Positions 1 through 56,453 of a stretch of 56,453 bases of DNA are shown one piece after another. Source of the stretch: Candidatus Edwardsiibacteriota bacterium. Lineage in GTDB: Bacteria; Edwardsbacteria; AC1; EtOH8. Where the stretch lies: assembly GCA_020053305.1 (NCBI GenBank), contig JAGVNJ010000044.1, forward strand, positions 1 through 56,453, given 5' to 3'. Below the pieces are notes generated by a model. That model saw only the letters and a list, made by a program, of their open reading frames with translations, searched no databases and was not told where the DNA came from. Within the stretch, counting starts at the first letter, position 1. The number at the start of each line of letters is the position of its first letter. The position numbers and the translations under genes were made by a program.

Positions 1-212
1 GCGGGAGTAACTCCCACTGTAATCAACAAGGCTATACTGACAATTCACGACACGCATTCATCCACGGGTAGAACCCGTGGTCTTCTGCGCCTTTGATAAA
101 TGATATACTCCCAATATCCCGCCAAAAACAATTGCTATCGCTTTTAGAGCTTTTCTTTTTTCTTGCGTCATCGTCATAATCAACATCCTCAATCCGTGTT
201 ATCCGTGTGAAA
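1..212. other. Left-edge intergenic DNA with hairpin
   Basis: No credible gene is visible. A perfect 8-bp stem (CCACGGGT / ACCCGTGG, 62-80) looks like a small REP-type palindrome. Near 191-212 there is a doubled 'tccgtg' phrase that resembles low-complexity dispersed repeats common in uncultured bacteria. The UbiA gene on the minus strand ends at 213, so this stretch is its downstream region; no terminator with a T-run is seen. Confidence 0.5.
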
Positions 213-1151
213 TTAGGCTCTGTCGGCGAATCTTGGATAATCCATTCCAAACCGCCATTTATGGTAAAACTTCAGGGATAGGAAGATGGCAAAAAGTATC
301 GGGATGAACACCGGGAACAGGATACCGGAAAGAACGACCAGCATCAGCGAGCCGGCCTGGTAGGATAGCATGGTCCAGCGCATATTGGCCGAGATCACGG
401 CCATCACGAACAGCGGCAGGGCCGCCCCGGCCGCCGCCAGGCAGAGATAGTCTTTAAATTGGATTGACAGCAGCAGGCTGCCCAGCATCACGGCCAGGGC
501 CAGCCAGCGGGTGGCTTTTATGCCCATAAAGACCCCGGTGGTGATATTGCCGGTGGTCTTGTCCGAGCCGTAGTCAGGAATGGTGGTGTTCAGGTATACT
601 GCCGAGACCGCCAGCACATAGGGCAGGGAGAACAACCACACATTGGCAGTGTCATGGCCGGAAGAGATCCAGCCGGCGGCAAAAGCCAGCAGGCCGTACC
701 CCAGGCCGTTGGCCAGCATGTCTATGAAAGGTTTGGCCTTGAACTTGAACGGCGGCACCGAATACAGCAGCCCCAAAATACCGGACAGTATGATGATGAT
801 CCCGAACAGCATTGAGAACTTCCAGAAACCGACGGCTATGGCCCCCAGAAAAAGTACTATAGCCTCAATAATGATGATTATTTTACTGACATAGCCCTCG
901 GCCACCAGGAACAATTTTTTATTTAGCCGGTCGGTCTCCACGTCGAATATCTGGTTGACTATGTAGATCGCCCCCATCAAGCCGCTGTATATCAGCATGG
1001 CCAGCCAGAATTCCCCGGGCAGTTTAAGGGTAATCGAGAGATGCCCCTGCGCCCGGTAATAGCCCACCAACAGCATGGTCCAGGCCGGAACCAGCAGGAT
1101 GGGACGCAGGATAAAAAAATAATCCAGGATATTTGACTTTTTATCAGACAT
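213..1151 (-). CDS. UbiA-family prenyltransferase
   Basis: Integral membrane prenyltransferase of the UbiA superfamily, which joins a polyprenyl diphosphate to an aromatic or other acceptor. Two Asp-rich motifs are visible: N66-x3-D70-x3-D74 (NQIFDVETD) and D193-x3-D197 (DYGSD), the Mg-diphosphate binding sites. About eight to nine hydrophobic segments cover the 312 residues, a normal family length. The ATG lies 2 bases after the stop of the upstream phosphoesterase gene, so the two are co-transcribed. The acceptor cannot be read from sequence; quinone, heme, chlorophyll and archaeal-lipid-type UbiA members share these motifs. The family call is firm, the substrate unknown. Confidence 0.9.
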   Translation of the reverse strand: MSDKKSNILDYFFILRPILLVPAWTMLLVGYYRAQGHLSITLKLPGEFWLAMLIYSGLMGAIYIVNQIFDVETDRLNKKLFLVAEGYVSKIIIIIEAIVLFLGAIAVGFWKFSMLFGIIIILSGILGLLYSVPPFKFKAKPFIDMLANGLGYGLLAFAAGWISSGHDTANVWLFSLPYVLAVSAVYLNTTIPDYGSDKTTGNITTGVFMGIKATRWLALAVMLGSLLLSIQFKDYLCLAAAGAALPLFVMAVISANMRWTMLSYQAGSLMLVVLSGILFPVFIPILFAIFLSLKFYHKWRFGMDYPRFADRA

Positions 1152-1153
1152 TT

Positions 1154-2239
1154 TTATTTTTTCAGCACTAAACTGTCCGGAGAGGTTCCGTCCACCCGAA
1201 CCATCCGGACCTTGGCGGCGCTGTCGCTGATCTCGATCTGGCAGTAATGCAGGCTGGACTCGGCATGAAAGGTGGAGTCGCCGGGATTGACTTCGTAAAG
1301 CGGCGCCCCGCCCCCGCCGGTGATGATGTAGTTGATCCCGCCCCGCCTCTGCCTTTCGTAAAAATGCTCGTGCCCGCAGAAGACTACGTCCACCTGGTTG
1401 TGCCGGAACAGCGGCTCCAGGTTCTCCAGGATGTTTTTATCGCTGCCCCGCTTGCCTGAGGAGAATGTCTGGCGGTGCTGAACGACGAACAGCCATTTGT
1501 ATTTCGGCCGGGATATTTTCAGTTCGGCCGCGACCCATTGGTACTGCGGGCTGCCCGGGGAGAAATCCTCCTCGGTGTTTAGCATGACAAAATGAGCCTT
1601 CAGATAATCGAAGGAATACCACTGTTCGTTGCCCGGCAGGGCGAAAAGTTTCAGGTAGTTGTCGGCCGTCCTCTCGTGGTTGCCGATCACGGTCAGCAGG
1701 GGGATGAAGGAGGAAAAAGACCGGCTGGCGTCGAAGAACTCCTGCCACTGGCTCCAGATCCGCCCGTCCTGGATGTAATCGCCGGTGTGGATAAGGAACT
1801 CCGGATTGTATTGGGTTATGGCGGCGATCACCTTTTTGTGCTGTTCCGGAAAGGTCCGGGTGTCGCCGTAGATGACGAAATTAAAATCCCGCTGTACTTT
1901 GGGTGCGGTTTTAAAACTGCAGATCGGGGCGGCTAGGTTCAGCAATTGATAGTAGTAGCGGGTATCCGGCTTGAGGTCCTTTATCCGCAGGTGGTGCAGG
2001 GTCCCGGCCTGGTCGTCCCGCAGGATGTAGTTCACCCTGCCCTTGGGCCCGTAAGCCAGCTTGCCTGAAACAGGGATGGTGGTCTCCCAGCTGACGGTCA
2101 TGGTGGTCCGGGGGTCGTCATCCCAGGACAGGTAGGGGCCTTTTTGGGTCTCGGTCCGGGGTTGTTTCCCGAACGATCCGGCCAGGGCCAGAGTGACCAG
2201 TCCGGCAAAGAATGCGGCGGCTAAAATTTTCTTTTTCAT
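1154..2239 (-). CDS. Secreted purple acid phosphatase-like metallophosphoesterase
   Basis: Calcineurin-like metallophosphoesterase with an N-terminal fibronectin-III/purple acid phosphatase-type domain (about 33-115) and a catalytic domain (about 118-315). Metal-binding motifs are in order: GD at D126, GD at D154, GNHE at N187-H188, H255, and GHEH at H290/H292. A signal peptide covers the first 20 residues (Lys start, hydrophobic core, LALA), so it acts outside the cytoplasm, probably hydrolysing phosphate esters. It is first in a two-gene unit with the UbiA gene and has its own near-perfect promoter about 45 bases upstream. No Shine-Dalgarno sequence is evident before the ATG. Confidence 0.88.
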   Translation of the reverse strand: MKKKILAAAFFAGLVTLALAGSFGKQPRTETQKGPYLSWDDDPRTTMTVSWETTIPVSGKLAYGPKGRVNYILRDDQAGTLHHLRIKDLKPDTRYYYQLLNLAAPICSFKTAPKVQRDFNFVIYGDTRTFPEQHKKVIAAITQYNPEFLIHTGDYIQDGRIWSQWQEFFDASRSFSSFIPLLTVIGNHERTADNYLKLFALPGNEQWYSFDYLKAHFVMLNTEEDFSPGSPQYQWVAAELKISRPKYKWLFVVQHRQTFSSGKRGSDKNILENLEPLFRHNQVDVVFCGHEHFYERQRRGGINYIITGGGGAPLYEVNPGDSTFHAESSLHYCQIEISDSAAKVRMVRVDGTSPDSLVLKK

Positions 2240-2280
2240 TTTAAAATGTTTTAATGTTATGTATCTGTTGCGGTTATCTG

Positions 2281-2309
2281 ATTATAGCAACCCCTTTTTA
2301 TTATGTCAA
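2281..2309 (-). promoter_or_regulatory. Promoter of phosphoesterase-ubiA unit
   Basis: On the minus strand TTGACA (2309-2304), a 17-bp spacer and TATAAT (2286-2281), a perfect sigma-70-type consensus. Expected transcription start is near 2274, giving a leader of about 35 bases before the ATG at 2239. Confidence 0.85.
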
Positions 2310-2330
2310 GCAAAGGATTTACTGTATTGC

Positions 2331-2382
2331 GGAACATTAAAGATATGCGGAATATTAAAGACACGGAACATTAAAGATATTG
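2331..2382 (+). repeat. Three imperfect 16-18 bp tandem repeats
   Basis: Three consecutive units of the form GGAAYATTAAAGAYA start at 2331, 2349 and 2365. They are AT-rich, lie directly upstream of the tRNA promoter and overlap its -35 box, so they could act as UP elements or a binding array. That role is inference. Confidence 0.6.
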
Positions 2383-2408
2383 ACTAACCATCGATCGATA
2401 TGTTATCA
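2380..2408 (+). promoter_or_regulatory. Promoter of tRNA-Ile(CAT)
   Basis: TTGACT (2380-2385), 17-bp spacer, TTATCA (2403-2408); shifting by one base gives TATCAT with an 18-bp spacer. The predicted start near 2415 is about 8 bases before the mature tRNA 5' end. Confidence 0.7.
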
Positions 2409-2422
2409 TTACCTTACTTTGC

Positions 2423-2498
<76 letters not shown>

Positions 2499-2575
2499 GT
2501 TTGACTACCTGCTTGACAGTAGTCCGCCGCCCTATCTGCCGGTGCGCAGGCGGAAGGCGGGCACCAGAAATATTC

Positions 2576-2608
2576 AAGGGACGATTATATTTGATCGTCC
2601 CTTTGTTC
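2576..2608 (+). terminator. Terminator of tRNA-Ile
   Basis: Perfect 10-bp stem AAGGGACGAT (2576-2585) / ATCGTCCCTT (2594-2603) with an 8-base loop, followed by a short T-rich tail. Placed about 80 bases after the tRNA. Confidence 0.7.
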
Positions 2609-3244
2609 TTTGACCTCTCCCCTACCCGATTCGAAAGAAAACAAGTATGTTTTCTCTGTGCAGGCTCTAATCCCCGGCTAAGTTTGTTTTAAAAAAGTTG
2701 CCATAATTTCTTTCAGGGTCCCAGCCATCAGTGGAGCGGTATTGCTGCAGCTCCGAAAAAGCATTCAGTGGGTTATTGGCTTATGGCCGGTTCTGGTTCA
2801 GTGAATGCCGGAGCAAACGCCCGGCTTACCGCGCAACTGGGCGGAAAAGGTTTCCTTCGCTTGAACGTTATATAGTCATGCTCAGGACATGCTTTTGTTA
2901 CTTTTCTGGCCCACAGAAAAGTAAGGCAAAATGACTGTCCCTTTCTATCCACTTTCTCTTTGAAGAGAAAGTTGCAAAGCATGTTCTGAGTATTCTTTTA
3001 TATGACTAGCGAAGGAAGAACCTGTCGCTATACCTCTGCCCGGAAGCCTTAATATTGATGGCCTCCCCGCCTTGGCGGGGTTTACGGCCTTCTTTGTTCA
3101 GCAGCAGAGCTAATGCGACACCCACCTAAAGTGCTGATTGGAGCTGATGGGCAAGGTGAAGGTAAATACAAGAAGGGATTGTATGCAATGGCCTATTAGA
3201 CGGCGGACCAGCCGTCGCCGGGCAAACACACCTCTGCCGGCCGA
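2609..3244. other. Gene-free interval between tRNA and its 3'-end copy
   Basis: About 640 bases with no open frame that shows a start, ribosome site and protein-like composition. Small palindromes are visible (CTTTCTCTT/AAGAGAAAG near 2949-2968; CCCCGCC/GGCGGGG near 3065-3080). No integrase or other mobility gene is recognisable, so if this is an integrated element it is a decayed remnant. Confidence 0.5.
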
Positions 3245-3265
3245 AAATCCCAGAGGGCCCACCAG
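3245..3265 (+). repeat. Direct repeat of tRNA-Ile 3' end (attR-like)
   Basis: These 21 bases are identical to 2479-2499, which is the T-arm 3' half, acceptor 3' strand and CCA of the tRNA-Ile gene plus one base. A perfect copy of a tRNA 3' end downstream in the same orientation is the classic footprint of site-specific integration into a tRNA gene. The enclosed segment is only 0.75 kb and has no integrase. Confidence 0.75.
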
Positions 3266-3351
3266 ACTTCGCCATAGAGATAATGATATCAACCGGCTAC
3301 GTATGGCAAGCCAGACTATATGATAACCAGTTCATTGGTTACCGGAATACA

Positions 3352-3389
3352 GAAAAGGCGGATATTTATTTTACAAATCTCCGCTTTTG
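3352..3389 (-). terminator. Terminator after radical SAM gene
   Basis: Read on the minus strand, a GCGGAgATtT / AaATaTCCGC stem with about 8 loop bases is flanked by A-run and T-run sequence. It lies directly downstream of the radical SAM gene's stop at 3395 and could work in both directions. Confidence 0.6.
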
Positions 3390-3394
3390 CATTT

Positions 3395-4465
3395 TCAATT
3401 ATGATTTTTCAAGTATTTCACCTTATATTCCCACATAAGGGATTCAGGATCCGAATAAAGTTTGGTACTTATAACATTGCCATATTTACTTATTAGATCT
3501 AAGCTATCAAGATTTTCCAATAATCGTTTCCCCTCATAGTCACCATTATAATATCGCCGGTGAATTTCATCCATCCCATCAACAAAAACATTTCCCAATC
3601 TAAAAAGCGGCGCTGCCGGTTCCCAGAAAGGGTATGCTTCTCCGTCGGGTAATATTGTATAGCTGCACATAAGATTTATTTGCGCATCTTCCGTCCGATT
3701 TTTGTCAAATGATGATCCTGCCGTCTTGCACGCTTTATTTTTACCATCCATCGTCAGGCCATTCAAAACATTTTTACAAACAATGCCTTCTTCCCATAAG
3801 AAAATGTTTGTCGGGAGTAAATCGGCATGAGCGATAAGTCCTTCGCGAGTGGGCCTATCTTCAGGATGACTTAGTTGATGACCAACCGGATCGATAATAT
3901 GAGCCGGGAGTTTCCCCCGATCTAAATCCAGACCGAAATGGTTAAATTTATCCATGAGCAGGGGCAGATCAGAGCCGATTTTTCTGTGAAGCCATATGAC
4001 GGGCCGTAGCTTAATACCTGCATTTTGCAAAATGGGAAGAGCTTTCTCTATGTCCCGATAAGCCCCTTTTCGACCTGCAAACCAATCGTGCGTTTCACCA
4101 ATGCCGTAAAATGAGAATTGAAGTTCTTTAATTCCAACTTTATGCAATTTATCCATTACTTTGGAATCTTGCGTTATTGCCGACAAATTACTTACTAAGC
4201 TGTCACCCTTTTTGCATTTGGTCCAGTGTTCCTTTATATAGATAACCAAACTGTCCCAATCTTTTATCAACAAGGGGTCATGCATGAGACACCAAGGGCA
4301 CATGACAAATTCCGAAAGCGTTGACTTGTTGATTTCTTCCAGCAAAATTACGGATTCTCTGTAGCTAAGCCGCCTTATTGGATTGGGTATTTTAGAATAA
4401 CAATGACGGCATTTATTATTGCAGGCAACGGCTACAAAATCCACTGTAAAATATTTGGGATACAT
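3395..4465 (-). CDS. Radical SAM protein, AT-rich, unknown substrate
   Basis: Radical SAM enzyme: near the N-terminus lies the Cx3Cx2C [4Fe-4S]/SAM motif CNNKCRHC (C15, C19, C22 from the start used here). Cysteines in the last third (VCKNV, ACKTAG, LMCSY) followed by a 'PDGEAYPFW...RLGN' stretch resemble an auxiliary-cluster (SPASM-like) region. An upstream in-frame ATG exists at 4507, but the ATG at 4465 has GGAGAG about 8-9 bases before it and gives 356 aa. The gene is visibly richer in A+T than its neighbours and lies just beyond the tRNA 3'-end repeat, suggesting acquisition. No precursor peptide gene is seen, so a peptide-maturase role is open. Confidence 0.8.
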   Translation of the reverse strand: MYPKYFTVDFVAVACNNKCRHCYSKIPNPIRRLSYRESVILLEEINKSTLSEFVMCPWCLMHDPLLIKDWDSLVIYIKEHWTKCKKGDSLVSNLSAITQDSKVMDKLHKVGIKELQFSFYGIGETHDWFAGRKGAYRDIEKALPILQNAGIKLRPVIWLHRKIGSDLPLLMDKFNHFGLDLDRGKLPAHIIDPVGHQLSHPEDRPTREGLIAHADLLPTNIFLWEEGIVCKNVLNGLTMDGKNKACKTAGSSFDKNRTEDAQINLMCSYTILPDGEAYPFWEPAAPLFRLGNVFVDGMDEIHRRYYNGDYEGKRLLENLDSLDLISKYGNVISTKLYSDPESLMWEYKVKYLKNHN

Positions 4466-4563
4466 TTCCCACTCTCTCCATTGGAAATAGCTACTGGGTT
4501 GCGGCATATATTTCGCAAATCAATCCACCGGTAGCTGGCTTTGTTTCTTTGTAGCTTCAACAA

Positions 4564-6138
4564 TTATATTTCTCGCCCGCCGATGAACGTCTTCTCCACC
4601 TTTATCTTATGGATCTCATCCGGCTTCACCTTGAAGATATCCTCCGGAAAACAGATAAGATCAGCCGCCTTGCCCGGCTCCAGCGTCCCTTTCCAGCCCT
4701 CATCTCCCGAAGCATAGGCCGCATCCACGGTATAGGCTTTTAGCGAATCCCACAATGATATTTTATTAGTTGGATAGAACGACGGACGGTCGGCCGGGAT
4801 CCTCTGCCGGGTGACGGCCGCCTGGATGGCCCAAAACGGGTTGGGCTTCTCTATGGGGCAGTCAGAGCCGAAGACCATCCTGGCCTTATTCCTGGACAGA
4901 TCGCCGAACGGGTAAGCATAGGCTCCCCGCTCTCCCCAGTATCTTTCTATGAGATCCAGATCGGACGGGCAGTGGATGGGCTGCACCGAGGCGATGATGC
5001 CCAACTCCTTGAATCGGGCGATGTCATCTGTTTGCACCAGCTGGCAGTGCTCAATCCGGTGCCGCAAATCTTTATTGAAATCCTTAGCCTTCTGGAAGGT
5101 ATCCAACGCCAGGCGATTGGCGGCATCGCCGATGGCGTGAATGGCGCAGGCCAGCCCGTTCTGCGAGGCCTTGGTTATCAGGGCCAGCAGTTCCCCGGGC
5201 GGAACGGTGTTCATGCCCAAGGAGGCGCTGTTGCGATAGGGCTCCAGCATCAATGCCGTCTGGGAGCCCAGCGACCCGTCGACAAAGAGCTTTACCCCTC
5301 CGATCTTCAAATTCCTACCCCCGAAGCCGCTTTTTATCCCGGCCGAGACCAGCCCGTCCAGCGCTTTGATATTATGGTAAAGTGTTCCTCGCAAAAATAG
5401 TTTATTCTGCATCAACAAAGACTGCAGAATATTGAATTCCTCCACCCCCTCCATGGTATGGAAACCGGTCAGGCCCATTTTGGCGAACATTTTCTGGCCC
5501 TGGATCACAGCCTGGGAATATTCTTCAACTGACGCTTTGGGAGCCAGGCGATAGTAGTGATTGGCCGCTTCCTCCCGCAGCAGGCCGCTGGGCCTGCCTT
5601 TGGCGTCGCGCTCGATGGCGCCGCCGGGGATATCCGTGGTCTGGGAATGGATGTCCAGGGCCACCATGGCTGACGAATTGAGCCAGATGGTGTGCCAATC
5701 TTTGCTCCACAGCATGACCGGATTGTTGATGGACACCGTGTCCAGGTCCTGGGCTGTCGGCAGGCGGCCGCCGGTCCAGATATTCTTGTTCCAGCCGCCG
5801 CCCAAGACCCACTGGCCAGGCGCTTTCCCGGTGACATACCTGGCCACCGCCTGCAGGCATTCCTTGATGGACCGGATGCCGTCCAGATCCGGCTGGGAGG
5901 CCAGAAGCGAATAATTGCAGAAATGGGTGTGGCAGTCGGTGAAGCCCGGCAGGACCACGCTCCCTTTCAGGTCGATGACCTCCGGTTTTAGGGCCTTGTA
6001 TTTTCCCAATATCTGGCTGTTGCCGCCCACACCCAGGATCATTCCGCCCCCGGCATCGCAGGCCAGGGCCTTGGCCCTCTGCCGGCCCTTCATGGTGTAA
6101 ATGTCGGCGTTGATGATCACTGTTATAGCTTTCTTCAT
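4564..6138 (-). CDS. YtcJ-like metal-dependent amidohydrolase
   Basis: Amidohydrolase superfamily enzyme of the YtcJ/AepA type. Metal-site residues can be followed in order: HxH (H70, H72) after PGFTD, K283 in GGVKLFVDGS, H334 in IHAIGD, H363 in RIEHC, and D426 in FGSDCP. Length (524 aa) and the C-terminal 'G.LE.GK.ADL' segment fit the family. No signal peptide, so cytoplasmic. The ATG directly follows the stop codon of the ABC-F gene (TAGATG), implying translational coupling. The substrate is not deducible; family members include N-substituted formamide deformylases. Confidence 0.88.
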   Translation of the reverse strand: MKKAITVIINADIYTMKGRQRAKALACDAGGGMILGVGGNSQILGKYKALKPEVIDLKGSVVLPGFTDCHTHFCNYSLLASQPDLDGIRSIKECLQAVARYVTGKAPGQWVLGGGWNKNIWTGGRLPTAQDLDTVSINNPVMLWSKDWHTIWLNSSAMVALDIHSQTTDIPGGAIERDAKGRPSGLLREEAANHYYRLAPKASVEEYSQAVIQGQKMFAKMGLTGFHTMEGVEEFNILQSLLMQNKLFLRGTLYHNIKALDGLVSAGIKSGFGGRNLKIGGVKLFVDGSLGSQTALMLEPYRNSASLGMNTVPPGELLALITKASQNGLACAIHAIGDAANRLALDTFQKAKDFNKDLRHRIEHCQLVQTDDIARFKELGIIASVQPIHCPSDLDLIERYWGERGAYAYPFGDLSRNKARMVFGSDCPIEKPNPFWAIQAAVTRQRIPADRPSFYPTNKISLWDSLKAYTVDAAYASGDEGWKGTLEPGKAADLICFPEDIFKVKPDEIHKIKVEKTFIGGREI

Positions 6139-8079
6139 CTATTCGCCTTTCGCTTGATAATGTTCCCAGCGGTCCAGCAGCCTCTGCAGTTCCTGCTTGT
6201 TGCCGTCAAACTCGTTCATCAGCCCCTTCATTTTCTCGCCGTTCTTGTAAATATCGGGATCGGCCAGGCCGCCGGAGGGCGATTCCAAATGCCTCTGCCG
6301 GGATTCTAATTTTGCGATGCGGTGCTCCAGCTCGGAGATCAACCTCAGCCGCTTGCGTTCCTCGGCTACCTCCCGGGCCTTGCGCCGTTTGGCCTCCTGC
6401 CAATCGACCTTTTCCTCGCTGGCCGGTTCGGGCTTGGGATCATTGCCGGCAGCCTGGCCAGATTGGCGGTCCAGCTCTTTTTTATACAGAAAGTCGGAGT
6501 AATTTCCGGAATAGACCTTTATCGCCTGGTCGGCCACCTCGATGATGGTGTCCACCACCTGATCTATGATATAGCGGTCGTGGGTCACCAGCACCACCGT
6601 ACCCTTGAACTCTTTCAGGGCCTGCTCCAGCACCTCCTTGCCCTTCAGGTCCAGGTGGTTGGTGGGCTCGTCCATTATCAGCAGATTGGCCGGCAGCAGC
6701 AAGGTGCAGCACAGGGCCAGCCGGGCCTTCTCCCCTCCGGACAGCACTTTGACCGGCTTGAAGACATCGTCACCGGAGAACAGAAAGGCGCCCAGGATGG
6801 TCCGCACCCGGCCCGGTGTCTCGGTGGGGATCACCGATTCCACCTGTTCCATCACCGTCTTCCCGGGGTCCAGCATCTCGGCGGTGTGCTGGGCAAAATA
6901 GGCCAGGCTGATGTTGGGATACAGGTTCTTCTGGCCCCGGGTGACCTCCTCCATCCCGGCCATCATCTTCAGCAGGGTGGTCTTGCCCGCCCCGTTGACC
7001 CCCAGAAGACCTATCTTGTGGCCCTTCTCCACCAGGAAGTCGATGTCCTTGAGCACCACCTTGTCGCCGTAGCATTTGGTCACGTTGGACAGCTCCAGCA
7101 TCCGCCGCCCGCAGTGGGGCGCCTCCGGCAGCCCCAGCCGGAAGCTGCGCCGGCTCTGGGGTATCTCTATCCGCTCCGACAGCAATCGTTCCAGCATCTT
7201 CTCCCGGCTGTGGACCATGGCCCGTTTGATGAAGTTGCCCCTCCAGCGGGCGATGAACTCCCGGATATGCTCGATCTCCTTGGCCTGCTCCTCCTTCTGC
7301 TTGACCAACAGTTCCCGGCGCCTCTCCTTCTCCTCTAGGTAGCCGGAGTAATTGGTGTGATAGAGCGAAAAGCGCCCCAAGTCCAGCTCGTAGATCTTCT
7401 TTATGGTCCGGTCGATGAAATAGCGGTCGTGCGAGATCACCACCATCGAGCCCTTGAAGCTTCTGAGATAGCCTTCCAAAAAATCCATCGATTCGATGTC
7501 CAGGTGGTTGGTGGGCTCGTCCAGGAACAGATAGGACGGCTCCTCCAATAAAAGCTTGGCCAGGGCCAGCCGCATCTTCCAGCCTCCGGAGAAATTCTCC
7601 ACCGGCTGGTCCAGGTCGGACGGCCCGAAACCTAGCCCCTGCAGCACCGATCGGACTCGGGTCTCCAGCAGGTAGCCGTCGAAACCCTCGAACATCTGGT
7701 GCAACTCGCCGTAACGTTCCACCACCGGGGCCAGTTCCGGGTCATCCTGATCCATGGTGGACATCAGACTGGAGAGCTGGTCTATCTCCTCATGGATGGA
7801 ACGCTGGTCGGCAAAGACCGACAGCGCCTCTTCCAGTACCGTGCGGCCCGATAGCACCACTTCCTCCTGGGGCAGATACCCGGTGCGCATGCCTTTGGAG
7901 CAGGCCCTCCGGCCCTGGGTGGGAGCCATCAGCCCCAGGGCCACCTTGAACAGGGTGGTCTTGCCGGCCCCGTTGGGGCCCACCAGGGCGATCCTCTCGT
8001 TAAGACCGATATTCCATCCCAGATTCTTGAAAAGGGCCTTATCGCCAAAGGATACGTTTATATTGGAAAGCTGGATCAT
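6139..8079 (-). CDS. ABC-F ribosome-associated ATPase (Uup/YheS type)
   Basis: Soluble protein with two ABC ATPase domains and no membrane segments, typical of ABC-F translation factors. Both halves show Walker A (GPNGAGKTT, GVNGAGKTT), signature (FSGGWKMRL, LSGGEKARL) and Walker B with the ABC-F hallmark DEPTNHLD. The charged linker between the domains is the P-site tRNA interaction motif region, and the last roughly 90 residues form a basic coiled coil like Uup's C-terminal domain. A GTG at 8103 is in frame, but the predicted promoter lies over it and family members begin at MIQLSNI, so ATG 8079 (646 aa) is preferred. Confidence 0.9.
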   Translation of the reverse strand: MIQLSNINVSFGDKALFKNLGWNIGLNERIALVGPNGAGKTTLFKVALGLMAPTQGRRACSKGMRTGYLPQEEVVLSGRTVLEEALSVFADQRSIHEEIDQLSSLMSTMDQDDPELAPVVERYGELHQMFEGFDGYLLETRVRSVLQGLGFGPSDLDQPVENFSGGWKMRLALAKLLLEEPSYLFLDEPTNHLDIESMDFLEGYLRSFKGSMVVISHDRYFIDRTIKKIYELDLGRFSLYHTNYSGYLEEKERRRELLVKQKEEQAKEIEHIREFIARWRGNFIKRAMVHSREKMLERLLSERIEIPQSRRSFRLGLPEAPHCGRRMLELSNVTKCYGDKVVLKDIDFLVEKGHKIGLLGVNGAGKTTLLKMMAGMEEVTRGQKNLYPNISLAYFAQHTAEMLDPGKTVMEQVESVIPTETPGRVRTILGAFLFSGDDVFKPVKVLSGGEKARLALCCTLLLPANLLIMDEPTNHLDLKGKEVLEQALKEFKGTVVLVTHDRYIIDQVVDTIIEVADQAIKVYSGNYSDFLYKKELDRQSGQAAGNDPKPEPASEEKVDWQEAKRRKAREVAEERKRLRLISELEHRIAKLESRQRHLESPSGGLADPDIYKNGEKMKGLMNEFDGNKQELQRLLDRWEHYQAKGE

Positions 8080-8086
8080 AGTATTG

Positions 8087-8116
8087 ATTTTACCATAAAA
8101 CACAAGTCGATTGCAA
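8087..8116 (-). promoter_or_regulatory. Likely promoter of ABC-F gene
   Basis: Minus strand TTGCAA (8116-8111), 18-bp spacer, TAAAAT (8092-8087). The -10 ends 7 bases before ATG 8079, so initiation would fall at or next to the start codon and no Shine-Dalgarno is present. Confidence 0.5.
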
Positions 8117-8121
8117 AGGGC

Positions 8122-8150
8122 TTGACTTTTTGTCTCTCAGGGTTGATAAT
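8122..8150 (+). promoter_or_regulatory. Promoter of endonuclease gene
   Basis: TTGACT (8122-8127), 17-bp spacer, GATAAT (8145-8150). Predicted start near 8157, between the promoter and the ATG at 8176. This placement excludes the in-frame upstream start at 8122. Confidence 0.75.
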
Positions 8151-8175
8151 TGGGTTGATGATCAAAGGAATGGAC

Positions 8176-9294
8176 ATGAAATATTTTAAAATCTCCCTGT
8201 TATTAATTTCGGCACAACTACTCTCGGCCGGATTTGTTTTCGCCGGGACCGTCCCGCCGGATTCCACCATCTTCCCGGGGCAGACTGGAATTACGTTGAT
8301 AAATTCCCTGATCTCGGCTTATAAATCCACCACCAACCTGGGCTATAATTTGGGCCGTGATACCATGTATGGCGTAATAGACAAGGATAGCACAGATAGT
8401 CTTGAATGTGTCTATAGCGGTTATATGATATCAATGATAAAAACGGGGTCCTATGTAGATTCAACAAATCGAGCTTGGGCATTACATAACGACATAAATT
8501 GTGAGCATACCTGGCCTCAGAGCAAGCTGTCATCCAGTACTGCCGAAGCGGACCTGCATCATCTTTTTCCAACGGAGATGCTGGTTAACAGCGACAGAGG
8601 GAACTATCCATTCGGCGATATCGTGGATAATCAAGCCACATATTGGTATCGCAACAATATACGCACAACGACCATACCATCCTCTAATATCGATGAATAT
8701 GCAGAGTATCTCTCTGGAGTAAAATTTGAGCCACGGGAGATCCAAAAGGGGAATACTGCACGGGCTATGTATTATGTTCTCACCTTCTGGCAGCAAAATT
8801 TTATTGATTCGATCTGGTGGACCGGCCAGAGGGACGTCCTCTACAGCTGGCATGTCAATGACCCGGCCGATGCCCGGGAGATAGCCCGCACCAAGAAGAT
8901 CGCCACCTATCAGCAAGGCAAGGTCAATCCCTTTGTATTGGATAGTACTTTGATCCGCCGGGCCTACTTTCCGGCCCTGGGAGTAACCGGCAAACCTCAG
9001 ATCAACATAGCCGGCAGAAACAGATTGTACCAGAATAAGCCCAATCCCTTCCGGGACCGGACCATCATAAGTTATTCCCTTTCTTCGCCGGGCCAGGCCC
9101 GGATCGAGATCTTCAACCTGCTGGGACAGGCTGTCAGGACCATAGATGCAAATGAAGCCGCTTCGGGCAGATATGAATTGGAATGGAACGGCGCCGATCA
9201 GGCCGGCAGAATGCTTCCGCCGGGAGTATATTTTTACCGGCTTTCGGTCGAAAATATAACAATAGACTTGAAACGAATGGTAATGTTGAAATGA
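8176..9294 (+). CDS. Secreted endonuclease I-like nuclease with sorting tail
   Basis: Secreted non-specific nuclease of the endonuclease I (EndA/NucM) family. It has a signal peptide (1-23), then the catalytic core with EHTWPQ (about 110-115), DLHHLFP (about 126-132) and N/RGNYPFG, the His-Asn metal site of this family. The last 80 residues (YQNKPNPF... IFNLLGQ... GVYFYRL) form a FlgD-like/T9SS type A sorting domain. The start at 8176 has AAAGGA 6 bases upstream. Mature length 349 aa fits a nuclease plus sorting module. Likely role: degrading extracellular DNA for nutrients. A strong bidirectional terminator follows. Confidence 0.9.
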   Translation: MKYFKISLLLISAQLLSAGFVFAGTVPPDSTIFPGQTGITLINSLISAYKSTTNLGYNLGRDTMYGVIDKDSTDSLECVYSGYMISMIKTGSYVDSTNRAWALHNDINCEHTWPQSKLSSSTAEADLHHLFPTEMLVNSDRGNYPFGDIVDNQATYWYRNNIRTTTIPSSNIDEYAEYLSGVKFEPREIQKGNTARAMYYVLTFWQQNFIDSIWWTGQRDVLYSWHVNDPADAREIARTKKIATYQQGKVNPFVLDSTLIRRAYFPALGVTGKPQINIAGRNRLYQNKPNPFRDRTIISYSLSSPGQARIEIFNLLGQAVRTIDANEAASGRYELEWNGADQAGRMLPPGVYFYRLSVENITIDLKRMVMLK

Positions 9295-9295
9295 C

Positions 9296-9321
9296 AAAAG
9301 GGCCGGTTTACCGGCCCTTTT
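9296..9321. terminator. Bidirectional terminator
   Basis: AAAAGGGCCGG (9296-9306) and CCGGCCCTTTT (9311-9321) around a TTTA loop. The A-run and T-run let it serve both the endonuclease gene (+) and the GT9 gene (-), which converge here. Confidence 0.85.
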
Positions 9322-9339
9322 CGTTTTGGTCTGTTCAAT

Positions 9340-10446
9340 TTAGAAGAGATCCCTGCGGGACAGCATTCTTTTAATGCCCGACTGTACCACATCCAGCTCG
9401 GCCGAGGCGCAGGTCCTGTCCAATCCCCGGACCCCGTAGAAATTCCTGTTCAAGGGCCGCCAGAACTCAGGCTCGCTCCGGCCGAAGATGGCGAAGGTGG
9501 GGGTGCCCAGCGCCGCTGCCAGATGCATCACCCCGGTATCGTTACAGACCATCAGCCTCAGCGGTTTCATCACCGAGGCCAGCTGGCGGATGTTCAGCCC
9601 GGACAGCGTCTTGATTTCGCTCTTCACTAACCCCAAAAATCTCTCCCCCAGTTCATCCTCCCCCGGACCCCAAAAGACCGCCACCTGAAACCCGAACTCC
9701 TTGATCAGCCAGTCGGCCAGGGCCGCGTAATTCTGATGCGGCCAGCGGTTGCAGACATTATAGGCCCCCAGGTGGATGCCCACCGTCCGCTCCGGCATGA
9801 TATGATTGTTGTAAAGGATGTCCCGGCCCTGCTCCTCCTCCTGGGGCGATAGGGCGCAGCTCTCTCCCATATCTTTGGTCCTGACGTTCAGATATTCCAG
9901 GATCCTCAGGTTGCGGCGGGTCTCGTGAACCCGCTCCCCGTAGCCGGGAGCCAGCAGGTTATAAAACAAATTTGGCCTGACCCCTGGAAAGGGGTTTTCG
10001 GCCGAGCCCAGAATATATTTGGCCCCGGTAAGACGGGCCAAAATATCGCTGGACAGCGAATGGGATATGGTATTGAGCACCACCGCCAGACCGTAGCCCT
10101 GCCTTAATCCCTTCCACAGCCTCCACAGTTTGGCCGGAGAGGCCTGATAAAGCTTTTCCGGGAAGATCAGTATCCGGTCGATGTCGGGGTGATGCTCCAG
10201 CACCCGGTAGGTGTACTGCCGGGCCACCACTGTGATCTGGGCTTTGGGCAGGGACTGCCGGATGGCTCTGAAGGCCGGGGTGGACAACAGCAGGTCGCCC
10301 AGCTGGTCATGCTGGCGGATCACTATCACCCGTTCGATCAGCGACAGGTCCACCTCGCCGGGTTGGTAGCGGCGGTCAGACAGCAGCTTTCCCAGAATCC
10401 TCAGGAGGTCCGTCTTGATATATTTCTCAAGGGATGGCAGCCTCAT
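9340..10446 (-). CDS. Glycosyltransferase family 9 (heptosyltransferase-like)
   Basis: GT9 transferase, the family that adds heptose to lipopolysaccharide core. Hallmarks: N-terminal RVIVIRQHDQLGDLLLSTPA loop (about 40-59), the mid-protein GIHLGA segment starting the nucleotide-sugar domain, and the C-terminal CNDTGVMHLAAALGTPTFAIFG motif. The 368-aa length is normal. It follows the MsbA-like exporter gene by 19 bases on the same strand, which supports a role in building or exporting lipid-linked surface glycans. Donor and acceptor are unknown. Confidence 0.88.
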   Translation of the reverse strand: MRLPSLEKYIKTDLLRILGKLLSDRRYQPGEVDLSLIERVIVIRQHDQLGDLLLSTPAFRAIRQSLPKAQITVVARQYTYRVLEHHPDIDRILIFPEKLYQASPAKLWRLWKGLRQGYGLAVVLNTISHSLSSDILARLTGAKYILGSAENPFPGVRPNLFYNLLAPGYGERVHETRRNLRILEYLNVRTKDMGESCALSPQEEEQGRDILYNNHIMPERTVGIHLGAYNVCNRWPHQNYAALADWLIKEFGFQVAVFWGPGEDELGERFLGLVKSEIKTLSGLNIRQLASVMKPLRLMVCNDTGVMHLAAALGTPTFAIFGRSEPEFWRPLNRNFYGVRGLDRTCASAELDVVQSGIKRMLSRRDLF

Positions 10447-10465
10447 AGCGCTATTGGCTGGCCTC

Positions 10466-12331
10466 CTATTTGTTGAATTGGATATTGTACAGTTTCCAGT
10501 ACAGGCCCCGGCCCTCCAGCAATTCCTGGTGCTTTCCCATCTCCACGATCCGGCCCTGGTCCATTACCGCTATCCGGTCGGCCCGCTGGATGGTGGACAG
10601 GCGGTGGGCGATGACGATGGCGGTGCGGTTGGACATCAGGCGATCGATGGCCTGCTGCACCAGCACCTCCGATTGGGCGTCCAGGGCCGAGGTGGCCTCG
10701 TCGAAGATCAGGATCGGCGGGTTCTTCAGGATGGCCCGGGCGATGGATATCCGCTGGCGTTCCCCGCCGGAAAGCCGGACGCCCCGCTCCCCGATGACCG
10801 TCCGGTAGCCCTCCGGCATCTGGGACACGAACTGATGGGCGTTGGCGGCCCGGGCGGCCTCCTCCACCTGCTGTTGGGTGGCCTCCCGCTTGCCGTAGGC
10901 GATATTGTTGAATATGGTGTCGTGGAACAGAATGGTCTCCTGGCCCACTATGCCCATCAGCTGGCGCAGCGATTTCGAGTCCAGCTCCCGCAGGTCCTTC
11001 CCATCCAGGTAGATCGCCCCCCTGATGGGATCGTAGAACCGCGGGATCAGGTCCACCAAGGTGGATTTACCGGCCCCCGACGGCCCCACCAGGGCCAGCA
11101 TCTCACCCCGCTTGATCTCCAGGTCGATGCCCCTGAGGACCAGCTCCGGGGCATGGCCGGTTGTTTCCGGGACGATTGCCGGATTGGGGCTGTAGGCAAA
11201 ATCCATCTGCTCGAATTTTATGGATTGACGGAATTCATCCACCACGGCAGCTCCGGGCCGGTCGATGACCTCCGGGGCCTGATCCAGCAGGCTGAATATC
11301 CGCTCCGAGGCCGCCAAGCCCTGCTGCACCGTGGAATTGACGCTGGCCAGTCCGTTGAGCGGCTGGATCATGGAGAAGGCCGCCGCCAGAAAAACGAAGA
11401 ACCTCTCAGGGCTGAGGGCCTGGGCCCCGGCGATGTAATCCTTGGCCACCCAGATGATCAGCACCCCCACCGCCGCCCCCAGATATTCGGTCAGGGGTGA
11501 GGACAGGGCGGACATGGTCTCAAAACGGAAGATGGTCCGGTAATAATCCCGGTTGTATTTGATGAATTTCTGCTTCTCGTATTCCTCGGCGGCAAAGGTC
11601 TTGACCAGCCGGATACCGGCGATGGTCTCGGTCACCACCGCGGTCAGGTCGGCGATCCTCTCCTGCAGCTGCCGGCCCCTTTTCCTCAGGCGGCGCCCGA
11701 TGAGGGTGATCAACAGCAGGCAGCCCGGCAGCACCAGCATGGCGATCAGCGACAATTTCCAGGCCGCGATCACCACGATGGCCAGATAGACCAGCACCTG
11801 GAGCGACTGCCGGACGATGGACAGCGACCCCTCGGTGATGGCACCCCGCACCATGTTGACGTCGTTGGTCAGCCGGGAGACCACCTGCCCCACCTTGTTG
11901 CGCTGGAAATATCCCAGCGACAGCTGCTGGAGATGGCCGTACATCTGGTTGCGGATATCCATGGTGATGTGCTGTTCGATATGAACCGTCAGCAGGCGCT
12001 GCAGGTAGTTGAACAGGTTCTTGACGAAGAACACCGCCAGTATTATCCAGCAGAGCTTGGCGATCCCGGAGATCCGTCCCCCGCTGGACAGCCACCACAG
12101 GAACCAGTTCTTGATCTGCTCCAATGAACCGCCAAAATCTGAGGACAGGTCCATCTTTACCGCCTGCTGGGAGACCTGCTCCGGCTGGCTGAAAAGCACC
12201 TTCATGAACGGGGCGATCACCCCCAGCGAAGCCCCCGAGAACAGGGCCAGAAACATCATGCAGATAATGGACAGGGTGAACTGTTTTTTGTATGGCGCCA
12301 GGTAACTCAACAGGCGCAGATAAAGACGCAT
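10466..12331 (-). CDS. msbA: MsbA-like lipid exporter ABC transporter
   Basis: Half-size ABC exporter: six transmembrane segments (about 15-320) and a C-terminal ATPase domain. Walker A GPSGAGKST, Q-loop GQE, signature LSGGERQRIS, Walker B ILIFDEATSALD and H-loop IAHRLST are all intact. The 621-aa length and the adjoining GT9 gene fit MsbA, which flips lipid A core across the inner membrane; other lipid or peptide exporters look alike. It diverges from the DUF502 gene over only 43 bases, so the two promoters must overlap. Confidence 0.82.
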   Translation of the reverse strand: MRLYLRLLSYLAPYKKQFTLSIICMMFLALFSGASLGVIAPFMKVLFSQPEQVSQQAVKMDLSSDFGGSLEQIKNWFLWWLSSGGRISGIAKLCWIILAVFFVKNLFNYLQRLLTVHIEQHITMDIRNQMYGHLQQLSLGYFQRNKVGQVVSRLTNDVNMVRGAITEGSLSIVRQSLQVLVYLAIVVIAAWKLSLIAMLVLPGCLLLITLIGRRLRKRGRQLQERIADLTAVVTETIAGIRLVKTFAAEEYEKQKFIKYNRDYYRTIFRFETMSALSSPLTEYLGAAVGVLIIWVAKDYIAGAQALSPERFFVFLAAAFSMIQPLNGLASVNSTVQQGLAASERIFSLLDQAPEVIDRPGAAVVDEFRQSIKFEQMDFAYSPNPAIVPETTGHAPELVLRGIDLEIKRGEMLALVGPSGAGKSTLVDLIPRFYDPIRGAIYLDGKDLRELDSKSLRQLMGIVGQETILFHDTIFNNIAYGKREATQQQVEEAARAANAHQFVSQMPEGYRTVIGERGVRLSGGERQRISIARAILKNPPILIFDEATSALDAQSEVLVQQAIDRLMSNRTAIVIAHRLSTIQRADRIAVMDQGRIVEMGKHQELLEGRGLYWKLYNIQFNK

Positions 12332-12339
12332 AATATTTC

Positions 12340-12368
12340 TTGACCTTATGGATTATTTGTGATATTTT
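12340..12368 (+). promoter_or_regulatory. Promoter of DUF502 gene, leaderless start predicted
   Basis: TTGACC (12340-12345), 17-bp spacer, TATTTT (12363-12368). The ATG at 12375 begins 7 bases after the -10, exactly where transcription should start, and no Shine-Dalgarno precedes it. Confidence 0.65.
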
Positions 12369-12374
12369 TGAGAT

Positions 12375-13031
12375 ATGGATATTCTATCGCCGCCCAAAAC
12401 GGCCCGGGGCCATTTCAAGAATTATTTGCTAACCGGCCTGGTAGCCATACTGCCGGTGGGGCTGACCGCCTATCTCTGTTGGCTGCTGTTCAAATGGAGC
12501 GGCCGGCTGTTCGGCGAACTGCTGCTCTACATCCCCTACCTCCAGACCCTTCCCCAGCTCGCCCGATGGGGCATCGGCTTTATTTTGTTGGTCGGGCTGG
12601 TCTACCTGGTGGGTCTGCTGGCCTCGCATCTGCTGGGAAGGCGTCTTCTTAGATTCTGGGAAAATATTTTGACCAGGATCCCCCTGGTCAGGATAATCTA
12701 CGGCACCACCCGGCAGTTCACCGATAACTTCTTCACCAATAAATACGCCTTTCGCGAAGTGGTGGCTGTGGAATACCCCCGCCCTGGCACCTATGCCTTG
12801 GGCTTTCTTACCTCGGAGGTCCTGTGGGATATGGAGGATAATCAAAAAGGTTACTCGGTATACCTGCCCAACACCCCCAACCCCGCCGGTGGACGGGTGA
12901 TGATTGTCCCCCTGGAGCGGCTGTTCCGGGTAAGCCTCACGGTGGAGGAAGCCATAAAACTCATAGTTTCGGGGGGCATGGTCTCGCCCCAGGATCTGAA
13001 AATACTGCCCTCCCTGGACCAAGATGTCTGA
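12375..13031 (+). CDS. DUF502 family inner-membrane protein
   Basis: Member of the DUF502 family of small membrane proteins without assigned biochemical function. Two transmembrane segments are visible (about 18-40 and 59-85), separated by a loop, followed by a soluble domain with the conserved IPLVR.IY...RQ, F..V..VEYPR.G...LGF.T and PNTPNP..G.....P motifs. The 218-aa length is normal. The 3' end overlaps the CBS-domain gene by 8 bases, indicating coupling. The family commonly occurs in membrane-homeostasis contexts, but no function is inferred here. Confidence 0.88.
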   Translation: MDILSPPKTARGHFKNYLLTGLVAILPVGLTAYLCWLLFKWSGRLFGELLLYIPYLQTLPQLARWGIGFILLVGLVYLVGLLASHLLGRRLLRFWENILTRIPLVRIIYGTTRQFTDNFFTNKYAFREVVAVEYPRPGTYALGFLTSEVLWDMEDNQKGYSVYLPNTPNPAGGRVMIVPLERLFRVSLTVEEAIKLIVSGGMVSPQDLKILPSLDQDV

Positions 13032-13830
13032 TATTCTGAAATCCTTACATAATTATTTCTATCGCCGGCCGGAGCTGTCCCATCATCAACTGCAGGCCCT
13101 GCTGACCCGGGCCATGCAGCGCCAGGTCCTCTCCAAGGAAGAGGGGTCCATGATGCGGCGGATTCTCAACCTGGCCGACACCCCGATATCCGCGATCATG
13201 ATACCCAAATCCCAGCTGGTGTGCCTGGAGGCCTCGGCCACCATGGGGCAGATCGTGGACTCTTTTTTAAAATGGGGATTCTCGCGCCTCCCGGTATATG
13301 ACACCGATCGGGATAATATCATCGGAATTATACACGTTAAGGAACTGCTGCGTTTCTGGCACCATCCGGCCAAAAACATAAGGGCCGTGGAATTCATTCG
13401 TCTGCCCAATTTTTTCCCCCAGACTATGAAAGTGGCCCAGGCCCTGTCGGAATTCCAAAAACGCAATATCTCCATTGCCGTCACCATGGATGAATACGGC
13501 ATCCCTTCGGGGATGATCACCACCGAGGACTTGGTGGAACAGATTGTCGGGGAGCTTTATGACGAGTATAACGTGGAGCTCAGGCACTATCGGCTGATGG
13601 AGAACGGCGAATATCTGATGGAGGCCTGTATCCCCTTGGAAAAATTTCAGAAGCTGTTTAATTTAAACCTGGAAAGCCAGGCCCACACCCTGTCGGGGTA
13701 TGTCCTGGAAAAACTGCAACGGATCCCCCTGCCCGGAGAAAAATTTCGCATTCACCATTTGGACTGCGCCGTGGAGGAGGGCACCCCGTCCAAACTAAAA
13801 AAGCTGGTTATCCGTAACAAACACGCATAA
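13024..13830 (+). CDS. CBS-pair protein with CorC/HlyC C-terminal domain
   Basis: Soluble CorC-like protein. A short N-terminal helical part precedes a CBS pair (about 52-175: 'MIPKSQLVCLEA', 'FSRLPVYD', 'GIIHVKELL', 'DEYGIPSGMITTEDLVEQIVGE'), followed by the transporter-associated CorC_HlyC domain (about 185-265). The membrane-embedded DUF21 domain of full-length CorB/YfjD proteins is absent. Family knowledge links such proteins to Mg/Co efflux or regulation through adenine nucleotide binding by the CBS pair. The start overlaps the end of the DUF502 gene, so the pair probably function together at the membrane. Confidence 0.85.
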   Translation: MSDILKSLHNYFYRRPELSHHQLQALLTRAMQRQVLSKEEGSMMRRILNLADTPISAIMIPKSQLVCLEASATMGQIVDSFLKWGFSRLPVYDTDRDNIIGIIHVKELLRFWHHPAKNIRAVEFIRLPNFFPQTMKVAQALSEFQKRNISIAVTMDEYGIPSGMITTEDLVEQIVGELYDEYNVELRHYRLMENGEYLMEACIPLEKFQKLFNLNLESQAHTLSGYVLEKLQRIPLPGEKFRIHHLDCAVEEGTPSKLKKLVIRNKHA

Positions 13831-13889
13831 TCGGAGCCCTGGGATATTCTTCGACAAGCTACTCAACGGGGCCGGCATCGCCGGAGGCA

Positions 13890-14573
13890 TCATCCTGCAA
13901 GGGCAGGCTCGTCCGGTAAAGGCTCCGGTCCCCCCTCCATCTTATCGAAAGCCACCTCCTCCTGCACCCCATGGTTCGGTATCTGATCCTTCCTCAGTTC
14001 GGCATCTATCTCCTGGTCTATCTTTTCCCGCTCCTCTTCCTTTTCCTTAAGATATTCTTCCAATTCCTCAATTTTTGGTAGGTCCGAGAGGGTGGCCAGG
14101 CCGAAATACCGCAGGAACTCCGGGGTGGTGCCGTACAGTATCGGCTTCCCGGGGCGCTCGTCACGGCCCACCACCGCCACCAAGTTGCGCTCGGCCAGGG
14201 TGGACATCACCCCGTCGACATTGACCCCGCGGATGGCCTCCATGTCGCCCCTGATGATGGGCTGCTTGTAGGCTATGATGGCCAGGGTCTCCAGGGCCGC
14301 CGCCGTCAGCCGGGATGCCCTTTTGCCCCGGAAAAGTTCCTGAATCCATTTGGCGTATTCCGGGCGGGTGTATATCTGGTATCCGCCGGCCACCTCCACC
14401 AGGGAAAAGCTGTGGCCGTCGCGCTCGTATTCAACCTTAAGTTCGGCTATCAGCTGCCGGAGTATTTTTTGGTCTATCTCCCCCAGCAGGGACTTCAATT
14501 TTGACGGAGCTATCGGCGTGTCGGTGGCGAACAGCAGGGCCTCTATCACCCTTTTGGCTTCATTTCTATCCAT
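13890..14573 (-). CDS. scpB: ScpB, condensin-associated segregation protein
   Basis: ScpB kleisin-interacting element (KITE) protein. Two winged-helix domains occupy about 1-165, with the family motifs 'ALLFATD.PI', 'RPEYAKWI...F', 'LTAAALETLAIIAYKQPI.R..ME.IRGV..D' and 'GRDERPGKPILYGTT.EFL..FGL'. The remaining 60 residues are acidic and helical. ScpB works with ScpA and SMC in chromosome organisation; neither partner gene is in the window. It converges with the CBS gene and diverges from rpsT. Confidence 0.95.
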   Translation of the reverse strand: MDRNEAKRVIEALLFATDTPIAPSKLKSLLGEIDQKILRQLIAELKVEYERDGHSFSLVEVAGGYQIYTRPEYAKWIQELFRGKRASRLTAAALETLAIIAYKQPIIRGDMEAIRGVNVDGVMSTLAERNLVAVVGRDERPGKPILYGTTPEFLRYFGLATLSDLPKIEELEEYLKEKEEEREKIDQEIDAELRKDQIPNHGVQEEVAFDKMEGGPEPLPDEPALAG

Positions 14574-14707
14574 TAAGCATGTCCTTTATTTTCGCTTCCG
14601 GTTGTATTTTGAATATAATGCTTGACTTTCATATGAATGATATGATATTTTTATATCTTTGTAAAGCATAAAATTATCAACAACATATAAAATTTGGAGG
14701 AATTAAC

Positions 14708-14974
14708 GTGGCAGAGATCAAAAAGGCGCTTAAGAAGAAAAAAAGTTCGGTGACAAAAAGAGCCCGCCAGGCTTTGGCCCGCAGAAAAAGCAATTCGGCC
14801 GTGAAATCCAAGATGCGCAAAGTGGTGAAAAAATTCAAGGCCGACGGGAAAAGCCCCGAACTGCTATCATCGGCCTATTCCGAGATAGATACGGCCGCCA
14901 GGAAAGGCACCATCCACAAAAGAACCGCCGCCCGCCAGAAATCACGCTTGGCAAAGGCCTTAAATAAAAAGTGA
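14708..14974 (+). CDS. rpsT: 30S ribosomal protein S20
   Basis: Small (88 aa), very basic, helical protein with the S20 pattern (KS..KR.RQ...R...NSAVKSKMR, TA..KGTIHK..A.R.KSRL). It binds 16S rRNA in the bottom of the small subunit. It starts with GTG at 14708 and has GGAGG 7 bases before it. Transcribed alone, with its own strong terminator. Confidence 0.96.
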   Translation: MAEIKKALKKKKSSVTKRARQALARRKSNSAVKSKMRKVVKKFKADGKSPELLSSAYSEIDTAARKGTIHKRTAARQKSRLAKALNKK

Positions 14975-15003
14975 TCCGGATAAATATACCGCTATTTTAT
15001 AAA

Positions 15004-15040
15004 AGAATCGTCCCGAAGCAATTCGGGACGATTCTTTTTT
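15004..15040. terminator. Strong terminator of rpsT, bidirectional
   Basis: A 14-bp perfect stem AGAATCGTCCCGAA (15004-15017) / TTCGGGACGATTCT (15022-15035) with GCAA loop and a T-run to 15040. A-residues on the other side let it also terminate the pilus operon, which ends at 15054 on the minus strand. Confidence 0.92.
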
Positions 15041-15053
15041 AGGTTAGGAACTG

Positions 15054-17018
15054 TTATTTTGATTTTATAATGTGCGGCGTCAGGAATATCAGGATCTCCC
15101 GCTTGGCGGTGGAGGTGGTGGTCGACCTGAACAAGGCCCCGATGATCGGGATGTCCATCAAGATCGGAATTCCGCTCTGGGCCTTTCCGGCTTTGGTCTG
15201 CAACAATCCGCCGATCACCGCCGTCTCCCCGTCGTTCAGCACGATCTGGGTGGTGGCCTCGTTGGTCAGGATGACTACGCCGCCCAGGATTGTAGCCGTG
15301 GGATCCAGATCGCTGATCTCAGTCTTGACATCCAGGGTTACGTTCTCCGAGGAGTTGATGTGCGGGGTAGTGGTCAGCACCATCCCGATGGTGTACATTG
15401 AGGTGACGGTATTGCCGCTCTCATCCCTTAAGGAGATGGGGATCTTCTTGCCGCCCACTATCTTGGCCTCTTTATTATTGACCGTGGTGATCCGGGGATT
15501 GGAGATGGTGTTGGCTTTGCGCTTGGCCTCTAGTACCGACAGGGTGGCCGATATCTGGGCGAAGGAGCGGATAGTCCCCACTGTCATCGATGGCCTGCTG
15601 CCGGCCGGCAGCAGCTGGGGAACGCTGGCATTCTGCAGTTCGGCATTGGCATCATAGCTGGCGATATTGGAAACGTTCCAGTTGATGCCCAGATCCTTGG
15701 TCACGTCCATATCCACATCCACGATCCGGGCCATGATCTCCACCTGCTGGGTGGCCGTATCCAGTAATTTGATCAGCTCGGCGATCTCTGTCTGCTTGTA
15801 CGATACTTCGTTGATCACCAATGCGTTGGTGCGCTTGTCGACCTGAATGGATCCCCGGGAGCTGAGGATCTTGGTCAGGGAACCGGTTATTTCATTGGCT
15901 ACTGCAAACTCGATGGGATAGACCACTGTCACCAACTCCTGCCCCTGTTCCCTCATCCGGATATTTTCGGTAGCCTGCCTGGGGCTCATCACCCTGATGA
16001 TGCCGCCCGATTCCTCGACCACCAGCCCGACAGCCTTGACTATCTCATCGAATGCCCGGACCCAGGAGACATTATGCAGCCTCATGCTGACCGAACCCTT
16101 GATATCGCTGCCCACGATCAGGTTCTTGCCGCTGTATTCGGCCATGGCCCTTAAAACTGTTATCACATCCGCATTCTCCAACTCCATGGATACGGATCTG
16201 CCGCCCGATAAACCGCTGGAGGAAGCTGAGCGATATCTCGGTTTCTGCGTTTCGACGTATGCAGCCCGGGGCTGTATCGGCGTCGCCGGGAGAGCCATTT
16301 TCTCCGGAGGAGCCGGAGGTGTAGGCGTAGCGGCATAGATCGGGGCTGCCGGCCTTTCCTCTATGACCGGCGGGGGAGAGCTGGGCGCGGTCGGGGTAGT
16401 AGTTCTCGGCACCACCGGGGCTGCCGGCTGTTCTTCCATGACCAACGCGGGCGTTGCAGGCGGCGGAATAGAGGTCACGGGCACCACCGGGGCCGCCGGG
16501 GTTTCCTCAACCATCGGAGGCGGCGGGGCCGGCATACTGGGCGGCACCGCAGGCTGGGTGGTGACGGCGGCAGACGCCATCTCGGAGGGGGCCGCAGTAG
16601 CCTTCCATTCGGCAAAGGGAGAGGTATCCTTGGTGGTCAGAGCGATGATGATGTCGTTCTCTTCGGTCATCAGCAGATAGTTGGGTTTTACGCCCATCTC
16701 TATCACGATCCTGGCGATCCCGCCCTCCCGGTCGAACTGGCTGGTGCTGATGGTGGTAATGCCCCCCTTGTTGACGGTCATGGTCTTATTGCCGAAGGCA
16801 ATGCTGGCCCCTTTGATGTCGACCACCAGCCGATTGGGATTGCTGAGGGTGAAATCCTTGGAATCAAGGATATCGTCCCCGGTGATCACCACCTGGGTGA
16901 CCCCTTCGGATTTCTTGACGGCGATATCCAGCACTTTGGCGGCATCGGCCAGGGAAAATACGGACAGCAGAACAGCAGCGGCCAACGGCAGTATTTTGTT
17001 GCTTCTATGATAGCTCAT
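15054..17018 (-). CDS. pilQ: Type IV pilus secretin PilQ
   Basis: Outer-membrane secretin through which the type IV pilus exits. Domains in order: signal peptide (1-26), AMIN domain (about 28-130), a Pro/Val/Ala-rich linker (about 140-265) holding three imperfect copies of an EE.PAAPVVP-type unit, secretin/TonB short N-terminal domain (about 275-345), N1 domain (about 350-425), and the C-terminal secretin barrel with VPVLxDIP-like 'IPILMDIPIIGALF'. The start overlaps the pilP stop (ATGA). There is one AMIN domain rather than the two or three of many PilQ proteins. It is last in the operon. Confidence 0.95.
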   Translation of the reverse strand: MSYHRSNKILPLAAAVLLSVFSLADAAKVLDIAVKKSEGVTQVVITGDDILDSKDFTLSNPNRLVVDIKGASIAFGNKTMTVNKGGITTISTSQFDREGGIARIVIEMGVKPNYLLMTEENDIIIALTTKDTSPFAEWKATAAPSEMASAAVTTQPAVPPSMPAPPPPMVEETPAAPVVPVTSIPPPATPALVMEEQPAAPVVPRTTTPTAPSSPPPVIEERPAAPIYAATPTPPAPPEKMALPATPIQPRAAYVETQKPRYRSASSSGLSGGRSVSMELENADVITVLRAMAEYSGKNLIVGSDIKGSVSMRLHNVSWVRAFDEIVKAVGLVVEESGGIIRVMSPRQATENIRMREQGQELVTVVYPIEFAVANEITGSLTKILSSRGSIQVDKRTNALVINEVSYKQTEIAELIKLLDTATQQVEIMARIVDVDMDVTKDLGINWNVSNIASYDANAELQNASVPQLLPAGSRPSMTVGTIRSFAQISATLSVLEAKRKANTISNPRITTVNNKEAKIVGGKKIPISLRDESGNTVTSMYTIGMVLTTTPHINSSENVTLDVKTEISDLDPTATILGGVVILTNEATTQIVLNDGETAVIGGLLQTKAGKAQSGIPILMDIPIIGALFRSTTTSTAKREILIFLTPHIIKSK

Positions 17019-17494
17019 TTTCTTACGCTCCCTTTGCTTTTACTTTCTGTTAACGGAACAACAAACTTGACGGCGCTTCCGGGATCGCCCTGTTCGAAGA
17101 CCACCGAAGAGTCGGTGATGGCAAAAACCTTTCCGCCGATCACCTGATCGCCTGGCTTTATTATATAACCTACGCCCTGGGTGTCGTTAATCAGGGCCAG
17201 CCTGCCTGAAGGCCCCCAGATGATGCCGGTAAGGGTCATATTGCTTACATCCAGGGAGCTGACGTCCGTAACCCCCGAACCCTCGCCCTTTTTCTGGACC
17301 AGGGATTTAAAAGGATCCCTCCGTCCGGCTGGTTCATAGACATAGTTCTGGGACCTAAAAAGAGTATCCTCACCGGCCGCCTTCAGTTCCAACGTTCCGG
17401 TAACCGCTGGCGGGTCTGCAGCGTAGCCGACAGACGCCAGGGCCAGGACGACAATTAAAAGGCTACCTGGTGCGAGAAGTTTTAGCTTTTGCAC
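17015..17494 (-). CDS. pilP: Pilus assembly lipoprotein-like PilP
   Basis: PilP links the inner-membrane PilNO complex to the secretin. The C-terminal 'GRRDPFKSL' and 'L.LTGI.WG..G.ALI.D..G.GYI.KPGD.IG..KV' pattern is the PilP beta-sandwich. In-frame ATGs at 17569, 17530 and 17524 lie deep inside pilO, while the GTG at 17494 has AGGAGG about 11 bases upstream and opens a clean signal peptide (Lys-Leu-Lys, then LLIVVLALASVGYA). I therefore choose the GTG (159 aa). No lipobox cysteine is present, unlike many PilP proteins. Confidence 0.88.
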   Translation of the reverse strand: MQKLKLLAPGSLLIVVLALASVGYAADPPAVTGTLELKAAGEDTLFRSQNYVYEPAGRRDPFKSLVQKKGEGSGVTDVSSLDVSNMTLTGIIWGPSGRLALINDTQGVGYIIKPGDQVIGGKVFAITDSSVVFEQGDPGSAVKFVVPLTESKSKGSVRK

Positions 17495-18059
17495 TGGCTT
17501 GTTCTCCTCCTGATTTAAATACATAGGCATTGACCGTGAAATCGGCCTTAATGGTACGTATTGGATCATTATTGGGGTTAATTTTTATATTTGATGAAAT
17601 TACAATTCTTGACAAATTTCCCAGTTTGGCCATAAATCTGGTGATCTGGTCAAAATTGCCTATAACCGACATGTCGACCGGAACGGCCGCCGAGAGCTGA
17701 GTGGCGGAGGCCAGTTTGCCGGGCTTGAACACTAGGAACCTCACCCCCGATTCGATCCCGGCATTGGTGATCTTTTTAAGCAAGCCGGGAATCTCGCTAT
17801 CGGCGGGCAACAGCTCCTGGGCCTGGTCCCATTTTTTCTCCAGGGCTTTATACTGCTCCTCCAATTCGGGGAGCCTGGCCACGGCTGCCCGGACCTGCTC
17901 AAGCTCCTGACGCTGCTTGGCCTCCTGAGCGGAAAGCTCCTGAATCCGTTTCTGGGACGGCTGATAGCTGAATTTGAAGAATAATCCGGCGATGATCAGG
18001 CCGAACAGTATCAAGCCGATGGTTATTTGGATCTTGGGATCTTTGATATCTATGCTCAT
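17463..18059 (-). CDS. pilO: Pilus assembly protein PilO
   Basis: Bitopic inner-membrane protein: one transmembrane helix (about 12-30), a coiled-coil stalk (about 33-85, many Gln/Glu/Lys heptads) and a ferredoxin-like periplasmic domain. It pairs with PilN on the periplasmic side to couple the motor platform to PilP and PilQ. The start codon overlaps the pilN stop by 4 bases and the 3' end overlaps pilP by 32 bases, typical of this operon. Confidence 0.93.
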   Translation of the reverse strand: MSIDIKDPKIQITIGLILFGLIIAGLFFKFSYQPSQKRIQELSAQEAKQRQELEQVRAAVARLPELEEQYKALEKKWDQAQELLPADSEIPGLLKKITNAGIESGVRFLVFKPGKLASATQLSAAVPVDMSVIGNFDQITRFMAKLGNLSRIVISSNIKINPNNDPIRTIKADFTVNAYVFKSGGEQASAKAKTSRTR

Positions 18060-18706
18060 TTTGACCCCTTTCCGGCTGTTTGGCCAGTCGTTTCCGCAGG
18101 GCTGCCAGGTTTGTTCGGGTTTTCGGTATATTTTGAGGTAATGGAGAATTTCACCAGTTCCTTTCCTTCGGATTCGGCCTTGGAGGTCTGGGTTAGTTCA
18201 ACATTGCTAAAATAGCCTGATTCCTTCAGCCGGTCCATAAAATCAGCCACTATCAGGTTGGAGAAAGTCATCCCCTCCAGGTAGATCAGGTCCTTCTCAT
18301 CCTTCATGCTGGTAAGCCATAGGTAATCCGGCAGGGCATGGCTCAATTGATCCAATAAGGTAACGGTATAGAACCGGGTTTTATCAATTGAGGCTATTTC
18401 ATTCAGCTTGGTGTTCACATCGGCCTGTTTTTTAAGATAATCATCCACCAATCGCTTGGGCCCGGCCAGCTTGGTCAGTTCCTCGCTATAGCCCTTGATC
18501 TTGGATTCCAAGCTGGCGATCTGGGCCTTCTGGGAGATCATTGTCAATACTATGACCGCCAGCACAATGACCACTCCCAGAACGCTGGCCAGGATGCCGA
18601 CGTTGAAGGGAAGCTTGGGAAATGAAAAGCTGACCCCGGCTCCGGCCGGTTTGGCTCCGGCCACTCTTTCTACCTTGCGATCCCGGATTAAGTTAATCTG
18701 TATCAT
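18056..18706 (-). CDS. pilN: Pilus assembly protein PilN
   Basis: The N-terminal INLI motif, which docks into PilM, is at residues 4-7. A transmembrane helix (about 35-58), coiled coil (about 60-90) and a periplasmic domain with 'LDQLSHALPDYLWLTS' and 'F..L..SGYFSNVELT' follow, all standard PilN features. The ATG directly follows the pilM stop. The C-terminus is Gly/Thr/Lys-rich. Confidence 0.94.
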   Translation of the reverse strand: MIQINLIRDRKVERVAGAKPAGAGVSFSFPKLPFNVGILASVLGVVIVLAVIVLTMISQKAQIASLESKIKGYSEELTKLAGPKRLVDDYLKKQADVNTKLNEIASIDKTRFYTVTLLDQLSHALPDYLWLTSMKDEKDLIYLEGMTFSNLIVADFMDRLKESGYFSNVELTQTSKAESEGKELVKFSITSKYTENPNKPGSPAETTGQTAGKGSK

Positions 18707-19756
18707 CTATTTTACCTCCCTAAGCCCCAGGCCGATGGCCAGGGTCAAGATGGGGGAAACTTTTTCGCTGGCTACGGCTCCGAACAGGCCCGGATCATAG
18801 CTGATTTTTTGCAAGGGATTTACTATCTCCACCGGGATCCCGAACCTCTCCTTAAGATGCTCCTGAAGCGATGGGATCAGGGCCCCTCCGCCCGACAGAT
18901 ATATCCGGCTCATCCTCTCGCCCCCGCCGGACATGGCCAGGAAGGAGAGAGTCCTCTCTATAGAGGAGGCGAAATCGTCGGAGAAGGACTGGAACACCGA
19001 GGCGGCCGATTCCTGGCTGACATCGGACACCGTCTCGCCCTTGATCAGCTCGGTGGCCTGCTCGTAGGAGATCCCCAGGTTCTTCTGTATCAGCTGCAGG
19101 CAGGAGTTGCTGGCCATCGGCAGGTCCCTGGTGAAATACGGCACGCCGTTCTTGACGAAATTGATGTTGGTGTTGTCGGCCCCGATATTGACCAGGGCGA
19201 TTATCTCGTCGGCCGGCATCTCATAGTTGGCCTCGAAGGCGTTCTGGACGGCAAAAGCCCCGTAATCCAACAGGATCGGGTTCAGGCCGGCCCCGGACAG
19301 CAGATCCAAATGGACGTTCACCGTCTCGTTCCGGGCCGCCACCAGCAGCACCTCCATCTGGTTGTTGCCCGAATCGGGGTTGATGATCTGGAAATCCAGC
19401 ACCACATCGGAGATCTCGAACGGCACATGCTGCTCGGCCTCCCATTTGATCCTCTCCCGGGCCTCCTGCTCCTTCATCTTGTCCATATTGATACGCTTGA
19501 CGATGACACCCCGGCCGGAGACCGCGGTTATCACATTATTGCTCTTTATCTGCCTGGTCTCTAAAAGGGTCCGGATGGTGTCGATGACCAGGGTCCGGTC
19601 CATGATCTCGCCCTCGACGATGGCCTCCGGCAGCAGCGGCGCGATGCCGTAGTTGAGCAGTGCCAGCCCCTTGCCGGTCTTCTGGATCTCGACGACCTTT
19701 ATCTGGCTGCTGCCTATGTCCAAACCTATGGTGGCTGGTTTTTTTCCAAAAAGCAT
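18707..19756 (-). CDS. pilM: Pilus assembly ATPase-fold protein PilM
   Basis: Actin-like cytoplasmic protein that binds the PilN N-terminus. Visible features: 'IGLDIGSSQIKVVE' phosphate loop near the N-terminus, 'IKWEAEQHVPFEISDVVLDFQI', 'LVNIGADNTNINFV' and 'IYLSGGGALIPSLQEHL' nucleotide-binding segments. The 349-aa length is typical. GAGG lies 9-10 bases before the ATG. First structural gene of the pil operon, 57 bases after a small HTH gene on the same strand. Confidence 0.95.
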   Translation of the reverse strand: MLFGKKPATIGLDIGSSQIKVVEIQKTGKGLALLNYGIAPLLPEAIVEGEIMDRTLVIDTIRTLLETRQIKSNNVITAVSGRGVIVKRINMDKMKEQEARERIKWEAEQHVPFEISDVVLDFQIINPDSGNNQMEVLLVAARNETVNVHLDLLSGAGLNPILLDYGAFAVQNAFEANYEMPADEIIALVNIGADNTNINFVKNGVPYFTRDLPMASNSCLQLIQKNLGISYEQATELIKGETVSDVSQESAASVFQSFSDDFASSIERTLSFLAMSGGGERMSRIYLSGGGALIPSLQEHLKERFGIPVEIVNPLQKISYDPGLFGAVASEKVSPILTLAIGLGLREVK

Positions 19757-19813
19757 TTTGAGTTTACCTCACTTTATCGGTTATTATCAAACCAATTGAT
19801 TTTTCAGCCCGGT

Positions 19814-20008
19814 TTACCAGCCCAATTCGCCAATAAATTTCTGGATCTCGCTTCCCTTGATCAGCCAGCGCCGGCCGACCTTTTTGCCCGGGAGATTTTT
19901 TACGCCCAAATGTTTGCGCACCGTCTGGTCGGTAACCGCCAAGATCTTGGCCGTCTCCGAAACGGTGTATAATTTCCCGGAATCTATTTCTTTTGGGGAT
20001 ACAGGCAT
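19814..20008 (-). CDS. Small excisionase-like helix-turn-helix protein
   Basis: A 64-residue DNA-binding protein of the excisionase/MerR-like winged-helix type: 'LYTVSETAKILAVTDQTVRKHL' followed by 'PGKKVGRRWLIKGSEIQKFI', matching the AlpA/Xis-like domain fold. ATG 20008 has GAGG six bases upstream; an in-frame TTG lies 15 bases earlier. It sits directly ahead of pilM on the same strand, so it may regulate the pilus operon rather than excision. No integrase is nearby. Confidence 0.8.
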   Translation of the reverse strand: MPVSPKEIDSGKLYTVSETAKILAVTDQTVRKHLGVKNLPGKKVGRRWLIKGSEIQKFIGELGW

Positions 20009-20141
20009 ATTTACCTCGCTCAAGAATGAAGTATCGGTAAGTATATATAACTATAGACAAAGCTACCTTTAGACATTTTATTCATTTTGTTCATATTTGT
20101 CAAGAACTTTTTTTATTTTTTTTATTTTTTTATTTTTTCTC

Positions 20142-20170
20142 TTGACATAATCACTAAGTTGCACTATACT
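20142..20170 (+). promoter_or_regulatory. Promoter of small lipoprotein gene
   Basis: TTGACA (20142-20147), 17-bp spacer, TATACT (20165-20170), preceded by a long T-rich tract (about 20108-20139) that could act as a curved UP-like region. Start expected near 20177, leader about 55 bases. Confidence 0.82.
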
Positions 20171-20231
20171 ATCAAATTGATAAGGGCACTTAAAGGGATA
20201 ATTCAACAAACCAAATATTTTGGAGGTTACC

Positions 20232-20642
20232 ATGAAAAAGTTAATTTCCCTGATTTTCATAGCCTTGTTGACAGTGGTGGGCTGTAGCACAATCACTCCG
20301 GCACCGGAGTTGATTATCACAAACGTTACTCCTCCGGGCGGCGGCGGCGGAGCTCTAACAATCTATTTTAGAAGTACAAATTACGTTGACGCGATATTGA
20401 CAAAACGGACAACCACCTTTACCGATACTATCGGCACTGCAGCTGTAGTAGAAAGCTATAATATCGCAGGTTATATCCCTGGAGGGGCCGGCAATGACAG
20501 CGCCTCCTCTTATTCCTATACCTTCACCCCCTCTTATCCGGCCATGGGGGCAGGCGCCTCGGTTCAGGTCACTTTCACCGGGACCGATGCCTACGGTTAT
20601 AACAAAGTCTTTACAGTTACCACCCCAAAAATCTGGTATTGA
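20232..20642 (+). CDS. Small predicted lipoprotein, unknown function
   Basis: A 136-aa protein with a lipoprotein signal peptide: basic start, hydrophobic core and lipobox VVGC (Cys 18). The mature part is rich in Thr, Tyr, Ser and Gly with a five-Gly run near residue 39, suggesting a small beta-sandwich. GGAGGT lies 4 bases before the ATG at 20232. It is a stand-alone unit with a consensus promoter and a very strong terminator, and stands opposite the pil and nrd operons. I recognise no family. Confidence 0.8.
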   Translation: MKKLISLIFIALLTVVGCSTITPAPELIITNVTPPGGGGGALTIYFRSTNYVDAILTKRTTTFTDTIGTAAVVESYNIAGYIPGGAGNDSASSYSYTFTPSYPAMGAGASVQVTFTGTDAYGYNKVFTVTTPKIWY

Positions 20643-20652
20643 TCTATAAAAC

Positions 20653-20686
20653 AAGGAACGCCCCGGCTCCTGCCGGGGCGTTCCTT
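20653..20686. terminator. Strong GC-rich terminator
   Basis: A 15-bp perfect stem AAGGAACGCCCCGGC (20653-20667) / GCCGGGGCGTTCCTT (20672-20686) with TCCT loop. Serves the lipoprotein gene (+) and possibly nrdG (-), which converge here. Confidence 0.85.
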
Positions 20687-20707
20687 CATTATAGATGATA
20701 TTATTGT

Positions 20708-21406
20708 CTATATTCCCCTCAAAACCACCCTTTCCACCAATCCTTCCGCCCTCTTCCTCATCTCCTCCAAATATTCTTCATTATATGGCGGCAAACTACG
20801 GAGCCCCTCGTCATCGGCATTGGTTTGGACAAACTGCTGTAGTACCCACTTTTTTGCCCCTTTTATCTCCCGGGCCATGTTTTCCACCGAATCCAGGTCG
20901 TGATATTGCGGCACTATGGTGGTGCGGAACTCGTAGTCCAGCCCGGAGGACATGATCAAAGCGATGCTTTCCCTGATATTCTCCTTATTGACGGCAACCC
21001 CGCAGGCCAGGTCATAGGACCCGTCGAAGGAGGCTTTTATGTCCATGGCGATGAATTCGACCAGGCCACCGTTGATTATCCTCTTTAATTGATCCGGATC
21101 GCTGCCGTTGGTGTCCAATTTGGCCGGCAGGCCCAATCCTTTCAGTTTCGCCAGCAGGGGCATCAGTTCCTTATGGATGGTCGGCTCGCCCCCGGTGATC
21201 ACCACCCCGTCTATCCAGCCCTTCTTGCCCCTTAAAAATGATTCTATACGTTCCCAGGGGACATCGGCGATCTGCTCCGGATGCTTGACCAATATATGGT
21301 TATGGCAGAACGGGCAGCGGAAGTTGCAGCCGGGAAGAAAAACGACTGAGACGATCTTTCCGTCCCAGTCGATCAGCGAGGTTTCGATAAAGCCTTTTAT
21401 TTCCAT
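20708..21406 (-). CDS. nrdG: Anaerobic RNR-activating protein NrdG
   Basis: Radical SAM activase that installs the glycyl radical on class III ribonucleotide reductase. The motif CNFRCPFC (C27, C31, C34) binds the [4Fe-4S] cluster, followed by 'GGEPTIHKEL' (SAM-binding GGE), 'KLDTNGS' and 'DIKASFD'. The 232-aa length fits the longer NrdG/PflA-like subtype. In this genome its substrate glycine should lie in the separate 95-aa protein at 22093-22380 rather than in NrdD. It is the last gene of the nrd locus in the direction of transcription. Confidence 0.9.
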   Translation of the reverse strand: MEIKGFIETSLIDWDGKIVSVVFLPGCNFRCPFCHNHILVKHPEQIADVPWERIESFLRGKKGWIDGVVITGGEPTIHKELMPLLAKLKGLGLPAKLDTNGSDPDQLKRIINGGLVEFIAMDIKASFDGSYDLACGVAVNKENIRESIALIMSSGLDYEFRTTIVPQYHDLDSVENMAREIKGAKKWVLQQFVQTNADDEGLRSLPPYNEEYLEEMRKRAEGLVERVVLRGI

Positions 21407-21444
21407 GATTTTTTATAATTGATCAGATCAATATAATGATACCA

Positions 21445-21578
21445 AGGCCGTGAACGGCCTGATATCGGGTGGTATCTGTTTCTAACCCAGCCCTTATTTA
21501 TCCGCCGAAGCCATAGCGTAGGAGGAAGGGCTGGGTTAGAAATGCGCATCGAAGACAATCAAGGCCATTCATGGCCTT
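21445..21578. repeat. Cluster of perfect inverted repeats
   Basis: Three inverted repeats sit between the redoxin gene and nrdG: AGGCCGT-GA-ACGGCCT (21445-21460), a 17-bp perfect stem (21479-21495 with 21526-21542; arm core TAACCCAGCCCTT) around a 30-base loop, and AAGGCCAT-TC-ATGGCCTT (21561-21578). They may form one compound structured element. The long stem has no T-run, so it is more like a dispersed palindromic repeat than a terminator. Confidence 0.75.
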
Positions 21579-21606
21579 TACCTGTTGGGCGAACGCTATA
21601 CCCGGC

Positions 21607-21882
21607 TTATACCGCCGGGTCCAGGTAGGGCTTTAATTCCTTGGACAACGGGGGCCGTTTGACCCAGCGGTCCATTTCATCCTCGTTATTCAGCAGGACC
21701 ACGGTGGGGATGTCGAACACCTCGTAGAAGGCGCCTTCGGCCAAGCCGTCCACCGTATCCATGTCGAAGTAATTGAGGGGCACCTTGCCCTGGAATTCCC
21801 ACTTATCCAGGAAATAATTGATCTTCTCCATGGCCTGCTTGCAGACCTGGCAGGTGGGCCGGCCGAAAACTTTCAGTTCCAT
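21607..21882 (-). CDS. Glutaredoxin/NrdH-like thiol redoxin
   Basis: A 91-aa thioredoxin-fold protein with the N-terminal 'VFGRPTCQVCKQA' motif (CxxC at about C11/C14) and the cis-proline segment 'DIPTVVLLN'. Glutaredoxin-like proteins in class III RNR operons accompany the redoxin-dependent NrdD2 subtype, in which the redoxin rather than formate supplies electrons. Placement between the glycyl-radical gene and nrdG fits this. ATG 21882 is preferred to the in-frame TTG at 21891. No clear Shine-Dalgarno. Confidence 0.85.
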   Translation of the reverse strand: MELKVFGRPTCQVCKQAMEKINYFLDKWEFQGKVPLNYFDMDTVDGLAEGAFYEVFDIPTVVLLNNEDEMDRWVKRPPLSKELKPYLDPAV

Positions 21883-21938
21883 TATAATCAAATCTCTATA
21901 TTATTGGTTTCGATTTTAAACTTTATATTATGCCCTAC

Positions 21939-22076
21939 TGTCATTCCAGCGCCGCGCCCCGACAAAGTCGAGGCTCCGATTTCATCGGGGCCGTGGGCAG
22001 GCTGGAATCCAAAAAAGATATGCCTTTGTATGTAAGACTTTTGGACCCCTGGATTCCTTCCTTCGAAGGAATGACA
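21939..22076. mobile_element. MITE-like element with TGTCATTCC termini
   Basis: A 138-bp non-coding element bounded by inverted TGTCATTCC (21939-21947) and GGAATGACA (22068-22076), with inner inverted GGAATCC / GGATTCC and several internal palindromes. Elements with these ends are scattered in many bacterial genomes and behave as miniature inverted-repeat repeats. It lies between the glycyl-radical gene and the redoxin gene. No flanking target duplication was established by eye. Confidence 0.65.
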
Positions 22077-22092
22077 AAGCCGAGAAAACAGC

Positions 22093-22380
22093 TTAGGCTA
22101 TCTGGGAGTGGTAGCGGTCCTTGAGCTCGCCCAGCTTGCCCTTGTTCCAGCCCTCGACGATGGTGAAATAGCCGGTGACCCGGGTGATGTGATTGACGTC
22201 GCGGCCGCCCACGGTCTGGCTTTTGATGGTGGCCCAGTCGTGCTTGGCGACGGCCTCGGCGCTGCAGCGCACCTTGACCCCGTGCTTCTTGTTGCGGATG
22301 ATTACATCCCCGCCCTCTTCGGTGAAGTCGTAGATGTGCTTTTCGGCGCTAAGTTTGTCTTTCAGTTCCTGCAGTTCCAT
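22093..22380 (-). CDS. Stand-alone glycyl-radical subunit of class III RNR
   Basis: A 95-aa protein whose last 32 residues are the C-terminal glycyl-radical loop of NrdD: HITRVTGYF (Gly70 is the predicted radical site), then WNKGK and LKDRYH. The first 60 residues (charged, 'YDFTEEGGDVIIRNKKHGVKV') do not resemble NrdD. AGGAG lies about 9 bases before ATG 22380, so it is an intended start, not a fragment. NrdD at 24668-27097 ends where this piece should begin. By analogy with GrcA/YfiD, the stand-alone glycyl domain for pyruvate formate-lyase, this should dock onto NrdD after activation by NrdG. The domain call is firm, the partnership inferred. Confidence 0.85.
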   Translation of the reverse strand: MELQELKDKLSAEKHIYDFTEEGGDVIIRNKKHGVKVRCSAEAVAKHDWATIKSQTVGGRDVNHITRVTGYFTIVEGWNKGKLGELKDRYHSQIA

Positions 22381-22401
22381 GATGTTTATCTCCTTTTGTT
22401 G

Positions 22402-22515
22402 GGGCAATTCATGAATTGCCCTTACGTTATTAGTTTCTATATTCTGTTGGGACACGGCATACCGTGCCCTTACTTGTTTACGACGGAGTGGGCGGGTTTT
22501 AAAGCCCGCCCAACT
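22402..22515. repeat. Three successive GGGC...GCCC palindromes
   Basis: Upstream of the glycyl-radical gene: GGGCAATTC-AT-GAATTGCCC (22402-22421), a GGG(A)CACGG / CCGTGCCC hairpin (22449-22469) and GGGCGGG / CCCGCCC (22490-22511). The first two end in GCCC-TTAC, so they look like members of one dispersed palindrome family differing only in the inner arms. Confidence 0.7.
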
Positions 22516-22519
22516 CCTA

Positions 22520-22618
22520 TTAACGAAGGAAGAGAGCCAAAATAGCTGCCAATGCAAGCAAAATTCTGGCAATGTTAACATCTATCTTAACCTCAACCTT
22601 CTTCTCGTTCCTCTTCAT
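22520..22618 (-). CDS. 32-aa single-span membrane micropeptide
   Basis: A very short gene: ATG at 22618, TAA at 22522-22520. The product has a charged N-terminal half (MKRNEKKVEVKIDVN) and one hydrophobic helix (IARILLALAAILALFL) ending in Arg. AGGGG lies 8 bases before the ATG. This charged-then-hydrophobic layout is characteristic of regulatory membrane micropeptides. It lies between the creD-like gene and the glycyl-radical gene on the same strand. No homologue is recognised; the reading rests on composition and the ribosome site. Confidence 0.55.
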   Translation of the reverse strand: MKRNEKKVEVKIDVNIARILLALAAILALFLR

Positions 22619-22703
22619 TATATTTACCCCTGAAAAGGTCCGAGGGCCCCCAGACCGTTTGTGGTTTGGGTTTTACTTTATTTATCGTGGCGTTGCAACC
22701 ACG

Positions 22704-22733
22704 CTAATGTTATTGTCCGGACAACAACATTAG
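22704..22733. repeat. 30-bp near-perfect palindrome
   Basis: Fifteen-base half-sites meeting at CC|GG with one mismatch (14 of 15 pairs). With no loop it could be a dimeric protein-binding site or a cruciform-forming repeat. Confidence 0.7.
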
Positions 22734-22821
22734 TTCGGATATTCAAAAACAGTTTAGCCTCCCGCTTGGTCTGTTTTCACAGACGGCGGCTCAGCGACTA
22801 ATAATTGAACACCCTTAAGCC

Positions 22822-22882
22822 GGAGTTAAGAACTCCAACCCCGCGTGTCTTAAGCACGCGTATCTTAAACTCCATCCGGAGT
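22822..22882. repeat. Array of three small hairpins
   Basis: GGAGTT-AAG-AACTCC, CGCGTG-TCTTAAG-CACGCG and ACTCC-ATCC-GGAGT occur in series, separated by short TTAA-containing linkers, making a regular three-hairpin unit. Confidence 0.65.
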
Positions 22883-22928
22883 ATAAGGTTCATGTAAAGA
22901 ACAATTACTCTAGCCCAATTAATTTCCT

Positions 22929-22971
22929 GGATTGCTTCGCTTGTCCTGCACAGCTGTCCCCTCGCAATGAC
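22929..22971. repeat. Dispersed 'GGATTGCTTC...CTCGCAATGAC' element
   Basis: Starts GGATTGCTTCGC and ends CTCGCAATGAC, the ends of a palindromic element that is widespread in bacteria. A second, diverged copy lies at 56153-56195. Confidence 0.6.
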
Positions 22972-23061
22972 TCATCCCTTCCCGCATCGGGAAGGGGCAG
23001 GGGTTAGGTCCGTGCGAAGGCCCTTCGCTACTGTCCTCTGTCCCCTGTATCCTGTATCCCG

Positions 23062-23407
23062 GTATCAACCTTTCCCAAAAAACTGCTTATCCCAGTCTAT
23101 CCTGGCCGTAAACTGCATCACCACGAACAGTCTTTCCTCACCGAACTCATCCCTCGTTCCCTTCTCTTCGCAAGAGAAGGGGCAGGATTGAGTTGGTCAG
23201 TTATCAGGTCTTCCCCAAAAACTGCTTATCCCAGTCTATCCTGGCCGTAAACTGCATTACCACGAACAGTCTTTCCTCACCGAACTCATCCCTCGTTCCC
23301 TTCTCTTCGCAAGAGAAGGGGCAGGATTGAGTTGGTCAGTTATCAGGTCTTCCCCGAAAACTGCTTGTCCCAATCAATCCTGGCCGTGAACTGCATGACC
23401 ACGAACA
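23062..23407. repeat. 139-bp tandem repeat derived from creD-like 3' end
   Basis: Two full 139-bp units (about 23062-23200 and 23201-23339) are followed by a third partial copy (about 23340-23407) that is the real 3' end of the creD-like gene. Over the shared 69 bases copy 2 and the gene differ at about six positions. The other half of each unit contains a CTTCTCTT/AAGAGAAG hairpin. The tail of the gene was thus copied downstream twice with that hairpin. Confidence 0.85.
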
Positions 23408-24575
23408 GCGTGGCAATGCAGCAGATGGTGATGGCCAGTCCGGTGTAGCCCTCCCAGAAGAAGGCGTAGGAAAAGAACACCAGATACACCAGCTGGGCCA
23501 GGGCCGTCTCCACCAGGGCAAAGCGGGCCCCGGCCACGATCCGCATGTAGGACACCGCCAGGAACACCGACACCGCCGCGCTGATGAAGAACGCCAGGTA
23601 GATGTCGGCATGGTCCGCCAGGTAGGCCATCAGCAGGTGGAAGGCGAAGAACGACGCGGCCAGGAAGAAGTAATGCATGGGGTGCAGCTTGATGCCGCGC
23701 AGGGTGGTGATGATGAACACCAAAAAGAAGAACAGGAACAGCGATACCGGGGCGAAGAAGCTGATCTTGCTGACGAAGGGGCCGGGGTTTATCTTCTTGG
23801 GCATCTCCATGCCGATCTGGATCCCGGAGATCAGGTTGGTGTACTGCCAGTCCAGATCCCATCCCCCGCCCTTCTTGGCCTTGGCGGTGGGCGAGATGGC
23901 GTTCTCCGGGAAATCTATCCGCCCGAAATCGGTGGTCATGGCCAGCCGGAAATTGCGGATCTGCGAGATATTGTCGCCGAAGACATACCACCACTGGTCC
24001 AGCCCCTGGGAGCGGTAGGCCACCCGCACCTGGGCGGTCTCGCCGGGCTTCAGCCGGATCCATTTACTGATCTTGCCGTCGGTGGGCACCAGTTCCTTTT
24101 CCGGCAGGCCGTTGACCGAGATGGCGAAATCGTCGTAGCTGCCGTCCCGGGAGGGGAAGGAATACTGGAAGCAGAGCTGGCGGGCATCCTGGGTGCTGTT
24201 GATCAAACCGTAGGTGCCGTCGAAATCCACCTGGTAGGTGGAATACCACAGCAGGCCCTTCTTGCGGTGGTTCAGCCTCAGGTCGGCCCTGATGTCGCTG
24301 GATTCCAGGTTCAGGTAGTAATCGGACAGACTGGTCCTGGTTTCGGTGACGGTCTTGCCCCCCTCGGTGGTCCTGACCACCTTCTGCTCCTGCTTGACCT
24401 GGTAGAACACCAGCGGCGCGCTCTGGCGCTGGGGGGTGCCCCACAGCTGGCCCACCGCCCGTTTGAGCTTGTTGTCCTGGGAGTTGGTGCGGTCCGCCGT
24501 GACCCCGCCCAAGATCACCCAGGCCATGGCGGTGCAGAAGAAGACGAAGACGATGGCGGCTATCTTTTTGGCCAT
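23343..24575 (-). CDS. CreD-like inner-membrane protein
   Basis: Membrane protein of the CreD family (in E. coli part of the CreBC regulon; biochemical role unknown). One N-terminal transmembrane helix (about 3-22), a large periplasmic beta-rich domain (about 25-265), then five to six transmembrane helices with the family motif 'LRGIKLHPMHYFFLAASFF' and the terminal 'RIDWD'. ATG 24575 is preceded by GAGGTG and gives 410 aa; longer in-frame readings run into the intergenic region. It sits directly after nrdD on the same strand, an unusual neighbour. Its 3' end is duplicated downstream in tandem. Confidence 0.85.
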   Translation of the reverse strand: MAKKIAAIVFVFFCTAMAWVILGGVTADRTNSQDNKLKRAVGQLWGTPQRQSAPLVFYQVKQEQKVVRTTEGGKTVTETRTSLSDYYLNLESSDIRADLRLNHRKKGLLWYSTYQVDFDGTYGLINSTQDARQLCFQYSFPSRDGSYDDFAISVNGLPEKELVPTDGKISKWIRLKPGETAQVRVAYRSQGLDQWWYVFGDNISQIRNFRLAMTTDFGRIDFPENAISPTAKAKKGGGWDLDWQYTNLISGIQIGMEMPKKINPGPFVSKISFFAPVSLFLFFFLVFIITTLRGIKLHPMHYFFLAASFFAFHLLMAYLADHADIYLAFFISAAVSVFLAVSYMRIVAGARFALVETALAQLVYLVFFSYAFFWEGYTGLAITICCIATLFVVMQFTARIDWDKQFSGKT

Positions 24576-24667
24576 GATCGCACCTCGGAATGAATTTTGA
24601 ATATCGAATGCAGAATATTGAATCGACTTTGCCTGCTTCTGAATTCTGTCTTCAATATTCTTTAGGT

Positions 24668-27097
24668 CTATTTGATCCTCTCTATCCCGCTGACCCTCTT
24701 CCCGCTGCAGTGCGGGCACTCGTCCATCAGGCCCCGGTAGACCTTGCTGCAGACGTTGCAGGTGGTGAACTCAGGAGAGAAGGCGATCTGGGCGTTGCGG
24801 GTGTGGCGGAAGGTCTTGGTGACGAAGTTGGCGATGGACTCCGGGGAGGGGTGCGAATCGGCGATCCAGATATGGGTCAAGGCCCCGGCCTCGATCATGT
24901 CGTGGAACTTGCCCTCCTGCTTGACCCGGTCGATGGGGTTGATGGGATGGGCCACGTTCAGGTAGGTGGAGTTGGTGTAGTAGACCGAATTGTCCTTGAG
25001 GTTGCCCTTGACCACCTTCTCGGCCTCCTTGGGAAAGTGCTCCAGGTCCAGCTTGGCGAAGCGGAAGGCGGTGCTCTCGGCCGGGGTCTGCTCCAGCACA
25101 AACTTCATGTTGTATTCCTTGGCCAGCTCCTTGGTCTTGAGGTGCAGGTAGGCTATGATCTTCAGGCCGAACTTGAAGGCCTCGGTGGACTCATGCATCT
25201 CCTGGCCGGTGTGGACCTGGACCATCTCGTTGAGGCCCAGCATCCCTATCAGGAACGACACCCGGGGCAGGCGCAGGTAGCTCTCGCCGTCCTTCTCCAT
25301 GGCCAGCAGAGCCAGCGGACCCTGGTCCTTCAGGGCCATCAGCTTCTCGATGAACTTGCGCTTCTGGATATGGCCCTTAGCGGAGAGGTGCAGGAAGTCA
25401 TCCATCTTTTTGAACAGGGCGTTGGTGTCGCCCTTGGCCAGATAGGCGATGCGCGGCAGGTTCAAAGTGATGTTCTGCAGGGCGGAATATCTCATCTTCC
25501 ATGGGAAGTGGGCGTCTTGAAGATCGGATTCCTCCAGCTTGAAGGCCAGCCGGCAGCATTCGGAGATCTTGGCGGTCTCGCCCCGGTCGAACACGAAATA
25601 GGTGTTGCCCTTCTCGGCCGCCACCTGGGAGATATGGTTCAAAAAGTCCTGGTGGCCGGGGGTCAGGTAGAATTTCTCGGTGATGTGCACCTGGGGCTTG
25701 GGAAAGAAGAACGGGCGACCGGTGCCGTCCCCGCCCTTATAGATGTCGAACAGGGCCCAGGCGAAGCGCTGGGATTCCTTTAAATAATCGCCGTATTTCT
25801 TGCCGGTGTATTCGCCGCCCGGGCCGATAGCCGGGACGTTCTCGAAGTGCTTGGGGGTCTCCCAGTAGATGTTCAGGTCGGAGAAGATGGCCTGGCCGCC
25901 CCGGGCCACCGACTGCTGGCTGTATTCGAAGATCATCATCTGGGCCAGCTGCTGCAGGTCGCGTTCGGACATGCCCACCAGGTACGGGGCGAAGAAGACA
26001 TTGACGGCATCCCAGCCGATGGCCCCGGCGAAGTGCCCCTGCAGGGCGGCCGAGAATTTCACCATGTGGGCCAGCAGGGTGTCGGCGTGCCTGGCCGGCT
26101 TGGCGATGGACAGGGCATTGGGCAGGGACAGCCCATACTTTTTGACATATTCCAGGCTCTGCCCGGAGCAATAGGGCCGGTTGATGAAGCCCAGGTCATG
26201 CAGGTGGATATCGCCCCGGGAATGGGCGTCGGCCACCTCCTGGGAGAAGACCTTGGCCAGGGCATACTGCTTGTTGATGGTCTCGGCCAGCGACATGTTG
26301 GTGGCCTCGGGGTTGTGGGGGATGTTGGCGTTCTCCCGGTTGCGGTCGGTCAGGATCTTCTCCACATCGAACAGGGGCAGACCCAGCCGGGAATGCTTCT
26401 TGCGGGCCTCCTCCAGGCCATGCTCCACCAGTTTGGCATCCACCAGTTCGCGGACCAGGGACGAGGTCAGGCGCTTGACCTTGGCGTTGATGATCTGGTC
26501 CTCCACCTCCCGGGCCACCTTGTGTGCGATATCCTCGGCCACCCCGGCCTCCTTTTTAAGGGCGACTATGATCCGCTCCCGGTCCCACTGGACGATGTTG
26601 TCATCCGACACCCGGACGAACAGCGCCAGGTCGGTGGCATCCTGCTCCTTTCCGGCCTCTGCCGAATCGGGCTTAGAAACGATCTTCTGCTGGCGGATCT
26701 TGGACCGCTGGTCGCGGTAAAGAATATAGGCCTTGGCGGTCTTGGCATGGCCCCGTTCTATCAGGATTTTTTCCACAGCATCCTGGACCTGTTCCACATT
26801 GGGCAGATGGTCGCCCTTGGAGGAATACAAAAAAAGCACCACCTCGTCGGCCAGGTTCTCGGAAACGCTGCTGTCCGAGCCGCCCACCGCCTGGGCCGCC
26901 TGAAAGATGGCCTCGGTGATCTTGCGTTTGTCGAAATTGACGATATTGCCGTTGCGCTTCTGCACCAGATGGAACATCTTGCTGGCCAGAGAGCTGTGCA
27001 GGTCCTTGATCTTCTCTCCGGCGAATAAAAAGCGGGGAGGCTCCTGGGGGTCGGGGGTGGACGGGCTGGCTAGTAGCTCACGGTTTTTATCTGGCAT
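24668..27097 (-). CDS. nrdD: Class III RNR large subunit NrdD lacking glycyl tail
   Basis: Anaerobic ribonucleoside-triphosphate reductase. Two N-terminal ATP-cone domains (about 41-135 and 160-245) precede the ten-stranded barrel, with 'HLHDLGFINRPYC' (C310), a conserved ECCRL (C514/C515, candidate thiyl-radical Cys), NITLNLPRI and the zinc-binding CNVC...CPHC (C780, C783, C794, C797). It then ends at SGIERIK, residue 809. Normal NrdDs continue for about 40-60 residues with the RVxGY glycyl-radical loop, absent here. GAGGGAG precedes the ATG by 2 bases, and the start is 8 bases from the nrdR stop. It must borrow its radical, most likely from the protein at 22093-22380. Confidence 0.92.
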   Translation of the reverse strand: MPDKNRELLASPSTPDPQEPPRFLFAGEKIKDLHSSLASKMFHLVQKRNGNIVNFDKRKITEAIFQAAQAVGGSDSSVSENLADEVVLFLYSSKGDHLPNVEQVQDAVEKILIERGHAKTAKAYILYRDQRSKIRQQKIVSKPDSAEAGKEQDATDLALFVRVSDDNIVQWDRERIIVALKKEAGVAEDIAHKVAREVEDQIINAKVKRLTSSLVRELVDAKLVEHGLEEARKKHSRLGLPLFDVEKILTDRNRENANIPHNPEATNMSLAETINKQYALAKVFSQEVADAHSRGDIHLHDLGFINRPYCSGQSLEYVKKYGLSLPNALSIAKPARHADTLLAHMVKFSAALQGHFAGAIGWDAVNVFFAPYLVGMSERDLQQLAQMMIFEYSQQSVARGGQAIFSDLNIYWETPKHFENVPAIGPGGEYTGKKYGDYLKESQRFAWALFDIYKGGDGTGRPFFFPKPQVHITEKFYLTPGHQDFLNHISQVAAEKGNTYFVFDRGETAKISECCRLAFKLEESDLQDAHFPWKMRYSALQNITLNLPRIAYLAKGDTNALFKKMDDFLHLSAKGHIQKRKFIEKLMALKDQGPLALLAMEKDGESYLRLPRVSFLIGMLGLNEMVQVHTGQEMHESTEAFKFGLKIIAYLHLKTKELAKEYNMKFVLEQTPAESTAFRFAKLDLEHFPKEAEKVVKGNLKDNSVYYTNSTYLNVAHPINPIDRVKQEGKFHDMIEAGALTHIWIADSHPSPESIANFVTKTFRHTRNAQIAFSPEFTTCNVCSKVYRGLMDECPHCSGKRVSGIERIK

Positions 27098-27104
27098 TGC
27101 TCCC

Positions 27105-27578
27105 TCACTTTTTTATATTTTTCTGCTGGTTTTTTTCGGCGAATGACTTGGCCGCATCGGCGAACTCGGACACCTCGCGGAAGGAACGATAGACCGAGGC
27201 GAATCTAACGTAGGCCACCCCGTCCAGTTCCTGGAGATGCTTCATCACATGTTCCCCGATGACATCGGCCGGCACCTCGTTGTGGCCCCCCGCCTGGAGC
27301 TCGTTCTCTATGGTCTCAACCATCTTCTCCAGGGCGTCGATGCTGATGGGCCTCTTCTCCACCGCCCGGCGGATGCCGGAAATAAGCTTTTGGTGGTCAA
27401 AAGCCTCGCGCCGGCCGTCTTTTTTGACGACCATCAGGGCTGATTCTATGTACTCGTAGGTGGTGTAACGGCGATGGCATTGAAGGCATTCCCGGCGGCG
27501 GCGAATGGCCTGGCCATCCTTACATAAGCGGGAGTCGATCACCTTGTCCTTGGGGAAAGTACAGGCTGGACATTTCAT
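27105..27578 (-). CDS. nrdR: Transcriptional repressor NrdR
   Basis: Zinc-ribbon plus ATP-cone repressor of ribonucleotide reductase genes. The zinc ribbon is CPAC...CLQC (about C3, C6, C31, C34), followed by an ATP-cone (about 49-139: 'VKKDGRREAFDHQKLISGIRRA', 'GVAYVRFASVYR'). The 157-aa length is standard. First gene of the nrd operon; with dATP bound it should repress its own promoter and hence nrdD. AAAGGGG lies about 8 bases upstream of the ATG. Confidence 0.96.
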   Translation of the reverse strand: MKCPACTFPKDKVIDSRLCKDGQAIRRRRECLQCHRRYTTYEYIESALMVVKKDGRREAFDHQKLISGIRRAVEKRPISIDALEKMVETIENELQAGGHNEVPADVIGEHVMKHLQELDGVAYVRFASVYRSFREVSEFADAAKSFAEKNQQKNIKK

Positions 27579-27584
27579 GGTGTA

Positions 27585-27639
27585 CCCCTTTATTTTGTGG
27601 CAAGGGGGTAATTATGCACCATATATGGCCTGATGTCAA
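27585..27639 (-). promoter_or_regulatory. nrdR-nrdD promoter with NrdR-box-like operators
   Basis: Minus strand TTGACA (27639-27634), 17-bp spacer, CATAAT (27616-27611). The perfect palindrome CCATATATGG (27619-27628) lies inside the spacer, within GCACCATATATGGCCT (27616-27631), which resembles the NrdR box (ACACwATATATwGTGT). A weaker match, 27585-27600, is centred 31 bp away, the usual spacing of paired NrdR boxes. Binding there would block RNA polymerase. Confidence 0.65.
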
Positions 27640-27742
27640 GCCTAAAATCAGCCCTGGAGGGAATCTTTTATGACTTTTTTAGTTCTTTTTGGTATCCATT
27701 TTGCATAAGTAAAACCATAACTTATTGCATGACAACAAAATA

Positions 27743-27769
27743 AAAACGACAGCGGAAAGCTGCCGTTTT
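27743..27769 (-). terminator. Terminator of GT4 gene
   Basis: Minus strand AAAACGGCAGC / GCTGTCGTTTT stem (one G-T pair) around a 5-base loop, followed by TATTTTGTT. Located 22 bases after the GT4 stop. Confidence 0.75.
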
Positions 27770-27790
27770 GGGATAGATTTGTCCGTATTC

Positions 27791-28981
27791 TTAATAAACA
27801 TCTTTTCTAAGATTTTTATAGACCTCCACCCATTTCTCTAATATATTTTCCCAACTGAAGTTACGTTTTAAATGCTGATAAGCCCCCGCAGTGATTTTCT
27901 CCCGTAGCGCCTCATCGGTCAATATCCTGGTAATTGCCCTGGCCAGAGCCTGAGGATCCTTCTCCGACGCCAACAAGCCTGTTTCTTCATCTATTATAAT
28001 ATCGGTGATGCCGCCCAGCTCGCTGCCGATGACCGGCACCTTGTAATTCATGGCCTCCAGGATGACCACCCCCAGCCCCTCGGTATCGCCCTTGGAATCT
28101 ATGATGGCCGGCAGGACGAACACCGAAGCATTGCGGTAGGCGCTCTCCAGCTCGGCCTCGCTGACCCAGCCGGGCAGGCTGATCTTGCGCCCCAGGTTCT
28201 GGGACAGGGCCCTCTCTTTTAAACGCTCTCTTTCCGGGCCGTCGCCAATGATGGCCAGATGAACATCCAATTCCTGGGGCAGATATTTGAGGGCGTCGAT
28301 CAGATAGATGATGCCCTTGCGTTCCACCAGCCGGCTGACCGACAGGATGATGCAGGGATTGGCCTGCGGCTTTGAGAATTCTTTATTCTCCGGCAGGCTG
28401 ATGGTATAGGGGATCACCTCCACCGGAACATCTACCAATTCTCTGACCTCATTTGCGGTATAGTTGGAGATGGCCACCACCCGTTGGGACATCCGGGCCG
28501 ACCAGCTTAAAAAGCCCTTCAGAAACGGCAGGGAACGCTTCACCCAGCGCAGTTCCACTCCATAGAAAGTGGTGACCACCGGCAGTCCGAAAAAGGCCTT
28601 GGCTATCCAGCCGAAGACGGCATGCGGCAGCGGCCAGTGGACATGGACCGCATCGTATTGGTTCTTTCTCAACAATTTTATGATCCCGATAATTCCGCCA
28701 ATGATGTAGAAAGCCGGCATGATCTTGTACAGCAGGGATCTTTTCATGCGGTCCGGAGTGGTCTCCTCGTGGGTCAGGTTCTCCCAGCGCTGAAAGAAAT
28801 AGCGGAAGCGGTGCACCGGCAGGCCGTGTACTATCTGGTCACCCAGGCCCTGATAGGACGAAGTGAATATCTCTGCCTCCAGGCCGTGCGCCGGATAATG
28901 CCGCAGCATCTCGATCAGCCAGGGCGTGATGATGTCCTTTTCGTCCCTGGGAAAGGCGGTGACAATGTGAAGAATTTTCAT
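27791..28981 (-). CDS. Glycosyltransferase family 4
   Basis: GT-B fold, GT4-type retaining glycosyltransferase. The N-terminal half has 'VTAFPR..KDIITPWLIEML' and 'VHVHWPLPHAVFG'; the C-terminal half has the donor-binding 'SVSRLVERKGIIYLIDAL', 'IIGDGPERERL' and 'VFVLPAI.....EGLGVVILEAMNYKVPVIGSELGGI'. The 396-aa length is standard and there is no signal peptide. It probably builds an exopolysaccharide, lipid-linked sugar or glycoprotein glycan. It is monocistronic, with its own -10 box and terminator. Confidence 0.9.
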   Translation of the reverse strand: MKILHIVTAFPRDEKDIITPWLIEMLRHYPAHGLEAEIFTSSYQGLGDQIVHGLPVHRFRYFFQRWENLTHEETTPDRMKRSLLYKIMPAFYIIGGIIGIIKLLRKNQYDAVHVHWPLPHAVFGWIAKAFFGLPVVTTFYGVELRWVKRSLPFLKGFLSWSARMSQRVVAISNYTANEVRELVDVPVEVIPYTISLPENKEFSKPQANPCIILSVSRLVERKGIIYLIDALKYLPQELDVHLAIIGDGPERERLKERALSQNLGRKISLPGWVSEAELESAYRNASVFVLPAIIDSKGDTEGLGVVILEAMNYKVPVIGSELGGITDIIIDEETGLLASEKDPQALARAITRILTDEALREKITAGAYQHLKRNFSWENILEKWVEVYKNLRKDVY

Positions 28982-28987
28982 AAGAGA

Positions 28988-28993
28988 ATTATA
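28988..28993 (-). promoter_or_regulatory. -10 box of GT4 gene, leaderless start predicted
   Basis: TATAAT on the minus strand ends 6 bases before ATG 28981, so transcription should begin at the start codon. A good -35 is not obvious 17 bases upstream (TTTATT), and there is no Shine-Dalgarno. Confidence 0.5.
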
Positions 28994-29050
28994 GCACAGA
29001 AATTAATTTTAATAAAGCGAAAGTTGAAATTTCCGGATCTAACCTGGGGA

Positions 29051-29087
29051 AATAAAGAAGGGCCGCTATCAGCGGCCCTTCTTTATT
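29051..29087. terminator. 17-bp perfect terminator hairpin
   Basis: AATAAAGAAGGGCCGCT (29051-29067) / AGCGGCCCTTCTTTATT (29071-29087) with ATC loop and T-rich descending arm. It ends the C11 peptidase transcript on the minus strand. Confidence 0.85.
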
Positions 29088-29104
29088 GGTCTAAAGGATC
29101 TACT

Positions 29105-31888
29105 TTATTTGACCAGCACCATCTTTCTGGCGTGGCTGAACTCGCCGGAGGCCAGCTTGTAGATATACACTCCTTGGGCCACCTTCCTTCCGGCATCGTC
29201 CTTGGCATCCCACATGACCTGATGGTAGCCGGAATTATGCTGTCCCGAGACCAAGGTTCTGACCAGCTGTCCGTTGAGATTGTATATCTTCAGGGAAACA
29301 TCGCCCGGCTTCTCCAATTGGTAGGCGATCAGGGTCTTGTACCTGACCGGATTGGGGGCGTTCTGGAACAGCAGGTTGGATAGCGGCATCCCCTGCGGAT
29401 TGAGCCTGGTCTCCAATTCATCATCGTTGATCGGGCTGCTCCAGGCTGCCGGCGGGGTGAACAGCGCCGCCGTATTGGCCGCGGCGGTGGCCGCCACGCC
29501 CAGCGTGCCGGCCTGGTTCTCCACCCCCGAGGCATAGGTCTCGGTGGTGATGCTGCCCCACTGGATCTTGATCTTGCCGTCGGGGGTCAGGATCACCTGG
29601 AAGGTTTGCAGGCTGGTATTGGAATAGTTCTTGACGGCGTTGAATGACACCACGAACTTGGTGGCCGAGGAGTAGTAGGTGATGGTTCCGCCGCCCGATA
29701 CGTTAAGGTCCCTCCACAATCCGGCTATCAAAGCATTGGGAACCGCGGTGTTGGGGATGGCGGCCGGGGTGTAGGCGGTGGAGCTGGTGCCGAAATTGAG
29801 GAACCCGTTGGAGCAGATGTTGACGGCAGTATAGCTGGTTCCGTAGAAATTGAAAGCGAAGCCGATATTGACGGCTACCGCCTGGTCGTCACCGGTCAGG
29901 CCGCTGGCCGTGGTGGCCGAGGCATCCCAGCTGTAGGTGGCGGTGCTCTTGGTGTAATTTGCGGTGGTGCCGCCGCTGGAGCCGCCCTTGATATACTCGT
30001 CCCACTGGGTATTAGCCGCCACCGGCAGGCTGTTGTACTTGACGTCGTAATTGGAGCCGTCGATCTTGCAGTGGTATACCGCGATGCCCCTGGCGTTGGC
30101 GTAGGTGGTGGAGTTCTTATACAATTTGACCGAGTTGGTCACCGCACTGATGATATTGTCGCAAGCGGTGGTCAGGGTGGGCCGGGTGGTTATCTGGGCC
30201 TTGACCTTGGCGGCGAAGTCCGACAGGTCGATGTGATACAGGAAATAGCTGGGGGAGAACTTCAGGGTGTTGTTGAGAGCGGTGCTGATGCTGGTTCCCA
30301 GGCCCGCCCCCCGGGCCGCCATCAGCTCGGTGGACAGGGTGTTGATCTTGGTGCCCAGGTCTGCCATCAGTGTCAGGTCCACCACCGACAACGTCGCTTG
30401 GCTCGGGGTGCCGTTGATGATGGCCTTACCCAGGTCTATGGCGCTCATGGTGGGCGTAGTGTTCAGGCTGTTGAGGAAGGTGGTGTAATACCAGCCGGCG
30501 GCTCCTTCTGTTTCCTCGGAGGCGTTGGCCACGTTGGCATAGCCCTTGGCGATGTCCAGCACCTCCCACATCCCCATCAGGCAGGCATCCCAGCCCACAT
30601 GATCCAAATTGCGGCCCAGGTAGGTCTTGATCTGGCTCAGGGCGTTGGCCATCTCGCCGTTGCTTATATCGATCACCGAGCCGTGCGAGTTGTCGTTGGA
30701 GAATCCCTTGAATATCGGGGAGCCGTCATCGGTTTTGTACCAGCCGTCGCCGTGGTCCCACATCACCAGCGAATATTTGTTGGCCGGGTAGTTCTGGAGG
30801 GCCCATTTGGCGAAGTCGGCCAGGGTCTGGGGGTTGCCCATGTCCACCTCGCCGATGTCCGAGATCTGGTTGGCCGCGATCGGAGTCATGCCGGCGGCTA
30901 TCTTGAACCGTTTACAGCTGGTCCAGTTGTCATAGCCGGTGGCGTAGCTCGAAGCCCGGTCCATCTGGACTATGACGTTGACCTTGCCCGAGCTGTAGGA
31001 GGCGTTCGACATTTCGATGAAGTCGTCGAGCCCATATTGCTCCAGATCGTTGTCGGCGTTCAGGTAGACCATGATGGTCCACTCGGCGGTGGAGGAAATG
31101 CTGTTGGAAACACTAACCGTGTTGGTGGCGGAGGTGCCGACATTGTTGGCCGCGTCGTAGGCCTTGGCATAGACGGTATGGTTGCCGTTGGAATAGTCGG
31201 TGGTGACCCAAGAGTAGGAATAGGGCGAAGAAGTATCGGTGCCCTTGAGGACGCCGTCAATATAGAAATCTACCTTGCTGACGCCGACGTTGTCCGAGGC
31301 CGTGGCGGTAACCGTGGTGGTGCCGGAGACGGTGGCCCCGTTGGCCGGGGCGGTGAGGGACACCGCGGGAGCCTGGGTGTCGGTGGTGGAGGCGGTGCCG
31401 CTCAGCACCACATCGTCAATATATACTCCGGTGTTGGTAACGCTGGCATCGGAATTAAAATAGAACCGGACCTGGGTGGCGGTGCTGGGGATGCTGACCG
31501 ACTGCTGGGCCCAGGCCTGGTAACTGCCGGCCCTCTGCCAGGCGGTGGTCCAGGTGGTGCCGACCAGATACTGCACCCGAAGATAGTCGTATCCGCTCTC
31601 GCTGTACTGCCAGATGTAGAATTTCAGGGTAACGCCGGTATATCCCGACAAACTGACCGTTTTGGTCATGTAATTGTTCTGGTTGTTGGCATATGGACTG
31701 ACATCATCGCACCTGGCGCTGTAGGATGAACTGTAATATTTGGTGGAGGTCGTGGTCCAGCCACCAGTGGTGGGCGACAGGGTCCAACCGGTTAAAGAGG
31801 TCATATTGTCCGAGAAGATGGTGGTCTGGGCTGATGCCATCCCCGTTAAAATGAAGAGGGCGGATACCAGTAAACCTAACTTTTTCAT
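29105..31888 (-). CDS. Secreted clostripain-like (C11) cysteine peptidase
   Basis: Modular secreted protease: signal peptide (1-20), jelly-roll domain (about 22-165), Ig-like domain (about 172-262), clostripain-family C11 catalytic domain (about 268-640) with the His-Cys dyad in MWDHGDGW (H379) and WDACLMG (C436), a second beta domain (about 650-825), and a FlgD/T9SS-type sorting tail (about 845-927, 'FQNAPNPVRYKT... GVYIYKL'). Clostripain cleaves after Arg and family members often need self-processing. It is 22 bases downstream of the C14-like lipoprotein gene on the same strand, suggesting one operon with two clan CD proteases. AAAGG is upstream of the ATG. Confidence 0.9.
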   Translation of the reverse strand: MKKLGLLVSALFILTGMASAQTTIFSDNMTSLTGWTLSPTTGGWTTTSTKYYSSSYSARCDDVSPYANNQNNYMTKTVSLSGYTGVTLKFYIWQYSESGYDYLRVQYLVGTTWTTAWQRAGSYQAWAQQSVSIPSTATQVRFYFNSDASVTNTGVYIDDVVLSGTASTTDTQAPAVSLTAPANGATVSGTTTVTATASDNVGVSKVDFYIDGVLKGTDTSSPYSYSWVTTDYSNGNHTVYAKAYDAANNVGTSATNTVSVSNSISSTAEWTIMVYLNADNDLEQYGLDDFIEMSNASYSSGKVNVIVQMDRASSYATGYDNWTSCKRFKIAAGMTPIAANQISDIGEVDMGNPQTLADFAKWALQNYPANKYSLVMWDHGDGWYKTDDGSPIFKGFSNDNSHGSVIDISNGEMANALSQIKTYLGRNLDHVGWDACLMGMWEVLDIAKGYANVANASEETEGAAGWYYTTFLNSLNTTPTMSAIDLGKAIINGTPSQATLSVVDLTLMADLGTKINTLSTELMAARGAGLGTSISTALNNTLKFSPSYFLYHIDLSDFAAKVKAQITTRPTLTTACDNIISAVTNSVKLYKNSTTYANARGIAVYHCKIDGSNYDVKYNSLPVAANTQWDEYIKGGSSGGTTANYTKSTATYSWDASATTASGLTGDDQAVAVNIGFAFNFYGTSYTAVNICSNGFLNFGTSSTAYTPAAIPNTAVPNALIAGLWRDLNVSGGGTITYYSSATKFVVSFNAVKNYSNTSLQTFQVILTPDGKIKIQWGSITTETYASGVENQAGTLGVAATAAANTAALFTPPAAWSSPINDDELETRLNPQGMPLSNLLFQNAPNPVRYKTLIAYQLEKPGDVSLKIYNLNGQLVRTLVSGQHNSGYHQVMWDAKDDAGRKVAQGVYIYKLASGEFSHARKMVLVK

Positions 31889-31910
31889 GGGAATAGCCTT
31901 TCAAAATTAT

Positions 31911-32768
31911 TTATAGGTTAAGATCGCCGGTGTAGGAATCTATATAGGACGGAGCCACCCTCACTTTTACGGTAGTGGCCCAAATCTTCATCTGCTCGCA
32001 GGCGTATATGCAATCTGGTTCGTAGTAAATGTAGCCCAGCGCGTCGAAGCCCTTCATCTGGTAATATGTGAACACGCCGTTCTGCATGGTGGTGTTCCCA
32101 TCGTAAGAATAGGTTGTGGTGTTGGAAGCCACGGCTATTACTCGGCCGGCCTTTTTTAATGCCGTGCCGAAGGCCCCTATCTGGCAGGCATCAAAGGCGA
32201 AGGCCATCTTCAGGCTGGCAGCATTGGCAAAAATTGTGGCGAACCAGGAACTGCTAAGATAATAGAGGTCGCAGGAGATCATGTTGCCCTTAGATCCGTG
32301 GCCGGAGTAGCAGAAGGCGATCTCGCTTCCGGCTATGGAGCGGCTGGCCAAGGTATTCACCTGGCTTTCGATGTTGGCCCTAGTAGCCTGGCCGTCGGTA
32401 AGGATGGTGACCGTATATCCCTCCGTTTTAAGGCGGGCCGCCCAATCTCGGGCATCATCATCGCAGTATTTTAGGTCGTTGGCCGTTCCGGCATAGTCGG
32501 AAATTCCTATCACCAAGGCGTACTTGGCACCCTTCGGGGCGTTTTTGTCAAGTTCGGCCGGCTGGACATCCAGCCCGGTAAGCTTGTACTGGGCTATCAT
32601 CTCGGATGGTCTGGTGTCAACTGTTTCAAAATCGGGGCGGATGGTAAAGCTGGCTGCCGGATCTTGACCGTCACTTAGATCAGGAGCCAATGGGTTGTTC
32701 TTGCTACAACCCAAGGCCAGAAAAGCGATGACCAGCAACACTGCGCTTACTCTGAATAAACCCTTCAT
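31911..32768 (-). CDS. Caspase-like (C14) peptidase lipoprotein
   Basis: A 285-aa lipoprotein (lipobox ALGC, Cys 21) carrying one caspase/metacaspase p20-like domain (about 80-240). Visible pattern: 'KYALVIGISDYAGTANDLKYCDDDA' start, the catalytic His in YSGHGSKG (H157) and the catalytic Cys in FDACQIG (C195). The Cys-Ala-His geometry matches active family C14. GGAGGGG lies just before the ATG. It is encoded directly upstream of the C11 peptidase, on the same strand. A membrane-anchored caspase-fold protease could process the secreted C11 enzyme or other envelope proteins; that is inference. Confidence 0.88.
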   Translation of the reverse strand: MKGLFRVSAVLLVIAFLALGCSKNNPLAPDLSDGQDPAASFTIRPDFETVDTRPSEMIAQYKLTGLDVQPAELDKNAPKGAKYALVIGISDYAGTANDLKYCDDDARDWAARLKTEGYTVTILTDGQATRANIESQVNTLASRSIAGSEIAFCYSGHGSKGNMISCDLYYLSSSWFATIFANAASLKMAFAFDACQIGAFGTALKKAGRVIAVASNTTTYSYDGNTTMQNGVFTYYQMKGFDALGYIYYEPDCIYACEQMKIWATTVKVRVAPSYIDSYTGDLNL

Positions 32769-33361
32769 TTTTCCCCTCCTTTAGGTTTCTTTTGATTATA
32801 CGATCATGTTATTAATTATTAATATGCATGATTTATACCAAACAACCAAATAAACACATATCTCACGTTATTGCAGCACTTTATAATAAACAGATTTGAT
32901 TGATTGCGTCAATGTTCATCAATAATATGTATCGTTATGTTACAAAACAAATGATTATTTCTCTTGGATTTGATTTTATATGAGATATATTTCTCTAACT
33001 TATTGATATTTAATACTTACCAAATATATATTTTGTATCATTCATTTACAATCGTGCATGAACCAAGCCTCTGTGCCCCGAAGTAGCCTATGGCCAGTGA
33101 TGACAATCGCTTTCATTGAGGTCTTTTATTGTTTAAACTAGCGCTATCAGTCCTTTCTGATCGGCCACGATGTTCCATATACCCAGCGCAGATGCTGTTG
33201 GATCTCGGGGTCCCCGCCTACCTTGATACCAGCCGGTCATCGAGTAGACTGACATCTCGATACATCCTGCTGTTGACAGGACCCTCGAAGACCGGCCAGG
33301 GCCAGAAATTTCAATACTTACATTATTTGATTTTTGGGATATAAAAAAAACAAAATTTATG
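32769..33361. other. AT-rich divergent intergenic region
   Basis: About 600 bases between the caspase-like gene (-) and the kinase gene (+). The first 300 bases are strongly AT-rich and contain a TATAAT (32800-32795, minus) placed for the caspase-like gene, about 27 bases upstream of its ATG. The stretch 33060-33330 is GC-richer and looks like decayed sequence with no convincing reading frame. No structured RNA was recognised. Confidence 0.45.
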
Positions 33362-33390
33362 TTGAAATTTACTTTTTTTAGTGCTAATAT
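33362..33390 (+). promoter_or_regulatory. Promoter of kinase-regulator operon
   Basis: TTGAAA (33362-33367), 17-bp spacer, TAATAT (33385-33390). The ATG at 33405 is only 15 bases after the -10, so the leader would be about 7-9 bases, too short for a Shine-Dalgarno; none is present. Confidence 0.65.
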
Positions 33391-33404
33391 CATTTTGTTA
33401 CATT

Positions 33405-36400
33405 ATGATACAAAAAGAACAAATAGAAATTGGCAGCCGGATAGCCGGCCGCTATGAAGTCATTGCCCGGATCGGAGAGGGAACGTCAAGTTGTGTTTTC
33501 AGGGTTCGCGACCTGACATCAAAAACCGATCTGGCCTTGAAGCTGATCCTGAATTCCTGCCCCGGCATCAATTTCATCCAGCACGAGTTCAAGTTTCTTT
33601 CCTCCCTTAATCATCCCAATCTGGTTCCGGTATATAATTTTGGAAAGGAGGGCCAGCGGTATTTCTATACCATGGAATTGATCGAGGGCCCTGGGTTGCT
33701 CTCCCGGCAGTTTGCCTGGAACGAAATCATAGACATCACCGCCCAGCTATGCCTGGCCCTTGAGCATATCCATCAGCAGGATATAATCCATCTGGATATA
33801 AAGCCCGGCAACATCCTGCTCTCGGACAACAGTCACGTAAAATTGGCTGACTTCGGCTTTGCCCAGTGCTATACCGCCGGCCAAAGCCTTGTCAGATCGT
33901 TGGGCACCCCGGCCTATGTCTCCCCGGAGGTGCTCTCCGGCCAGGCCCCGGATAACCGTTCCGATCTGTTTTCCCTGGGGGTGGTAATGTACCAGCTGGC
34001 CGTCCGACAGCTCCCCTTTGAGGCGCCCTCCTTCGAACAGCTGGTTGACAAGATCCTCCACCGGCCGCCCCTGCCCCCCAGCCGGATAAAATCGGAGGTC
34101 CCGGAAGCCCTGGAGGGTTTGATCATGAAGCTGCTGTCAAAATCCCCCGCCGAGAGGCCCTCCTCGGCCAACGAGGTCATTGAGGAGCTTAATTATGGCC
34201 TGAAATTGAAACTCCCCCTGGCCGCCAGATCAGGACAGCGGGATCATGTGTTCTTTCCCCGGTTGATAGGCCGGGATCGCGAATTGCGGGAACTGCGCCA
34301 GGCCCTGAAATCTGCCGAAGGAAGCCAGGGAAACTGCATATTCATATCCGGCGAAACGGGAATAGGTCGTTCCCGCCTGCTGTCGGAGTTTGCCAACCAG
34401 GCACAATTGGCCGGAATAAATGTTTTTTGGTCTCGCTGCTACCAGGAGAACCTGGCGGCCTTTCAGCCCATCGAGCAACTGCTGAGCCAGCTGGCCCCCC
34501 TGGCTCAGAGCTTTCGCCCCGAAATTCTGGAAACCTACGGCCCGGCCATTTCCCCGGTATCTCCGGCCCTAGACGAGTTCCTGGATGGAATATCGAAGCC
34601 CGGGTCCAGCGGACTTCCCGAGCCGGGCCAAAAACTTCGAATACTGGACTCCATTGCTCGGTTAACGATAGAAACCATCTCCGCCCTGCCCCAGGTCGCC
34701 AGCCTGATCATCTTTGAGGGCCTTCACCGGGCCGACCCCGAAACCATCGATGTTATCACCCACCTCTGCCGCAACATCTCCAAAGAGCCTATTCTGGTGC
34801 TGGGCAGTTTCCGCAGCGATATCCCGGACGAAAATCGCTCCCTGGGCAGGGCCATCGAACTGCTGGCTGCGGAAAACAAGGCCGAACAGATGTTTCTGAA
34901 AAGGCTCAACCAGGAGGATACATTCCGGCTGATCTGCAGCCTGTTCCCCCAGGCCAGAAACCTGGAGACCCTTTCCCAGAGGATATTTGAGGCCGCAGGG
35001 GGAAATCCGTTTTTAATAGAGGAGACGGTTCATTATTTGATGTCCTCCGGGCATATTCGCCGGGAGTCGGGCCGTTGGCATATAGACCCGCTTTTCCGAG
35101 ACTCCATGGAGCTGCCCAAAAACATCCGGGAGATCTGGCAGCAAAAGATCGCCGCCCTGCCGGAGGTTCAGACCAGGATATTACAGGCTATGTCGGTTTT
35201 TGCCCGGCCGGCATCAGATGACGATGTAGCCTTGGCCCTTGATCTTCCGGCCGAACAGCTCAGCCAGCATCTGATCCATCTCAAAGGCCGCGATATTATC
35301 ACTCCGGTGCGGGATGAGGATCGAACTCTGTTCGGATTTCACCATTCCAAACTTGAGCAATTTATTTATCAGTCGATAGATCCCGCGGCGGCCGAAACCC
35401 TGCACCGAAAAATCGCCCAAATGCTGGAAACCCGTAAGGATCGCTCGGCCCAGGATAATATCTCCCTGGCCCGTCACTGGGAAAAGGCCGGAGAGCCTGA
35501 ACGATCCGGACAATACCATCTGCTGGCCGCCAGGCACCTCCAATCCTATTCCTCCCAGCAGGCCCTTGACCACTACCTCTCGGCTCTACAGGCTGCCCGG
35601 CCGGAAGACCGAAAAATCCTCCTGCCGGAGATTGCCCGGCTTTACTACCGCTCCGGCCATCATCAGCGCTGTCTGGAGGCTTGCCGGGAGCTTATCGGGC
35701 TGGGCGACGACGGGCCGGAGATCCGAAGGCTGAGCGGCGGTTGCTGCCAGGCCCTGGGCGACTGCGAGGAGGCATTGGCCGAATTTTCACTGGGCCTTAA
35801 ACTGTCTGGCGGACAGCCCCGGCTGGCAGCCGGCATTCAGGCCTCGATGGCCGACGCCTATATCGCCCTAGGGGAGTTCGGCCGGGCGGAGAAGATCTGC
35901 CTGGAGGGGCTAAAAAAACTGCCTCCAGAGGGCGACCCGCTGGCCGAGTCCGAGCTTTACAACGGCCTGGGACAGATCTACTGGCATCTGGCCGACTGGG
36001 CTCAGGCCATCACCGCCCATCAAAAAAGCCTGGGGCTCAAGGAGCAGGCCGGCGACAAGTTCGGGATCGCCGCTTCCTACAACAACCTGGGTGCGGTGTA
36101 TTACCGGATGTACGAATGGGACCGGGCGGCCGACTGCCACCGCAAAAGCTTCCTGCTGCGCCAGGAGATAGGGGACCTGGGCGGCCTGGCCAAATCCTAC
36201 AATAACCTAGCCCTGATCTACCGCCATCTTTACGACTGGGACGAGGCCATGGTCTTCCACGCCAAATGCCTGGAGATATTGGAGAGGATCGGATCCAGCT
36301 ACGAGATGGCGGTATCCCACATCAATCTGGGGTTCATCCACAAAGCCCGAGGCGAGATGGATCAGGCCCTGTGGAACTACAATCAGGGTATTCAGATAGC

Positions 36401-37127
36401 CCTCAAGATCGACGCCAAAATACTTTTGCTGGACGCCTTCATCAAGAAATCCGAACTGTACCTGTCCCTGGGAAGCCTCAAGGACGCCTCCCTGTTCTGC
36501 CAGAAAGCTTTGGAGATATCGGAGATTTTGGGCGGCAAACTGGAGACCGGACGGGGACTGAACATCCAGGGCCGGATTTATCAGGTCAAACGGCAGTGGG
36601 ATAAAGCCCGGGAGACCCTGGGCCGGGCGTTGGAGATATTTACCGAGCTGGATATCAAGGCCGGCGAGGCCTTCATCCTGAAGAACCTGGCCGACCTGCA
36701 TCTGGAGACGGGACAGGCGGAGAAATCGGGACAGCTGGCCGACAAGGCCCTGCGCCTGGCCCAGCGGGTGGAGGAACAGCACCTGGTCTCCGAGATACTG
36801 CTGCTTAAGGGGCAGCTGCGGGAAGAGATGGGCCAGGCTGGCATACGAGAGATGGAGTGGGCCCTGGAGATATCCGACCGGGTCCGGATACAGGAGACCT
36901 CGGGCTTCATCTACGGGGCCATGGCCCGGCACTATCTGCGCCGCAAGGATCATTCCACGGCCTCCCAGTACTATCAGAAAGCGGTGGCGGCATTCAAACA
37001 GACCAGCCAGCACATCAGCCAGCCGGAACTTAAAAATAGCTTTCTGCAGGAACCCCGCCGAAAGCAAATACTCCGGGAGATACAACAATTATATCTGGAG
37101 GTATCCGGCCATGGCCCAGCCAGCTAA
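33405..37127 (+). CDS. Ser/Thr kinase-STAND ATPase-TPR signalling protein
   Basis: A 1240-aa signalling protein. The N-terminal Hanks-type kinase (about 17-265) has the Gly loop (IGEGTSS), catalytic Lys46, HLD catalytic loop (D131, DIKPGN) and DFG (149-151), all consistent with activity. A PknB/AfsR-like AAA ATPase domain follows (about 287-560), but its Walker A reads GETGIGRS with Arg322 for Lys, and Walker B reads IIFEGLHRAD with Gly439 where Asp is usual, so nucleotide hydrolysis may be lost. The C-terminal 600 residues are TPR repeats ('YNNLG.VYYRM.EWDRA'). It overlaps the sigma-54 regulator gene by 17 bases, so the pair probably form one pathway. An in-frame ATG 24 bases earlier lies inside the promoter. 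Confidence 0.92.
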   Translation: MIQKEQIEIGSRIAGRYEVIARIGEGTSSCVFRVRDLTSKTDLALKLILNSCPGINFIQHEFKFLSSLNHPNLVPVYNFGKEGQRYFYTMELIEGPGLLSRQFAWNEIIDITAQLCLALEHIHQQDIIHLDIKPGNILLSDNSHVKLADFGFAQCYTAGQSLVRSLGTPAYVSPEVLSGQAPDNRSDLFSLGVVMYQLAVRQLPFEAPSFEQLVDKILHRPPLPPSRIKSEVPEALEGLIMKLLSKSPAERPSSANEVIEELNYGLKLKLPLAARSGQRDHVFFPRLIGRDRELRELRQALKSAEGSQGNCIFISGETGIGRSRLLSEFANQAQLAGINVFWSRCYQENLAAFQPIEQLLSQLAPLAQSFRPEILETYGPAISPVSPALDEFLDGISKPGSSGLPEPGQKLRILDSIARLTIETISALPQVASLIIFEGLHRADPETIDVITHLCRNISKEPILVLGSFRSDIPDENRSLGRAIELLAAENKAEQMFLKRLNQEDTFRLICSLFPQARNLETLSQRIFEAAGGNPFLIEETVHYLMSSGHIRRESGRWHIDPLFRDSMELPKNIREIWQQKIAALPEVQTRILQAMSVFARPASDDDVALALDLPAEQLSQHLIHLKGRDIITPVRDEDRTLFGFHHSKLEQFIYQSIDPAAAETLHRKIAQMLETRKDRSAQDNISLARHWEKAGEPERSGQYHLLAARHLQSYSSQQALDHYLSALQAARPEDRKILLPEIARLYYRSGHHQRCLEACRELIGLGDDGPEIRRLSGGCCQALGDCEEALAEFSLGLKLSGGQPRLAAGIQASMADAYIALGEFGRAEKICLEGLKKLPPEGDPLAESELYNGLGQIYWHLADWAQAITAHQKSLGLKEQAGDKFGIAASYNNLGAVYYRMYEWDRAADCHRKSFLLRQEIGDLGGLAKSYNNLALIYRHLYDWDEAMVFHAKCLEILERIGSSYEMAVSHINLGFIHKARGEMDQALWNYNQGIQIALKIDAKILLLDAFIKKSELYLSLGSLKDASLFCQKALEISEILGGKLETGRGLNIQGRIYQVKRQWDKARETLGRALEIFTELDIKAGEAFILKNLADLHLETGQAEKSGQLADKALRLAQRVEEQHLVSEILLLKGQLREEMGQAGIREMEWALEISDRVRIQETSGFIYGAMARHYLRRKDHSTASQYYQKAVAAFKQTSQHISQPELKNSFLQEPRRKQILREIQQLYLEVSGHGPAS

Positions 37128-38748
37128 AATCTCCTCCCCGGACGACCTGCTCCTCCGGGCCGAGAGGGAACTGCAGGAGATAAATTCCCTGCTGCAGGGC
37201 CGGTCCGGAGGTCTGGGGCAGGATGCCGCGGCCCTGAGCCTGCTGCTGGAGGTCTCCCGCAAGATCAGCCGGGTGTTGAACCAGGATCAACTGCTGGATA
37301 CCATAATGGATTCGGTGATGGAGCTGACCGGGGCCTCGCGGGGCTTTTTGATGCTGTACGACCAGGACGGAAAATTGAACATCACTGTCACCCGGGCCGG
37401 CCCCAACCAGGCCTGGGACAAGGACGACCTTCGCTTCAGCCGCACCATAACCGAAAAGGTCATCACCACCGGACAGCCCCTGTGGCTTAAGGACATCAGC
37501 CAGGACCCGGAGTTCAACCAGGCCGCCTCGGTGGCCGACCTACAGCTCCGTTCGGCAATGTGCGTTCCCCTGTTCGCCGGCCAGGCCCAGCACCGCAAAG
37601 CCATCGGGGTCATCTATGTGGACAGCCGGCAAATTCAGGAGACCTTCAGCCATCACGATCTGGACCTGCTGGTCTCCCTGGCCGCCCAGGCGGCCATATC
37701 AATAGAAAATGCCCGGCTGGTGGAGGGCATCAAAACCCTGGAGGAAGAGAAGCGGCTGCGGCTGGAGAGGGAGAACCTGTCCCTGCAGCAGTTGCTGGAC
37801 GGCCGGAGCGACCTGCTGGGGCAGTGCCCGGCCATGGATGCCGTCTTCTCCATCATCCGGCGGGTGGCCGGCTCAGAGGTCAACCTGCTGTTGCTGGGGG
37901 AATCGGGCACCGGAAAGACCCTGGTGGCCCGGGATATCCATGAGCTTAGCCCGCGCCGGGAAAAACCCTTCACCGTTATCGACTGCGGCTCCATTCCGGA
38001 AAACCTTCTGGAGTCGGAGCTGTTCGGCTACGAGAAGGGGGCCTTCACCGGTGCCTTTGCCCGCAAGCTGGGAAAATTCGAGCTGGCCAACGGCGGAACC
38101 ATTTTCCTGGACGAGATCGGGGAGATGGCCCTGCCGCTGCAGATCAAGCTGCTGCGGGCTATCCAGGAGGGCATCATCGAGCACCTGGGGGGCCGGGAGC
38201 AGATCCGGGTGGATGTCCGGATCATCGCCGCCACCAACCACGACCTGGAGCAGGATGTGGCCAAGGGAATGTTCCGCAAGGACCTCTACTACCGGCTCAA
38301 CATCATCACCCTGGAGCTCCCCCCATTGAGGGATCGGGACAGCGACATTCTGCTGCTGGCCGAATCCTCCCTGAAAAAATTCTCCCTCAAGCATAAAAAG
38401 GAACCGGCCCGCTTCAGCCCCGAGGCCAAATCCTCTCTTATGGGATATCCCTGGCCGGGCAACGTTCGGGAGCTGGAGCACAAGATCGAGCGGGCGGTGA
38501 TCATGTGCGACGACCGGCTGATCGAGCCCGACCATCTGGGATTGCTGCCCTCTCCCCGGGGCGATGCGGAATCCGGCAACCTGAAGGAGGCAAAAAGAAA
38601 ACTGGAGCGCCAGCGCCTGTCCCAGGCCCTGGCGGCCTGCCGGTGGGATATCACCGCTTCAGCCCGGCAGCTGGGAATCACCCGCCAGCAGGTATACCGG
38701 CTGATCGGGCGTTACAAAATAAAACCGCCCGGCGGAAAAGAACAATGA
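37111..38748 (+). CDS. Sigma-54-dependent regulator with GAF sensor
   Basis: Enhancer-binding activator of sigma-54 RNA polymerase. A GAF domain (about 40-200) is followed by a coiled linker, the AAA+ domain (about 232-470) with Walker A GESGTGKT (263-270), the sigma-54 contact loop GAFTGA (310-315), Walker B IFLDEIGE (331-338) and an arginine-finger region, then a Fis-type HTH at the end ('ITASARQLGITRQQVYRLI'). There is no receiver domain, so input is through GAF ligand binding or phosphorylation by the overlapping kinase. GGAGG lies 9 bases before the ATG. Its targets are not visible here. Confidence 0.94.
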   Translation: MAQPAKISSPDDLLLRAERELQEINSLLQGRSGGLGQDAAALSLLLEVSRKISRVLNQDQLLDTIMDSVMELTGASRGFLMLYDQDGKLNITVTRAGPNQAWDKDDLRFSRTITEKVITTGQPLWLKDISQDPEFNQAASVADLQLRSAMCVPLFAGQAQHRKAIGVIYVDSRQIQETFSHHDLDLLVSLAAQAAISIENARLVEGIKTLEEEKRLRLERENLSLQQLLDGRSDLLGQCPAMDAVFSIIRRVAGSEVNLLLLGESGTGKTLVARDIHELSPRREKPFTVIDCGSIPENLLESELFGYEKGAFTGAFARKLGKFELANGGTIFLDEIGEMALPLQIKLLRAIQEGIIEHLGGREQIRVDVRIIAATNHDLEQDVAKGMFRKDLYYRLNIITLELPPLRDRDSDILLLAESSLKKFSLKHKKEPARFSPEAKSSLMGYPWPGNVRELEHKIERAVIMCDDRLIEPDHLGLLPSPRGDAESGNLKEAKRKLERQRLSQALAACRWDITASARQLGITRQQVYRLIGRYKIKPPGGKEQ

Positions 38749-38790
38749 AGAACGGGGGCTCGAGCTTTTGGCTCGGCCCCCGTTCTTTTA
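38749..38790. terminator. Terminator between regulator and cyclophilin genes
   Basis: AGAACGGGGGC (38749-38759), bulged T, CGAGC, loop TTTTG, then GCTCG and GCCCCCGTTCT (38776-38786) with a TTTT tail. Starts at the stop codon of the sigma-54 regulator and also faces the cyclophilin gene, which ends at 38798. Confidence 0.85.
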
Positions 38791-38797
38791 GATCCGG

Positions 38798-39427
38798 CTA
38801 TTGTTTCAGGCTGATGCTCATGATGGTGATGTTCTTGGTCGGCCGGTCCCGCATATCGCGGGGTTGTTTGGCAATCAGGTCCACTACCTCCATTCCCTTG
38901 ACCACCTTACCGAAGGGGATGAAGCCCATCTGGTCCAGCCGGGCGCATTGGTCGTCCAGGTTGATGAAAAACTGGGCGTCTGACTGGGAGTCGATCGGCT
39001 GGTTACGGGATGACGAAGCCATGGAGATGGTGCCCCGCAGGTTGGATTTCTTGCGCGGCTCGGATGCCATCTGCTCCCCGCCGTAGCCGTCATTCTTGGG
39101 ATCGTCGTCCTTGGACAGGGGGTCCCCCCCCTGGATCACAAAGCCCGGCACCAGCCGGTGAAAGGTAGTCCCATCGAATGATTTGGCCAAAGCCTTGCTG
39201 ACGAAGTTCAGGACGGTCTGGGGGGCATCCTTGGGAAACAGCTCGATCTCGATCTGGCCGAGATCGGTATCCAGCACCACCACCGGCTTTTCCATGATCT
39301 TCTTGATGTCCGGCTGGGCCTGGGATTCAGCCGGAACCTGGTTCTGCAGGCTCTCGGTTTCCTCCTTCTTGCAGGAGACAAAAGCCGCCAGCGAAAGGCC
39401 TATGATCAGGGTCAATGTTTTCTTCAT
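38798..39427 (-). CDS. Cyclophilin-type peptidyl-prolyl isomerase lipoprotein
   Basis: Peptidyl-prolyl cis-trans isomerase, cyclophilin family, that speeds folding of exported proteins. The lipoprotein signal ends at FVSC (Cys 19). The catalytic domain (about 48-205) has 'FDGTTFHRLVPGFVIQGGDP', 'GTISMA', 'DAQFFINL' and 'FGKVVKGMEVVD', including the active-site Arg and Gln. The usual tryptophan-containing segment is replaced by a longer charged loop (SKDDDPKND). AGGAGG lies shortly before the ATG. It is the last gene of the Ton-system operon. Confidence 0.92.
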   Translation of the reverse strand: MKKTLTLIIGLSLAAFVSCKKEETESLQNQVPAESQAQPDIKKIMEKPVVVLDTDLGQIEIELFPKDAPQTVLNFVSKALAKSFDGTTFHRLVPGFVIQGGDPLSKDDDPKNDGYGGEQMASEPRKKSNLRGTISMASSSRNQPIDSQSDAQFFINLDDQCARLDQMGFIPFGKVVKGMEVVDLIAKQPRDMRDRPTKNITIMSISLKQ

Positions 39428-39452
39428 ACTATCCTCCTTTTAACATTAAGAT

Positions 39453-39480
39453 GCCCCGAACCAAAATTTCAGTTCGGGGC
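39453..39480 (-). terminator. Hairpin after tonB-like gene
   Basis: GCCCCGAAC / GTTCGGGGC (39453-39461, 39472-39480) with a 10-base loop. The T-run is weak, so it may only attenuate transcription into the cyclophilin gene. Confidence 0.55.
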
Positions 39481-39498
39481 AATATGGTAAACTGTCGG

Positions 39499-40311
39499 TT
39501 AGGGGTTGATCTTAAAGGTAACCGGCCACATCACCCAAACCCGGACCGGCTTGCCGCCCGGCGCCACGGCCGGAGTGAAGATGCATTGTTTCCCGGCCGC
39601 CACCGCCGCTTCGTCCAGCGAGACGTTTCCGGAGCTTTTGGCCACCACCACCATCTTGACATGCCCGTCGAAGTCTATCAGAAGCTGCAAGTAAACCTTT
39701 CCCTCGATGCCGGCTTTCTTGACGATATCGGGATACTCCGCACGGCCGGCTTTCACGATTTCGGGCTGTTTATCAACGGCCACAAAAGCCTGCCGGTCAG
39801 GGACGTCCTCCATCTGCAGATTGCTGGTGCCCGAGGCCCCCTCGGCGGTGGCCAAGCCTGCCGACATGGCGCCCAGTTCGGACTGGGTATAGGCCGCTTC
39901 GTCCACCGCCTTGTCATCGGCCACCGGCTTGGGAACGCCCATGGTGGGTGCCGCCGCCACCGCGGTTGAGGCGACCTTCACCTGCTCCACGGTAGAACTG
40001 CTTAAGGAGGGCGGAGCGCCCAACTGGCTATAGGTGATCCTGACCATCGGGGCCTCCGGTATCGGGCGGTTGGCCTCGATATAGGCGTTAACCGCAAAGT
40101 AGGAAAGGCCTCCCAGCACCACCACCAGCATGGAGCCAAGCGATATCAGCAGACCCTTTTTTAGGTGCAGGGGGATCAGTATCTTAGATTGTTTGACGCC
40201 GAAGCCGATCGAGGAATATTCCCGGGTCTGCAAGGCCATCACCAACCAGGCTACTGCCAGTCCCACCAGGGTGCCGGCCACCGGAAAGAAGATATTCAGG
40301 TTGCTGTTCAT
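39499..40311 (-). CDS. tonB: TonB-family energy transducer
   Basis: A 270-aa TonB-like protein with two N-terminal transmembrane segments (about 8-27 and 52-74), a linker poor in the usual Pro-Lys repeats, and a C-terminal TonB domain (about 185-268: 'YPDIVKKAGIEGKVYLQLLIDFDGHVKMV', 'AA..A....FTPAV..GKPV'). TonB transmits proton-motive force from ExbBD to outer-membrane receptors. Having two membrane spans is atypical for TonB (BlaR-like arrangements have more). AGGAGG precedes the ATG, which overlaps the exbD stop. No TonB-dependent receptor is in the window. Confidence 0.88.
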   Translation of the reverse strand: MNSNLNIFFPVAGTLVGLAVAWLVMALQTREYSSIGFGVKQSKILIPLHLKKGLLISLGSMLVVVLGGLSYFAVNAYIEANRPIPEAPMVRITYSQLGAPPSLSSSTVEQVKVASTAVAAAPTMGVPKPVADDKAVDEAAYTQSELGAMSAGLATAEGASGTSNLQMEDVPDRQAFVAVDKQPEIVKAGRAEYPDIVKKAGIEGKVYLQLLIDFDGHVKMVVVAKSSGNVSLDEAAVAAGKQCIFTPAVAPGGKPVRVWVMWPVTFKINP

Positions 40312-41006
40312 TTCTTCCCTCCTTTCCCGGAGGCAGCCTTTTTCTTGGCTTCCTCGATGGCTTTCAGGTGTTCCTCGGTCTGCTCCACGATGGCAAACCG
40401 GGCGATCTGGTTCTGCTGGATGGCATCCATTACCGCCACCACTTTGTCATAACTGCTCTCCCGGTTCACCTGCACCAGCATGGTCAGCCGGCAGATCTTC
40501 TCGTCCCTGACCATATCTAAGCTGTCGCGGATCTCTTTGGGTATCCGCTTGCCCTTGTTGTCGGCCATGAACCTGTCGTATTTGTCCAGAAAATCCGGGC
40601 CCGACTCGTAATAGACCTGGGTGCGTCCGTCAATGTGGGCCGGCATCTTTCTGATATTAGCCAGCTTGCTGTTCAGCATCAGGGAGTCCAGGGCCTCCAC
40701 CTCCACCGGGGTCGGGATGTCAAAGCCCATGTTCTGCAATATGACGCCGTCCTTCTGGATGTTGATGGTCAGAACATTGGACTGGGCCACCGGTTTTTCG
40801 GTGCCGGGCTCGGTCTCCGGGGGCAGGGTGATCTCGATGGCCTGGGGTTCCTGAAACCGGGTGGTGGTCATGAAGAAGATAACCAGCAGGAAGCCGATGT
40901 CCACCATCGGGGTCATGTCCAAAACAATATTGGGCCGTCCCTTGCGTTTGCGCAAACCTCCTTTTTTCTTGCCGCTTTCTTGGGGCCCCATATCTACTGC
41001 GCCCAT
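40308..41006 (-). CDS. exbD: ExbD/TolR biopolymer transport protein (copy 2)
   Basis: ExbD-family proton channel component: a basic N-terminal tail, one transmembrane helix with the conserved Asp (DMTPMVDIGFLLVIFFM) and a periplasmic domain with 'IEITLPPE'. The ATG at 41006 has GGGAGG 7 bases upstream and overlaps the preceding exbD's end region; an earlier in-frame start at 41045 lies within that gene. At 232 aa it is longer than typical ExbD (about 140 aa) because of a large insertion in the periplasmic part. Confidence 0.88.
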   Translation of the reverse strand: MGAVDMGPQESGKKKGGLRKRKGRPNIVLDMTPMVDIGFLLVIFFMTTTRFQEPQAIEITLPPETEPGTEKPVAQSNVLTINIQKDGVILQNMGFDIPTPVEVEALDSLMLNSKLANIRKMPAHIDGRTQVYYESGPDFLDKYDRFMADNKGKRIPKEIRDSLDMVRDEKICRLTMLVQVNRESSYDKVVAVMDAIQQNQIARFAIVEQTEEHLKAIEEAKKKAASGKGGKK

Positions 41007-41010
41007 GCCA

Positions 41011-41784
41011 TCACCTCCCTTCTTCGCCAAACATCGGTTTGGCATCAGCTTTAAGGTTGGTCACCAAGCTGAATCTTAACATGTTGACATCTTTTTTCTG
41101 CAGGATGCTTGTCAGATCAAGCATCTTTCCCGATAGGCAATTCTTGTCCACCAAAAGCACCATCATCATTTTGGGGTTGCGCATGCGTTCCTCGACCACG
41201 GTCATGGCCATGTTTCCCAAGGGCAGCGGCTGGGCCGCATCCTTGCCGGTGGCATACCATATGACCATGCTGTCCACCCTGGCGACATATTGCTCAGGGG
41301 TCAAGGAGGCGATCTCCTGTTTGGCCCACTTGTTGATGAAATTGTCCTTCCTCTGCACCTCGCGGATGGCCAGCTCCGACGACCGACCCCTGGTCAGGGG
41401 CTTGCCGGGGGCCGAGGCCACCTCTTTGAGAAGATCCTCCGAAGCCGAGGGAAGCAGGGTCCCGCCCATGCCCCTCATGGCCGCCACTGTCACATTGGGA
41501 TCGGCCGTGGCCTCCTTGATGTTGGCTATCAGGGCCAACAGGTTGGTGGGCCCGATGCTGTCGGCCAGGGCCGCGGCTTTCTCCGGTGCCAGCACATTGA
41601 TCACCATGACATTGGCCTCGGGGACCTTCAGGGGCGAACGCGAATCCGGCAGCATGACCTCCACCGTTACCGGCGGCCGGGCATGATAGGTGGACATGAA
41701 GAAGATGACCAGCAGAAAGGCGATGTCAACCATCGGGGTCATATCCAGGACTATCCTGGCCCGACGTTTGATCTTTGCTGACAT
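41011..41784 (-). CDS. exbD: ExbD/TolR biopolymer transport protein (copy 1)
   Basis: ExbD-type protein with the hallmark DMTPMVDIAFLLVIFFM helix (conserved Asp near residue 18) after a short basic N-terminus (MSAKIKRRAR). The 257-residue length again exceeds classical ExbD, with an Ala-rich periplasmic insert. The start is 1 base past the exbB stop. Two tandem ExbDs of different periplasmic domain next to one ExbB is the arrangement seen in several FCB-group Ton systems. Confidence 0.9.
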   Translation of the reverse strand: MSAKIKRRARIVLDMTPMVDIAFLLVIFFMSTYHARPPVTVEVMLPDSRSPLKVPEANVMVINVLAPEKAAALADSIGPTNLLALIANIKEATADPNVTVAAMRGMGGTLLPSASEDLLKEVASAPGKPLTRGRSSELAIREVQRKDNFINKWAKQEIASLTPEQYVARVDSMVIWYATGKDAAQPLPLGNMAMTVVEERMRNPKMMMVLLVDKNCLSGKMLDLTSILQKKDVNMLRFSLVTNLKADAKPMFGEEGR

Positions 41785-41785
41785 C

Positions 41786-42607
41786 TTATTTCTCTCCTAT
41801 CGTCAAAAGTTGCTGCATCTCATAAATGGCCTCGTCGGTGCCGAACTGGAACAGGGAGACCTTGTTCATGAAGTAGTTGTTGGCCACGATGCCGCCGATG
41901 CCGCTAAGCAATCCGCCGGCGGTGTTGATCAGGGCCTCGGAGATGCCGCGGGCCAGCTCGGAAGCGTCCGGAGCTCCGGCATGGGCCATGGCCTGGAAGG
42001 CCCGGATCATGCCGATGGTGGTGCCCAGCAAACCCACCATGGTCCCGATGGAGGCGATGGTGGTCAGCATTATCAGGTTGCGCTCCAGCAGCGGGGTCTC
42101 CAGCATGTTGGCCTCTTCGATGGCCCGGAGCAGCTCGGCGCTCTTTTTATCCTGGGTCAAATTCTCATTCTGCAGGGCCAGGTATTTCTCCAGGCCGGCC
42201 CGCAGGACGTTGGCGGTGGAACCCCTCTGGGCGTTGCAGGCGGCGATGGCCCCGGTGACGTTGCCGGCCCTGAGCAGCTCCCGGAATTCCTCCATGAAAA
42301 CGGTCAGGTTCTTGGCCCCCCGGGCCCGGCCGATGGTCAGGCTGCGCTCGATGACGTAGGTGAACAGAAGAATCAGCAGGAAGGTCAGAATGATCACCAC
42401 CGGCCCGCCGTCCTGGATGTATTTGGGCAGGGTCTTGTAGATGATGGCTGCAACAGCCAAGCCGATGACATACAGCATCGTGGTAACCAGGGCGATTTTT
42501 TTGGTGCGGGCCAGGGCAATGCCCAGGGCAGCGGCTAGCACCGCCGGCACAACTCCCATGATCAGAATCTTGACGATCAAGGAAGCATCCATTAATCCGT
42601 CTAACAT
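41786..42607 (-). CDS. exbB: ExbB/TolQ proton channel subunit
   Basis: MotA/TolQ/ExbB family protein. Three main transmembrane regions are seen in the C-terminal half and middle, with the signature 'LITTIASIGTMVGLLGTTIGMIRAFQAMA' (here LMLTTIASIGT) and 'GISEALINTAGGLLSGIGGIVANNYF'. Two to three further N-terminal hydrophobic segments are present, as in longer ExbB forms. Pentameric ExbB surrounds the ExbD helices and converts proton flow to motion for TonB. CAGGAGG lies upstream of the ATG. Confidence 0.93.
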   Translation of the reverse strand: MLDGLMDASLIVKILIMGVVPAVLAAALGIALARTKKIALVTTMLYVIGLAVAAIIYKTLPKYIQDGGPVVIILTFLLILLFTYVIERSLTIGRARGAKNLTVFMEEFRELLRAGNVTGAIAACNAQRGSTANVLRAGLEKYLALQNENLTQDKKSAELLRAIEEANMLETPLLERNLIMLTTIASIGTMVGLLGTTIGMIRAFQAMAHAGAPDASELARGISEALINTAGGLLSGIGGIVANNYFMNKVSLFQFGTDEAIYEMQQLLTIGEK

Positions 42608-42725
42608 TGCTTTAAACTACCTCCTGTAAATGGTTTGGTTTTTATTTGACTCCCGGTCTGCCGGGGAGCCTGTTAATTTATGTTTTCCGATATCAAAGGG
42701 GTTTCGCGGTTGAAAGCTGTGATCC

Positions 42726-44228
42726 TTACCAGACCTCTATCTTGGGCTTCAGGGCATCCAGCACCTCCTTGGCGATCTTATTGCCGGGGTCTACCGTCAG
42801 CAAAGCCTTGGCCTCGGCCGAGGCTTTGGCCTTAAAGGCCTTCTCGTTGAACTTGTTGAAAATATACAGGTAATGCTGGGACAGGGCCTCCATGGCCGGA
42901 GCGGCTTCCTTGACGGGTTTGATATTCTTGCCCATCTTCAGGGCCTTGGCCTGCAGGAAGGCGGTGATGGCCTTTTCATAGATGGCCCGAACCTCGGCCT
43001 TGGGAGCCTTGCTGCCCTGGCCCTTCAATGAATAGCTGTAGCCCATATTCACCAAAGCGCCGAAGGCGGCGGCCGGGTTCTTTTCGATCCGTTTCTGGTA
43101 CCACAGTATGGCCTCATCGTAATAGCCGGCATAATAGTAGGCATTGGCCATGTCGTAATAGGTGTCCTCCGCCTTGGTGGGATCCAGCTCCATCCGTTTT
43201 TGGTAGGCGTTGATGGCCGCATCAAACATCCGTTTGGAATTTGCCGTATCCTTATTGGCCGAATAGGCGTTGCCGGCCCGGATGTAGACCCTGGCGGCCT
43301 CATGCCAGCGGGTGGGATCCATCGGCGACAGCTCCAGGGATTTACTGAAGGCCTGGGCCGATTCGATATAATTCTTGGCATCATACTGCAGGGATCCCAG
43401 AAGATACCAGACCCCGTCGTTCTCGGGATCCATCCTGGTGACCTTTTTGGTCTCGATAATGGCCGGCTCGATCAAGGCCGGGTCCTTCTGCATCTGATAA
43501 GCCTTGGCCAGCATATAATGGCCGGCAGCATCCTTGGGCGACAGCTCGGTGTATTTTTTGAAATATCTGGAGGCCTCGGCGTATTTGCCGCTCTGAAAGT
43601 AAGCGCTGCCCAGATCCAGATTGACATCGGTAAAGTCGGGGTTGAGCTTGATGGCCAGCAGATACTCGGCCATGGCCTGGTCATAGTTTCGCTGGCGGAA
43701 ATACAGGTTGGCCAGGCCGTTGTGGGCGCTGGCATTGTTGGGGTCCATCTGCAGCACCTGGCGAAAGACCTCCCCGGCCTCGTTCAGCTGGCCCTTGTCC
43801 AGATAAACCTTGCCCAGCCGGTATTTAAGGTCCACGTCGTTGGGCTTCTTGATCAGCAGTTCCTTGATCAGGGCCTCGGCCTCGTCCAGCTTGCCGGCCT
43901 TATGGTAGGTAACGGCCAACTCGGTCACCGCCTGGGGGTATTTCAGGTCCCGGGCCGTTTTGAACTCGGCGATGGCCTCATCGAACATCTTCCGTTCGAC
44001 GTAGATCTGCCCCAGGCGGTAGTGGGCTTCTTTGAGCTTGGATTTCCGCTGAATGGCCTGGCGGTAGAGGTCGATGGCCTGGTCGAAATCGCCCTGATCG
44101 TCTGCTGTGATTCCCTGCTGCAGGAGATCCTCAGCCTTGGGCTTTCCCGCCTGGGAGGTGGTGGCGCAGCCGATGAGGCACAGCGCCAAAGCTATCGGAA
44201 CGAAATTGGTGATCTTTAATAACTTCAT
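42726..44228 (-). CDS. TPR-repeat lipoprotein
   Basis: A 500-aa lipoprotein (lipobox LIGC, Cys 21) made of about ten TPR repeats (from residue 32: 'GDFDQAIDLYRQAI', 'KEAHYRLGQIYVERKMFDEAI', and so on). It is placed between a PstS-like protein and exbB on one strand. Lipid-anchored TPR proteins scaffold outer-membrane or periplasmic complexes, so it could organise the Ton system's receptor or cell-wall contact; that is inference. GGGGAG is just upstream of the ATG. Confidence 0.88.
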   Translation of the reverse strand: MKLLKITNFVPIALALCLIGCATTSQAGKPKAEDLLQQGITADDQGDFDQAIDLYRQAIQRKSKLKEAHYRLGQIYVERKMFDEAIAEFKTARDLKYPQAVTELAVTYHKAGKLDEAEALIKELLIKKPNDVDLKYRLGKVYLDKGQLNEAGEVFRQVLQMDPNNASAHNGLANLYFRQRNYDQAMAEYLLAIKLNPDFTDVNLDLGSAYFQSGKYAEASRYFKKYTELSPKDAAGHYMLAKAYQMQKDPALIEPAIIETKKVTRMDPENDGVWYLLGSLQYDAKNYIESAQAFSKSLELSPMDPTRWHEAARVYIRAGNAYSANKDTANSKRMFDAAINAYQKRMELDPTKAEDTYYDMANAYYYAGYYDEAILWYQKRIEKNPAAAFGALVNMGYSYSLKGQGSKAPKAEVRAIYEKAITAFLQAKALKMGKNIKPVKEAAPAMEALSQHYLYIFNKFNEKAFKAKASAEAKALLTVDPGNKIAKEVLDALKPKIEVW

Positions 44229-44277
44229 AGCAGATTATCTCCCCGCGATATTTATAAATGTAGCTGAATTGGCGATC

Positions 44278-45219
44278 TTATTTCTTGATGGTCACCGGCA
44301 TGGTGGCCGGCACATAGCCCTGCTGGGCCGCTATCTTCTGCCCCTCGGCCGAAGAAATATAGGTGATGAATCCGTGGGCCAGGCTGGACATCCCCTGGGA
44401 ATAGGTCTGCTCCAGAACATCATTGACATACATATACAGGGGGTGGCTTAAAGGATAGTTCCCTTCATGGACCGTTTTCTGATTGGGATAAAAAAACCCG
44501 CTTTCCTTGACCTGGGCTATCTCCAGGGCTTTTATTCCGGTTTCCTTGACCGGCGGCCATACGTCCCAATCACGGTAAAGGGCGCTCATGGAGACCAGTC
44601 CTATGGCGCTGGAATGATTCTTTACCAGCTCGACTATCTGGGCGGTGGTGGTGCAGGGATATGATTTGGCGGCATATCCCCCGCCGTCCAGGACCAGCTG
44701 CTGAAAGTATTCGTAATGGCCCATATTGGGTCCGGGGATCACCGGGACCAGGTTTTCTATCTTGCCGCCCAACCGGCGCCAGCTGGTGATCCTTCCGGAA
44801 AATATCCCCGATAATTGTTCAAAATCCAGCCGCTGTATCTTATTTTGGGAATTGACAATCACCGCCAGCCCGTCGTAGGCTATCTTGTATTCTTTGGCCA
44901 GGCCGCCGTTGGTTTTGATTATGGAATCCTCGGTGCGGGTTATGGGGCGGTTCATCACCGCGATCCTGGCCCGGCCTTCGTTGAGATCGGCAATGGCCGC
45001 CTTGGAGCCGCCTTCATCAACCGCGATATCGGATTTGGAATAGAGGACCATGAAAGACTGGGACTGGCGCCTGATCATTCTGATGGCCGCGTCCTCTCCC
45101 CTGACCACTATCCTTCCGGCGGTCTGGGTCTCGTCGGTTCCGCTTTTTTGGGGGCCGCAGCCGAACAGCGGCAGCAGGGCCAACCCGATGTAAAGCCAAA
45201 ATTTAATAATTTTTCCCAT
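44278..45219 (-). CDS. PstS-like substrate-binding lipoprotein
   Basis: Phosphate-binding-protein family (PBP-like/PstS) lipoprotein, 313 aa, with lipobox LFGC (Cys 18). Segments of the fold: 'GSKAAIADLNEGRARIAVMNRPI', 'IAYDGLAVIVN', 'LSGIFSGRITSWRRLGG' and 'YPLSHPLYMYV'. No Pst permease or ATPase gene is present, so it is not part of an ABC transporter. The start at 45219 follows a consensus promoter; an in-frame codon at 45267 lies at the promoter. It heads the operon PstS-like, TPR, exbB, exbD, exbD, tonB, PPIase, which suggests a periplasmic ligand-capture role for a Ton-driven uptake system. Confidence 0.9.
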   Translation of the reverse strand: MGKIIKFWLYIGLALLPLFGCGPQKSGTDETQTAGRIVVRGEDAAIRMIRRQSQSFMVLYSKSDIAVDEGGSKAAIADLNEGRARIAVMNRPITRTEDSIIKTNGGLAKEYKIAYDGLAVIVNSQNKIQRLDFEQLSGIFSGRITSWRRLGGKIENLVPVIPGPNMGHYEYFQQLVLDGGGYAAKSYPCTTTAQIVELVKNHSSAIGLVSMSALYRDWDVWPPVKETGIKALEIAQVKESGFFYPNQKTVHEGNYPLSHPLYMYVNDVLEQTYSQGMSSLAHGFITYISSAEGQKIAAQQGYVPATMPVTIKK

Positions 45220-45238
45220 TCGATTATCCAAGACGTTA

Positions 45239-45267
45239 ATTATAAAATGATATGTATGCAAAGTCAA
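45239..45267 (-). promoter_or_regulatory. Promoter of PstS-like/Ton operon
   Basis: Minus strand TTGACT (45267-45262), 17-bp spacer, TATAAT (45244-45239). Start expected near 45232, leaving a leader of about 13 bases before ATG 45219. It lies directly after the DUF2520 gene's end (45302). Confidence 0.82.
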
Positions 45268-45301
45268 GAGAAAATCTTAAAAAAATATGCGCCAGTCTTG
45301 G

Positions 45302-46171
45302 TCAACCCAGCAATTTTACCAGGCCCTCCCATTCCCTTTCTTGGGAATTTCTCTGTTTTGATATCCGGAGCATCACCTTTCCCAGGGCCTTATATAACTC
45401 CGTCCCCTGGGGGAAATCCTTTTTCAGGGCATCCAGATGCCCTGACACCGTTTGGACATCGCCCCGCTCGATGGGTCCGCTTAGTGAACTTTCCAGCCCG
45501 TTTTCACCCAGATTAGCCATCACCGTCCCGGCCAGGGCCTGGAGCATAGCTTCGGTTTTTTTCTTCTCGACCACTGTTGTTTCCATCATCTGGCCTGCGA
45601 CATAAAGCAGGGCTACCAGATAGTTCGAAGCCATCACGCTGGATAAATGATAGAGATTTTTTCGGAACGGCAGTATATCCACCGTAGAACAGTCCAGCGA
45701 TTCTATCAAGGGCCGTAATCTCACCAAGGCCATGGCGTCTCCCTCGATCCCGAAATAGATGCCCTGATAACGCTCCCAGGGACTCAAGCATCGGGAAAAG
45801 CTGGCCAGGGGATGCATTGAAGCGATGGAGGCCCCCAGCATCTTGTTGGCCACCAGGGCCGATGACGGCAGGAAGCCCGAGCAGTGGCATAATATCTGCC
45901 CCTTGGCCAATGCCTGCCGGGAGGCCAGATGATCGGAGACGGCCTTTATGCTGTCATCGGGAACCGCCAGAATGACGATCTCCGCCCCCCGGGTCGCCGC
46001 CCAAGAATCGCTGTCGGATACGGCCGGTTTTACCGCCCGGGCCGTTTCCTCCAGCCTGGCCGGATCGCTGTCGGACAGGCCGCTCAGGCGATATCCCTTT
46101 TGCGTTAAGGCCAATGCCAGCGTGCTTCCCAGCTTGCCGGCTCCTATTATTGCTAGGCTTGGTTTATCCAT
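45302..46171 (-). CDS. Rossmann/DUF2520 oxidoreductase
   Basis: A 289-aa protein with an N-terminal NAD(P)-binding Rossmann fold (IIGAGKLGSTLALALTQKG at 7-25; ILAVPDDSI) and a helical C-terminal DUF2520 domain. The family resembles ketopantoate reductase and pyrroline-5-carboxylate reductase ('CHCSGFLPSSAL', 'MHPLASF'), but its reaction is not established. AAAGGA precedes the ATG. It follows the MFS gene by 30 bases and probably shares its transcript. Confidence 0.85.
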   Translation of the reverse strand: MDKPSLAIIGAGKLGSTLALALTQKGYRLSGLSDSDPARLEETARAVKPAVSDSDSWAATRGAEIVILAVPDDSIKAVSDHLASRQALAKGQILCHCSGFLPSSALVANKMLGASIASMHPLASFSRCLSPWERYQGIYFGIEGDAMALVRLRPLIESLDCSTVDILPFRKNLYHLSSVMASNYLVALLYVAGQMMETTVVEKKKTEAMLQALAGTVMANLGENGLESSLSGPIERGDVQTVSGHLDALKKDFPQGTELYKALGKVMLRISKQRNSQEREWEGLVKLLG

Positions 46172-46201
46172 GGTCCTTTCCCGTATTATTTTATTGCGGC
46201 G

Positions 46202-47431
46202 CTAAGGCCTCCGCTCTTTTCGGTTATACAGCAGGTAGAAGGATACCGCCGAGACCGCATAACATCCGGCGGTCAGATAATATGGCATGGCGTAGCCATA
46301 ATGCTGCATGGCCCAGCCCGAGAAAGCTGTGGAGAAGGTCCAGGACAGGTTCCAGGCCATGGTGGCGATGCTGTTGGCCGTGGCCCTGGCGTCATCCGGG
46401 ACTATCTCCATCATAAAAGCCGAGGAGAGGGGCGAGGACATCTGCATCAGGCTGGCCCTCATCCAGAAGGACAGCACCGCGATGTAAAGGATTTTTTCCG
46501 CCCCCAAGCTAATCAGGAACGGCAGCGACAGCAGTTCCATGGCCGCCACGGTCTTCACCTTGCCGAAACGTTTGGCCAGGGACGGACCCACCAGCACCGC
46601 CGCCAGGGTGAATATCTGGGACACCGAAAAATACAGGCCGATCTGGCTGCTGGAGGCGCCGAACCTTTTGGCAAAATACAGATTGAAGAACGGTATCACC
46701 AGCCCCGCCCCCAGTCCGATCCATAAATTACACCAGACGAATCCGCCGGCGGCCTTGAACCCCTGCACCAGGCGCTTAAGGCTGAACAGATTAGATTCAT
46801 CCCGGGGGATCGGTGTTTCGGTTATTTTAAAGAGCGGACACAGGGCCGCAAGGAATATTCCGGAGCCCAATAGCAGCGAGAAACGGTAGGCCGTAAAAAT
46901 ACTGATGCCAAAAACATTCATCACCAAACCGGGAAGTTCTCCGGCCGCCAGGTTGCCGACAATCCCGGCCGCCAGCATCACGGCAAACGAGGCGGAGAAG
47001 AGATGGGTCCGCTCCTCCGGACGGCTGTTCTCCATCATAAAAGGCGCGGCGGACAGAACATAGATCGTCGAGGCGATCCCTCCCAAAAAACTCAAGGACA
47101 GAAGGGCCGGGCCGCTCATGGTCAAAGCCCTTAAGGTTGACAGCAGGGCCCCGGCCAGGGTGCCGATGATCATGGCCTTTTTACGGCCCAGCCGGTCGGA
47201 GAGAACGCCGGCCGGAAGGGCTGTGATGACCAGAGCCAATCCGCTTAGCGAAAGGATGCTGCCGATGATCCCCTCCTGCAGCCCACCCTCGGTCATATAG
47301 AGGTTGAAAAGAACCCCGTAGAAAGAGAAACCGACGGATATCAGAAAGGTAGCCAGCAGATACAGCTTGGCGTTCCGGGAGAAGCGTCCGGCCAGTTTTA
47401 AATAATTGGCCAAGAATCCGACCGTCGTCAT
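46202..47431 (-). CDS. Major facilitator superfamily transporter
   Basis: Twelve-helix MFS permease (409 aa) with the loop 2-3 motif 'GVLSDRLGRKKAM' and a loop 8-9 counterpart 'GPSLAKRFGKVKTV'. The rest is a typical hydrophobic pattern with a central cytoplasmic loop near residue 200. Substrate unknown; drug-like compounds or metabolites are equally possible. It lies between hflX and the DUF2520 gene. Confidence 0.88.
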   Translation of the reverse strand: MTTVGFLANYLKLAGRFSRNAKLYLLATFLISVGFSFYGVLFNLYMTEGGLQEGIIGSILSLSGLALVITALPAGVLSDRLGRKKAMIIGTLAGALLSTLRALTMSGPALLSLSFLGGIASTIYVLSAAPFMMENSRPEERTHLFSASFAVMLAAGIVGNLAAGELPGLVMNVFGISIFTAYRFSLLLGSGIFLAALCPLFKITETPIPRDESNLFSLKRLVQGFKAAGGFVWCNLWIGLGAGLVIPFFNLYFAKRFGASSSQIGLYFSVSQIFTLAAVLVGPSLAKRFGKVKTVAAMELLSLPFLISLGAEKILYIAVLSFWMRASLMQMSSPLSSAFMMEIVPDDARATANSIATMAWNLSWTFSTAFSGWAMQHYGYAMPYYLTAGCYAVSAVSFYLLYNRKERRP

Positions 47432-47471
47432 CTTAAGACCTTCATCTGTATATACCAGCCCCAGGCAAAAT

Positions 47472-48554
47472 TTATTCCCTAGCTCTATGAGGTTCCATTC
47501 TTTGCCGGATCAGGGACTCCAACTCCCGGCGGCCCTCCCCGATCATGGCGGAGATAAAAGCCGCCCCGGGATAATTCCTCCGCAGGCCATCCAGGGTGTC
47601 CGGATCCAGCAGATCTGTCTTGTTGAATACCAATAGCTCCGGCCGGTCGGCTTTTATCTCTTTCAACACCTCCTCCACCGCGGTGATCTCTTTAAGATAG
47701 AGGGGATGGGAGCTATCCACCACCTGAAGCACCAGGTCGGCCTGGTTGACCTCCTCCAGGGTGGCCTTGAACGAGGCTACCAGTTGATGGGGCAGGCGCC
47801 GGATGAAGCCCACCGTATCGGTCAGCAGGAATTTTTCCCCTGAGGCCAGCACCACCGCCCGGGTGGTGGCGTCTAAGGTGGCGAACAGCCGGTCCTCCAC
47901 TTTGACCCCGGCCTTGGACAGCAGATTCATCAGGGTGGATTTGCCGGCATTGGTATATCCCACCAAGGATATCTTGAAAACACCGGCCCGGGATTTTCGC
48001 TGGGTCTTCCTCTGCTGTTCTATTTTTTTAAGCTCCTGCTTGAGCCGGGCTATCCTATGCCTGATCTTTCGCCGGTCCAGCTCCAGCTGTTTCTCTCCCG
48101 GCCCCCTGGTCCCAATGCCAGCCCCGGGATCGGTCATCTCCAGGCCGGCCCCCACCAAACGGGAGAAGCGGTATTGCAGCTGGGCCAGTTCCACCTGGAT
48201 CTTGGATTCGGCGCTCCTGGCATGCCGGGCAAAAATATCCATGATCAGCTCCGCCCGGTCCACCACCCGGCAGTCCAACCGGGCCTGTATGTTGGAAGCC
48301 TGGCTGGGGGTCAGGCTGTGATCAAAGATCACCAGGTCCGCCCGGCTATCCGCCACGGCCAGCGCCAACTCCTCCACCTTGCCCTTGCCGATGAAATAAG
48401 TGGCGTCGGGGCGAGCTCGCCTTTGCACAATAAGATCTATCACCGAGGCCCCGGCGGTATCGGCCAGACGGGCCAACTCCTTTAGTGATTCCTCTTCCTC
48501 GAAGACGCTATCCCGGTCCAGTACGGTGCCGACCAGTATGGCTTTTTGTTTCAC
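47472..48554 (-). CDS. hflX: GTPase HflX
   Basis: Ribosome-associated GTPase that rescues or splits stalled ribosomes. The N-terminal domain (1-195) includes 'GTRGPGEKQLE' and a coiled linker. The G domain has G1 GYTNAGKS, G2-G3 'FATLDATTR' and 'DTVGFIRRLP', and G4 NKTD. GTG start. At 360 aa it is shorter than typical HflX (about 420) because the C-terminal subdomain is reduced. On the minus strand downstream of the cyclase gene. Confidence 0.93.
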   Translation of the reverse strand: MKQKAILVGTVLDRDSVFEEEESLKELARLADTAGASVIDLIVQRRARPDATYFIGKGKVEELALAVADSRADLVIFDHSLTPSQASNIQARLDCRVVDRAELIMDIFARHARSAESKIQVELAQLQYRFSRLVGAGLEMTDPGAGIGTRGPGEKQLELDRRKIRHRIARLKQELKKIEQQRKTQRKSRAGVFKISLVGYTNAGKSTLMNLLSKAGVKVEDRLFATLDATTRAVVLASGEKFLLTDTVGFIRRLPHQLVASFKATLEEVNQADLVLQVVDSSHPLYLKEITAVEEVLKEIKADRPELLVFNKTDLLDPDTLDGLRRNYPGAAFISAMIGEGRRELESLIRQRMEPHRARE

Positions 48555-48694
48555 AATTTATGCCCCATAATATGGTTTACCAGGTTCCCCGATTAATAAA
48601 TGGGCCTCCGTTCGGCGAAAGCGATTATTATCACAAATGATTTTTGGCATGCCGGTAAACCAGAGACCCTGGGATATTGGTGTTTTTGTCGAAC

Positions 48695-51580
48695 CTATTT
48701 AGCCGACTCCGCTTCCTTTTGCTTCAGCTCCTCCTGGATCCGTCGGGTCAGCTCGGGCAGCATCCCGGCCTCCACCATCTTGTCGAACACCTCCAGCGCC
48801 CGATCGTAATGGGCCAGGGCCTCCTGGTTGGCATAGGCCTTCTTGGCCTTGTCCCCGGCCTCCACCGAATAGAAGAAGGCCGGTTCCCAGTTCTGGGCAT
48901 GGAAATAATGGTGCGACAGCAGCTCCAGCACCTCCTCGATCTTGCTCTCGTTGCTGAGCTCCAGGTGGTCGCCGATGTTGTTGTGCAGCTCCCGGCGGCG
49001 ACTGAACGACAGGCTGTCATAGGCCACCTCCTGGGTCATGATGTGCTTGAAGTAATAATTGCCCTCCTGCTCGGTAAGCACCAGGTCCAGGCCCCTCAGG
49101 CTGTTGAGATGGGGATTGATCTCTATCTTTTTGGGATAGATGGCCTGCAAAATATTCCGGTCGAACTCGCGCCCGATCACCGAGGATATCTGCAGCACCG
49201 CCCGGGTCTCGGCCGGCAGGCGGTCGATACGGCTCATGATCACCCCCTGGACGGTGTCCGGAATGTTTATCTTGGCGGTGTCGCTGGTCGCCACCTGCCA
49301 CTGGCCGTCCTTCTCGGTGACCGCCTTCTGCTCGATCAGCGACTTGACCACCTCCTCCACGAAGAAGGGGTTGCCCTGGGACTTCTTCAGGATCAGCTGC
49401 TCCAGCTCCGACGGCATCCCTTCGATGTTCAGCATGGTCTTCACCAGCTCCAGGCTCTCCTCCTGGCTCAGCTCTTTGAGGGTCATCTGGCTGTGATATT
49501 CCTTGCCGGCGAATTCATGCTTGGCCTCTATGGGCCGGTAGACCAGGCACAACACTATGGGTTTGTCGCCGATGTTGCGGGCCACGTAGTTCAGCAGCCC
49601 CAGGGAGGCCCCGTCGGCCCAGTGCAGATCCTCGATGATCAGCAGCAGCGGCTCCTGGGCCGCCCCCCAGCTGAAGATGTCCAGCACCAGATCGAATAAT
49701 CTCTGCTGCCTGAGTTTGGCGTCCAGAGATTTGGTCAGCTCGCTCTCCGGCATGGGCACGCCCACCACCTCGCCGATGATCGGGGACCAGTCCTTGAGAG
49801 CCGGGTCTATGATCTCCAGCATCTTGTGGATGCGAGTGATCCTCTGGTCCATGCTGTCGGCCTCCTTTATCCCCAGATAGGTCTTCAGCAGGTCGGCCCA
49901 GGGCAGGTAGGAGATGGCCGCGCCGTAGGACTGGCAGTTGCCCACGAAGAAGGAGTATCCCCGCTCGGCCCAGTTCTGGATCAGCTCCCGGGACAGCCGG
50001 GATTTTCCGATGCCGGCCTCGCCCACCACCGAGATTACCTGGCCCTGCCCGGAGATTCCTTTCTCCACGGCGCTGTTCAAAAGCTCCTTTTCCTTCTGGC
50101 GGCCCACCATGGCCTTGGATTCCGTCATCCACTTGGCAAAGACATCCTCTCCGGATTCATCTTTTTTGCTCACCTGATATATGGTGATGGGATGTTTCTT
50201 GCCTTTGAATTCCTTATCGCCCAGGCTTTTGAATCCGAACTTTCCGGAGTTCTTCCGCTGGATGGCGGCGGTGGCCAGCAGCTCCTGTTCGCCGGCCGAT
50301 GACATCAAGCGGGCCGCCAGGTTGACCTCGTCGCCCATCACCGTGAACTCGCGGCGCAGGGCCGAGCCGACCGTCCCGGCGAAGACATAGCCGCTGTTGA
50401 CCCCGAACCTTTGTTTGACCCCGCCATAACCGAATTCCTCGCGGCCCAGCATCTCCAGCGCGCATAGCAGGGCCCGTTCCTCGTCATTCTCGTGGGCGAC
50501 ATGGGCCCCGAACAGGATCAGCACCTTGTGGCCCTGGGGGCTGAAATCCACCTTGTTGGTCAGCCCGCCGTATCTCTCCACCACCTCCTGCAGGACCGAG
50601 AAATAATTCTGGGCCTTGGAAACAGCATGTTGATCATCTTCAAAATCCACCCCCCAGACATTCAGGAACAGCATGGTCACCCGGCGATGCTCCCCGGCAA
50701 CGCCTCCGGACTTGGGATCGGCCATGATCCTTTGCGACAGCCAGCTGGAGAAATAGGGCCGGATCGCCTCCAGGTGATCGATGGACCGCTCGATATCCTC
50801 TGTCTCCTCCTGGCCGCCCTCTTCCAAATGGCCAACCTTTTCCTTCACTTTGATAAGCTTATAAGTATCGCTCTGGGCCGGCTCTGCCGTTATCTTGCCC
50901 TTGGCTTTATTATAAAGTTCCCGGCTGATCAATATCTCCGCACCGGAGGATAGATCCTCCAGCTGGGAGGCATAGTTGGTGGCTCGTCCGGCCATGAAAT
51001 ATTCCAGGTCGGTCCCCTTCCGGCCTACGCTGAAGATCTGGGTGGGACCGAGATGCAGGGCCAGATGCAGGCTGATGGGGAAGGCCCCGGCGGAGGTTTT
51101 GATCTCGGTGAAATTCTTGACCAGCTCCTGCATCTCATAAGCGGCCTGCAGGGCCCGGAGATGGCTGGGCGAGGGCTCGCCCTCCACTGTCTCGAAGCCG
51201 GCGCTGAAAGCGTCGCCGCCGAAGTAGATAACATCGCCGCCGTAATTGTGGACGATCTTTATCAGCGGGGCAAAATAGCTGTTGATGATGCCGGTGACCT
51301 CCTCGGCCCCCTCCCGGCCGATGCGGGACAGCCGCTCGGAAAGTGCCGTAAAGCCGGTGACATCGGCCAACAGCAGGGCTTGTTCCACCTTGGCCCCGGC
51401 ATGAAGCTTTTGGGCATGCCTCCTGATTCCGCCAGGCAGATAGGACGAAAAGACCCTGGTCAGTTCGTCCAGACGGCGCAAGGCCCGTTCCTTTTCGTTT
51501 TGAGAAAGCTTTCCGGCCAGAAGTTTGGCCGAGGCTTCCTCCCCCAGATAACGGATGTAGATATCTTTGTCGATTTTCAT
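48695..51580 (-). CDS. Soluble adenylyl cyclase-like protein with STAND ATPase
   Basis: A 961-aa protein with the architecture of mammalian soluble adenylyl cyclase: two class III cyclase domains (about 67-245 and 300-470), an AAA ATPase (about 493-700) and helical repeats. Numbered from the GTG two codons upstream, cyclase 1 has the metal Asp75 (ADVTGFT) and Asp118 but Gln208 where the catalytic Arg belongs. Cyclase 2 has Asn309 in place of the metal Asp but keeps N422 and R426 (VNLAAR). Each supplies what the other lacks, so one composite active site is predicted. The ATPase motifs are intact (GEAGIGKS; IIEDLHWAD). ATG 51580 has GGGGG about 5 bases upstream. cAMP rather than cGMP product is inferred only from family resemblance. 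Confidence 0.9.
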   Translation of the reverse strand: MKIDKDIYIRYLGEEASAKLLAGKLSQNEKERALRRLDELTRVFSSYLPGGIRRHAQKLHAGAKVEQALLLADVTGFTALSERLSRIGREGAEEVTGIINSYFAPLIKIVHNYGGDVIYFGGDAFSAGFETVEGEPSPSHLRALQAAYEMQELVKNFTEIKTSAGAFPISLHLALHLGPTQIFSVGRKGTDLEYFMAGRATNYASQLEDLSSGAEILISRELYNKAKGKITAEPAQSDTYKLIKVKEKVGHLEEGGQEETEDIERSIDHLEAIRPYFSSWLSQRIMADPKSGGVAGEHRRVTMLFLNVWGVDFEDDQHAVSKAQNYFSVLQEVVERYGGLTNKVDFSPQGHKVLILFGAHVAHENDEERALLCALEMLGREEFGYGGVKQRFGVNSGYVFAGTVGSALRREFTVMGDEVNLAARLMSSAGEQELLATAAIQRKNSGKFGFKSLGDKEFKGKKHPITIYQVSKKDESGEDVFAKWMTESKAMVGRQKEKELLNSAVEKGISGQGQVISVVGEAGIGKSRLSRELIQNWAERGYSFFVGNCQSYGAAISYLPWADLLKTYLGIKEADSMDQRITRIHKMLEIIDPALKDWSPIIGEVVGVPMPESELTKSLDAKLRQQRLFDLVLDIFSWGAAQEPLLLIIEDLHWADGASLGLLNYVARNIGDKPIVLCLVYRPIEAKHEFAGKEYHSQMTLKELSQEESLELVKTMLNIEGMPSELEQLILKKSQGNPFFVEEVVKSLIEQKAVTEKDGQWQVATSDTAKINIPDTVQGVIMSRIDRLPAETRAVLQISSVIGREFDRNILQAIYPKKIEINPHLNSLRGLDLVLTEQEGNYYFKHIMTQEVAYDSLSFSRRRELHNNIGDHLELSNESKIEEVLELLSHHYFHAQNWEPAFFYSVEAGDKAKKAYANQEALAHYDRALEVFDKMVEAGMLPELTRRIQEELKQKEAESAK

Positions 51581-51624
51581 GTTCACCCCCGCTAAAATAT
51601 TTCATTTTATTAATCTCGCCGATC

Positions 51625-51660
51625 CCATTCCACCATCACGCTCTTGGCCAGATTCTTGGC
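51625..51660 (-). repeat. Degenerate second copy of glmS 3' end
   Basis: These 36 bases match 51703-51738, the last 12 codons of glmS, at about 28 positions with an offset of 78. Read on the minus strand they give AKNLAKSVMVEW against PRNLAKSVTVE-stop in glmS. It is a fossil of a 3'-end duplication. Confidence 0.75.
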
Positions 51661-51702
51661 GATAAAACCTCCGTGGCTCTGCGCCTTTGTGAGAACCTGC
51701 GG

Positions 51703-53535
51703 TCACTCCACCGTCACGCTCTTGGCTAGGTTCCTCGGCTGGTCCACATTGCAGCCCCGCAATAAGGCGATATGATAGGCCAGCAATTGCAGGGGGATGC
51801 TGTTGATGATGGGGCCGAAATAGCTGTAGGTCCGGGGGACCTTTATCACGAACTCGGCCAGGTTGTCTATCTCCTCATCGTCGATATTGGCGATGGCTAT
51901 CACCCGGCCCTTGCGGGCCCGCACCTCCTGGATGTTGCTGACCACCTTGTCGTACAGGGCGTCCTTGGGCACGATGAAGACCACCGGCATGTTCTCGTCT
52001 ATCAGGGCGATGGGACCGTGCTTCATCTCGGCGGCCGGATAGCCCTCGGCATGGATGTAGGATATCTCTTTCAGCTTCAGGGCTCCCTCCAGGGCGGTGG
52101 GGAAATTACTGCCCCGGCCCAGGTACAGAAAATTATCGGCGTTTTTGAATTCTTGGGCTATTTTCTTGACCTGGCCGTCCAGTAAAAGCACCTGGCGGAC
52201 CTTGTCGGGAATGTCGGCCAGGTCCCGGGCGATCTTGGCCAGGGTGTTTTGCGGCAGGCCCCGGTTCTTGGCCAACAGGATCGCTATCTGCCCCAGCACG
52301 GCGATCTGCGAGGTGAAGGCCTTGGTGGAGGCCACTCCTATCTCCGGCCCGGCGTGAATATATACCCCGGCGTCGGTCTCCCGGGCGATGGTGCTGCCCA
52401 CCACATTGACTATCCCCAGCACCGGGGCCCCCCGTGATTTGGCCTCCCTTAGGGCCGCCAGGGTGTCGGCGGTCTCGCCGCTCTGGCTGATGACCATCAC
52501 CACGTCGTCCGGCCGGATCACCGGGTTGCGGAAGCGAAACTCCGAAGCGTAATCCACATCCACCGGGATGCGGCCCAGCTGCTCCAGCATATACTTGCCC
52601 ACCAAGGCGGCATGCCAGGAGGTGCCGCAGGAGGTGATGATTATCCGCCGGGCCTTTAAAAGTTTGTCCATCACCGTATGCAGGCCGCCCAGCCGGACGT
52701 CGCCTTCTTTGACCATCAGCCGGCCCCGCATGGCGTTTTCCAGGGAGGTCGGCTGTTCGTTTATCTCCTTGAGCATAAAATGCTCATAACCGCCCCGTTC
52801 TATCTGTTCCAGGGAAAAGGTGATTTCTTCTATCTGTTTAACTACCTCCTGGTCGTGGATGGTCTTGGTATAGAAGGAATCGGCGAAGATGCAGGCCATC
52901 TCGTCGTCGTTCAGATAGACCACCTGGCGGGTGTGCTCCACCAAAGCGGCGGCGTCGGAGGCGATCAAATTCTCACCCTCCCCCACCCCGATCACCAGGG
53001 GGCTGCCGCGACGGGCGGCGATGATTCTGTCGGGCTCCAGAGGAGATATCGCCAGAAGGCCGAAGGTGCCCTCCACCTCCAGCAGGGCGTATCTGACGGC
53101 CGAGAAGAGATCTTTGGTTCTCTTATACATCTCCTCGATCAGGTGGGCCAGTATCTCGGTATCGGTGGCGGTGCGTATCTGGTGGCCGTCCTGGATCAGC
53201 TTCTTCTTTAAAGTGGAGTAGTTCTCGATGATCCCGTTATGGATGATGGCGATCTCGCCCTTGCAATCCCAGTGGGGATGGGCATTCAGGTCGTCCGGTT
53301 CGCCGTGGGTGGCCCAGCGGGTGTGCCCGATCCCCAAAAAGGCGGACAGCTCCTTCTCTTCGATCATCGCCGCCAGGTCGGCCACCTTGCCGGCCCTTTT
53401 CTCGATGACCAGCTTGCCATCTTTGATCAGGGCCAGCCCGGCCGAGTCGTAGCCCCGGTATTCCAGGCGCTTCAGTCCCTCCATGATAAGGGGGACGCAG
53501 TTTTTGGCCCCGATATAGCCTACTATTCCGCACAT
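51703..53535 (-). CDS. glmS: Glutamine-fructose-6-phosphate aminotransferase GlmS
   Basis: Makes glucosamine-6-phosphate, the first step of UDP-GlcNAc synthesis for peptidoglycan and lipid A. N-terminal glutaminase (Cys2 after removal of Met: MCGIVGYIG; 'RWATHG', 'HNGIIENY') and two SIS isomerase domains ('SCGTSWHA', 'SQSGETADTLAAL', 'LGRGSNFPTALEGALKLKEISY') ending in 'PRNLAKSVTVE'. The 610-aa length is canonical. There is no Shine-Dalgarno and no glmS riboswitch-like structure was recognised upstream. The 3' end has a decayed copy downstream. Confidence 0.97.
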   Translation of the reverse strand: MCGIVGYIGAKNCVPLIMEGLKRLEYRGYDSAGLALIKDGKLVIEKRAGKVADLAAMIEEKELSAFLGIGHTRWATHGEPDDLNAHPHWDCKGEIAIIHNGIIENYSTLKKKLIQDGHQIRTATDTEILAHLIEEMYKRTKDLFSAVRYALLEVEGTFGLLAISPLEPDRIIAARRGSPLVIGVGEGENLIASDAAALVEHTRQVVYLNDDEMACIFADSFYTKTIHDQEVVKQIEEITFSLEQIERGGYEHFMLKEINEQPTSLENAMRGRLMVKEGDVRLGGLHTVMDKLLKARRIIITSCGTSWHAALVGKYMLEQLGRIPVDVDYASEFRFRNPVIRPDDVVMVISQSGETADTLAALREAKSRGAPVLGIVNVVGSTIARETDAGVYIHAGPEIGVASTKAFTSQIAVLGQIAILLAKNRGLPQNTLAKIARDLADIPDKVRQVLLLDGQVKKIAQEFKNADNFLYLGRGSNFPTALEGALKLKEISYIHAEGYPAAEMKHGPIALIDENMPVVFIVPKDALYDKVVSNIQEVRARKGRVIAIANIDDEEIDNLAEFVIKVPRTYSYFGPIINSIPLQLLAYHIALLRGCNVDQPRNLAKSVTVE

Positions 53536-53666
53536 AATATTAGATGATGGTTAACAGATTTTAGATGTTGGGAAATGCGCCTGATTCAGCGGCGCCAAGA
53601 ATAATCAATACTGCCACCGTCTTGCATTGACACTGCTCTTGATGTATCTACAGCGCCAGGCAGCCT

Positions 53667-54107
53667 CTAATTATTATACGCTCTAAGATCGAAGGAGAAC
53701 ACCATGTCGTTCATCTTCAGTTCCAGCTCCATATTACCCTTGGTGAAAGTCCCGTAGCCATAGCCCGCTTCAGGGGACTTCATCTCCCCTTTCCAGTTGT
53801 TCTCGGCCAGAATCATTTTATAATGTTCCACCAGGGATGTCTTATCCCCGGCCATGACCTTTTCGATCCGATAGGTGGCGAAAGTTCTTACTCCCTTGCC
53901 TCCGCCGGAGGAACTCCCGTCTCCCACCGAAATATCGTTGGTGGTAAAGCCTTCGGGAATGGTCAGCTCGGCCGGATAGCCGTCGGGCAATGGTTTGATT
54001 TTAACTGTCTGTTGCGCTGCCGGGGCCTCTTTTTTGTCGGTTTTGGGGCCGCAGGAAACCACCAGCAAACCGGCAGTAAGCAACGTGGCGAGAGTTAATA
54101 GCTTCAT
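53667..54107 (-). CDS. Small predicted lipoprotein, unknown function
   Basis: A 146-aa lipoprotein with lipobox VVSC (Cys 19), then a charged spacer and a compact domain (about 40-145) with 'DGYPAELTIPEGFT', 'YRIEKVMAGDKTSLVEHYKMILAENNW' and 'TFTKGNMELELKMND'. The pattern resembles small proteins that bind the envelope, but I recognise no family. AAGGAG lies 6-7 bases before the ATG. It sits between glmM-like and glmS genes on the same strand and may be co-transcribed with the former. Confidence 0.75.
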   Translation of the reverse strand: MKLLTLATLLTAGLLVVSCGPKTDKKEAPAAQQTVKIKPLPDGYPAELTIPEGFTTNDISVGDGSSSGGGKGVRTFATYRIEKVMAGDKTSLVEHYKMILAENNWKGEMKSPEAGYGYGTFTKGNMELELKMNDMVFSFDLRAYNN

Positions 54108-54135
54108 TTTATGCTCCTTTAAAAGTTTAGAACTT

Positions 54136-55479
54136 TTATTTAAACTCTATTATCTCTTTAACCAACCCCCGGGCAGTCTTCTCCTCCCGCGCCTCGGAGA
54201 TGACCCGGACTATCGGCTCGGTGCCGGAGGCCCGGATATGCACCCAGGCATCGGGCCAGATATATTTAAGGCCATCCCTTTTGTCAATTTTGCATTGGGT
54301 GAATATTCCGGACGTCCTGCCCAAAAACTTCTTGGGATCTTTCACCGTTAGAGTGGTTTTGATCATGTGATAGCTGGGTATTTTCTGGACGATTTGTGAC
54401 AGCGAAAGATTCTCCTCGGTCATCATCTGCAATATCAGGGCTATCCCGGCGGTGGCGTCCCTGGCGTAATTGATCTCCGGGATGATTATCCCTCCGTTGC
54501 CCTCGCCGCCGATAAGAGCCCGGTGTTTTTTCATGGCCCCGACCACGTTGGCCTCACCCACCGGGGTCCTGATCACACTGGTCTTGAACTGATGGGCCAC
54601 GTCGTCTATCATCCGACTGGTGGAAAGATTGGTGACGGCCTTGGTCTTGAAATGCGAGAACATGAAACCGGCAGCCAGGGCCAGGGAATATTCTTCGCCT
54701 ATGGCCTGGCCCTTGTCGGAGACTATGGACAGCCTATCCACATCGGCATCGGTGGCAAAGCCAATATCGGCCCGGTGGGCGATGACAGCCTTCTCCAGTT
54801 CGCCCAGGTTTTTTGCCAACGGCTCGATGGGCCGGGAGAATTTGCCGTTGGTCTCGTTATGCAGTGAGACGACCCGGCAGCCCAGTTCTTTGAGCAGCAG
54901 GGTGAATATCGGCCCGCCAGCCCCGTGGCAGGTGTCCACCACCACCTTGAAATTTTTCCTTTTGATGGCCGGAATATCCAGAAATGATAATTTAAGCATT
55001 CTGGCCACATGGTCGTTTATGGCATTGGAATATTCTCTGCTGCCGCCCAGCCGGTCATATTTTTTATAGGCAGATTTGCCGGAATGGAAAATAGCGATGA
55101 CCTTTTCGCCCTGTCCTTTATCTAAAAACAGCCCCTGGCCCGAGACGAATTTCAGGGCGTTCCACTGGGAAGGGTTGTGGCTGGCGGTGATGGCAATGCC
55201 CCCCTTGGCTTTCAGCAGTCTGGTCATCAGTTGGACGGTGGGGGTGGGAACGATGCCGATCCTGATGACCTGGCAGCCCACCGAGCGCAGCCCGGCCTCC
55301 ACCGCCATCTCCATCACCGGGCCGGACAGGCGGGAATCGCGCCCCAGCACTATCGGACCGCCTCCGGCGAAGGTGCCGAAGGCTGCGGCGAATTTCAAGA
55401 CGGCATCGGTGGTCAGGCTGGTTCCGACTATGCCCCTGACCCCGGCCACGCTGATCATCAATTTATCGTGAGAAGACAA
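54136..55479 (-). CDS. glmM: Phosphoglucosamine/phosphohexomutase (GlmM-like)
   Basis: Alpha-D-phosphohexomutase. Active-site loop TASHNPSQWNALKF (Ser100 is phosphorylated), metal loop DADVDRLS, sugar-binding GGEGNGG and phosphate-binding RASGTEPIVRV are all present. Closeness to glmS suggests GlmM, which converts glucosamine-6-P to glucosamine-1-P, though the 'VAGVRGIVG' start is shared with phosphomannomutases. The start used is TTG 55479; ATG 55458 (eighth codon) is also possible, and neither has a Shine-Dalgarno. Confidence 0.88.
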   Translation of the reverse strand: MSSHDKLMISVAGVRGIVGTSLTTDAVLKFAAAFGTFAGGGPIVLGRDSRLSGPVMEMAVEAGLRSVGCQVIRIGIVPTPTVQLMTRLLKAKGGIAITASHNPSQWNALKFVSGQGLFLDKGQGEKVIAIFHSGKSAYKKYDRLGGSREYSNAINDHVARMLKLSFLDIPAIKRKNFKVVVDTCHGAGGPIFTLLLKELGCRVVSLHNETNGKFSRPIEPLAKNLGELEKAVIAHRADIGFATDADVDRLSIVSDKGQAIGEEYSLALAAGFMFSHFKTKAVTNLSTSRMIDDVAHQFKTSVIRTPVGEANVVGAMKKHRALIGGEGNGGIIIPEINYARDATAGIALILQMMTEENLSLSQIVQKIPSYHMIKTTLTVKDPKKFLGRTSGIFTQCKIDKRDGLKYIWPDAWVHIRASGTEPIVRVISEAREEKTARGLVKEIIEFK

Positions 55480-55521
55480 AATATATTACTCGATATTAAA
55501 TGGTTATATTTTATTCTTTGG

Positions 55522-55935
55522 TTAAGCTTGTATCATTTTAAATCTACTCACTATAACAAAAAGGAAGCATACAATAGGTAGCAAGATCAATAAATAGTGC
55601 ACTACTTTAAACCAAGGATATTTATTTATAAAATCATTTGAAGGATAATATGCGTGCAACGCACATTTAGTGTTTAGCCATGGGTCATAGTATAACCCGT
55701 AACTATGAATAATTCTAATATGCTTGGGAAGTGCAATGATATTATGTATAACAATTGGCACTGAAACAATAATAAATACCAATAGGGGGAATTTAGTGGG
55801 GTTATAAAGAGGTACCAAAAACCATACACTTACCATAATTGTCGAAATATAAAACACTATTCTGTCAAATAACTTCACATTCATGGATAGAGAATATTGC
55901 TCGATAATTTCTTTTTCTTCAGAATTTGTTTTCAT
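55522..55935 (-). CDS. Hypothetical AT-rich membrane protein
   Basis: A 137-aa protein with three or four hydrophobic segments (about 24-44, 48-68, 115-135) and no recognised family. The DNA is much richer in A+T than its neighbours, hinting at transfer. ATG 55935 is chosen because upstream sequence to 56145 runs through dispersed-repeat DNA; no Shine-Dalgarno is visible. Confidence 0.55.
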   Translation of the reverse strand: MKTNSEEKEIIEQYSLSMNVKLFDRIVFYISTIMVSVWFLVPLYNPTKFPLLVFIIVSVPIVIHNIIALPKHIRIIHSYGLYYDPWLNTKCALHAYYPSNDFINKYPWFKVVHYLLILLPIVCFLFVIVSRFKMIQA

Positions 55936-55980
55936 TTTAGTTTCTTGTTTTGATAAATTTACTTTTAAAACCTTTGTGCC

Positions 55981-56342
55981 CTTTGTGCGCTCTGTGGTTA
56001 AAAGATCCTTCGGTTTGCCAAACAAAAAACAATACTCAGGATGACAAAAGCAATAATAATGCTTTGAAAGAATCTGCGTAAATCGTCCGGCGCCATAGTC
56101 TGCTACTATAAAAGACGGCTGTGGACGACGGCGTCCGTGTCCCATTAAGCCTGGATTGCTTCATCCGCCAGGCATTGATGTATTCTCGCAATGACTTTGT
56201 GCCCCCTTCGACAAGGCTCAGGGCATGCTTTGTGTGCTTTGTGTTTAAAAAGATCCTTTGACTTCTCGAATAGATAGCCGTGCTCAAAAGGATGAAAGCA
56301 ACAACATTTGTTCGTCAAGTAAAATTATCTGCGTGAATCTGC
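55981..56342. repeat. Two diverged direct copies of a ~105-bp module
   Basis: Copy 1 (55981-56082) and copy 2 (56228-56342) share ordered blocks: CTTTGTG-GCTCTGTG-type start, TTAAAAGATCCTT, a CTCA..ATGA.AGCAA block and an ATCTGCGT.AATC end, offset 247 bases. They resemble scattered intergenic low-complexity repeats and contain no gene. Confidence 0.65.
56153..56195. repeat. Second GGATTGCTTC...CTCGCAATGAC element
   Basis: Has the same ends as the element at 22929-22971 with a different centre. Lies between the two modules at the right end. Confidence 0.6.
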
Positions 56343-56357
56343 GTCCTATTAACCCCG

Positions 56358-56453
56358 TTCATGGAGCCGCTGACCCCGATGGATCGGGGCGAGGTATAAG
56401 CCATTCATGGAGCCGCTGACCCCGATGGATCGGGGCGAGGTATAAGCCATTCA
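56358..56453. repeat. 46-bp tandem repeat running off the window
   Basis: Two full units of 46 bases (starting 56358 and 56404) and the start of a third. Each contains an ACCCCGATGGATCGGGGC hairpin. The number of copies beyond the edge is unknown. Confidence 0.8.

Follow-up and report, generated by a model that had tools for sequence, protein, structure and literature searches.

Our analysis points to a class III ribonucleotide reductase (RNR) made of two subunits, a NrdD barrel that has lost its own glycyl-radical tail and a stand-alone 95-aa glycyl-radical protein, which would have descended from a spare part before it became an obligatory subunit. We put the probability of this reading at roughly 0.87. 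Both genes lie in the window, i.e. the whole stretch of DNA that was analysed, a 56,453-nt contig (JAGVNJ010000044.1, assembly GCA_020053305.1) from a Candidatus Edwardsiibacteriota bacterium (Table 1). Ribonucleotide reductase is essential for DNA, and oxygen destroys its class III form by cutting the chain at the radical glycine.

Table 1. Features of the nrd region in the window, followed by the archaeal NrdDs that are divided within the zinc ribbon
Feature	Position	Strand	Evidence
NrdG2-type radical SAM activase	20708..21406	-	TIGR02495, 189 bits, above cut-off
Glutaredoxin/thioredoxin-like protein (CQVC), probable electron donor	21607..21885	-	Glrx-like 6e-4, Thioredoxin 0.01 (weak Pfam)
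Stand-alone glycyl-radical protein (95 aa)	22093..22380	-	PF13597 530-560
Gly70 codon, predicted radical glycine	22171..22173	-	invariant in 24/24 aligned family members
Ribosome-binding site AAGGAG of the small gene	22390..22395	-	sequence
CreD-like membrane protein between the two NrdD pieces	23343..24575	-	PF06123 partial
NrdD barrel subunit (class III RNR catalytic protein, 809 aa)	24668..27097	-	PF13597 1-539/562, 438 bits
NrdR regulator, directly upstream of NrdD	27105..27578	-	PF03477 + PF22811
Archaeal zinc-ribbon-split NrdDs	L052:4029-6111; L053:1744-3903		first CxxC on barrel

The NrdD of the window comprises N-terminal ATP-cone matches (PF03477, in two stretches), a 10-stranded barrel, the finger loop SECCR and a four-cysteine zinc ribbon, and its glycyl-radical tail is absent. 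The catalytic and zinc cysteines are intact (SECCR; RPYCSG in beta-A; C..C/C..C), and the solved NrdDs 8p23, 9d3x, 4coi, 4u3e and 1h78 were all matched by the protein using phmmer. The C-terminus reads CPHC-SGKRVSGIERIK and the stop codon follows 12 residues past the last zinc CxxC, the final residues being ...CPHCSGKRVSGIERIK. In the alignment with P. copri NrdD (8p23), window residue 808 falls opposite chain residue 713, and the radical glycine, located by the aligned RITGY, is chain residue 715 (Gly711 in the numbering of the original paper, PMC11226230). The window chain stops one residue short of this glycine and holds no glycyl-radical loop. It ends with EGIKRIK, versus EGITRITGYF in full-length relatives, and thereby retains a GIxRIK stub overlapping the HITRVT segment of which the small protein has a copy. 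Oxygen would cut the radical enzyme at the position of this truncation. Stop-codon readthrough was rejected, the in-frame continuation past the stop holding no tail, and so was a sequencing error, the end point being common to all readable Edwardsbacteria C-termini. AlphaFold gave no usable fold for the barrel (pLDDT 41, alignment of four sequences).

The small gene is located 2.3 kb downstream of NrdD on the same strand, and its relatives carry AGGAGG/GGGGG-type ribosome sites in the same place. Its product consists of an N-terminal domain (residues 1-58), a radical loop RVTGY with Gly70, and a WNKGK tail; residues 60-90 match PF13597 and include HITRVTGYF, GWNKGK and LKDRYH. Gly70 aligns with the radical glycine of chain 8p23. 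PF13597 recognised 24 of 24 family members versus 0 of 24 for the PFL-type Gly_radical model. No Pfam model covers the N-terminal domain in any of the 24 members scanned. The AlphaFold model predicts a helix, three strands and two helices for this domain (pLDDT about 60-80) and a disordered tail, and a Foldseek search of the model against the PDB returned no match below E 0.001.

In these respects the earlier note on this DNA, made from the sequence alone, has held up well. It had described a tail-less NrdD, and the PF13597 match indeed stops short of the model end. The separate 95-aa tail gene and its own ribosome site upstream of the ATG were both recovered, and the extra N-terminal part proved to be a conserved domain with homologues across phyla even when the tail is removed. 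The NrdG and redoxin that it placed beside the small gene are there as well, as NrdG2 (TIGR02495) and the CQVC protein.

NrdG2, the partner activase of class III RNR, sits in the same cluster as NrdD. The gene order nrdR-nrdD-(creD)-small-redoxin-nrdG was found in every contiguous Edwardsbacteria case; the redoxin gene has a conserved place beside the small gene in Edwardsbacteria and beside NrdD elsewhere. The CreD-like gene between the two pieces, missing or reduced in three loci (L037, L039, L040), is probably a bystander. An Rfam search found no RNA element in the nrd intergenic region, with sub-threshold matches only, near 20.64-20.73 kb. A long, apparently non-coding stretch (22400-23060), also without Rfam match, separates the CreD-like from the small gene and contains a palindrome at 22704-22733. 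Next to it, at 23063-23408, lie 139-nt tandem direct repeats (two copies plus a partial third), in which the 3' end of the CreD-like gene is repeated together with sequence downstream of it.

The whole host genome (2.59 Mb, 99% complete) was searched for RNR. PF13597 matches nothing in it other than NrdD and the small protein, and a search for a class I/II reductase (PF02867) found none. A second full-length NrdD, one of the findings which the earlier note had named as refuting its own proposal, was not found there. The host group has relatives named Candidatus Edwardsbacteria and UBP2, and ten genomes served as family sample; none of the ten yielded a second NrdD or a class I/II RNR. NrdD occurs in eight of them together with the small protein, and the remaining two have neither. 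In one of these two (G005) the NrdG2 match begins at base 218, at the contig start, so the nrd locus was probably lost in a gap. In the other (G003; same genus, listed as 100% complete, 9 contigs), searches found no NrdD, small protein, class I/II RNR or NrdG2 above cut-off, and its contig ends carry no nrd genes. Identity of the small protein across three Edwardsbacteria genera is 66-98%, and six further Edwardsbacteria NrdDs whose C-terminus is readable stop at the same residue as that of the window. The dN/dS values (0.05-0.25 for NrdD, 0.05-0.58 for the small protein) show purifying selection on both genes. Wherever the locus of an Edwardsbacteria genome is readable, the pair of barrel and small protein is conserved.

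The HMM search for the 95-aa family suggested in the earlier note found homologues across phyla, including some beside tail-less NrdDs. Relatives match the 95-aa protein over its full length (family alignment A4, 24 members). HMMs of the N-terminal domain, built with the tail removed, link Edwardsbacteria, Thermoplasmata and several other bacterial families, and Margulisbacteria more weakly; matches across phyla reach E values of 4e-13, whereas shuffled decoys gave nothing better than 0.04. In the phylum Margulisbacteria the stand-alone protein is present in 19 of 74 genomes, and in 17 of these an NrdD whose tail is complete was seen as well, mostly as a tandem pair. Full-length NrdD and small protein also occur together in Thermoplasmata (G158, G217, G148, G061) and in further bacteria (G545, G543, G592, G842, G714). 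Coexistence with a full-length enzyme, as expected of a spare part, is hence seen outside Edwardsbacteria, while Edwardsbacteria itself has no full-length partner. At five Margulisbacteria loci (L147, L155-L158) two tandem full-length NrdDs of the same subtype are located between nrdR and the redoxin gene, and in one member of the Margulisiibacteriota (G062, locus L050) the stand-alone protein was present and no NrdD barrel was found. Stand-alone members were also detected on eight IMG/VR contigs (L306-L310, L313, L314, L317), some of them with phage-gene neighbours, namely terminase (L313; weak in L306), DnaB helicase and RNA ligase (L310) and DNA polymerase exonuclease (L309); the named phage and plasmid collections yielded no stand-alone copy. 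Judged by these matches, the family, which has no family name, is widespread beyond Edwardsbacteria in bacteria, archaea and phages.

Tail-less barrels accompanied by the stand-alone protein were also found in G831, G686, G815, G618, G755, G871 and the Thermoplasmata genome G266. In these seven genomes the barrel ends or degenerates soon after the second zinc CxxC (that of G755 is spread over two contigs), the glycine loop is gone, and the stand-alone gene is either adjacent or elsewhere. All 13 tail-less barrels examined keep the finger-loop and zinc cysteines and 12 of them the beta-A motif; the remaining one, L265, comes from a divergent clade in which full-length sisters likewise lack the pattern. 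In a NrdD tree built without the tail columns, the tail-less state requires six changes, five of them forced by supported branches. As far as the tree can tell, NrdD has lost its own tail independently in at least five lineages. Both states occur within a single family, full-length NrdD plus small protein in G545 and tail-less NrdD plus small protein in G686 and G815.

A census of 389 bacterial genomes was based on the barrel to avoid choosing genomes by the small protein. Among families with the same NrdD type, the stand-alone protein was present in 5/5 tail-less families versus 3/18 full-length families searched (p=0.0017), counts at family level that are not fully independent. A stricter phylogenetic independent-pairs (sign) test gave five supported pairs and no contrary pair, too few for significance.

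NrdDs divided in other ways were met as well. In the RSMCCR clade the barrel often ends near model position 525-535, and a tail ORF of 45-96 aa follows directly, or the tail is fused to a redoxin. In some copies barrel, insert and tail still share a single frame. Members of this clade in Margulisbacteria and many other bacterial families (L109-L128, L276-L285) have the tail split off or preceded by an insert, and one gene of 819 aa (L124) unites barrel, tail and redoxin. In several of these splits the barrel end and the tail start both look coiled-coil-like by eye, and the two helices might pair in place of a covalent link. Where a tail ORF overlaps the barrel, as some do by tens of bases, frameshifting is possible. 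In Hydrothermarchaeum and a related archaeon (L052, L053) the split lies inside the zinc ribbon, leaving one CxxC per protein; the small protein of roughly 50 aa carries the second CxxC and the glycyl loop, has its own ribosome site and is followed by a redoxin gene, in L052 also by NrdG. These NrdDs (L109-L123, L276-L285; L052, L053) resemble the Edwardsbacteria pair in having the glycyl-radical tail on a separate ORF. They differ from it in that the tail ORF is adjacent and without the N-domain family; Hydrothermarchaeum differs further by its split zinc ribbon. The RSMCCR clade was split independently of the Edwardsbacteria-type NrdD.

From sequence anatomy, conservation, co-distribution, repeated tail loss and synteny, which were observed, we infer docking, radical formation on Gly70, radical transfer, activity and, in genomes with full-length NrdD, a role in repair. 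The tail-less barrel would be subunit 1, contributing the nucleotide sites, the SECCR finger-loop cysteines, the beta-A cysteine and the zinc ribbon, and the 95-aa protein would be subunit 2, supplying the radical glycine. NrdG2 would install the glycyl radical on Gly70; the small protein would then dock by inserting its RVTGY loop into the barrel, the radical would move on to the finger-loop cysteine, and the neighbouring redoxin would re-reduce the enzyme. Thioredoxin is the electron supply of the N. bacilliformis enzyme (as reported in PMC4493059). Since the barrel keeps a GIxRIK segment that is also present in the small protein, one copy must move aside; such a displacement has been proposed for YfiD on cleaved pyruvate formate-lyase (PMC8683613). 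As for the origin, the small protein would at first have been a spare part of the YfiD/GrcA type that replaced the oxygen-cleaved tail of an intact NrdD, a stage that would still be visible in those relatives whose NrdD is full-length. The NrdD tail would later have been lost in Edwardsbacteria and, by separate events, in several other lineages, and the spare part have turned into an obligatory subunit. That a spare-part family spread across bacteria, archaea and phages became an essential subunit in at least five lineages, after loss of the oxygen-vulnerable segment, seems to us a reasonably likely course of events.

Conservation, co-distribution, neighbourhood, the lack of another reductase and the repeated independent occurrence together support the split into barrel and radical protein that the earlier note proposed. 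Any scenario in which the truncation is a pseudogene or an assembly artefact, with the real enzyme encoded elsewhere, is scarcely credible. It could draw on the fact that most genomes compared are metagenome assemblies and that G003 lacks the whole locus, but the same end point recurs in three genera under purifying selection, and the ten family genomes hold neither a second NrdD nor a class I/II RNR. Only slightly less improbable is a small protein that serves solely for repair or backup, next to a tail-less NrdD that is active by other means, e.g. by another radical site in the barrel. Some relatives of the glycyl radical enzymes do use Ala/Ser/Thr radicals (PMC11528403), and the many genomes that hold the family alongside full-length NrdD indicate that its first role was probably repair. 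However, the tail-less barrels are missing the whole radical loop and not just the glycine, and no tail-less NrdD of this type was found in a genome without the stand-alone protein.

Simple gene fission would lead to the same present function by a different origin, without any spare part. We consider this unlikely, though it deserves more weight than a dead gene or a pure backup. Plain fission did take place in NrdD: the RSMCCR clade with its adjacent or redoxin-fused tails and the Hydrothermarchaeum split within the zinc ribbon are examples. In contrast, the Edwardsbacteria protein has its conserved N-domain in common with stand-alone proteins of genomes with full-length NrdD, a GIxRIx stub was left on the barrel, and a single family shows both the tail-less and the full-length state, all of which favours descent from a spare part.

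The comparison with YfiD/GrcA drawn in the earlier note gains strength from the many genomes in which the same small family coexists with full-length NrdD, and it can be extended to Y06I of phage T4. YfiD/GrcA replaces the tail of pyruvate formate-lyase after oxygen has cut it at the radical glycine, and Y06I is likewise a spare part of pyruvate formate-lyase (PMC8683613). Like both, the protein described here is small and stands alone, has a distinct N-terminal part, repeats the C-terminal glycyl-radical loop of its enzyme, is predicted to partner a barrel without this loop, and is also phage-borne. Unlike YfiD/GrcA, it belongs to the NrdD family (PF13597) and so to another enzyme, and homology of the IPR011140 type was not found. 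Its N-domain is its own and predicted to be folded, whereas that of YfiD is disordered; and the Edwardsbacteria barrel is truncated genetically, which makes the part constitutive instead of a repair option. The double-cysteine NrdD of T. maritima (4U3E/4COI, PMC4493059) shares the barrel, the zinc ribbon, the double-cysteine motif, NrdG and a probable thiol reductant, but in Edwardsbacteria the glycyl-radical loop is on a separate polypeptide. The split class II RNR NrdJa/NrdJb of Pseudomonas aeruginosa (PMC4520616) is similar in that the RNR polypeptide is encoded by two genes; class, cofactor and split point are different, and it has no separate radical-bearing part.

The earlier note knew of no well-described equivalent for NrdD. 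A search of the open-access literature, with subscription journals mostly outside its reach, likewise found neither a two-piece class III RNR nor a NrdD spare part. The nearest statement is a speculation by the authors of the 2021 YfiD paper that other glycyl radical enzymes, too, may have spare parts (PMC8683613). To our knowledge, the combination of class III RNR with the spare-part principle is new, each of the two being known separately.

With a radical part that is cheap and exchangeable, cells and phages could repair class III RNR. The family offers natural experiments in both states, repair-like and obligate, and makes radical installation on a separate chain, docking, oxygen damage and repair, and the transition from accessory protein to subunit accessible to experiments. 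It may also explain NrdD entries of truncated appearance. At least one large RNR phylogeny excluded all sequences under 400 residues (PMC9531940).

Outside the nrd region, two secreted peptidase-like genes, recognised by eye, lie side by side at 29105-32768 of the window. The larger one encodes 927 aa with an apparent clostripain-like part and a C-terminal sorting signal, the smaller one a caspase-like lipoprotein of 285 aa.
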